IMG/VR virus record: IMGVR_UViG_3300030060_000325
Coordinates: 1,070-32,456 of that record
DNA: 31,387 nt
Origin: a virus
Direction: 5' to 3' (one strand)
Under the pieces are notes generated by a model that did not search any database, had not been told where the DNA came from, and saw only the letters and a list, made by a program, of their open reading frames with translations. The position numbers were made by a program, and so were the translations under genes. Each line of letters starts with the position of its first letter. The stretch's first letter is position 1. Of this stretch, positions 1 to 31,387 are shown in pieces.

Positions 1-131
1 CTAAACAATTTGGTCAGCTATTGGGCGTATCAGAAAGAGCAATTTTCTACTATGAACACGGGCAGAGAAAGATACCCAAGCCAGTGCAGCTTCTAGTGCT
101 GCTGTATAAAAAATACGCAGTTGTAGAATAG
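1..131 (+). CDS. Small XRE-type helix-turn-helix protein, 5' end cut by the window edge
   Basis: The frame opening at base 3 reads KQFGQLLGVSERAIFYYEHG, then a RKIPKP stretch and a short tail, and stops at 129-131. The 'QFGxLLGVSxR..YYExGxRxIP' pattern is the recognition-helix half of an XRE/Cro-type DNA-binding domain. The start codon is missing here, but the last seven bases of the window (ATGCAGA) supply it in frame if the ends are joined. That would give a protein of about 45 residues starting MQTKQFGQLL. A terminator-like hairpin follows at 173-199. The likely role is a small transcriptional regulator ending the plus-strand early operon. Target unknown. Confidence 0.7.
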   Translation, partial: KQFGQLLGVSERAIFYYEHGQRKIPKPVQLLVLLYKKYAVVE

Positions 132-172
132 CAGAGAAAGATCAATGCCGCACGGCAAAACAGCAATGCTTT

Positions 173-199
173 GCAATGATGTAGAGTATTGCTTTTTTT
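173..199 (+). terminator. Candidate intrinsic terminator after the HTH gene
   Basis: GCAAT (173-177) pairs with ATTGC (188-192) across a 10-base loop, followed directly by seven T (193-199). The stem is only 5 bp, but it lies 42 bases after the HTH stop codon and has a clean U tract. It would end plus-strand transcription before the convergent minus-strand genes. Confidence 0.45.
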
Positions 200-228
200 A
201 TTTATAAAAAAGAGGAAGAGAAAGGGAG

Positions 229-259
229 CATTGCCTTGCAGTTCTGCCGCATGGCAATG
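229..259. repeat. Nested inverted repeat (candidate terminator or structured element)
   Basis: CATTGCC (229-235) pairs perfectly with GGCAATG (253-259). Inside it GCAG (238-241) pairs with CTGC (244-247) around a TT loop. The element lies 19 bases past the end of the minus-strand resolvase gene, and reading leftward it is followed by a pyrimidine-rich run. It could terminate the minus-strand operon. The CAATG/CATTG words also occur at 143, 164 and 174 and in the control region near 30430-30544. Confidence 0.45.
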
Positions 260-277
260 TAAAGAGAAATCTAAATA

Positions 278-691
278 TCATATATTTTCGACTTCGCCTA
301 GCCCCTGTTCAGATAATTTTTCACGGATGATATACCAAAGATCTGAGAGAGAGAGGGTGCAAGTTATGCCTGTATAATCAAACTCCTTGTTGATAACTGA
401 CAGAGAAATGACGGCTCTTGGTTCTTGATAGTCATACTTATACACAAGCACAGGCTCATTATCCCCAGCCTGTTCACAGGCTTGCGTCCACCAGTCTTTC
501 TTATGGGTCCAGCCGCCACGATTAGCATAAGCTTTACACTCAATAGCAAAGCCAGGTATTATAATATCTGACTGCCCCTTTGTTTGATATTGAGAAAGGT
601 TACGCTTCGGCTTGAACCCTAAGTGCTGGTCTATCTCATTGCATAGCCAGCGTTCAAATGCTGCACCTTTATCCCTGCTTTTCTTTCCCAT
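278..691 (-). CDS. PD-(D/E)XK nuclease, Holliday-junction-resolvase-like
   Basis: A 137-aa protein with the order expected of small resolvase/VRR-type PD-(D/E)XK nucleases: KSRDKGAAFERW with Glu13, then Q-TKGQSD with Asp42, then AIECK with Glu51 and Lys53, then a conserved-looking WWTQACEQAGDNEPVLVYK. Glu13, Asp42 and Glu51-x-Lys53 would bind the metal. The ATG at 691 overlaps the methyltransferase stop by one base (TAATG) and has AGGTGG upstream. A GTG three codons earlier is possible but less likely. The expected role is to resolve branched DNA from recombination or replication before packaging. It is the last gene of a four-gene minus operon led by the repressor. Family assignment is by motif only, so another PD-(D/E)XK endonuclease remains possible. 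Confidence 0.65.
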   Translation of the reverse strand: MGKKSRDKGAAFERWLCNEIDQHLGFKPKRNLSQYQTKGQSDIIIPGFAIECKAYANRGGWTHKKDWWTQACEQAGDNEPVLVYKYDYQEPRAVISLSVINKEFDYTGITCTLSLSDLWYIIREKLSEQGLGEVENI

Positions 692-1338
692 TATAGCCAC
701 CTCAGTTTAGTATCTGTATTGCCCTGTTGCCATATATACCACGCAAAAGCTATGAAACCTGTTGATCCTTCTGGCTGTTCTTCATCACCACGCCACATTG
801 TAAGGCGTTCAGAAAAAACATGAACCCTTGCTGGCGGTTGCCTGTTGTATATCTCAGCCCTGCGCTGCTTGCCTTCCAAAAAGGCTAGCCTTAACAGCAT
901 TGCAAAGTAATCAATATCCATATCAAGGCACTTGATAATAAACTCATTTGCAAGTTTATAAGGTGGGTTGGTTACAATCGCAGGGGCAAGGGGCTTTGTC
1001 TCCATCAAAAAATCTACGCCAGACTCGCCATACCCAAAGTCGTTAAGGTCTGTAGATATAACATTGTGATTGTTGGCGATTAGAGGCTTGCTGATAGCCC
1101 CATCACCGCAAGCTGGCTCCCAGATATCCTTTGGTAGCTTCTCAGCGTTTATGAGGGCTTCTACCGCCTCTGGTGGCGTAGGATAGAAATCATCCTTTTG
1201 TCTGGTCAAAACACCATACCCATTGTAGCCATGATGACCGCATAATAAAGTAAACTTCCAGCCAGTAGGCACAGGGTTATCTTTATGCGAGTAGCGACAA
1301 AGGATCGGAAACTTACTCTCATTTGATTGCTCCTGCAT
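691..1338 (-). CDS. DNA N6-adenine methyltransferase
   Basis: A 215-aa protein with DFYPTPPEAV before the SAM-binding motif I (WEPACGDGAI, residues about 73-82), an acidic motif II region (STDLND, Asp97) and catalytic motif IV NPPY (124-127). These are hallmarks of phage Dam-like adenine methyltransferases, which protect DNA from host restriction or alter replication and transcription signals. The recognition site cannot be read from the sequence. The start is uncertain: 1338 overlaps the zinc-protein gene by 20 bases and has a poor Shine-Dalgarno, while a longer form from 1392 would overlap much more. It is the third gene in the repressor operon, coupled to the resolvase by TAATG. Confidence 0.8.
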   Translation of the reverse strand: MQEQSNESKFPILCRYSHKDNPVPTGWKFTLLCGHHGYNGYGVLTRQKDDFYPTPPEAVEALINAEKLPKDIWEPACGDGAISKPLIANNHNVISTDLNDFGYGESGVDFLMETKPLAPAIVTNPPYKLANEFIIKCLDMDIDYFAMLLRLAFLEGKQRRAEIYNRQPPARVHVFSERLTMWRGDEEQPEGSTGFIAFAWYIWQQGNTDTKLRWL

Positions 1339-1507
1339 TGTTAATCTGCTCCAATGTTTCTTGATCTTTAACAGGTTCTTTGCCTGTGCCATCGCAGTCC
1401 CAGCAAGTGTCTGGCACTACATCACCGCCTGTCGGGTCAAAGCAGTTACGAACATAAACCCAGCCTTTACCTTCGCACTTCATGCAATCAGTCTGTAAAG
1501 AAGTCAT
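1319..1507 (-). CDS. Small DnaJ-like zinc-finger protein
   Basis: About 62 residues with two CxxCxGxG-type knuckles: CMKCEGKG near residues 8-15 and CWDCDGTG near 35-42. This is the pattern of one DnaJ central-domain zinc site without the J domain. ATG 1507 overlaps the last 20 bases of the repressor gene. A start 18 bases upstream at 1525 and an internal Met are alternatives. Such stand-alone proteins are common in phage early regions, where they may bind nucleic acid or protein, but no specific role is known to me. The position between repressor and methyltransferase suggests co-transcription. Confidence 0.6.
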   Translation of the reverse strand: MTSLQTDCMKCEGKGWVYVRNCFDPTGGDVVPDTCWDCDGTGKEPVKDQETLEQINNAGAIK

Positions 1508-1676
1508 CGGCCCGTACCTTTCCATCTGTAGCCCTAAAGATAATTTGCATCACCTTCAGGCTTGGTTGTCTCTCACCCTTAACTATCCGGCTAATTGATG
1601 AAACAGACAAGCCTGTACGTTTTGCAAACTGTGTCTGCGTCATCCCATGTTGTTTTATAAATTGATCTAGCTTCAT
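1488..1676 (-). CDS. Cro/CI-like XRE transcriptional repressor
   Basis: A 62-aa protein that is nearly all one XRE helix-turn-helix: MTQTQFAKRTGLSVSSISRI (helices 2-3), then VKGERQPSLKVMQIIFRATDGKV. The length fits a Cro-sized repressor with no separate dimerisation or protease-sensitive domain. It is divergent from the exonuclease operon, with 83 bases between the start codons. There is no Shine-Dalgarno before ATG 1676, and the best promoter places the transcript start at the ATG itself, so the mRNA may be leaderless, as for lambda cI from pRM. The dyad at 1698-1712 overlapping the -35 is its probable operator, giving autoregulation and control of the exonuclease operon. Confidence 0.8.
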   Translation of the reverse strand: MKLDQFIKQHGMTQTQFAKRTGLSVSSISRIVKGERQPSLKVMQIIFRATDGKVRADDFFTD

Positions 1677-1683
1677 AAAATTA

Positions 1684-1712
1684 TGTTAAATTAATTCTTG
1701 ACTACTTGTCAA
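1684..1712 (-). promoter_or_regulatory. Sigma70-like promoter for the repressor operon
   Basis: On the minus strand TTGACA (1712-1707) is followed by a 17-base spacer and TTAACA (1689-1684). The predicted transcript start, about 7 bases further on, falls at 1676-1677, which is the repressor ATG. That is consistent with the missing ribosome-binding site. Confidence 0.6.
1698..1712. promoter_or_regulatory. Candidate repressor operator dyad
   Basis: TTGAC-TACTT-GTCAA is a perfect 5-bp inverted repeat with a 5-base centre. It covers the minus-strand -35 box and the TTGTCA that may act as the plus-strand -35. Its place between a Cro-like gene and the divergent recombination operon makes it the natural operator candidate. 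It is short, so chance cannot be excluded. Confidence 0.5.
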
Positions 1713-1735
1713 AACATAATTACTTCTATCATTAT
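1706..1735 (+). promoter_or_regulatory. Possible promoter for the recombination operon
   Basis: TTGTCA (1706-1711), an 18-base spacer and CATTAT (1730-1735) form a modest sigma70-like match. The exonuclease ATG is 25 bases past the -10, leaving a short leader that contains TTAGGA. It overlaps the dyad, so repression there would block it. Confidence 0.4.
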
Positions 1736-1759
1736 CTTACACATTTAGGAATAAATGAC

Positions 1760-2617
1760 ATGAAATTAGCATACGATAGTGCAACGGGTGCAACCCGTCC
1801 AAAATATGAAAGGGTGCTTGATCTCTGGCTTAGAGATCAGGGCATCCGTTTGCCTATGGCTGCACGGCCTTGGGCTGGTATCTGTGTGCAGCATGGGGCT
1901 GACCTAGCTCTTGGGCTTGCAGACTTTAACGAACTGCTAGGGCAACAAGAGCCTGTGCCTATGGCTGAAGCAGTGCGTAGTGCAATGGCAAAGTATGATG
2001 AATACGAGCCACGCAAATGGGATGAAGGTAAAGACGCAGAGGAATATGAAGCGTTCAGAGAACACATCCCAGAGATGATTGCTCAAGCGGTTGCGGCAGT
2101 CAAAGATTGTTTTTCAAAAGCAAACCTTATTGAAGGTGAGTATCAGCGTTGGATGGACGTTGATGGATTAGACCACCGCATTATGCTTTATCAGGATTAC
2201 AGTGCTGGCGGTATGCAAGCAGATCTTAAATGCTCACTGCCGCTACGCAATCCCCCTAAAAAAGATGGCACAAGAAGCTGGCGCATCCCAAAGCCAAAGA
2301 CTGAACCGTCTTGGCAACAGGCAATGCAACAGGCAGTGTATTGGAAGGCCACAGGCCAAGAACCATCACTGCTGTTTGTTACAGCTTCCGGCTATCACAT
2401 AGCTAATAAAGAGAATTGTCAGGCACTCACAGAAGAAAGTCTGGAGCTTGCCTACAATGATGCAGTCCGTTCATGGAAGACTACACAGAACCTGGTACGG
2501 GCTGCAAACGGCAACTGGCGGCGTCTTGCTGGTCTGGTACAGCCAGACTTTGTTGAGATAGCACAGCGTCACGGGCCAGATATAGTGAAACTCGCAAGAC
2601 AACTATGGAGAGATTAA
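1760..2617 (+). CDS. RecB/YqaJ-like phage exonuclease
   Basis: A 285-aa protein with RecB-family nuclease motifs in order: a histidine in CVQHGADLALG (His45), Asp135 in DVDGLDHR, D-x-K at ADLKC (Asp155, Lys157), and QxxxY in QQAVYW (Gln190-Tyr194). These proteins degrade one strand of DNA ends to give single strands for an annealing protein. ATG 1760 is chosen because the upstream in-frame TTG (1706) lies in the control region, and TTAGGA precedes 1760. The probable annealing protein and an SSB-like protein lie downstream in the same operon, which supports a Red-like recombination module. The next gene starts immediately after the stop codon. Confidence 0.8.
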   Translation: MKLAYDSATGATRPKYERVLDLWLRDQGIRLPMAARPWAGICVQHGADLALGLADFNELLGQQEPVPMAEAVRSAMAKYDEYEPRKWDEGKDAEEYEAFREHIPEMIAQAVAAVKDCFSKANLIEGEYQRWMDVDGLDHRIMLYQDYSAGGMQADLKCSLPLRNPPKKDGTRSWRIPKPKTEPSWQQAMQQAVYWKATGQEPSLLFVTASGYHIANKENCQALTEESLELAYNDAVRSWKTTQNLVRAANGNWRRLAGLVQPDFVEIAQRHGPDIVKLARQLWRD

Positions 2618-2890
2618 ATGTTTGAAATGTTGTGGGGAAAACTCAAGGGCGTGAAAGAAGGTAGGCAGATACCTTACCCTATGGATCGCCATCCATCTAT
2701 GGCAGAGGCAAGACAGATAGCATACAGCATGGATGTAAATGACTATGTTATTTGTCCAGACAGGAAGCAAGCTCTACGCATCTACGGCTTCATTAAGAGG
2801 CACAGGAAAGGCAAAGAGCAAGGTGATGTTATGACACGCTCTGTCATGCACAATGGCAAAGAGGCAATCAAGGTATGGAGAATCAGATGA
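2618..2890 (+). CDS. Hypothetical protein, 90 aa
   Basis: Starts right after the exonuclease stop (TAA ATG), so it is translationally linked to it. The protein is basic, with a central segment AEARQIAYSMDVNDYVICPD and a lysine/arginine-rich RIYGFIKRHRKGKEQG, then a C-terminal stretch ending AIKVWRIR. This resembles small phage DNA-associated proteins in composition, but I recognise no family. Context suggests a recombination or replication accessory function. No transmembrane segment or signal peptide is seen. Confidence 0.6.
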   Translation: MFEMLWGKLKGVKEGRQIPYPMDRHPSMAEARQIAYSMDVNDYVICPDRKQALRIYGFIKRHRKGKEQGDVMTRSVMHNGKEAIKVWRIR

Positions 2891-3219
2891 ATGACCTATT
2901 CGACACACCAGCCTACAAGCTGGTCAGGCGTGATGACCCAGACACCAGCCACGATGCTGCTGAGTCATTGCCCGTCAGTGATATGGAAAAGATTGTTGCT
3001 GATACTATCGCAAAGTTTGGGGCGACAGGCGCAATCTCCGATCAGATAGTAGATGCCCTGCCGCATTTGCGTTATAGCACAATCACTGCGAGATACAAGC
3101 AGTTGAAGGAGAAGGGCATCATCTGTGTAGATGACAGAAAGCTGAAGGCCGAATCAGGTAGGCAACAGCACATTATGTGGCACAAAAACTTTTATAAGGG
3201 AGAATCAAATGACAGATAA
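2887..3219 (+). CDS. Winged-helix DNA-binding protein, probable
   Basis: A 110-aa protein beginning MNDLFDTPAYKLVRRDDPDT, then SHDAAESLP. The middle contains a probable winged helix: KIVADTIAKFGATGAISDQI, DALPHLRYSTITARYKQLKEK, GIICV, ending with an SGRQQHIMW strand. Phage proteins with 'DPDTSxxAAE ... G..T..EI ... SGR' are common and usually annotated as DNA-binding helix-turn-helix proteins. ATG 2887 is chosen because GGAG lies 6 bases upstream and it overlaps the previous stop as ATGA. An ATG at 2875 is also in frame. Likely a transcription or replication accessory protein. Confidence 0.65.
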   Translation: MNDLFDTPAYKLVRRDDPDTSHDAAESLPVSDMEKIVADTIAKFGATGAISDQIVDALPHLRYSTITARYKQLKEKGIICVDDRKLKAESGRQQHIMWHKNFYKGESNDR

Positions 3220-3805
3220 AAATAAGGAAATTTTTAGGCACATTGATGTGTACATTGAGTACAGCAACGCTGTAGTTCCTAATTTTGATGTCCGTGGCAA
3301 GCCGGACTTGCTTGCTTGGGATGAGGCAATGGAATCTCATCAGCCAAACAAAGAGCCGTTAGCTAGAATTTATCAGAAAGATATTGCTGAAGTTTGTGAA
3401 GAAGCAATAACGAAACATTTTGCAGATGTTGATCTGAATGAGGCTTATGAAAGTGATGATGTCAGTATTGAGTTTGATGAAGTCTACGATACTGAAGACG
3501 ATGGGCCAACTTTAAAATGGTATTGGGCAGACATCGTGCAAGAAGCGTACTGCTACGAAAATAATCTGAGCCAAGTTGATTATTATGGGAAAGATTTTGA
3601 GTGGGGTAATGAGGAAAAATTACATAAGCAAGTTCCTACAATATCTGACTTCATTCATTTTATTGAAGAAGAAGCTTCATCTCATGTCAGGTACTACGAA
3701 AAGGGAAATCATAGCGATTATTTCCCTATTAAATATCGTTTGGACAACCTTAGAAAAATGATGGAGTTGGCTGAAAAATTATATGGAGATAATTGGTATG
3801 ACTGA
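3209..3805 (+). CDS. Hypothetical acidic protein, 198 aa
   Basis: Overlaps the previous gene by 11 bases and has GGGAG just before ATG 3209. The protein is strongly acidic, with clusters such as ESDDVSIEFDEVYDTEDDGP near the middle, and rich in Tyr and Trp. I recognise no family. Acidic early phage proteins sometimes mimic DNA to inhibit host nucleases or restriction systems. That is only a possibility here, resting on charge and position beside the recombination genes. Soluble, with no signal peptide or membrane segment visible. Confidence 0.6.
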   Translation: MTDKNKEIFRHIDVYIEYSNAVVPNFDVRGKPDLLAWDEAMESHQPNKEPLARIYQKDIAEVCEEAITKHFADVDLNEAYESDDVSIEFDEVYDTEDDGPTLKWYWADIVQEAYCYENNLSQVDYYGKDFEWGNEEKLHKQVPTISDFIHFIEEEASSHVRYYEKGNHSDYFPIKYRLDNLRKMMELAEKLYGDNWYD

Positions 3806-3950
3806 GCAAGAAATGGAAATACATCAACGCATTGATGTTATGGGTGATCGCATAGAGAAGTTGGAAAAGGATGTGGATGATCACATGAGAGCATTTACAT
3901 CTGCAATGATACTGATTGCTGACTTGTTGGAGAAAAAGAATGAGCAATAA
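3798..3950 (+). CDS. Small helical protein, 50 aa
   Basis: ATG 3798 overlaps the end of the previous gene and the stop is at 3948-3950. The frame reads MTEQEMEIHQRIDVMGDRIE, then KLEKDVDDHM and a hydrophobic MILIADLLEKKNEQ end. Heptad-like spacing of Ile, Val, Met and Leu suggests a short coiled coil. The last 11 bases overlap the start of the annealing-protein gene, whose Shine-Dalgarno GGAG lies inside this gene. This tight packing supports it as a real gene. Function unknown. Confidence 0.55.
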   Translation: MTEQEMEIHQRIDVMGDRIEKLEKDVDDHMRAFTSAMILIADLLEKKNEQ

Positions 3951-4611
3951 ATTTAGTGACGTCATGGACTTTGTGCATGAGTTAAACAAAACTCATGGCG
4001 TGAAGCAACGTGGCGGTAAAATGTACACACAGGTTGTACATCGAATGGAAGCGTTTAGGCGGTTCTATGGTACTGAGTATGGCGTGGACACACAGATCCT
4101 TGTTGATGATGGGCAGCGTGTAGTTGTCAAAGCTACAATCACAAACTCTGATGGCATCGTGGTAGGCTCTGGCATGGCTGAAGAGATAAGAGGTCAGGGT
4201 CATGTCAACCAGACATCAGCTTTAGAAAACTGTGAGACATCCGCTGTAGGCCGTGCGCTTGCATCCATTGGCCTAGCTGGTGGTGAATACGCATCTGCCA
4301 ATGAGATGGACGGTGTAGGCCGTAAGCGTGAGGCACAGGCAGAAGCAGAGAATAAGCCTGTGGTTGACCCAGAACGTCCTGTGCCAGCCAAGCGTGATGA
4401 CGATCCAGAGGTACGTAAGACGCAAGACTTTTTTGGTGAGGTAAACAAGAAGGTGGGTGAAGTCAACGATAAGTCTAAATTCATCGCTTGGTGCAACACT
4501 GATTATGTCAAGGACGGTATTGCTCACATGAAGCAGCATAACCCTGACTTGGCGAAAATGGCTGTAGATAGAATACAGCTACGCATGAAACAGCTTAAAG
4601 GAGAAGCCTAA
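3940..4611 (+). CDS. Probable single-strand annealing protein (ERF-like)
   Basis: A 223-aa protein. The N-terminal half ends in a conserved-looking QTSALENCETSAVGRALASI (residues 91-110), followed by GLAGGEYASANEM. This is the kind of 'ENxETSAxGRALA' block found in phage proteins of the ERF/Rad52-like annealing group. The C-terminal part is a charged linker (PVPAKRDDDPEVRK) and a helical tail. Lying between an exonuclease and an SSB-like protein, it is the expected partner that anneals resected strands. ATG 3940 has GGAG seven bases upstream. An in-frame TTG at 3916 is less likely. The family call is from motif and context, so an unrelated ssDNA-binding protein is the main alternative. Confidence 0.6.
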   Translation: MSNKFSDVMDFVHELNKTHGVKQRGGKMYTQVVHRMEAFRRFYGTEYGVDTQILVDDGQRVVVKATITNSDGIVVGSGMAEEIRGQGHVNQTSALENCETSAVGRALASIGLAGGEYASANEMDGVGRKREAQAEAENKPVVDPERPVPAKRDDDPEVRKTQDFFGEVNKKVGEVNDKSKFIAWCNTDYVKDGIAHMKQHNPDLAKMAVDRIQLRMKQLKGEA

Positions 4612-4946
4612 TGGCAAAGCAGTATATTAAAATGTGCAACATCAAGATGTGGGAAAACGATGGTGATTCAAAGCGTGGGCTGTACAGCAACAGCAAGTGG
4701 ACACCATATCGTGATGGCTCTCCGGCTGACGTTACATTCCGTGCCGGATGCACATACTCCGTTGCCGCATTTCAAAATGATGATGGCACAATTAACATTG
4801 CCATATCTGAAGTCAGGGATTACCAGGCTAAAGATAATATTGCTGACGGCATATCGCAGGGCGGTCTAAAGCCAGTGGGGGATGCTATCAATCAGCGTTA
4901 CCAGCCAGCAGTAAAGGAAACAGACGATGATGACATCCCGTTTTAA
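4611..4946 (+). CDS. SSB-like single-stranded DNA-binding protein
   Basis: A 111-aa protein ending ETDDDDIPF. An acidic tail closing with Asp-Asp-Ile-Pro-Phe is the signature C-terminus of bacterial and phage SSBs, which use it to recruit replication and repair enzymes. The body has aromatic residues suited to ssDNA stacking (MWENDG, KWTPYRDG, YSVAAFQND), and I expect a small OB-like fold, though this is not proven. It is coupled to the upstream annealing-protein gene by TAATG. A role in coating phage ssDNA and bringing in host replication proteins fits the lack of a phage polymerase. Confidence 0.7.
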   Translation: MAKQYIKMCNIKMWENDGDSKRGLYSNSKWTPYRDGSPADVTFRAGCTYSVAAFQNDDGTINIAISEVRDYQAKDNIADGISQGGLKPVGDAINQRYQPAVKETDDDDIPF

Positions 4947-5136
4947 TGCTGAAGGTAAGCTGCTTTACACAGCTAAAGAAGCTTGTGAGATCCTGTTTGG
5001 CACTGCAAGCAAAACGAAACTTAACCTGTTGTACAGGATGCTGAAGGCAGGGGATATAGAGGCAGAACGTGCAGGGAATACATGGCTTATTCCTCGCAGG
5101 GTTCTGGTGGAGCTACATGGAAAAGACAATCTGTGA
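4927..5136 (+). CDS. Excisionase/MerR-like helix-turn-helix protein
   Basis: A 69-aa protein: LLYTAKEACEILFG, then KTKLNLLYRMLKAGDIEAER, then AGNTWLIPRRVLVELHG. This is the 'T..EAa.iL.....vy.li..G.i.a.r.G..w.IP...l' pattern of MerR/excisionase-family winged HTH proteins (helix_17 type). ATG 4927 or ATG 4930 can start it, and both overlap the SSB gene. No integrase is seen in the window, so it is more likely a transcription or replication regulator than a true excisionase. The stop overlaps the start of the next frame as TGATG. Confidence 0.65.
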   Translation: MMTSRFNAEGKLLYTAKEACEILFGTASKTKLNLLYRMLKAGDIEAERAGNTWLIPRRVLVELHGKDNL

Positions 5137-5290
5137 TGACTGCGAAAAAGAAGCAGCGAAACAAGTCAAACATGGTTACTTCTGCAAGGACTGTGCAGTG
5201 CGGGTATTGCGGCAAGACCCACAACGTGATGAGTGGGGAATGGGTGTACAACGGAAACCAGATTCCTCTATGTCACTCTGGGGTTTCTGA
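5117..5290 (+). CDS. Small four-cysteine zinc-ribbon-like protein, 57 aa
   Basis: The frame reads MEKTICDDCEKEAAKQVKHG, then YFCKDCAVRV, giving CxxC-x14-CxxC in the first half, a typical treble-clef or ribbon zinc site. The second half (RQDPQRDEWGMGVQRKPDSS) is featureless. It starts inside the HTH gene, and its stop overlaps the ATG at 5290 as TGATG, which supports it as a coupled gene. A second zinc-type frame (5136-5336) overlaps it out of phase by +1. Either both are genes, or this is the front half of one zinc protein split by a frameshift. Confidence 0.5.
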   Translation: MEKTICDDCEKEAAKQVKHGYFCKDCAVRVLRQDPQRDEWGMGVQRKPDSSMSLWGF

Positions 5291-5336
5291 TGGCTGTTGT
5301 TTCACTAAGCACCGTCAAGACAGAGAAATGGAATGA
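5136..5336 (+). CDS. Zinc-finger-like protein overlapping in another frame, up to 66 aa
   Basis: Starts at ATG 5136 (TGATG with the upstream stop) or at ATG 5172. The recognisable part is in the second half: VQCGYCGKTHNVMSGEWVYN, then QIPLCHSGVSDGCCFTKHR, a CxxC...C...CC arrangement. The first half (TAKKKQRNKSNMV) is basic, low in complexity, and looks like the shadow of the other frame. Its best-looking region therefore begins where the 5117 frame stops looking like protein. It may be a separate gene from 5172, or the back half of a frameshifted protein. Confidence 0.5.
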   Translation: MTAKKKQRNKSNMVTSARTVQCGYCGKTHNVMSGEWVYNGNQIPLCHSGVSDGCCFTKHRQDREME

Positions 5337-5550
5337 GGCGAGGGTTCACGCTGATGCTTACTATCGCTTCCTTGTTGTCTCTGGTTGGGGTATGTACCGA
5401 ATCGGTGAGGCTCATGGGATTGAGCCTTACTACCCCAAAGGAAAGGGGATGCTGCCGGATGGCACAATGGCTAGGGGTGTATGGACTGAGGAGTATATGA
5501 TAGACCAACTCACCCAGTATCTTTACAACGGTGGAGAGTTTGTAATCTAA
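5290..5550 (+). CDS. Hypothetical protein, 86 aa
   Basis: Last gene of the plus-strand operon. From ATG 5290 it reads MAVVSLSTVKTEKWNEARVH, then ADAYYRFLVVSGWGMYRIGE and AHGIEPYYPKGKGML, ending YLYNGGEFVI. It is aromatic-rich and soluble, and I recognise no family. The start is supported by TGATG overlap with the 5117 frame. Several upstream in-frame codons exist, but the region before 5290 looks like shadow sequence. A strong terminator follows 3 bases after the stop. Confidence 0.6.
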   Translation: MAVVSLSTVKTEKWNEARVHADAYYRFLVVSGWGMYRIGEAHGIEPYYPKGKGMLPDGTMARGVWTEEYMIDQLTQYLYNGGEFVI

Positions 5551-5553
5551 GAA

Positions 5554-5590
5554 AAGGGGGCGTAACAGCCCCCTTACCCTACTTTTTTTT
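5554..5590 (+). terminator. Intrinsic terminator between convergent operons
   Basis: AAGGGGGC (5554-5561) and GCCCCCTT (5568-5575) form a perfect 8-bp GC-rich stem with the 6-base loop GTAACA. A run of eight T lies at 5583-5590. It ends the early plus-strand operon. The stem is symmetrical, so it may also stop late minus-strand transcripts, although the minus-strand U tract is poor. Confidence 0.85.
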
Positions 5591-5689
5591 CTTTGGCTTC
5601 TTACCAGCTTTCTTCATAGATATTGCTGTAGCCGCTTGCTTCTTCATCTTGGCAGACTTCATGCCGCCACCTGATCTTTTTCCGTACAT
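5579..5689 (-). CDS. Very basic mini-protein, 36 aa
   Basis: ATG 5689 follows the upstream stop as TAATG, and the frame reads MYGKRSGGGMKSAKMKKQAA, ending in AGKKPKKKK. About 40 percent Lys plus Arg and no acidic residue. The purine-rich GGAAGAAGTA before the ATG is made of the lysine codons that end the upstream gene. Last gene of the late minus-strand block, with the convergent terminator just beyond. Composition suggests nucleic-acid binding. The function is unknown, and such proteins are easily missed because of their size. Confidence 0.55.
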   Translation of the reverse strand: MYGKRSGGGMKSAKMKKQAATAISMKKAGKKPKKKK

Positions 5690-5817
5690 TACTTCTTCCC
5701 CTTCTTTTTAGATGCTATGATTCGCTTTTGTAGTGCTGCTGGCAAAGTCTTTTGTTTTGCCGTCAGCATACCGTTGCCGTTCTTGTTCATACCTTTCTTC
5801 ATCTTTTTCCCAGGCAT
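5689..5817 (-). CDS. Very basic mini-protein, 42 aa
   Basis: Reads MPGKKMKKGMNKNGNGMLTA, then KQKTLPAALQKRIIASKKKG, ending KK. Joined to the genes on each side by TAATG overlaps. The Leu-Pro-Ala-Ala-Leu-Gln-Lys-Arg-Ile-Ile segment could form a short amphipathic helix between two lysine-rich ends. No family is recognised. Like its neighbours it has no acidic residue and could bind DNA, RNA or an acidic partner. Confidence 0.55.
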   Translation of the reverse strand: MPGKKMKKGMNKNGNGMLTAKQKTLPAALQKRIIASKKKGKK

Positions 5818-6110
5818 TATGCTTTCCTCTTCTTAGCCTTGTTGCGCTTGGATATTGCAGCCGCCTTCTTCCTTGCATCAGCCTTGCTGCTTGCACCCCA
5901 TGCCCTAAGAGACAGGAGTAACCTCGTTGGCTTACCATTTTTATATTCAGCCCCCCTCATATTGCCCATTCTAGCCAGAAAACTTGCTCTGCGTGGGTTG
6001 TCACCCTTTTTAACTGGAGGTTTTAAGTTAGATCCTGTGGTGCGTCTAAAGAAAGCCCTGCCAGCTTTATTCAATCCACCCTTCGGATTTTGAAATCTTT
6101 TAGCTACCAT
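5817..6110 (-). CDS. Basic phage protein of the DUF6321-like type, 97 aa
   Basis: Contains NPKGGLNKAGRAFFRRTTGS, then NLKPPVKKGDNPRRASFLAR, a KNGKPTRLLLSLRAWG segment and a lysine-rich tail. This 'GLN..GR....tgs.LKPPVkkg.nprr.SF.aRM' layout is familiar from many phage and uncultured-virus proteins of unknown function; I associate it with DUF6321, from memory. It overlaps the lysozyme gene by 11 bases. Found with virion and lysis genes, it may be a virion or DNA-associated protein, but no activity is established. Confidence 0.65.
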   Translation of the reverse strand: MVAKRFQNPKGGLNKAGRAFFRRTTGSNLKPPVKKGDNPRRASFLARMGNMRGAEYKNGKPTRLLLSLRAWGASSKADARKKAAAISKRNKAKKRKA

Positions 6111-6552
6111 CTGCCAAAGCCCTCATACGGTCAACTAAACGCCTAGCCCTGTTGGGAACTTGTGTGTACCACTTTGAGTCAACCATTTCGTCTGCGGCCT
6201 TATTCCAATCTCTAGCATCAACGCCAGCTTTCATGCCCTTGAACTTACTCAAACGAGGTCGACCCATGTTAAACATCATGTTTGCAATGATGTGTTGGCA
6301 CTCTTCCGGCAAGTCATCAAAGTCTGAATACAGAGCTTTACACTCATCGAGTGTTACGGCTATATCAAGAGCAAACAACTGGCGCACACGCTCTTGTTCA
6401 ACAACTGTGCCTACAGGCTTGCCATATTCTTCGTCTACTTCAGTAATCATGTGACCCACGCCTGTTGTACAGATTCCTAAATGATCTAGGTATATCTCGT
6501 ACTTACAGCCTTCATCTTCAGCAATCTCTTCTCGTAATCTATCTTTGTTCAT
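6100..6552 (-). CDS. T4-type lysozyme endolysin (GH24 muramidase)
   Basis: A 150-aa protein that aligns with T4 lysozyme through the catalytic core: AEDEGCKYEIYLDHLGICTT, then GVGHMI. The Glu-8aa-Asp-5aa-Thr spacing is kept (Glu14, Asp23, Thr29, against T4 Glu11, Asp20, Thr26). A later NMMFNMGRPRLSKFKGM matches the conserved 'N..fN.G...l..F' region. It cleaves peptidoglycan at lysis. There is no signal peptide or SAR anchor, so it needs a holin, and a holin-like gene lies at 7161-7538. It starts as ATGA over the upstream stop. Confidence 0.9.
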   Translation of the reverse strand: MNKDRLREEIAEDEGCKYEIYLDHLGICTTGVGHMITEVDEEYGKPVGTVVEQERVRQLFALDIAVTLDECKALYSDFDDLPEECQHIIANMMFNMGRPRLSKFKGMKAGVDARDWNKAADEMVDSKWYTQVPNRARRLVDRMRALADGS

Positions 6553-6725
6553 TTGTTTTTCTTTGCTTTTGCCTGTGCGGTTTTAGACAAGTCTTTGAAG
6601 TGAAACAAACGCTTGGATGTTTTGCCATGTGATTTGCCAGAATGTAACTGACCATTTGGCATTTTGTGTGTGCCACCCTTGTGCAAAGTACCATCTCTAA
6701 AATAATGTTTTACGCCTTTAGCCAT
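6549..6725 (-). CDS. Small basic His/Lys-rich phage protein, 58 aa
   Basis: ATG 6725 (TAATG) to stop 6549, reading MAKGVKHYFRDGTLHKGGTH, KMPNGQLHSGKSHGKTSKRL, then FHFKDLSKT. The pattern 'VKHYfrDGT.hkG.THKmPnG.lhsGk.H...SkrLfHf.dLs' recurs in small proteins of phages and uncultured viruses, and looks like a compact repeat of beta-hairpin turns (DGT, PNG). No function is known to me. It lies just ahead of the lysozyme gene with a 4-base overlap. Confidence 0.6.
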   Translation of the reverse strand: MAKGVKHYFRDGTLHKGGTHKMPNGQLHSGKSHGKTSKRLFHFKDLSKTAQAKAKKNK

Positions 6726-6982
6726 TACTTCTTCCTTTTCTTTGCAGTTGTTTTCTTTTTCTTCTTGCCGCCTCTGAGTAAATCACTATCAGCTTTTCTT
6801 GCACCACCCTTGCCAGTGGCAAACGAACGGACACGACCAGCGGCCCACTGGTGCTGTGATACCTTGGGCCTACTGCCAGCCGAAAAGTATGCCGCCGCAC
6901 CCCTAGAATAAACTTTGCTAAGTGTAGATTTAGATATGCCAGATGACTTGTGATACTTGTCAATCACAGCTTGCTTGCTCAT
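6725..6982 (-). CDS. DUF5824-like phage protein, 85 aa
   Basis: Contains STLSKVYSRGAAAYFSAGSR, then PKVSQHQWAAGRVRSFATGK and GGARKADSDLL, with a lysine-rich tail GGKKKKKTTAKKRKK. The 'v..rG..Ay...gsRP..s..qWa.aRV.SF.tg..ga.kADsDL' block is a recurrent phage domain of unknown function, which I associate with DUF5824. It occurs near structural genes in many genomes and could be a minor virion protein. It overlaps the upstream gene as ATGA. Confidence 0.65.
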   Translation of the reverse strand: MSKQAVIDKYHKSSGISKSTLSKVYSRGAAAYFSAGSRPKVSQHQWAAGRVRSFATGKGGARKADSDLLRGGKKKKKTTAKKRKK

Positions 6983-7164
6983 CCCTTGCTCCTTTGCTTA
7001 CTAATTCTAGCCATCATAGCTGGTGTAAGTTTTCCTTGTCTGAACAACTTAGCAGTACGCTTTATCTCTGCCTCACGCTTCTTCGGGTTCTTTGCGCCAC
7101 GCACATACTTCTTTGGCACACCGCCCTTTGTCTTGGGTACTTTTGGAAACTTTCTCTTGCTCAT
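6979..7164 (-). CDS. Small basic protein, 61 aa
   Basis: Reads MSKRKFPKVPKTKGGVPKKY, then VRGAKNPKKREAEIKRTAKL, then FRQGKLTPAMMARISKQRSK. More than 35 percent Lys plus Arg. The second half looks like an amphipathic helix followed by an LTPAMM turn. Overlaps the holin gene as ATGA. Other phages carry short proteins of similar make-up in the same place, but I cannot name a function. Nucleic-acid binding is the simplest guess. Confidence 0.6.
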   Translation of the reverse strand: MSKRKFPKVPKTKGGVPKKYVRGAKNPKKREAEIKRTAKLFRQGKLTPAMMARISKQRSKG

Positions 7165-7538
7165 TTCTTAAAACCCTTTATGCCTCGTATGCCAAAGCTT
7201 GCTCCAATACTAGCATACATAGCCCACTGAAACCACTGTGGGGTGTTTTCTAAGGCTGCAAACCCTTGTTCTACATAAGGCTGTGTAAACGGAATGAAGC
7301 ACATAGCTATGATTATAATAAACAAAATTGTCCAAGCTTCGTCTTTCCAGCTATTGTCACTGGCCTGTGCCATAATCTTTTCCCAGCCAGCCTCATGTGT
7401 AGCGGCAACCTTCATCACCTCTGCTTCTGCCTCTGCCTTTGCTTTGGCAACAGCACCTTTGGCCTTTGTTTGCTCTACCTTGGACTCCATCCATGACCCA
7501 GCCAGTGAAGCTATTGGGCCTATCAATGCCTGTATCAT
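7161..7538 (-). CDS. Holin-like protein with C-terminal membrane segments, 125 aa
   Basis: The N-terminal half is an Ala/Lys/Glu-rich helix (KGAVAKAKAEAEAEVMKVAA). Next come SWKDEAWTILFIIIIAMCFI and PFTQPYVEQGFAAL, then a second hydrophobic segment WFQWAMYASIGASFGIRGI. The motif 'SWKDE..t..f..p.i..FiP......GF..L...P.W......i...SFGiRG' is that of the phage 3TM-type holin family. It would open the inner membrane to the signal-less lysozyme encoded at 6100-6552. It overlaps its neighbours as ATGA at both ends. Confidence 0.75.
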   Translation of the reverse strand: MIQALIGPIASLAGSWMESKVEQTKAKGAVAKAKAEAEAEVMKVAATHEAGWEKIMAQASDNSWKDEAWTILFIIIIAMCFIPFTQPYVEQGFAALENTPQWFQWAMYASIGASFGIRGIKGFKK

Positions 7539-7744
7539 TCCTCTATAAACTCCAGTATCTCACCGTTCAACATCATCACTTTGAACTGTTTGCAGCTCCA
7601 TTTTTGGTCAAAGTTATTTGTATGCCCTACATTACGTTTAATCTTACGCCTAATCGCTAAACATTCGCCTAGAGATTGATAGGGCGTATATTCTACCTTC
7701 TGCCCACCCATAACCAACAACAATACAAATGTAAGCTCAACCAT
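7535..7744 (-). CDS. Small protein with hydrophobic N-terminus, 69 aa
   Basis: Begins MVELTFVLLLVMGGQKVEYT, a short hydrophobic leader that could be a signal peptide or weak anchor. Two cysteines follow (GECLAIRRK and WSCKQFK). There is no lipobox, so it does not look like an outer-membrane spanin lipoprotein. It resembles in outline the 73-aa protein at 8132-8353 (hydrophobic start, aromatic stretch, then cysteines). Lies in the lysis region between the holin and a coiled-coil membrane protein. Function unknown, probably periplasmic. Confidence 0.55.
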   Translation of the reverse strand: MVELTFVLLLVMGGQKVEYTPYQSLGECLAIRRKIKRNVGHTNNFDQKWSCKQFKVMMLNGEILEFIEE

Positions 7745-8132
7745 CTCCGTTACGCAACTTCTCTATGTTTTCTTCTATGGCTGTAATCCGTTTCTCGTAG
7801 AACTCTAGCGTAAGTTTTTGTTGTTGATCATAAGGTGCTTTGCCATCTTCAACCTGAGACTGCAACTTCTCAAACTCTAAAGCAAGATGCTCTATAAGCA
7901 TGAACTGCTCCGAATCGGCTGGCAAGCTACCCATCTCTCCTCTAGGCCACTTGATTCTAAACTCGGTGTTCTTTTCCAAGTCAGTCTTCATTATCGTAAT
8001 AGATGTGTTGAGCCTGTTGATTTCTGAGGTCAACGTGAAGTATGCCCAGGTAGCTACAGCCACCGCCCCTAGCATACTGATGATGTTTCTGAGAGGCAAA
8101 GCAACTTCTGTGTTTTCACTAAGCTTGGGCAT
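7737..8132 (-). CDS. Membrane-anchored coiled-coil protein, possible Rz-like spanin subunit
   Basis: A 131-aa protein. Residues about 14-35 (LRNIISMLGAVAVATWAYFT) form one membrane segment, followed by a long charged helical region (SEINRLNTSITIMKTDLEKN) and a C-terminal coiled coil (KRITAIEENIEKLRN). A type II membrane protein with a periplasmic coiled coil close to holin and lysozyme is the layout of an inner-membrane spanin. No lipoprotein partner is evident, so this is only a suggestion. Similar proteins occur in other marine podoviruses without an assigned role. Starts as TAATG with the upstream gene. Confidence 0.6.
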   Translation of the reverse strand: MPKLSENTEVALPLRNIISMLGAVAVATWAYFTLTSEINRLNTSITIMKTDLEKNTEFRIKWPRGEMGSLPADSEQFMLIEHLALEFEKLQSQVEDGKAPYDQQQKLTLEFYEKRITAIEENIEKLRNGDG

Positions 8133-8353
8133 TAGTCACTACATATTTGTTTGCCAGCACAGTCTTTAGGAAAGCATTCAATATTCATCTTAAAATACTC
8201 GTTGTCATAGTTTGCCTTCCACATGTCTTTTTGTAACAAACTGTAACATTGCTCTTTTGTAAAGGATTGTTGCAAAACTATCTGATTGCCAACATAAACC
8301 CACTCAATGCCTGTATGCCCCCACATCGATATGACAAGGACAAACTCTTTCAT
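8132..8353 (-). CDS. Small secreted-like cysteine protein, 73 aa
   Basis: From ATG 8353 it reads MKEFVLVISMWGHTGIEWVY, then VGNQIVLQQSFTKEQCYSLL, ending IECFPKDCAGKQICSD. The hydrophobic start and four cysteines suggest export and disulphides. ATG 8353 overlaps the upstream stop as ATGA, so it is preferred over a GTG six codons earlier. The 'W....EW.Y.GNQi.l.q..t.eqC....W....NeYf....eCfP' pattern is one I associate with marine-phage genomes. Role unknown. Confidence 0.6.
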   Translation of the reverse strand: MKEFVLVISMWGHTGIEWVYVGNQIVLQQSFTKEQCYSLLQKDMWKANYDNEYFKMNIECFPKDCAGKQICSD

Positions 8354-8556
8354 TTTTCTGAGTTTAGCCACACAGCCAAGCTACCTGTCATAGCACCTGT
8401 GACAACAGATATCAGGCTTGCTTGTTGTGTTGTAAGATCAGGCTGTGACAATGCCCACTCAATGCATCTAATGTACACGCCTGTCATGCATAGCATCATA
8501 AAGCGTGGCAGTATTTTTAACTCTAATAACTTTCTAGCAACTTCTTCTGCACTCAT
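8350..8556 (-). CDS. Small membrane protein with two helices, 68 aa
   Basis: Reads MSAEEVARKLLELKILPRFM, then MLCMTGVYIRCIEWALSQPD and LTTQQASLISVVTGAMTGSL, ending AVWLNSEK. Two hydrophobic stretches (about 18-33 and 46-64) are joined by a polar turn, and the N-terminus is amphipathic. The size and hairpin topology fit a second holin or antiholin-type protein as well as a virion membrane protein. Overlaps both neighbours as ATGA. Confidence 0.6.
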   Translation of the reverse strand: MSAEEVARKLLELKILPRFMMLCMTGVYIRCIEWALSQPDLTTQQASLISVVTGAMTGSLAVWLNSEK

Positions 8557-8999
8557 TCAAACCATCCCTTCAGCCAAGCAACCCAAGCAACCAAGCCGCC
8601 AATCATACCGGCTATAACTACAACAAGAAACCCAAGCCCTAGCATCTCCATGATTTCTTCTCGTCTGCGCCTAGCAAGTTCCTCTTGCACTCTGCGTTCC
8701 TTACGAGCCTTTGCTTGAAACTCTTGCCAATCCCTGTATAGACCAGCACGACCATAAAGCTGCATCCAGCTACGCAAATCATTCTCTTGCTGTCTAAGTT
8801 TTTCAAGGGCAATAAATTCCTCTAAATCACCCTTCCTTATGCTACCCCTTCTTTTTTTATTGCCTTTTCTTTTGAGTTCTTCTTTGGCAATAATCAGGTC
8901 AGATATTGCTTTGCCGCACCTTGTTAAGTCACCTGTATTTTGGATGGTCTTTTTTATTATTGCAAAGGCAGCATTAGCAGCCGCTAATTCGGCTAACAT
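8553..8999 (-). CDS. Conserved phage protein with C-terminal membrane anchor, 148 aa
   Basis: Starts MLAELAAANAAFAIIKKTIQ, then a basic RKGNKKRRGSIRKGD, the segment DLEEFIALEKLRQQENDLRS and WMQLYGRAGLYRDWQEFQAK, a highly charged helix, and a terminal transmembrane segment MLGLGFLVVVIAGMIGGLVA. I recognise the 'MLAELAAANAAF..IK.ti.n...l...g..i......e' opening from marine podovirus genomes, where it has no assigned function. The C-terminal anchor and location suggest a lysis or membrane-injection role. GGAT lies upstream of the ATG. Confidence 0.65.
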   Translation of the reverse strand: MLAELAAANAAFAIIKKTIQNTGDLTRCGKAISDLIIAKEELKRKGNKKRRGSIRKGDLEEFIALEKLRQQENDLRSWMQLYGRAGLYRDWQEFQAKARKERRVQEELARRRREEIMEMLGLGFLVVVIAGMIGGLVAWVAWLKGWFE

Positions 9000-9007
9000 T
9001 TTTTATC

Positions 9008-9385
9008 CTATGAGTAAGGACTGTCGCCTAGCAAAGTTTTATCCCAAGCAGCTTTGAGCTTTGCTATTGTGGTAGCACTGTCAATGGCTGATGCAGCGGG
9101 TGCATCTCGCAAAGACTTTTTCTTTTCAGCAGAAGCGGTCTGTGCTGAACTATCGCCAGCTTCAAGGGCTTTCATGTAAACCACATCTTCTGCTTCAAGC
9201 AAAGGCTGACGCACTTCACGGATTTTGTCCTTGAAAAGCTCTTTGGCCTTAGTCATGTCCTCTGAGATAACCTTGCCAGACAGCGACCATGCGCCTCTGA
9301 AATCACGATTGCTGGGGATAGACGTAGCTTCACTACTGTCTATTTGGTTTCCGTCTTTATCAACAATATACGTTGTTACAGCCAT
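9008..9385 (-). CDS. Conserved phage protein downstream of the fibre genes, 125 aa
   Basis: From ATG 9385, which has AAGGAG seven bases upstream, it reads MAVTTYIVDKDGNQIDSSEA, FRGAWSLSGKVISEDMTKAK, ELFKDKIREVRQPLLEAEDV and later LRDAPAASAIDSATTIAKLK. The 'fR.AW...g.vi..dm.kAk.i..dkiR..R.plle..D..ymkale.gd' pattern matches small phage proteins found after tail-fibre genes, probably fibre chaperones or minor fibre proteins. I cannot give a proven role. A longer form from 9421 would overlap the upstream gene and bypass the good Shine-Dalgarno. Confidence 0.65.
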   Translation of the reverse strand: MAVTTYIVDKDGNQIDSSEATSIPSNRDFRGAWSLSGKVISEDMTKAKELFKDKIREVRQPLLEAEDVVYMKALEAGDSSAQTASAEKKKSLRDAPAASAIDSATTIAKLKAAWDKTLLGDSPYS

Positions 9386-9396
9386 GTTTTTCTCCT

Positions 9397-9849
9397 TCAC
9401 GCTGCCTTTGATATGCGCCAAGCATTACGCCAGACACGAGTTTCTGGTAACTGGTCTTTTCGACAGATAACCATCTTTGGGCTGTTGCCCTCATCCCACG
9501 ACTGCCATACAGACTGTGGTATGTCCTTTTGAATTAAGTATTCGATACATTCCTTCTCCGACATAGCTGGCATTGGCTCAGTGTCATGCAACAAATAGCC
9601 TCTGGTATGTTTCTTAAAGTCAGGCTGCGCTTCGTCTTTGGCAAGTTCCCAGTACACCCACACTGGCGGTAAGATACCGCCCTGCATAGCTGCTGCCATC
9701 CAGTTGGGGTCTGGTACGAGTATCTTAGCGCACTCGTCAATGCTGTCCTCGTAGACCACACGGTAGTCTGACTGATAGCTTTCTAGGTTTTCTTTTGCCC
9801 AGCACAACCTATCCCATAAGTGTGTGCCTTGAAATTCAGGTGTGTCCAT
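9397..9849 (-). CDS. Conserved phage protein of unknown function, 150 aa
   Basis: Contains LVPDPNWMAAAMQGGILPPV, then WVYWELAKDEAQPDFKKHTR, GYLLHDTEPMPAMSEKECIE, YLIQKDIPQSVWQSWD and a VWRNAWRIS end. The block 'DPNWMAAA.QGGILPP..vyw.lak.ea..dFk......GyllHdt.p' is one I recognise from marine podovirus genomes, where it lies next to the tail-fibre gene. It may serve fibre assembly. The ATG at 9849 uses the GGAGAC of the upstream gene's conserved 3' end as its ribosome-binding site. Confidence 0.65.
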   Translation of the reverse strand: MDTPEFQGTHLWDRLCWAKENLESYQSDYRVVYEDSIDECAKILVPDPNWMAAAMQGGILPPVWVYWELAKDEAQPDFKKHTRGYLLHDTEPMPAMSEKECIEYLIQKDIPQSVWQSWDEGNSPKMVICRKDQLPETRVWRNAWRISKAA

Positions 9850-10205
9850 TATGCTAAGTCTCCAGTAATTGTTCCAAAATTAGCTGTATCAATTAGTGTG
9901 TTGTCGTGTGACCTAGCCTCAAAACCGTCAGCAGATGTGCCTCTAGCATTTGCACCACAAAAAGTTGAGGTGTTGGACATTAAACTTCTAGCGTGAGCAT
10001 CTGATGAAAATGCGTTGGTGTAATTAATTGTGAACGCTCCTGTAGAACTGTCTGTGACACTACTTATATTAAAACTAACTGATATAACAGGAGTTGCTTG
10101 TAGGTATTGAATATAAGCCTTTGCCGCACCTTCAACAACGTACTGCGTATCAAGCGACCCTGCGGTGCTGTGTTCTAGTTGGTCTGCTACAATTTTGCCA
10201 GCCAT
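9849..10205 (-). CDS. Fibre-tip-like paralogue 3, 118 aa
   Basis: Third of three tandem related genes. It has an N-terminal KIVADQLEHSTAG segment, then SFNISSVTDSSTGAFTINYT and NAFSSDAHARSLM, and ends TGDLA. The 'sFN.SS.tD...G.ft.n.tnAm' core is a repeated beta-rich motif of marine phage tail-fibre tips. Here it is on its own without a T7-type anchor domain. It shares the last four residues GDLA with paralogues 1 and 2. Likely a distal fibre or receptor-binding subunit, possibly trimeric. The start overlaps the previous stop as TAATG. Confidence 0.65.
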   Translation of the reverse strand: MAGKIVADQLEHSTAGSLDTQYVVEGAAKAYIQYLQATPVISVSFNISSVTDSSTGAFTINYTNAFSSDAHARSLMSNTSTFCGANARGTSADGFEARSHDNTLIDTANFGTITGDLA

Positions 10206-10609
10206 TACGCTAAGTCTCCATGTACATTGTTATAAACATAATCATGGTCGTAAGAAGTTCCTGTGTAATCATAATCTTTTTGTTTTAGTTGAGAAGATGA
10301 TATAGGAAGTCCATCATTACAACCTGTTTTTGTAACCGAAGCATAATTATGACTAACCATTACACTGTAAGTTGTGTTTGCCATAGCATTTGTAAAATTT
10401 GTAAGACTTTGACCTGTTGCATCATCTGACCATGAAGACACATTAAAACTATCTTTAGCCTCTACAGTAGCCGTTCTTTGTTGTGCATATAGCCAAACTT
10501 TTACCAACCCCTGCTGAAGATTAGTTGTCGTGCTATTACCTTCACCTGTTACAGCAATAGAGCCAGCAGTGCTTGTACCAGTGAGCGTGTTTACAAGAAT
10601 GGTACTCAT
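10205..10609 (-). CDS. Fibre-tip-like paralogue 2, 134 aa
   Basis: From ATG 10609 (ATGA overlap with paralogue 1) it reads MSTILVNTLTGTSTAGSIAV, a LVKVWLYAQQRTATVEAK strand segment, then DSFNVSSWSDDATGQSLTNF and TNAMANTTYSVM, and ends HGDLA. This one keeps the fuller 'VkvWl......t.ea..sFNvSs.sD..tG....nftnAM...tYsv' motif of fibre proteins, including the preceding VKVW strand. Asp/Tyr-rich residues just before the end could form the binding surface. A GDLA tail supplies the next gene's Shine-Dalgarno. Confidence 0.65.
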   Translation of the reverse strand: MSTILVNTLTGTSTAGSIAVTGEGNSTTTNLQQGLVKVWLYAQQRTATVEAKDSFNVSSWSDDATGQSLTNFTNAMANTTYSVMVSHNYASVTKTGCNDGLPISSSQLKQKDYDYTGTSYDHDYVYNNVHGDLA

Positions 10610-10977
10610 GCTAGGTCTCCCCAAGTAATAGCCCCTGATTCTTGGTCAGAATTTGTTGGAGAAGTATTATTATCACACGTATTACACTCATATTGTGATG
10701 TAGATTTCATAACATCTCCACTAACTCCTGATAAGTTAGGAACTCCTGTTCTTGTCGTATTTCCCGCATAACCAAAAGTTGCAGCAGTCATAGCATTAGT
10801 AATATTTGGAAAATATCGCCCAGCGGAAAAGTCAGTAATTGAAGACAAATTAAAACTTGAGTCTATAACAACATTAATTTGGTCAAAAAACCAATATGAT
10901 TTACCCGCCTCTTGCTTAGTTAGCGTAGCCGCACCGCCAGAGGTATTCTGAATTGTATCTGCTTTTAACGTACTCAT
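10606..10977 (-). CDS. Fibre-tip-like paralogue 1, 123 aa
   Basis: Starts MSTLKADTIQNTSGGAATLT, an opening common in phage fibre-tip proteins. Then come KSYWFFDQINVVIDSSFNLS, SITDFSAGRYFPNITNAMTA and a variable Asn/Cys-rich part (ECNTCDNNTSP), ending TWGDLA. It lies directly after the long tail-fibre gene, with GGTGG before its ATG. The core aligns with the two following genes, while the C-terminal thirds differ, as expected for receptor-binding regions under selection. Predicted distal fibre component. No enzymatic motif is seen. Confidence 0.65.
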   Translation of the reverse strand: MSTLKADTIQNTSGGAATLTKQEAGKSYWFFDQINVVIDSSFNLSSITDFSAGRYFPNITNAMTAATFGYAGNTTRTGVPNLSGVSGDVMKSTSQYECNTCDNNTSPTNSDQESGAITWGDLA

Positions 10978-12534
10978 TTACACCACCGTATATGTTTCGC
11001 CAGAGCCAACAGTAACTGTTACGCCGCTATTGATTGTTATAGGGCCAGCAGACATGGCGTTCTTACCATTTGTAATTGTGTAGTTTGTTGTCACAGTCTG
11101 ACCATTTTCATAAAATACTTGGTCTGAACCGCCGCCAGTAGCTCCAGCAGCTATGCCTGTCAAAGCTGACCCATCCAATGCTGGCATTGCTCCTGTAAGC
11201 TGTGAAGCTGCTATGCTTTTGTTGGTAAGGGTTTGCGTTGCAGAAGTTCCAACAATTTCTTGATCGCCCCCTGCTGGTAATGTCAAAACATTTGTAACAG
11301 TTGCAGAATGTGGTTGCGCTTTTACAGTTTGACCGTGTGTGTTGGCCTCACAGTTAAATACTATAGTGCCGGGATTAGTGTTTCCTTTGAGAACTGTTTT
11401 GCCAGTGCCGTTTGGAGCAAGCTCTATATCACGGTTGCTTGTGGTCACAATATCAAAGGTTACTACATCTAAGTTGCCGCCAAGCTGCGGTGATGTATCG
11501 CCAGATAATTCGGTAATGCCGCCCACACCGTCATTGCCTGAGTATGAAAAATCTACTCTGATGCCATCTGAATTGCTAAATGTGCCATTAGACACAAGAT
11601 GTGACACGGGAACTTTTGTGTAACCAGATGCGTCTGTAACTGAACCTGTAACTTTATACAAAGCAAAGGTGGCTGGCGTTCCCTCTTTTTCTATATGCAC
11701 AATGCCTCTGCCAGTTGCATTTGCAACATCATCAAAGCTTTGAATAAAGGTTGATATATCAGCACTATTGTCATCTGCATCATCAAAGTACATTTCTGTA
11801 ACTGATGCCAACGTGCCGTTGTTAAGAGCAAGCTTTCCTGCCCCTGGGTCTGCATCTGACGTACTGTTGTTAAAGGTCATCTGCAAGCCAGCACTGTTGC
11901 CTGTTGCGCCAGTGTTGCCTGTAACAAGACCAAAGGCCAAAGCAAGCGCACCAGTAGAGGCTGTGTAGGTTGCGCTAGCGGTAGGGCTGCCACCAGCAGA
12001 TACAGCCGACACTGAGGCTGTAACGGTATCTACCTTGCCTTCGCTAACCTGTAGATTGCCACTGCCATCAAACCCAAGCAATTTGTTTGCTCTAGCTGTT
12101 GCGTCCTCTGTAAACTCTGCTGTAGCAATTACATTTGTTTGAGATACTTTGAGCGTTCTTCCAAGCTCTTCTTCTAGCTCTTGTGCTATAAAGGTCAGCT
12201 TGTCTAGTGCATCTTCATGGGTGGCTGCTGGAAATGGATCATTAGGCACATAATCTGTAAGCTGTGTTCTTGCAGTTGTGCGTAACAACACCACTGTCTC
12301 ACCGCTTGCTGGGATATTACCTGATGTAAAGGTTACATTTCCACCACTAGAGCTACCAACACCTGAGACTGTGTAATGAGTGGTCTTGGTCTTTGTTGTT
12401 TCTGCACCAGTAGAATCAGTTCTGATAATTACAGTAATGTCATCATCATCAAAGATTTTGAAGCCATAAGCAAAGACATCGGTACTGCCATTACCGCTAT
12501 AACTGTTTCTGGTTGTTGCGCTACTTACTGTCAT
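10978..12534 (-). CDS. Tail fibre protein with T7-type N-terminal anchor, 518 aa
   Basis: The N-terminal part MTVSSATTRNSYSGNGSTDV, then FAYGFKIFDDDDITVII, and the segment YVPNDPFPAATHEDALDKLT match the T7 gp17 N-terminal domain that attaches fibres to the tail. The middle is low-complexity beta-rich sequence (TGNTGATGNSAGLQMTFNNS) and a SGDTSPQLGGNLDV repeat-like unit. The C-terminus has the common fibre-tip motif YENGQTVTTNYTITNGKNAM, then SAGPITINSGVTVTV. T7 gp17 is about 553 aa, so the length fits. It recognises the host surface, perhaps with the three small genes downstream providing the tips. GGAG precedes ATG 12534. Confidence 0.85.
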   Translation of the reverse strand: MTVSSATTRNSYSGNGSTDVFAYGFKIFDDDDITVIIRTDSTGAETTKTKTTHYTVSGVGSSSGGNVTFTSGNIPASGETVVLLRTTARTQLTDYVPNDPFPAATHEDALDKLTFIAQELEEELGRTLKVSQTNVIATAEFTEDATARANKLLGFDGSGNLQVSEGKVDTVTASVSAVSAGGSPTASATYTASTGALALAFGLVTGNTGATGNSAGLQMTFNNSTSDADPGAGKLALNNGTLASVTEMYFDDADDNSADISTFIQSFDDVANATGRGIVHIEKEGTPATFALYKVTGSVTDASGYTKVPVSHLVSNGTFSNSDGIRVDFSYSGNDGVGGITELSGDTSPQLGGNLDVVTFDIVTTSNRDIELAPNGTGKTVLKGNTNPGTIVFNCEANTHGQTVKAQPHSATVTNVLTLPAGGDQEIVGTSATQTLTNKSIAASQLTGAMPALDGSALTGIAAGATGGGSDQVFYENGQTVTTNYTITNGKNAMSAGPITINSGVTVTVGSGETYTVV

Positions 12535-12568
12535 GCTTTACTCCAGTGTTGCCCTATCATATCAAAAA

Positions 12569-15500
12569 TTATTCCATTGTGGAATACTTGGGTTGCATCT
12601 CTACTAACTTGTTCAAAACATTACGAATACCTACAGCGTTTTGCAAAGGTGCAAGGCTATTTAATGCTCGTTGATGCCCTTGTGACCACTGCAAATCAGG
12701 ATTAAGCAATGAACGTGAAGCGGCTTGTGCTGTAGACAGCCCTTTGCTTAATAACTGTACAGTAGGAATACCACTTACTAAATTTGTGTCCAAGCCAGAG
12801 CTTCTAAAAGCAAATATAGGATCATCTGTAAAAAATAGTGCGCCAGTGTCAACTAATCCTGGAAACATTGCTGCATAAGAACTGCGCTGAAAAGATGCTT
12901 TGGCTACAGCAGACACTGATAATCTTTCTTTTAAAAACTCTTCTTTGTCTTCTCTACCAATAGAATTAATTTGCTGTTGCGCCATGTAAGACATACCAGC
13001 AGTCATGCTAGAATACATCAAAGCAAAAAAAGCCCTAGCATCTCTAGCTTTTAAATTATGTAAAAACTGTTTGCTGTGAGAAACAATGCTAAATGTTCTA
13101 AATTGAGTAATAATACTACCCATTTCTGAAGTCATGTACAGATTTAAGTTTCCTACATCATTTTGTTGGATGGCTCTTCTACTCCATCTTGTAATAGCAA
13201 CTATAAGTTTTTCGTAAGCCTCAATATCATCTTCTTGCATAGCTTTAAAATTGGTCTGCTTTACTTTTTTGTTTGGAAACAACCATGAATCAGCCATAAC
13301 GGCGTGTTTTCTAAATAAAGCAAACACTCTTTCTGCCATATCCTCAGACAAACCAAGGCCAGCAAGCCGCTCTCTTGACAAAATTTTTCTACCACCATGA
13401 GCCATAGTTGCTAATGTGTTTACAACAACTTTTGCTGTAATAGCTTCTAAGCCAGCAGTTATCGGGGCCATTCCTGATATATCCGCTACACCTCTTTGGA
13501 TTGGTTGAATAAAAAAGTTACCTTTATCTATCCAATCACCACGCCCCTCACTAAACACATCTAAACTATCGGCTCTGTTTATTGACTGATTAATAAATCT
13601 ATCATTAGCGTGTCCAGTAGCAGCAGCAATGTCTTGAAGAACAGGATCAGGGATTGTGCCATCTCTTGCTCTTCTTAACATAGCTCTGAAAGCTGGTATT
13701 TCTTGTATAACCGCCCTTACACCAGCTATAGACATAGCGTTGCCCAATTCACCTAACTGAGCAAAACCTGTCTGATTCATAAGCCTGATGAAGTTGTAAC
13801 TTTTAACTAAGCGTGTACCTCTTGCATAAGCACTTGTTGGATCAGATGCTAATGGCGCACGTCTGCCTAGTATCATATTGAAACCAGTTTGAGCCACTAA
13901 CTCGTAGTCATCTAGTTTAGAAATTTCTTTTTCATCAATAAGGCTATCAGCCTCTGCTCTCATTTGCCGCAACATTCTATTAAACATTGCTTCTGATTTT
14001 ATACCAACTTGCGCTAATGCGTTTCTTCCAGCCATTTGAGAGGCATACAAACTAAAAACTTGTTCTGCGTCACGCTCTTGCAAATCTTTGATTCGCACAG
14101 TTTCCATTTGACCTGTTTCACGGTTTTGTATGGTTTCTGTATGCTCCATATCAAAACGCAACCGCCGCTTGGCTCTAGCTGGCGTACCATCAGGCTTTAA
14201 ATCAAAAAGCCCCATAAGGTTGTCTGCTTGTTCAGCATCCATAAAACCTTCTTCGACTAATATGTCACGCAGCGTTTCTTTTTGATCTGCGTTAAATAAA
14301 CGTGTTGCGCCGGAGTCCATCCCCACATGGCTTTCACGCAACTTTCTATTCATTCCTTTTGCTATTTGCATAGCTACTTCTTCGTTTAAATCTTCTGTGC
14401 CTCTCATCAACGATGCCGCAAGCATACGAACAATAGAGTTTTCACCATATCTTACATTGGTTTCTGTAAACTTATGAGGATTCCAAAGATGAGTAAAATA
14501 CTGTGGGTTGTCAGGTATTGTTTGAAACCCATCTACTTCTCTGACCTGTGCTTCGTTCTTAATCATAGTCAAAATACGAGATTGATTACGGGCTGCCGCA
14601 ACCACATTTTCATTGTATGGCGCATTGGGATTTTCTATAGCATCAGCTACCAATTCACCAAACTTACGGCGTGGCAAGTTAGCCCATCTGCTTAACCAAC
14701 CATACCCCTGAGACTTAGCCCACGCCTTGAAAGCCTCATTATAAACACCGTAGTATTCTTGAAAATAAACTTTCATTTTCATTGTTTTAAGGATGTCAGC
14801 AGAAGGGTCTATAACTTGAGTTCCATCTGCCCTAAAGCCAACAGGGTCTTCAAACAATGTGCGGCCTAACCAGTTGGCTATACGCAATCTTGAGTTAAGC
14901 ATGAACCCAGCCATGTCTGTGTGGAAAAATTTAGATTCTGCAAGCCTTCCTTTAGCCATAGCTGGTGCTTGCACATCTCCTACCATTTGAATGGTGTCAT
15001 CTAATGTAGTTGTTAAATCTCCCATTTGAACAGGGCGTGAGTCTGCATTTTCTGCTGCACCCACAGATGTATCCAGTGAATCTGGATGACCCTCGCCCAA
15101 TACTTCACGATTAATTGCAGAACGGGTATCCATCTGTTGTTCTACATCAGCACGTTTTGCAATATCTACTAATGCTCTGTTATAGATAGCGTTCGTACTG
15201 TTGCCACCAAGAGCCATGCCTATTGTGCCACCCATAACTGCTCCTAATGAAGCAGCATACATAATATCGTATGGGTCTTTAATACTATTCTGACTTACTA
15301 AATAACCTTCTATGGCTGCATTAGTTGCTGCTGCCCCTGTAGCACCTCTTACAGCCCGTCCAAGTCTACTTATTTTGTTGCCCCAAATAGCTGGCGCAGC
15401 AACACCTTCTGTAAAAGCACTAATCCCCCAAGCTGCTGGGTCTGTGAAAGCAACACCAAATCTTGTTGCTATACCTTTCCAGCCAAGAGAAGCAAGTTTC

Positions 15501-17038
15501 TGTTCATTCTCAAAGCTTATTCTTGCTCGTTCAGCCAACCTTTCAAGATGATTCATATTTACGCCGTCATCCAAAAAGTCGTGATATTCTTCTGGCAAGT
15601 CCTTTGTTAGACGAGCTTGATCTTCGGCAGACACCCTAAAATCTGGGTCTGGCACTTGTTTTGGATCATCATTGATTGCCCAAGATAAAATTCTGTCTTC
15701 TTGGCGAGATGCGTTCCAACCTTCCTTAAATGTCGGACGTTTTGCTTGCAGTTCTTTTTCATAATCATACTTTGCAAAAGCCTCTTCTGGTGCAGTAAAT
15801 GTATTAAAAGGACGAGGTTGAGCCAAACCAAGTATTGATTCACGCTCTTGCAAACGCTTTAATACTCTTTGTTCTGCTGTAAGCGTTTTATCAAAAGTCT
15901 TGGGTATAGGCTCGTTTGCTTTTTCTATAGCCTTTTGCCGCAAGTCCACATCAATTTCTGGCATTTCAGCAACTTTGCTGCTTAAAGCATCCTGACCAAT
16001 CTCTGATGCAGCTTCATCTTTTTTTACAGGCTGTTTATCTTCTATAATTTGAACAAGATCACCCTGTATTTGCTCTGGCTGTTTTACCTGTCGCTCTGTA
16101 ATGATGTCGGTATCTGGATCATCTTCTAGTGACGGTTTTAATTGACGTTCCTCAATAACATCAATTTGTTGTTCTTCCTCAACAACTTTTTGAGGCGAAA
16201 TCTTTTCTTCTATAATATCAAGCTGCTCTTCTTTTGCTTTTTCTGCTTGCCTTGACTCAACAATCCTTTGCTCTCTTCGCTGCCTCGCATCTGAATCAGA
16301 CATCTGTGGTGCGGTTTTTTGTTCTACACTTGGCTCAACAAGCATCATATCATCTGGGGATGATATTTCTACTTTGTTTATCTGGTCTATTAAGCTTTTT
16401 GCCCTTGTGTGTGGCGGAGAAGCTAAATGAAATTGGATTGGTGTTCCTGCTTCTGTCTCATAAGTAAGAAGCGTTTTCTTACCTTTTTGATTAGAACGAG
16501 CAACAGAAAAATTGGTAATTCTACGAAAAGCATTTTGATCCGCTATGTTGTTGTAGTGTTCAATACGTCTATTAATAAAACCTGCTAAAATACCCTTTTG
16601 ATTTGTATCTGGGTCATTTGCTGTAACAATATCTAAAAGTTGTTTTGCCGTCTCTTGATAGTTTCCTTTTTTAGCCGCTGCTGTAAATTTTGGAGCTGTT
16701 CTTACTCCGCCTTTTAGATTGTAGTTTAAGTCAATAGCCGCCCCTTTTACTGAAGTCGGAAGTTTATTATAGGTTTCTTCTCCAAAATAATCAACAACTT
16801 GATCTCTATGCCAATCAACCAACTCGTTAAACAAGTCTTTATCTGGCATGGTTTCAGCATTTAAACCCCTGCCTAAAAGAATTTCTTTCAAGCTTGAAGG
16901 CACAAAAGTAATGCCGAACCCTCTTGTTGAGCCACCTCCTTCTAAAGCTTTTTCTCTGCCCTTAGCCCCTTCTGATTTAGCTAATTTTTTTTTAAAATCT
17001 ATGTACCACTGGTCATCATTGTCTTGCGAAACAGCCAT
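12569..17038 (-). CDS. Large internal virion protein with N-terminal lysozyme-like domain, 1489 aa (gp16-like)
   Basis: The largest gene, in the position of T7 gp16 (about 1318 aa), whose product is ejected into the cell and locally opens peptidoglycan. Residues about 18-120 look like a muramidase: KLAKSEGAKGREKALEGGGS with Glu23 as the likely catalytic acid, TRGFGITFVPSSL, then NKLPTSVKGAAIDLNYNLKG as the helical half. GH24 or GH108-like is plausible. Residues about 240-345 are a charged linker with four copies of a motif like D-[IV]-I-x-E-[KR]. The rest is long and helical with Gly/Ala hydrophobic stretches (SLGAVMGGTIGMALGG) that may enter membranes. It starts 1 base after the gp15-like stop. 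Confidence 0.8.
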   Translation of the reverse strand: MAVSQDNDDQWYIDFKKKLAKSEGAKGREKALEGGGSTRGFGITFVPSSLKEILLGRGLNAETMPDKDLFNELVDWHRDQVVDYFGEETYNKLPTSVKGAAIDLNYNLKGGVRTAPKFTAAAKKGNYQETAKQLLDIVTANDPDTNQKGILAGFINRRIEHYNNIADQNAFRRITNFSVARSNQKGKKTLLTYETEAGTPIQFHLASPPHTRAKSLIDQINKVEISSPDDMMLVEPSVEQKTAPQMSDSDARQRREQRIVESRQAEKAKEEQLDIIEEKISPQKVVEEEQQIDVIEERQLKPSLEDDPDTDIITERQVKQPEQIQGDLVQIIEDKQPVKKDEAASEIGQDALSSKVAEMPEIDVDLRQKAIEKANEPIPKTFDKTLTAEQRVLKRLQERESILGLAQPRPFNTFTAPEEAFAKYDYEKELQAKRPTFKEGWNASRQEDRILSWAINDDPKQVPDPDFRVSAEDQARLTKDLPEEYHDFLDDGVNMNHLERLAERARISFENEQKLASLGWKGIATRFGVAFTDPAAWGISAFTEGVAAPAIWGNKISRLGRAVRGATGAAATNAAIEGYLVSQNSIKDPYDIMYAASLGAVMGGTIGMALGGNSTNAIYNRALVDIAKRADVEQQMDTRSAINREVLGEGHPDSLDTSVGAAENADSRPVQMGDLTTTLDDTIQMVGDVQAPAMAKGRLAESKFFHTDMAGFMLNSRLRIANWLGRTLFEDPVGFRADGTQVIDPSADILKTMKMKVYFQEYYGVYNEAFKAWAKSQGYGWLSRWANLPRRKFGELVADAIENPNAPYNENVVAAARNQSRILTMIKNEAQVREVDGFQTIPDNPQYFTHLWNPHKFTETNVRYGENSIVRMLAASLMRGTEDLNEEVAMQIAKGMNRKLRESHVGMDSGATRLFNADQKETLRDILVEEGFMDAEQADNLMGLFDLKPDGTPARAKRRLRFDMEHTETIQNRETGQMETVRIKDLQERDAEQVFSLYASQMAGRNALAQVGIKSEAMFNRMLRQMRAEADSLIDEKEISKLDDYELVAQTGFNMILGRRAPLASDPTSAYARGTRLVKSYNFIRLMNQTGFAQLGELGNAMSIAGVRAVIQEIPAFRAMLRRARDGTIPDPVLQDIAAATGHANDRFINQSINRADSLDVFSEGRGDWIDKGNFFIQPIQRGVADISGMAPITAGLEAITAKVVVNTLATMAHGGRKILSRERLAGLGLSEDMAERVFALFRKHAVMADSWLFPNKKVKQTNFKAMQEDDIEAYEKLIVAITRWSRRAIQQNDVGNLNLYMTSEMGSIITQFRTFSIVSHSKQFLHNLKARDARAFFALMYSSMTAGMSYMAQQQINSIGREDKEEFLKERLSVSAVAKASFQRSSYAAMFPGLVDTGALFFTDDPIFAFRSSGLDTNLVSGIPTVQLLSKGLSTAQAASRSLLNPDLQWSQGHQRALNSLAPLQNAVGIRNVLNKLVEMQPKYSTME

Positions 17039-17039
17039 T

Positions 17040-19718
17040 CTAATTAACCCACCGTTCCCAGTTTTCTATTGCTTTGTTTCCTTTATCCTGACGTGTTTTT
17101 TTATCTCCAAACAACCATTCGATAGGGGAAGTTACGCTTACTACAGGAATTCCCTCTAATTGTTTTTTTACTTGTGCAGCTTCTCGATACGTCAAATCAG
17201 CAAAAGGCCCAGTTCTTAACTTAAAGTTGTTTTCTATCCAAACATCTGCGTTTCTTTGGATTCGTTCTCTTTCTTTCTTTTCGTAGCCAAGTATATTGCC
17301 GTACATCATCAACTGATCTTCAGTTAAAGTTAATGGTGTGCCTTGGTCGTTCATAAACACGGGCTGCAATGTTGTTGTTACCAGTGTCCATTCGTCATAA
17401 CTACCAGGCACTCTTGGGATAAACATTAAATCATCAAGATCATGGTTATCTGCAACATAATCAATTTTTTCAGATATTGCCCTTGCATTTATAGCTTCTA
17501 ATCTTTTTTGAGATACAAGTGATGCTTCCTCTGCAAACTCTGGTTTGATTTCAGTTAACGCTTCTGTAAATTCCAATGGTTCTTGTTGTTCTAGGCCTAA
17601 AATAGATTGCAACGCTGTAGTCATATAACCTTCAATGACTTCAGCCTGTTCTTGTGTTGGTATTGTTTCTGTCTTAGGCAATACAACATTCATAACTCTG
17701 ATGTGCTTTTGTGCATACATTTTTGCTGCTTCTTCTAATGCCTGATCTCCTTCAAGACCTTTTCTAATCATTAGTTTTGTAAGCTCACCAACATCAGCAG
17801 CCATGCTTGCTTTGTTTACAGGCATATACTCAACACCCTCAAAAAAGGGTATGTAAGAAAACCATTCGTAAGTTCCTGTCTTTTCAGAAATGGTATTTAC
17901 TTTTTTCTCAACATCTTTAAATTTTACATTTGCTCTGTCTATATCTTTGTCAAATCCTCTTACCTGTTCAACAGCACCTTCCAAGTCATAATAAGGTTCA
18001 AGCAACTCTATTGCTCTGTAAGTTGCCATAACATTGTTGTCTGTTATATGACTATTTAAAACATTTCCCCTAATCTTCATCGCCCTGTATAACTCATAAG
18101 AGTCAGAAATGTCTTGCATATTCTGAGTACCCAACGCACTGTCGTCTAATTTGAAAGATGGATCTGTGACTATGTTGGAAGATGCCTCAAGATTAGTTTT
18201 CCAAAAATCCCAAACAACAGCATTGCCAGATGCGACATTCAGTTGAGGTTGATTAAATAATTCACCTTCGTCTGAACGCAATGACATCATTCCATCATTT
18301 ATAGCTTTCTTTTTTTCTGGTCCCGTTGCTGACAAATCCATTGCTGTTTGATGAAAGTTTCTTTTGCCTAAAGAAAATTGAAGAAAATTACTTTTATTGC
18401 CAGTGTTTACAGCTTTAGGTAAGTTCTTTTTAGCTGTGGCTAATGTTTGCTGTATTGTGTTAGCTGTATTTCCCATCGGGCCTGTGCGCTGCAAGAAACT
18501 ACCCATTCCTCGATAGTCTTCGTTAATCATTGCTTCAGCAGTCGCTATGCTTTTTAAAATACCACCGACATCACTCATATCACCACTTGTTATAGTAGCG
18601 TCAACAGATTGAGCTATGTCTTGAGCAACGCTGAGAACAACCTCGTCTTTTTGTTGGTCGGTTTGAGGCATTTCTACTTTAAAAATGTTTTTAGAAGCCT
18701 CAAAAGGATCTGGTGACTCAGCTATACCATTACTTAAATTTTGCGTGGCGACATCTTCCAGCCCTTTGGTTTCCCCTGCAAGGACAGCAGACAACCGCCC
18801 ACGCTGAGATGGTTTTAGATCTGATGAATCGAACGTCTGGTCGCCAAGCACCATAGACTCACCCTTATCAAGTGCCTCTTGTGCCGCCTGTGCCTCTAAC
18901 GGGGTATACTCAGACTCTTGAACAAACTTTACTCCTGTCTCAAACAGTTTATTACGATACTCCGTTTTTTTACGATTAAGACTCTGCTTCAGGCTTTCTC
19001 TAGCTTTGAAGCTTAAAATTGTATTTTTATCAATTTCTTCTTCTGTAGCATCAAACTTTGCTATAGAATCCGCAGTGTTAGCTCTTATTTCGTAATCTGT
19101 TGCGGTTACACCTCTATTAAAACTTTCTTTGGTGTAATCAATCCTTAAATTATCGGCGATAGATGTAGCAATAAGTTTATGGGCGTCTTCTTGCAGCTTT
19201 ATCCTTTCCTGCGTTCCGGCGGGAACTAAAGACATTTTGTTTATTGTTAATGCAAGTTCTTCGTTAGCCGCAACACGCCTACGCTCTTGGCCTCTGTCAA
19301 AAACAATTCTAGCACCCTGTAGTTTAGAGGCTGTCACAGATGGCATAAGCTTTTGAATAATTCTGTCTTTTTGCCTTTGATTTATGTCTGTTCTTGTACC
19401 TATCTTTGCAAGAAAGTCATCAGCAAAGTCGCCGTAATTTTCATCAAAAACAGTTGTGTCTGTGTCCTTGTTCTTTGTGATAAAATCAAACTGCTTTTGA
19501 TCGAACTCTTTTAAAGATTCACTATAAATTCTATTTTCTTCAACTCGCTTTTGCTCTTGTCCAAATTGAAATGCTACTCGTCCAGCTTGTGAAGCCAATC
19601 TTGCCTGTGCTTGCCCAGGTGCAGTAAACGCCCCCACGTTTGCTCTTGGTGACAACGCACTAGTTGCCATTCTGGTTGTTGCGCCTTGTCCTTGATTGTA
19701 TAAAGGTATTTTAGGCAT
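17040..19718 (-). CDS. Internal virion protein, 892 aa (gp15-like position)
   Basis: Begins MPKIPLYNQGQGATTRMATS, then ARLASQAGRVAFQFGQEQKR, followed by long charged helices and no catalytic motif that I can see. Order and size fit the T7 gp15 inner-core protein (about 747 aa), which with gp14 and gp16 forms the conduit that carries DNA across the envelope. Sequence similarity to T7 itself is not obvious by eye, so the call rests mainly on position between the gp14-like and gp16-like genes. It starts immediately after the upstream stop. Confidence 0.75.
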   Translation of the reverse strand: MPKIPLYNQGQGATTRMATSALSPRANVGAFTAPGQAQARLASQAGRVAFQFGQEQKRVEENRIYSESLKEFDQKQFDFITKNKDTDTTVFDENYGDFADDFLAKIGTRTDINQRQKDRIIQKLMPSVTASKLQGARIVFDRGQERRRVAANEELALTINKMSLVPAGTQERIKLQEDAHKLIATSIADNLRIDYTKESFNRGVTATDYEIRANTADSIAKFDATEEEIDKNTILSFKARESLKQSLNRKKTEYRNKLFETGVKFVQESEYTPLEAQAAQEALDKGESMVLGDQTFDSSDLKPSQRGRLSAVLAGETKGLEDVATQNLSNGIAESPDPFEASKNIFKVEMPQTDQQKDEVVLSVAQDIAQSVDATITSGDMSDVGGILKSIATAEAMINEDYRGMGSFLQRTGPMGNTANTIQQTLATAKKNLPKAVNTGNKSNFLQFSLGKRNFHQTAMDLSATGPEKKKAINDGMMSLRSDEGELFNQPQLNVASGNAVVWDFWKTNLEASSNIVTDPSFKLDDSALGTQNMQDISDSYELYRAMKIRGNVLNSHITDNNVMATYRAIELLEPYYDLEGAVEQVRGFDKDIDRANVKFKDVEKKVNTISEKTGTYEWFSYIPFFEGVEYMPVNKASMAADVGELTKLMIRKGLEGDQALEEAAKMYAQKHIRVMNVVLPKTETIPTQEQAEVIEGYMTTALQSILGLEQQEPLEFTEALTEIKPEFAEEASLVSQKRLEAINARAISEKIDYVADNHDLDDLMFIPRVPGSYDEWTLVTTTLQPVFMNDQGTPLTLTEDQLMMYGNILGYEKKERERIQRNADVWIENNFKLRTGPFADLTYREAAQVKKQLEGIPVVSVTSPIEWLFGDKKTRQDKGNKAIENWERWVN

Positions 19719-20171
19719 TTAATCACCTATAATGGTTGCCGATTCTTGTGCGCCAGACAATAACGAGCCTACAGCAGCCGTGCGGAAAGACGAACCTCTT
19801 GCAGCACCCTCTGTTCTTGCCAAAGCGGCCTCTGATTTCTTCTGCACTTGTTCAATATCACTTGCATATCTAATCATAGCTGCGTCCATTTCAGTGCTAA
19901 AGTATGCGTCTGCTAAAGTTTGCAAAGGACTGCCAGAAATCTCTACACCAGAGCCAGCAGTTGCAAGTCTTTGTGAGCTTGTTAGTCTTTCTGACTGTTT
20001 TCTTAAATTTGCTTCCTGTGCTGTTTTTGCTCTCTGCAACAAAACTGCTTCATTTTCCGCAAGCCTCGCATTATACTCGCCTACAGCTTCAGCATTTTTA
20101 GCCGCAGCCATGTTGCCCTTGAAGCCCATCAGTCCTGCTAATACAGATGCTCCTGCTGCTACATCAGACAT
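19719..20171 (-). CDS. Internal virion protein, 150 aa (gp14-like)
   Basis: From ATG 20171 it begins MSDVAAGASVLAGLMGFKGN, a Gly/Ala-rich hydrophobic segment. Long helices follow (NAEAVGEYNARLAENEAVLL), then SGVEISGSPLQTLADAYFST and an AARGSSFRTAAVGSLLSGA end. The 'G...v.GSP..vla......' segment is typical of short internal core proteins of T7-like podoviruses (T7 gp14 is about 196 aa). Ejected early, it is thought to form a pore in the outer membrane. The longer in-frame opening to 20255 is rejected because ATG 20171 has GAGG upstream and a TAATG overlap with the gp13-like stop. Confidence 0.75.
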   Translation of the reverse strand: MSDVAAGASVLAGLMGFKGNMAAAKNAEAVGEYNARLAENEAVLLQRAKTAQEANLRKQSERLTSSQRLATAGSGVEISGSPLQTLADAYFSTEMDAAMIRYASDIEQVQKKSEAALARTEGAARGSSFRTAAVGSLLSGAQESATIIGD

Positions 20172-20593
20172 TACATTAACCTCGCATAACGAACATAGTC
20201 TGTGCCATCTGGCCCATACTTTTTCATAATACCCTCTTTTTGAAATCCAAGCCACTGTGCATATCTATTTGCCGTAAGGTCTAATACAGATACGCTTGCT
20301 TGTATTCTAAACAACTTATGCTCTTCCTGTATGTGCTGAAACAGCATATCAGTATATCTAGCAACAGTTTTAGGCTTGTTGTAGCCCTCTTTTCCTACTA
20401 ACAACCATGCTTCCCCCACGCCTTCCCACATTGGATGTACGCCCCCTGTAGCTAACACTACATCACCATCCATGCCTGTATAACCAATCACATCTTTACT
20501 TGCACCCAAAGATTCTTTGCCGCTGCTTGTCATATCAAACAGAAGGTTGATCTTGTACAGATGTTCTTTCTTAAATGGTATTATCTTAGGCAT
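20171..20593 (-). CDS. gp13-like protein with GNAT acetyltransferase-like fold, 140 aa
   Basis: Contains VVLATGGVHPMWEGVGEAWL, then LVGKEGYNKPKTVARYTDML and FRIQASVSVLDLTANRYAQW, LGFQKEGIMKKYG. The end has the typical GNAT finish: a strand, a helix with N/A-xx-Y-A-x-x-L/W-GF, then a final strand. T7 gp13 (138 aa) lies in the same place and is a GNAT-like protein needed for internal-core assembly; whether any such protein acetylates is not established. ATG 20593 is preferred to the TTG before it and overlaps the tail-nozzle stop by 8 bases. Confidence 0.8.
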   Translation of the reverse strand: MPKIIPFKKEHLYKINLLFDMTSSGKESLGASKDVIGYTGMDGDVVLATGGVHPMWEGVGEAWLLVGKEGYNKPKTVARYTDMLFQHIQEEHKLFRIQASVSVLDLTANRYAQWLGFQKEGIMKKYGPDGTDYVRYARLM

Positions 20594-23318
20594 CAAAAGT
20601 ATTTGACCTTCTCATTATTGCTAACACTGTCATTGGCAAAGGCTGTGATTGTCTTATGACTACCTTTGCATCATTATCATAGCCCGATGGAAAACTAATT
20701 TCTTTGTCGCCGTTAAACAGCGGCACAGCTTCATCCATAGCCATGCTGCTATCTCTAAAAGGCAATCTATCTAAATCTGTCACTGATGGCCCTAGCTCTG
20801 CCCCTACCGTGTTGAAAAACCTTGCTGTAACGCCATGTATGCGTTTTATTTTGCCTTGTGCTACACCATCTTCTGCACCAGCTTCCAGCCTAAGTGTTTC
20901 TATTGTTGATCTGTAACCAAAGCCAATATGAACCTTTGAGGCAGATCTATCTAGTGTGATTGCACCATTTGTTACTGTCTTATCTGGATGTGTTGAACCA
21001 TCAGCCAAAACAGACACAATCTCTCCTTCAAGATGATTTAGACTTGTTATTGATGTTGTCGCTGTACTGTCGTAAGTCAAACCACTATCCAAGAAAAAAG
21101 CATCTGTTACATCTTCTCCAAACTCTATCGGCTTGAGAAACTCTATGTGCCTTACAGTGCTGCCATTTATTTCTCTTTTGACAGACATATACACTTGATC
21201 TTCTGATCCGCTAGGTATCGCACTTATGCTCTCAACGATTGCCGCTGCCTGATTTGTTGTTGTAAGCCTAGTGGTGTCGGAGCTTTTTACAGACAAAAGC
21301 CCACCAGCCGTAGGAGATGTTTCCTTGATTGTCACAACTGCTGCTGCTGGGTTTTCTATCGTAAAATCTGCATGTGCGTTGATAGCTGTAAAGATATTAT
21401 CTGCTGTTACATTGTTTGATGTATTTGGTCTAAATCCAAGTGATGAGGACGGTGCTGAGCTACCAACCGCCTCTGATGTAAATGTAACAGCTGTGCCATC
21501 ACTTTTAGTGAATGTGAGCGTTGTGCCTACCGCTATATTGGCAAAATCGCTTACTGTAACAGTTGCGTGTGCGCTTGTTCCGCCTATAGTGTGGTCATGC
21601 CAGCCAACAGCATTGTTAGCCCTATCGTATGTAAGGCCAATCAAACGTCCATCTGTGTGAACAAACCAAAGTATTAGCTCTGGTTCTTGCTGCCACACCA
21701 TGTCAGTCAAGCCGCCCTTTGTAATATGTTCTGCAAGAATTGTAAGATCAATGCCAAGCAATCCATCTGTATCAAGATTGAAGGTAATCTCTTTTACTTT
21801 CTCCTGACCTTTTTGGATAAGTATTGTGCTGTTGCCAGCCCTTACAGGACGCACCTCAGAACAGCCAAATGTTGTTTCTCGCAGCACATTGACGTTTGTG
21901 GGTGAAACAGGCGTTGAGCCTGTACCACCAGACAAGGTAAACTCTGAACTTGTGGTAAGTATTTGCAGAAATCTTGCTGGCAATAAATGCCTTATGACGT
22001 TTACTTTGTCAGATGCAATCGTAAAGTTTACTGCCGAATCATCTAGTGTGCCTGGGGTATGGTTCTCAAAGTCAGCACTCACTGAACCAAATATCGTTTG
22101 TGGTTGTCCTGTAGTGCCAGCAAAGTACAGACGTTGCTCGTAAAAACCAACCGCCTTTGGAAACGCCTGATCTCCACCAAAAGCACCTAATGACCACTTT
22201 GTTGTTGTATTGCCGCCTCCAACTACACTAGCTGGCAACACACCATTTTCGTTTTTAAATAGTGCTGTAACCTCTGTTGCGCTTGTAAAGTTGGTAATTT
22301 TTACAAACCCTGACCCACTATGCTGGAACTCCCATGTGATTGAGCCATAAGTTTCTGAACCAGATAAATGTACAGGTGGGCTAGTGCCACTAGATTGTGA
22401 TCCAGAATTGGTTTTTTTATAAACATTATCACCCTGACGCACTAAATTATTTTGGGCATAACTTGTGCTTGCTGCCCATGCGTCATGCTCTACCTCAATA
22501 ACCTCTCTAAAGCGTATAAGTCTTCCTACATCTGCTGATGCAAATAAATCTGCTGACGCTGTAATAGTTACACTGCCAGTATTTGCAGAAGAAGACAAAG
22601 TTGTGTCAGTTATGTTTTCATCAAGATATGGGCCGTCTGTAAAATCTATGTCAGCAAGTGTAAAACTTGTTGCTGTCGTTCTTGTCAGCTTTGCTGGCTC
22701 ATGGCTTTTGTGTGCAAGAAACAAAACATCTGCTGATTGAGCGTGAGTGATTTCAAATATATCTGTGACACTGTAAGTGGTTGTTACCTCAACTATCTTG
22801 CCAACTGTGCCGCCACTTGTGTATGTGGTAAACGCACTGCTGTTGATGCCTGACAACTCAAAGGTATTCGTTGTTTTGTTTGCTACAGTAAACTCAAGGT
22901 TGTTTACCTCTGTCATGCCAGCAACAGACTTGATAAACACCCTGTCACCATCACTCAAGCCATGTGAGTTTGCAGTGACCACTGCTGGGTTTGCTTTTGT
23001 GATTGCAGTTATGTTGGTGGTTGCTTCTGTAAGTATGCCGCCATCTTTGTAGAATCTTATGTAGGTTGCACCAAACTCAAGCACATAAGCCTGCTCATCG
23101 CTAAACTCAAAGTTAATAAGCCTTACCTTGCCACCGTCTTTTGAGCGTCCAGCAAAGAAAGAACCTGGCCTTCTAGTCACGCCACCAGAAGGAAAGCCCA
23201 TCATATTATTTACTGTTTGTGCTGCCTCGTTATATTTCTGAAGGTCTATCCTGCCTTCAAGTTTAGGCGATATCTCCCCAGCCCGAAAGTTGGTGATGAT
23301 GGTAGAAACTCTTGCCAT
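20586..23318 (-). CDS. Tail tubular protein B, nozzle (gp12-like), 910 aa
   Basis: Begins ARVSTIITNFRAGEISPKLE, GRIDLQKYNEAAQTVNNMMG and FPSGGVTRRPGSFFAG, the classic opening of gp12-like nozzle proteins. Later conserved blocks include FYEQRLYFAGTTGQPQTIFG, FTIASDKVNVIRHLLPARFL and REINGSTVRHIEFL. It forms the tail nozzle, where fibres attach. T7 gp12 is about 794 aa. The extra length includes a CBM5/12-like patch (HDAWAASTSYAQNNLVRQGD, about 278-315) and a beta-rich insert of about 110 residues (about 583-692). It follows tail tube A by 2 bases. Confidence 0.9.
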   Translation of the reverse strand: MARVSTIITNFRAGEISPKLEGRIDLQKYNEAAQTVNNMMGFPSGGVTRRPGSFFAGRSKDGGKVRLINFEFSDEQAYVLEFGATYIRFYKDGGILTEATTNITAITKANPAVVTANSHGLSDGDRVFIKSVAGMTEVNNLEFTVANKTTNTFELSGINSSAFTTYTSGGTVGKIVEVTTTYSVTDIFEITHAQSADVLFLAHKSHEPAKLTRTTATSFTLADIDFTDGPYLDENITDTTLSSSANTGSVTITASADLFASADVGRLIRFREVIEVEHDAWAASTSYAQNNLVRQGDNVYKKTNSGSQSSGTSPPVHLSGSETYGSITWEFQHSGSGFVKITNFTSATEVTALFKNENGVLPASVVGGGNTTTKWSLGAFGGDQAFPKAVGFYEQRLYFAGTTGQPQTIFGSVSADFENHTPGTLDDSAVNFTIASDKVNVIRHLLPARFLQILTTSSEFTLSGGTGSTPVSPTNVNVLRETTFGCSEVRPVRAGNSTILIQKGQEKVKEITFNLDTDGLLGIDLTILAEHITKGGLTDMVWQQEPELILWFVHTDGRLIGLTYDRANNAVGWHDHTIGGTSAHATVTVSDFANIAVGTTLTFTKSDGTAVTFTSEAVGSSAPSSSLGFRPNTSNNVTADNIFTAINAHADFTIENPAAAVVTIKETSPTAGGLLSVKSSDTTRLTTTNQAAAIVESISAIPSGSEDQVYMSVKREINGSTVRHIEFLKPIEFGEDVTDAFFLDSGLTYDSTATTSITSLNHLEGEIVSVLADGSTHPDKTVTNGAITLDRSASKVHIGFGYRSTIETLRLEAGAEDGVAQGKIKRIHGVTARFFNTVGAELGPSVTDLDRLPFRDSSMAMDEAVPLFNGDKEISFPSGYDNDAKVVIRQSQPLPMTVLAIMRRSNTFDA

Positions 23319-23320
23319 GC

Positions 23321-23917
23321 TTACAACCTGATGTTCGTAAAGTCATCTGCTTGTGGCTGCTCTGGGAAGCCTTCCATACTGTCAACACCCTTTGCCTCTT
23401 TCAAGCGGTCTTCATAGATTGCTATCATGCCCTGAGATACGCTGTTACTACCTGTAATGTTGTAGGCTATCTCTGCTGCTAATCTTGCGGATATAGCTTT
23501 GTTTAGAAGGCTGTCATACTGCTCTGTGTCTGTTACTCGCCCTATGTAAATAATATTACAAGTACCTTCGTTAGATAAAACCTTACGGCCCTCTATCTTA
23601 AACATTACGTTGCTGTCATAAGCTGCAACATCGTTGTTTACATTGCTATTCCAGAAGGACAGCACACGCAAACAAAAAGGATCTGTAGGCAAAGAATACT
23701 GAAATGAAAAGCCGAAAGCTGGCGTATCTGTGTCTTTTGCTAACGCTCTTCTGGTGATTGCTATGTTCCAAGGATGTGAGCGTAAAACAGCATCCCTTAC
23801 ATCATCAAAGTTACCGTTGCATAATCTAGCTTCTTTTGAGTTTTCTGTAAGAGATGTGATGTTTGCAGCACCCAGAAGATCCAAAGCTCTGTTACATAAA
23901 TCTACAACTGATGCCAT
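23321..23917 (-). CDS. Tail tubular protein A, adaptor (gp11-like), 198 aa
   Basis: Opens MASVVDLCNRALDLLGAANI, TSLTENSKEARLCNGNFDDV and RDAVLRSHPWNIAITRRALA, matching gp11-like gatekeeper/adaptor proteins ('lcN.AL..lG...I.sl...s..A..c...y...rd.vLr.hpW.fA..r..La'). The length equals T7 gp11 (196 aa). It joins the portal ring to the nozzle. The Shine-Dalgarno AAGG lies within a small hairpin at 23925-23941, so its translation may be controlled by structure. Confidence 0.9.
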   Translation of the reverse strand: MASVVDLCNRALDLLGAANITSLTENSKEARLCNGNFDDVRDAVLRSHPWNIAITRRALAKDTDTPAFGFSFQYSLPTDPFCLRVLSFWNSNVNNDVAAYDSNVMFKIEGRKVLSNEGTCNIIYIGRVTDTEQYDSLLNKAISARLAAEIAYNITGSNSVSQGMIAIYEDRLKEAKGVDSMEGFPEQPQADDFTNIRL

Positions 23918-23924
23918 AGCAAAA

Positions 23925-23983
23925 ACCTTTTACAATAAGGTGAATGGGCAACCAACTAGGATTGGCGTTGCGTTAGTTGCCCA
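23925..23983 (-). promoter_or_regulatory. Two hairpins upstream of the tail tube gene
   Basis: Read on the minus strand, TGGGCAAC (23983-23976) pairs with GTTGCCCA (23952-23945) around a 23-base loop. ACCTT (23941-23937) then pairs with AAGGT (23929-23925), followed by four T. The second stem contains the AAGG Shine-Dalgarno of the gp11-like gene. Together they could trim the transcript after the capsid genes and lower tail-protein expression. Stability has not been computed. Confidence 0.45.
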
Positions 23984-24061
23984 AACATTCTTAGTTTACA
24001 ACGTAGTGAATAATGAACGACATATCACCGCCAGTGCCACCAGTGGCATTGAATGTTGCGG

Positions 24062-24454
24062 CTATGTAGTTGACGCTCCTGCATTTGTATACAGTTTCGC
24101 ACCAATCGTGTTGATGTCTGCCACCTCTGTCCTCAGATCAGCCACGGCTGTTGTGCCGTCTGCTACTGATGTTGCAAAGAAGTCTTCGTCAACAACAGTA
24201 CCATCTGTCTGATAGATGCCAACATTAAACGTACAGCTACCACCCAAAGCATCTGCTGCAACCTGTATGGCTGTAATAGATGCGTTACTTGGGATAGGTG
24301 CTAACATGACAATATCATTGTCTGTGCTATCACCAGCAGCTAACGCAATAGTACCTTGAGCAACACGCAAAACACCGTGTAGCTCTTGGCTGTCATTGGC
24401 AATCTGTGGAGAGGCTTCAAAATTAGCTACAAGATCTGAATTTTTCGTAGTCAT
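24062..24454 (-). CDS. Head fibre/decoration-like protein, probably truncated by a one-base deletion
   Basis: As written, 130 aa: MTTKNSDLVANFEASPQIAN, a LHGVLRVAQGTIALAAGDST strand region, IVMLAPIPSNASITAIQVAA, then GGSCTFNVGIYQTDGTVVDE, stopping at GASTT. This is the layout of small beta-rich head proteins encoded next to phage capsid genes. Such proteins usually go on to a final strand like 'fivyYVv'. Exactly that is present in the next frame: from 24068 to 23991 the DNA reads YIAATFNATGG and ends MSFIIHYVVN before a TAA. Adding one A in the AA of TCAACTACATAG restores a protein of about 154 aa. Good AAGGAG Shine-Dalgarno upstream. Confidence 0.7.
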   Translation of the reverse strand: MTTKNSDLVANFEASPQIANDSQELHGVLRVAQGTIALAAGDSTDNDIVMLAPIPSNASITAIQVAADALGGSCTFNVGIYQTDGTVVDEDFFATSVADGTTAVADLRTEVADINTIGAKLYTNAGASTT

Positions 24455-24467
24455 AATTTACCACTCC

Positions 24468-25331
24468 TTATGCTGATTCGTCACAGTCAATCTGGACAAC
24501 TTTTTCTTCTTCCATGCGAGTAGAGCCGATGCTCATGCAATAGTAGACTTGTGTTGCGTAACCTTTGTCGGAACGCTCGTCTATTCTTGCCATTACATCT
24601 TTACCAATCGCCAGAGCAAGACCATCCTCTGCCCATGCAAAACATGAACGGATGTTGCCAGCTTTTGACAAACGATTTGATACGATGAAGGTAAAGCCCA
24701 TGAACTGGTCTACCTCACCTTGGACTAACGCTTTGACCGTGTTGAAGTCGCTGCTTGTGACGTTTGTGTCACCTAACAGTGCTTCAATCTGATCTGGGCC
24801 AACAGCGATATAGCGTGGTATTGATGGATCAACTGACGCAAGATCTAGGGTCTTTTTTGCAGTCCTTAGTTTTGCAACAGTCAAGTCAGCACTACCATCA
24901 GCGATTTGCTGACCAGCAGGAAGCGCAGTTGATGTGCTTCCTGTCTCACCAGTAAATGCTGTGCCTAAAGCTGCTGAGATGATTTCATCATCCATCGCTC
25001 TACCCAGTGCAAAAGCAGCAGCCTGTGCATAAGCGGATGTCGGGTCAATCAACATACGAACTTTATCCTGCTCATCGATTAGATCAGCATATTCGTAGTC
25101 CACAAGGGTCACACGACGCCTTGCATGGGGTGTGTCGATCTGGGGAGTGTCGGCATGTCTCGTTGTACGCTTCTGCGCTGTTGCCTTGCCCACCTGATCA
25201 AAGAAGGCATTTTTGCCCTGCATGCTCTCTACACGCACAGCATCACGCAAAAGAGAACCTTTTTGCTGTGATAGCATCTGCACGTTTGCAGAGTATTGCT
25301 GGACAAATGCCGTGGTTACTTCGATAGACAT
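24468..25331 (-). CDS. Major capsid protein, 287 aa
   Basis: Starts MSIEVTTAFVQQYSANVQML, SQQKGSLLRDAVRVESMQGK and NAFFDQVG. The middle has LVDYEYADLIDEQDKVRMLI, DPTSAYAQAAAFALGRAMDD and EIISAALGTAFTGE, and the end has the typical P-domain/A-domain pattern with GFTFIVSNRLSKAG and RSCFAWAEDGLALAIG. These are features of an HK97-fold phage capsid family found with T7-like tails, shorter than T7 gp10A (about 345 aa). A strong Shine-Dalgarno (AAGGAG six bases from ATG) fits high expression. Located after the scaffold as expected. Confidence 0.85.
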   Translation of the reverse strand: MSIEVTTAFVQQYSANVQMLSQQKGSLLRDAVRVESMQGKNAFFDQVGKATAQKRTTRHADTPQIDTPHARRRVTLVDYEYADLIDEQDKVRMLIDPTSAYAQAAAFALGRAMDDEIISAALGTAFTGETGSTSTALPAGQQIADGSADLTVAKLRTAKKTLDLASVDPSIPRYIAVGPDQIEALLGDTNVTSSDFNTVKALVQGEVDQFMGFTFIVSNRLSKAGNIRSCFAWAEDGLALAIGKDVMARIDERSDKGYATQVYYCMSIGSTRMEEEKVVQIDCDESA

Positions 25332-25373
25332 CTCTGTCTCCTTTTACCAAGTTACATTTGATTTTGCAGATTG

Positions 25374-25592
25374 CTACCCGATAGCTCGGACACTCCTAGA
25401 ATTTTTGGCCTTCTTGTGGCCTTCGTCTTTCCGATTGTCATCAGGACGAGTTTTCTCGCTCCCCTGCATTACCCACTCATAGTACAAGTCTGCAAGTAGG
25501 TGTGGTTGGAGTATATCACGACTTTTACCATTTTCAACAGCAAGTCTTAAACACTCCAACCTAATTTCTTTTTTTGTCAAACCTTCATCCAT
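25374..25592 (-). CDS. Small protein between scaffold and capsid genes, 72 aa
   Basis: Reads MDEGLTKKEIRLECLRLAVE, NGKSRDILQPHLLADLYYEW and VMQGSEKTRPDDNRKDEGHK with a basic tail. 'RleCLrLA.......D.....a..yyeWv..G' is a short domain often found next to phage capsid genes and has no assigned activity. A role in head assembly or completion is the most likely from position. It overlaps the scaffold gene end by 8 bases. Confidence 0.65.
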   Translation of the reverse strand: MDEGLTKKEIRLECLRLAVENGKSRDILQPHLLADLYYEWVMQGSEKTRPDDNRKDEGHKKAKNSRSVRAIG

Positions 25593-26430
25593 GTATGACT
25601 TCCATTAACTCTTGCACCCGATTAACCGCCCTGTCTCTCGCAAGGGCATCTCTGCTGGTGTAATCTGGGCCTCGCATGATTGCATCTACTTCAGCTTGTG
25701 CTGTCTGCTTTGTCATGTGATTTACCTGTGAGCTTTCCTTTACTGTGTCTTCACTTGTCACAGATTGTTTGAACTCTGCAAACTTTGCAAATGTCTTGAT
25801 AAACTCTGGATGATCTCCCAAGTTTGTACCATCTGCCAAAGCGATATTTGTAATAGATTCAACGTCAGAAAACTCTTTAGCTACAGCTTTTGCTCTCTCC
25901 ACATTCTGCTCATAAGCAGAACCCCACTCAGCTTTAAGTGCCGCAACAGAATCTACTTGCGCCTGATGTTTTACATCTGCATCTGCTTGCACAGATTTTT
26001 CAACAGCACCCTTGTAGTATTCAAGAATGGCACTAGCAGCAGATGGGGTCAGACGATTTTTGTGAGCTATTTCTGAAAACTCTTTTGCTACATCTTCTGT
26101 AACTATCTGACCATCTACAGGTATTTCATATCCTGTTGCTGCCTCTGGTCTGCCAAGTCTGTCAGCAATCCTGTCCAAGTCTTCATCTGTAGGATTGGCT
26201 GGCAGTGGCAACTTGTCTGCCCCCAGCAACTTCGACTGATTGACGTATGACCTTGCTAAGTTTGGTATATCTTTGATAGGTGAAAGACTTGGATGCTCTC
26301 GCAAGTCCTCTGGTATCATGTTCAAAAACTCGTTACCAGACCCCCCTGACGCTACCTCTGCTGGCGTTTCTACCGCTGGTGCAGGGGTTGCCTCTGGCTG
26401 GGCTACCTGTTCGGCGTTTTCTAATGACAT
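25585..26430 (-). CDS. Capsid assembly scaffolding protein, 281 aa
   Basis: The N-terminus is acidic and Pro/Ala-rich (QVAQPEATPAPAVETPAEVA). Then come NEFLNMIPEDLREHPSLSPI, KDIPNLARSYVNQSKLLGAD and KLPLPANPTDEDLDRIADRL, GRPEAATGYEIP, followed by helical AALKAEWGSAYEQNVERAKA. 'FL..ipe.lr..psl..i.d...Lak.yv..q...g....lp....d' is the standard scaffold pattern in phages with this capsid type. It guides procapsid assembly and then leaves. T7 gp9 is about 307 aa. The start overlaps the Bbp19-like stop by one base. Confidence 0.85.
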   Translation of the reverse strand: MSLENAEQVAQPEATPAPAVETPAEVASGGSGNEFLNMIPEDLREHPSLSPIKDIPNLARSYVNQSKLLGADKLPLPANPTDEDLDRIADRLGRPEAATGYEIPVDGQIVTEDVAKEFSEIAHKNRLTPSAASAILEYYKGAVEKSVQADADVKHQAQVDSVAALKAEWGSAYEQNVERAKAVAKEFSDVESITNIALADGTNLGDHPEFIKTFAKFAEFKQSVTSEDTVKESSQVNHMTKQTAQAEVDAIMRGPDYTSRDALARDRAVNRVQELMEVIHG

Positions 26431-26636
26431 TACTGCTCCTCTCTCATCATGTTGTAAACGTGAAGAATGACTGCTCTCTTGCCCTCTTCATAAGCTGTTG
26501 CGTTGGCATCGCCAGCAACATAACTAGGCGTTCTAAAGTTACACCTAGCCTCCAGATCAGCCAGAACTTTACTTCCGCTGTCTGTATTAAATGTTTGTTT
26601 ATACAGGTCTTTTAGTTTGTCTATCTGTTGGTTCAC
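26430..26636 (-). CDS. Bbp19-like small protein, 68 aa
   Basis: Reads MNQQIDKLKDLYKQTFNTDS, GSKVLADLEARCNFRTPSYV, then AGDANATAYEEGKRAVILHV. The pattern 'y...F.t..G..vL.dL...........f..gd...t...eGkR.v.lhi..m' matches the Bbp19 family, found between portal and scaffold genes in podoviruses. Structural accessory of unknown role. Overlaps the portal gene as ATGA. Confidence 0.75.
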   Translation of the reverse strand: MNQQIDKLKDLYKQTFNTDSGSKVLADLEARCNFRTPSYVAGDANATAYEEGKRAVILHVYNMMREEQ

Positions 26637-28225
26637 TTGCTTATCATTCTGCTGGCCTGTGCAAGCTGCGCTACATTCTGCACATCTTCAGAATCTTGCA
26701 TGGCTTCTGCCTGTCTTGCTTGCTCTTCTGCCCTTACCTGTCTTGTCTGTTGTATTTCTGCCTCTGACCTTAATGTAGTTTTTGGAACGCCAAGAGATTC
26801 TGTAACGTGCCTTACCAATCCATCTGGGTCTATGTGGTCACCCACAGGCAGTAATTGTGCCAGTGGCATAAGTATTTCCAACGCTTTCATTGTACTGTTA
26901 AGGCCGCTTGACTTCTGCGCACGAGCCAGTGGTGACACATATTCTATATCCACATCACGCCCCTGTAGTATTTCTGGTGCTTGTTGTAACATATCTGCTC
27001 TAAGCATTAGGGCAAACACACGGTCTATAAGTGGACGTAGCATTTCATTCTTAAGGCGATCTAAAGCTGGGCCTATCACTCTCATCTGTTCTTGCTGACG
27101 CTGCACTACTTCTGTTGCAGTCATGTTTGGCCCACCGCCTGTAAGAAGCTGGTCTACATAAAAAGCTGACCTGATGGCCTCTCTGCGCTGCTGTTCCATA
27201 TTCAAACCGATAGGGATGTTTGCGCCTGTGTTTAATGGTGTAATGGTATCTCTTGTACCGCTTCTAAAGAAGTTCAATCCCCCTGGCTGTGTTCGGATTG
27301 GGAGGAGAAATCCATCATCAGGAACAAGTAGGGGAGGGTCTATTTGTTTCTGAGCAGCTTGTATGATGGTCTTAGACATAAGATTTAACATCTTTACATC
27401 AGGCAACGCCACCATAGCAGGGGAACGCCCCATTATCTCACCTGTTGCCTTCAAAAACCGTGGGACAATGTAAGGGAACTCTTGGAAGCCACTCTCTGAC
27501 AACATAGAAGATGATTCCATATCTATATAAATAGATGCGAAAGGCATATTCTTATTGTCTATCTTTTCTGAATCTCTATCCTCTCTAGGCATAACGATAT
27601 GAAGTAACTCAATGTCTTCATCTGGTTTGTCTTGAAACTTCTTCATAATGTATTCAGTTACATTCTCCTGCCCAAACCTTTGCACAACTTGTCGTGCTGG
27701 GCTTTTGTATGATCTAAATACTGTATCAACTATGCCAAACTGGTTTTCCTGCACATAAAACTCTGAGATATGTCTTGTGCTAAAACGTAAGGCATCTTCT
27801 TCCATCTCAACAAACATACAACCTGTGCCAAACACAACAAGGTCTACATACATCTCATGCACTTCAGTGCCAAAGTTTGACTGGTTGAAGGCTCTCATCA
27901 TACGCATACTGGTATCTTGCAGCCATTCTTTTACATCATCATCCCTGCCTAAGTTTTCTTCTTTAAGGTCAAGGTGAAACCAAGGCATAGCTCCACTGGT
28001 CAACATACCGTGTAAGCTAGATGACAACAGGTCTACAGCTTGCAACGCTGTGCTGTCAAAGATAAGCTCCATGCGCTTATCTCCCCTAGAACGACTTTTA
28101 ACAACGTCAGCTTTTCTAGGAAGCATAAAGTCAGCCAACTCTTGATAGTGGCTGTTCCAGTTGTCTCTTTGCGTTTTCACATGCTCGTATCTGCTGACAA
28201 GAGCCTTGGTAAAGTTTTTGTCCAT
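26633..28225 (-). CDS. Portal (head-tail connector) protein, 530 aa
   Basis: Contains RYEHVKTQRDNWNSHYQELA, DFMLPRKADV, LIFDSTALQAVDLLSSSLHG and MLTSGAMPWFHLDL, the well-known N-terminal region of gp8-like podovirus connectors. Later it has YVDLVVFGTGCMFVEMEEDA and PGGLNFFRSG. The length is almost the same as T7 gp8 (536 aa). The dodecamer occupies one capsid vertex, is the DNA gate for packaging, and binds tail tube A. The gene follows a 75-aa small protein by 3 bases and has no promoter of its own visible. Confidence 0.92.
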   Translation of the reverse strand: MDKNFTKALVSRYEHVKTQRDNWNSHYQELADFMLPRKADVVKSRSRGDKRMELIFDSTALQAVDLLSSSLHGMLTSGAMPWFHLDLKEENLGRDDDVKEWLQDTSMRMMRAFNQSNFGTEVHEMYVDLVVFGTGCMFVEMEEDALRFSTRHISEFYVQENQFGIVDTVFRSYKSPARQVVQRFGQENVTEYIMKKFQDKPDEDIELLHIVMPREDRDSEKIDNKNMPFASIYIDMESSSMLSESGFQEFPYIVPRFLKATGEIMGRSPAMVALPDVKMLNLMSKTIIQAAQKQIDPPLLVPDDGFLLPIRTQPGGLNFFRSGTRDTITPLNTGANIPIGLNMEQQRREAIRSAFYVDQLLTGGGPNMTATEVVQRQQEQMRVIGPALDRLKNEMLRPLIDRVFALMLRADMLQQAPEILQGRDVDIEYVSPLARAQKSSGLNSTMKALEILMPLAQLLPVGDHIDPDGLVRHVTESLGVPKTTLRSEAEIQQTRQVRAEEQARQAEAMQDSEDVQNVAQLAQASRMISK

Positions 28226-28228
28226 AAC

Positions 28229-28456
28229 CTATCCCAGTATGGTTGGAGTGCCACCGTATGAAGGAGATCCTTCACCTTCTACCATGCCGCCAGCAACAAT
28301 GGTTGACCTACGGCCTCTTTTTCTACGCTGTGTCCTTACTGCCTCATCAGCCATAGCCTCTGCACGAACTGTGTCTTCTTCACCCATTTCCGTAGGTGGA
28401 GGCGGTGGAGGCGGTGCTGGTGGCGGCGTAACTGTCTTAGGTTTTAGGAATGACAT
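28229..28456 (-). CDS. Small proline-rich protein before the portal, 75 aa
   Basis: Begins MSFLKPKTVTPPPAPPPPPP with ten or more prolines, then an acidic GEEDTVRAEAMADEAVRT, a basic RRKRGRRSTI, and ends GGTPTILG. The 'MsFL.PKt..PppaPPPPP........r...rr.grrsTi.tg.....' form is common beside terminase and portal genes. The poly-Pro stretch and basic cluster point to a binding linker. It may be a head-completion or packaging accessory, role unknown. AAGGAGATACAGCC precedes the ATG. Confidence 0.7.
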   Translation of the reverse strand: MSFLKPKTVTPPPAPPPPPPPTEMGEEDTVRAEAMADEAVRTQRRKRGRRSTIVAGGMVEGEGSPSYGGTPTILG

Positions 28457-28502
28457 GGCTGTATCTCCTTGTTTAATGCCATAGTATCACCTTTTTAACT
28501 TT

Positions 28503-29789
28503 TTACAAAGTAAACGGATTATACTCATTAACTGCGACTTGTTGAGGGGGCTTAATATAACTTTGTCTATTTTCCAACCCAACAGCCAGATACCTAAACG
28601 CATCCGCAGCATGGCTTGTGAAATCATGCCTTGGATGATCCCTAAATATTTTTTTACGTTCATCCCACTCCTGCCTGTATTGCTTTAGCATTTCCACGCC
28701 TTCAGCGCACATATCACGGTCAAAGTGACACTTGGGTATCAATAAACGTGCTGCATTGATACCGTCAGCAACTTTCATTTTCGGGATGACTTTGAACCTG
28801 ATGCCGAGGCTGAACGCCGTTTCGAGGCGGCTTTTGCCCGAACCGAGTTCTCTGACTTCGATGTCATGGGGGGCGAGATGATCTCCCCAGTGGTAGTCTT
28901 TTTGCCGCAAGACCTCAGCATAGTGATCAAGTCCAACACCGCTGTTCTCATAGTAGTCAATAACATTTACTGCTCCACTTCTAAATATCTGTGCAAACCA
29001 AATAGCTGTGCTATCGTTTATACCTAAATCCCATGCAGTATGTACAGGGTATGCAGGGTCATACGGAACTCTTGTTACCCTGCCAGCATCCTCTGCCTCT
29101 GAAAGCAACCGCCCATAGTAAGCACCAATAATAGCTGCTGTAAACGAACACTCATACTCTTGCTCATACTGCTCTAGCGTCATCTGGGTCTGAGCAGCCT
29201 CTAGCTCTTCTTCTTTTACCAAACCACTCTCAGAAGCCTTGACTATCTTCCAGTACCACTGGTCTGACTCACTTTGCGTTTCAGTCTTAGCAGTTTCCAA
29301 TAAATCATAAAAATGATTATGTCCTGCTGGTGTACCTAAAAACACAGCCGCCCCCTGTCTGTCAGATAGGGCCGGTCTTACAACCTCCCCCCATACTCTA
29401 GGGTTCTGCATCCCATACTCATCAAATACACATAAGTCTAAATAAATACCACGTAAGCTGTCAGGATTTTCAGCCGACAACAGCATCAACCGCCCCCCAT
29501 TTGGAAAGTCTACACGCAGTTCTGTCTCATTAAAGCTTACACCTGGTATTACACCAGCGTAATACTTTACATAATCCCAAGCTATTCTCTTAGCCTGTGT
29601 AAAGGTGGGGGCCACAAAGGCAACCCTTGGCCTTGGTAACTCACAAGTCAAACAATGTTTTATTAAATGATTTACAGCCCAAACAGTCTTGCCAAAACGC
29701 CTGTGCATTACAAGCACATTCCAACGCTTTAAACTCTCATGCATCTCAGCCTGTAATACTCTAGGCTTGTAAGGTATCTTAACTTGCAT
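28503..29789 (-). CDS. terL: Terminase large subunit, 428 aa
   Basis: Packaging ATPase and nuclease. Walker A is HRRFGKT (residues 29-35). Walker B is LCVFDEYG, with Asp123-Glu124. The nuclease part has HTAWDLGINDST with its first catalytic Asp, and ends HDFTSHAADAFRYLAVG with the terminal Asp. At 428 aa it is clearly shorter than the T7 large terminase (about 586 aa), so the packaging motor comes from another lineage than the T7-like tail. The gene overlaps the small-subunit gene by 11 bases. DNA-end type (pac, cos or terminal repeat) cannot be read from it. Confidence 0.92.
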   Translation of the reverse strand: MQVKIPYKPRVLQAEMHESLKRWNVLVMHRRFGKTVWAVNHLIKHCLTCELPRPRVAFVAPTFTQAKRIAWDYVKYYAGVIPGVSFNETELRVDFPNGGRLMLLSAENPDSLRGIYLDLCVFDEYGMQNPRVWGEVVRPALSDRQGAAVFLGTPAGHNHFYDLLETAKTETQSESDQWYWKIVKASESGLVKEEELEAAQTQMTLEQYEQEYECSFTAAIIGAYYGRLLSEAEDAGRVTRVPYDPAYPVHTAWDLGINDSTAIWFAQIFRSGAVNVIDYYENSGVGLDHYAEVLRQKDYHWGDHLAPHDIEVRELGSGKSRLETAFSLGIRFKVIPKMKVADGINAARLLIPKCHFDRDMCAEGVEMLKQYRQEWDERKKIFRDHPRHDFTSHAADAFRYLAVGLENRQSYIKPPQQVAVNEYNPFTL

Positions 29790-30165
29790 CTGTTTCCCAG
29801 ACTATCCGAACAGTGCCATCACCTATCTCAACACCAGCCCTGTTCTTCTGCTCACCATACCTGTCAGGCAATAACTTCCCAACCTTCCACCTGACGTGAG
29901 TAGCATAATCCCTCAGCACATTAGGGTCATAATCCTTCTCACCCCTCAAACGCTGCTGATATAACTCATCCAACTCCTCAACAGCCTTCTCAGCACTCTG
30001 CTGCTGGGCCGTCCTAATCCTACGCTCTAACTCAGCATCCTTACCCATTCGGCTGTAAATGTTACGCCTACTTATACTCAACTCAGTACAAGAACGAGCA
30101 AGACTATGACCCTCCATAATCATGCCAACTAAGTCATCAATCCTTGTCTTTGTAAGCTTTGCCAT
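29779..30165 (-). CDS. terS: Terminase small subunit, 128 aa
   Basis: The N-terminal helix-turn-helix is TKTRIDDLVGMIMEGHSLAR, then SCTELSISRRNIYSRMGKDA. A long charged helix follows (ELERRIRTAQQQSAEKAVEE), and the end is HVRWKVGKLLPDRYGEQKNR. This is the usual form of a phage small terminase: DNA-binding head, oligomerising helices and C-terminal motor contact. It is the first gene of the late minus-strand block, about 170 bases from the predicted promoter. GAGG lies almost against the ATG, an unusually tight ribosome-binding site. Confidence 0.85.
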   Translation of the reverse strand: MAKLTKTRIDDLVGMIMEGHSLARSCTELSISRRNIYSRMGKDAELERRIRTAQQQSAEKAVEELDELYQQRLRGEKDYDPNVLRDYATHVRWKVGKLLPDRYGEQKNRAGVEIGDGTVRIVWETDAS

Positions 30166-30342
30166 GCCTCAACATAACCATTCAGACTGTGTGTGTAAAC
30201 GTAGTATTTAACACATGGATAGAGTGGTGGCGTGCGTGGGGGTGTGCGATCTATATAATGCCCCCCCGTCATGCAAGATCTGCTTTGCAAACAGTGCAGC
30301 CTTGTATTGCCGTGCGAAACAGTGTGTGCTGTGTGTGGTAAA
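30166..30342 (-). other. Untranslated leader of the late operon, no gene seen
   Basis: Between the predicted late promoter and the terS start. It holds GT-rich stretches and a G/C tract pair (GGGGG near 30230 and CCCCCCC near 30263-30269) that could form a weak stem. TTGCCGTGCG (30307-30316) is the reverse complement of CGCACGGCAA at 149-158. The short frames here on both strands look non-coding. A packaging site could lie here or within terS, but none can be recognised. Confidence 0.4.
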
Positions 30343-30371
30343 AATATAAAGAATACGCTACAAAATGTAAA
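30343..30371 (-). promoter_or_regulatory. Sigma70-like late promoter
   Basis: On the minus strand, TTTACA (30371-30366), exactly 17 bases, then TATATT (30348-30343). Each box matches the consensus in five of six positions. It faces the terminase and the whole structural block. No phage RNA polymerase gene is visible, so use of host RNA polymerase is expected. Confidence 0.65.
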
Positions 30372-30414
30372 GAACTTTGAAGCCATCGTAGCATAAATCA
30401 ATCAAAATAAATCT

Positions 30415-30427
30415 GACTGATCCAGTC
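30415..30427. repeat. Short inverted repeat next to the iterons
   Basis: GACTG-ATC-CAGTC, a perfect 5-bp dyad with a 3-base centre, two bases before the first 23-bp repeat. It may be a protein-binding site or part of an origin. Confidence 0.4.
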
Positions 30428-30428
30428 T

Positions 30429-30520
30429 GCAATGCTTGCTAAACAATGTGTGGAATGTTTGCCTTACATTGTAGGCAATGTTTGCTGATCAATGTATCCA
30501 ATATTTATATCATATATTTT
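30429..30520. repeat. Tandem 23-bp repeats (iteron-like) with adjoining AT-rich DNA
   Basis: Units at 30429-30451, 30452-30474 and 30475-30497, in exact 23-base register, with a decayed fourth (30498-30520). Each opens with G-[CG]-AATG-[TC]-TTGC and has C-A-[AT]-TGT around positions 16-21. Unit 1 matches unit 3 at 19 of 23 positions and unit 2 matches unit 3 at 16 of 23. AT-rich DNA follows to about 30520. The set lies between two outward-facing promoters. Origin iterons or tandem operators would both explain it. Confidence 0.6.
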
Positions 30521-30525
30521 TTCTC

Positions 30526-30554
30526 TTGACAATGTTGAACAATGGTCATATATT
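30526..30554 (+). promoter_or_regulatory. Strong sigma70-like promoter for the right-end plus-strand genes
   Basis: TTGACA (30526-30531), a 17-base spacer, then TATATT (30549-30554). The spacer contains a near-palindrome, CAATGTTGAACAATG (30530-30544), a likely operator. The first gene starts 37 bases past the -10. Confidence 0.7.
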
Positions 30555-30578
30555 AAGATTACAGCAAACAACTATTGA

Positions 30579-30586
30579 GGATCAAA
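30579..30586 (+). promoter_or_regulatory. Extended ribosome-binding box GGATCAAA (first of a set)
   Basis: GGATCAAA precedes the start codons at 30591, 30784, 30981 and 31259, at 30579, 30773, 30970 and 31248, always three or four bases before the start codon. A variant AAAGATCAA (31369-31377) precedes the ATG at 31381. Upstream purines (GAAAGG) give the Shine-Dalgarno; the conserved TCAAA is extra. Confidence 0.6.
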
Positions 30587-30590
30587 TAGA

Positions 30591-30758
30591 ATGTTAAAAA
30601 CCATCAAAAAAGTAAGAACAAGCGGCAAAGGCTCAAAGATGATCGCCTATTATATACGCCGTGGCTATATAATCATTGGATATCATCATGGGTCAATGGT
30701 TCTTGAAAAGTCAAAGTCTTGTGAATTAAAACCTACAATCACGATCGCAGCAAAATAG
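30591..30758 (+). CDS. Small basic early protein, 55 aa
   Basis: Reads MLKTIKKVRTSGKGSKMIAY, then YIRRGYIIIGYHHGSMVLEK, ending ELKPTITIAAK. It has the look of a small beta-sheet protein with a basic N-terminus. First gene after the strong promoter at 30526-30554, with the extended ribosome-binding box. Early position and size suggest a host-takeover or regulatory peptide, but no family is recognised. Confidence 0.6.
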   Translation: MLKTIKKVRTSGKGSKMIAYYIRRGYIIIGYHHGSMVLEKSKSCELKPTITIAAK

Positions 30759-30783
30759 CAAAAAAATAGAAGGGATCAAAGCA

Positions 30784-30960
30784 ATGAAAACATCAGATAC
30801 AATTATACTAATGACACTTGGCATGGTTTTTATGTTATCAGCAATGGTTGATATACTGACTCAAGTAATGCCTCACCCATTCCTGACAATTCTGTTAGGT
30901 GTCACTGGCCTTGTTATGTTTCATCTACCAATGATCATGACAAGCCTCAAAATCAAATAG
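30784..30960 (+). CDS. Small membrane protein with two helices, 58 aa
   Basis: Reads MKTSDTIILMTLGMVFMLSA, then MVDILTQVMPHPFLTILLGV, ending TGLVMFHLPMIMTSLKIK. Two hydrophobic segments (about 7-26 and 33-52) are joined by QVMPHP, a helical hairpin. Early membrane proteins of phages often block superinfection or alter the host membrane. That is inferred from position and topology only. Preceded by the extended ribosome-binding box. Confidence 0.6.
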   Translation: MKTSDTIILMTLGMVFMLSAMVDILTQVMPHPFLTILLGVTGLVMFHLPMIMTSLKIK

Positions 30961-30980
30961 CAAGCGAAAGGATCAAAACA

Positions 30981-31151
30981 ATGACACTCACAAAAGACAA
31001 CATGATCAATATGTATCTAGATTGGTTTAATAACTTTCTGACGGTTCAAGCCTTTGCAGATCATTATCAACTATCAATAGACAAGGCAGAACAAGTCATA
31101 AATGAAGGCAGATATGAACACGAAAGGCGTGTATTTGCTGATCTGTTATAA
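30981..31151 (+). CDS. Small helical protein, 56 aa
   Basis: Reads MTLTKDNMINMYLDWFNNFL, TVQAFADHYQLSIDKAEQVI, then NEGRYEHERRVFADLL. The middle (FLTVQAFADHYQLSIDKAEQ) resembles a helix-turn-helix: helix, turn at HYQLS, recognition helix. It may be a small DNA-binding regulator. GGATCAAA box upstream, and a terminator-like hairpin 12 bases after the stop. Confidence 0.6.
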   Translation: MTLTKDNMINMYLDWFNNFLTVQAFADHYQLSIDKAEQVINEGRYEHERRVFADLL

Positions 31152-31163
31152 CCAAACATGGCT

Positions 31164-31190
31164 AGGCCGTGTCATGCGGCCTGGCCTTTT
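31164..31190 (+). terminator. Candidate terminator or attenuator
   Basis: AGGCCG (31164-31169) and CGGCCT (31177-31182) form a 6-bp GC-rich stem with a 7-base loop, followed by GGCCTTTT. The U tract is only four bases, so partial termination is likely. It would reduce expression of the genes further right. A 10-base direct repeat TTTAAATGGC follows at 31188-31197 and 31210-31219. Confidence 0.45.
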
Positions 31191-31258
31191 AAATGGCCTT
31201 GTAAGGCTGTTTAAATGGCAATAACGCCAACATAGCAAACAAAGAAAGGATCAAAGTT

Positions 31259-31387
31259 GTGAAAATCAAACTAGAAAAACTTGTGTCAATAACAGAAAGC
31301 AATGTAGGAAAAAAACGGGATAGAATAGAGCATGGCTTCTATAAAGAGATCGCAATCATACATAACGAAAGATCAACGCCATGCAGA
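31259..31387 (+). CDS. Small charged protein, cut by the window end
   Basis: GTG 31259 with the GGATCAAA box. Reads VKIKLEKLVSITESNVGKKR, DRIEHGFYKEIAIIHNERST and stays open to the last base. Rich in Lys, Glu and Ile. If the ends join, this frame continues about 26 codons into the left end, overlapping the HTH gene, and stops near base 93. No family recognised. Confidence 0.5.
   Translation, partial: MKIKLEKLVSITESNVGKKRDRIEHGFYKEIAIIHNERSTPCR

Follow-up and report, generated by a model that had tools for sequence, protein, structure and literature searches.

The window analysed here, a stretch of 31,387 bp, comprises positions 1070-32456 of a viral record of 32,456 bp (L142). The late genes lie on the minus strand, with the terminase subunits first, and the early genes on the plus strand from 30591, and a row of 23-bp repeats is found between the two (Table 1). 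The record holds 10 N just outside the left end of the window (1060-1069 in L142), and these fall inside the gene of a small HTH protein, here called the junction HTH, the final plus-strand gene before the opposing genes in this record. An Rfam scan gave no credible match.

Table 1. Positions of the features discussed, in window coordinates
Feature	Position	Strand	Remarks
Junction HTH gene, 3' part	1-131	+	Last early gene; 5' part left of the window, across the 10-N gap
XRE/HTH_3 protein, 62 aa	1488-1676	-	Does not track the array
TTGAC-N5-GTCAA palindrome	1698-1712		XRE/exonuclease divergent region; conserved in most relatives
Small terminase subunit TerS	29779-30165	-	First late gene
Conserved block CAATCAAAATAAATCTGACTGATCCAG	30396-30428		Left of the array; near-invariant in array phages
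23-bp tandem array	30428-30520		Three good units (30429, 30452, 30475) and a decayed fourth (30498)
A-site 1, operator-shaped, TGCAATGCTTGCT	30428-30440		Rank 3 of 31,375, GCAA-class operator model
A-site 2, TGGAATGTTTGCC	30451-30463		Rank 7 of 31,375
A-site 3, GGCAATGTTTGCT	30474-30486		Rank 4 of 31,375; best conserved unit
AT-rich element, ATATCAT core	30499-30522	+	Directly upstream of the -35; family-conserved, about 15-18 bp from TTGACA
Early promoter TTGACA-17-TATATT	30526-30554	+	Conserved in the phage family
Palindromic operator TGAACAATGGTCA	30536-30548		In the promoter spacer; sole site of its class in the window
Early operon, small ORFs	30591-31387	+	30591-30758, 30784-30960, 30981-31151, 31260-end; each after a GGATCAAA leader

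A conserved array of operator-shaped units

Three repeat units were found exactly where the sequence-only reading had placed them, at 30429 (GCAATGCTTGCTAAACAATGTGT), 30452 (GGAATGTTTGCCTTACATTGTAG) and 30475 (GCAATGTTTGCTGATCAATGTAT). Their mean pairwise identity of 72% was the top score for any three-copy 23-mer in the window, and none of 100 dinucleotide shuffles of 30166-30590, each scored for its best value over any period from 15 to 35, equalled the observed best score. Tandem Repeats Finder independently reported 30428-30506 with a period of 23, 3.5 copies and a score of 68, its maximum in the window. As had been described, a fourth unit (30498-30520) has decayed in the window; several relatives carry GCAATATTTAATATC at the same place. 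No further cluster turned up when the rest of the genome and the relatives were searched for a second array, only scattered matches.

The first half of each unit is shaped TGCAAnnnTTGCA, and a unit is made up of an A-site, GCAA-N3-TTGC, and a weaker AATGT B-site. With a weight matrix built from the GCAA-class promoter operators of distant relatives, and trained without any array sequence, the A-sites ranked 3rd, 4th and 7th among 31,375 window positions, a result nearer to one strong coincidence than to three because the units duplicate each other. This operator shape favours tandem operators for a switch protein, which had been offered as the alternative to a replication origin.

Searches with TerS and TerL gave 140 related loci. 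A degenerate 23-bp pattern of the third unit matched 12 contigs among 2.9 million viral contigs, and these 12 were close relatives forming a single clade. The 23-bp register was kept in 11 of the 12, and the remaining one (L008) was shorter by exactly two units, a clean loss that left a single unit. The sequence GCAATGTTTGC, at A-site 3, was identical across all array phages. A more distant clade (L062, L066, L067 and L070) had a pair of these sites at this place, spaced 15-17 bp apart, and the array was missing from L089 and L072. In the pooled units the mean major-base frequency was 0.90 in the A-site (the first 11 bases) and 0.83 in the B-site (bases 16-20), against 0.63 and 0.57 in the linkers. 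The pattern is that of a protein-binding site, since the A- and B-site bases are conserved and the linkers are not. A tandem duplication of one ancestral site pair without selective effect would fit the whole-unit copy change in L008 and the simple two-site form of the L062 clade, but with A- and B-site positions conserved beside variable linkers we regard it as very improbable.

On the late side of the array, the GACTG-ATC-CAGTC dyad described before is present at 30415-30427 in the window, but it is not conserved as a dyad, several relatives having CTGATCCAG-CTG. The minus-strand late promoter proposed at 30343-30371 did not hold up: it falls inside an insertion private to the window's phage and is therefore unlikely to be a general late promoter. 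A late promoter of the array clade was looked for and none was identified. The conserved block adjoining the array (30396-30428) is possibly a minus-strand promoter element. Two other conserved blocks were seen near TerS, at 30185-30217 (TGTGTGTAAAtGTAGTATTTAAC) and 30307-30333 (ATTGCCGtgcgAAacAgTGTGTG), the first of which extends beyond the array clade; both are possible late-gene control elements.

Gene linkage and the origin and packaging readings

The relative without the array, L089, is a natural mosaic. Compared with the window, its HTH_17 protein was 100% identical and its SSB-like, Erf-like and exonuclease-like proteins 97%, 97% and 94%, whereas TerL (86%), portal (75%) and the junction HTH (59%) had diverged. 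The array-bearing phages showed the reverse, with terminase and head proteins at 96-100%, the SSB-like protein at 68-69% and HTH_17 at 76%. The names SSB-like, Erf-like and exonuclease-like were given from position, sequence and the annotated modules of pelagiphage Greip, and Pfam gave no match for these three proteins. The array travels with the terminase, capsid and early genes, and because the identities of L089 and of the array phages run in opposite ways we assign it to the terminase/intergenic/early block. In the pelagiphages HTVC010P and Greip the intergenic region differs, and no junction HTH was recognised by eye in those of their early translations that were read.

The sequence-only reading had proposed an iteron-type replication origin, in which an initiator would act on the 23-bp repeats and the AT-rich stretch would be melted. 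In plasmid iteron origins, AT-rich DNA adjoins direct repeats of roughly 22 bp. The array resembles them in its direct repeats of fixed spacing, the 23-bp period being close to that of plasmid iterons, and in the AT-rich DNA alongside. A cumulative GC-skew minimum, which would also favour an origin, was indeed found, at 30183. However, it lies at the divergent gene junction, and because coding-strand skew is mostly positive for the genes of both strands the minimum follows transcription; GC skew was thus rejected as an origin signal. An AT-rich stretch does exist here, but it fits an UP element better than an unwinding region, because relatives have it immediately before the -35, at the UP-element position, and at a near-fixed distance even when they are without the array. 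L089 has the recombination-type module at 94-100% yet no array, and L008 has a single unit. The earlier remark that no phage initiator was obvious agrees with our search, in which none of the early proteins tested fell into an initiator family, many of them being without any family match. Unlike plasmid iteron origins, then, the locus has no initiator that we could find, its AT-rich DNA is better taken as a promoter element and its repeats are not linked to replication-type genes. The origin reading accordingly found no support, as the array does not travel with a recombination/replication-type module and the skew follows the genes, and we consider it quite unlikely. A related cultured phage is reported to depend on host polymerases (PMC10504331).

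The repeats could alternatively be a packaging site that TerS recognises to start packaging. The terS gene adjoins the array at a distance of 260 bp, the TerS proteins of the array phages are 98-100% identical, and the HTH region of TerS differs in L089. Against this, relatives with 84-86% TerS identity and a changed HTH region still have two sites, 15-17 bp apart, and no clustering of the family's contig ends is seen at the array region. The contig ends showed no consistent position and were rejected as packaging termini; PMC10504331 leaves the genome termini of the family unsettled. Packaging seems to us an unlikely though possible function of the repeats.

Promoter palindromes and their co-variation with the junction HTH

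The plus-strand early promoter was present as had been read. The 13-bp palindrome in its spacer had escaped the sequence-only reading and is the main control site in our account. The spacers of the family hold near-palindromes of the same length, TGAACANTGTTCA, TAACCAATGGTTA, CTGCCAATGTTAG, TGCACGCTATGCA, TGTCCAATGGGCA, GGCAAGTCTTGCC and TGCAAGCATTGCA among them. Across the family the spacers had a mean of 4.77 paired positions of 6, against 3.75 after shuffling, and none of 1000 shuffle sets reached the observed value; the operators were chosen by eye, which favours palindromes somewhat, and the shuffle test took the best palindrome per stretch in real and shuffled sequences alike. Where one phage had two tandem early promoters their operators were alike, with 2.4 mismatches in 12 within phages against 4.7 between phages (0/10,000 permutations). 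The word CAATG was also considered as a family-wide element upstream of the promoter and was not among the top enriched words.

In 44 relatives the sequence of the spacer palindrome was lineage-specific and co-varied with the small HTH protein encoded by the last early gene. This junction HTH has 56-79 aa in most relatives examined. Its gene was present in all array contigs long enough to reach it, as no other early gene was; these include L196, in which the ribosome-site filter had missed it. Recognition helices of the form S.RA...YE went with TGNNCA operators, S.QAIWYYE with TAACCA or TAGCCA, S.[QH]AVYYYE with CTGCCA, and.RTI.[NY]YE mostly with GCAA. The association of operator and recognition helix beyond TerS distance gave a partial r of 0.31 (0/2000); the partial association of TerS distance given the HTH was also significant (0.28), so common descent was not fully removed. 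For the window's row of this test the unread N-terminal residues were filled in after relatives, and only native recognition-helix residues were tested.

An AlphaFold model of the junction HTH of a relative (pLDDT 92) was closest to HigA2, Aca2, Aca10, Aca1 and MqsA, with P22 C2 also similar. Aca2, Aca10 and Aca1 were among the best structural matches, with Z of about 9-10.5, in a fold that is common to many repressors. Aca proteins are encoded downstream in their operon and repress it by way of an inverted repeat that lies in the core promoter; a second repeat outside this promoter is sometimes present (PMC9410906). The present system likewise has a small HTH_3-type protein at the end of the same early operon, an inverted repeat lying in that operon's core promoter and, in the model, a helical fold similar to that of the autorepressors Aca2 and Aca10 (PMC9410906, PMC9410881). 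It differs from Aca systems in that no known anti-CRISPR gene was identified, the operator is of 13 bp, an extra array of a different sequence class lies upstream, and repression is predicted from these likenesses. By this analogy, Aca-like autorepression is the likely mechanism at the early promoter. The promoter, with its UP-like AT element and spacer operator, would drive the early genes, and the junction HTH, which most likely dimerises on the spacer operator at 30536-30548, would shut the promoter once the early genes are made, following the logic of an Aca autorepressor. We infer both the binding to the palindrome and the repression.

Candidate binders of the array and the early operon

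Small HTH proteins had been named as candidates for the array. For the junction HTH this suggestion stands in part, as a likely regulator of the early promoter. Scored with the TGNNCA class, to which the window's own promoter belongs, the array units reached at most 1.6, against 18, and the junction HTH was therefore rejected as an array binder by way of its promoter operator class; on this poor score the known HTH proteins of the phage are not expected to read the array class. The other two candidates, at 1488-1676 and 4927-5136, both have their closest homologues in the array-less L089 and were rejected. For the XRE protein (1488-1676) the identity was 89% to L089 against 76-84%, and its own region has a different palindrome, TTGAC-N5-GTCAA. 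For the HTH_17 protein (4927-5136) identity was complete with L089, as given above, and 76% with the array phages. The TTGAC-N5-GTCAA palindrome is probably the autoregulatory site of the XRE protein; it overlaps the -35 of the probable exonuclease promoter.

Candidates for the array binder are TerS, the junction HTH acting in a second mode, some phage protein not yet recognised, or a host factor. In the last case a transcription factor or nucleoid protein of the host would act at the sites to drive late or early transcription. This would agree with the lack of any phage protein demonstrably matching the array and with the position of the sites next to the conserved late-side block; no such host factor was identified, however, and the array is missing from relatives whose early promoter is built in the same way, which makes this explanation rather unlikely in our view.

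The arrangement recalls lambdoid switches in some respects. Three tandem near-palindromes about 23 bp apart lie between divergent transcription units, a spacing like that of the lambda OR operators (also about 23 bp), and the modelled fold of the junction HTH resembles P22 C2. Unlike lambda OR and P22, no integrase or CI-type repressor was seen here, and the array is placed upstream of the promoter, which itself contains a single operator of a different kind; the A-sites are operator-shaped yet mismatched to the phage's own promoter operator. A phi29 p4-type early/late switch (PMC3100819) is alike in having regulator sites between early and late promoters and unlike in that neither a late promoter nor a p4 homologue was identified at the present locus.

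The array is thus probably a regulatory operator array with a strong early promoter beside it, and we infer its regulatory role from the conservation and shape of its sites. From its upstream position it would most likely bind a regulator that tunes the early promoter and/or the divergent transcription. A fuller scheme can be drawn in which GCAA-class operators above a TGNNCA-class promoter could let the repressor of a related phage, or a second HTH protein, control the early genes, the family having a hypervariable and probably anti-defence cassette operon under an Aca-like autorepressor whose specificities diversified like immunity groups; we hold this scheme to be speculative and quite unlikely as a whole.

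The early genes of the array phages were nearly all different: the 13 contigs compared, the window among them, gave 36 clusters, of which 16 were singletons. An ArdC-type anti-restriction gene was present in the early operons of two array-bearing relatives, L190 and L197 (ArdcN E 7e-30; PHROG anti-restriction E 4e-83), and most early genes had no family match. The content suggests an anti-defence cassette operon. A repeated leader (TAGCAAAcaa...AAGGATCAAA) stands before small early genes, at 30579, 30773, 30970 and 31248 and, in L142, at 641 and 999; leaders of the GGATCAAA type are almost confined to the early region. Start-associated sequences that resemble them in concept reportedly occur in cluster K mycobacteriophages. 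The leaders could help cassettes to recombine. At 31153-31230 a strong terminator-like hairpin lies between early genes and is followed by a repeated GTTTAAATGGC element, and L142 540-630 is similar.

We read 30396-30590 as the region that controls the early genes in an HTVC010P-related podovirus, with an operator-type array and predicted Aca-like autorepression, at a probability of roughly 0.55. Podoviruses like HTVC010P abound in the ocean, and the literature consulted gave no account of early-gene repression in them. Pairing the HTH proteins with the promoter palindromes of 44 phages gives a table of repressor-operator pairs that are directly testable, and the early operon is marked as a place to search for anti-defence genes. 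What the array adds is modest, a conserved operator-like row whose putative binder may be found by simple binding assays.
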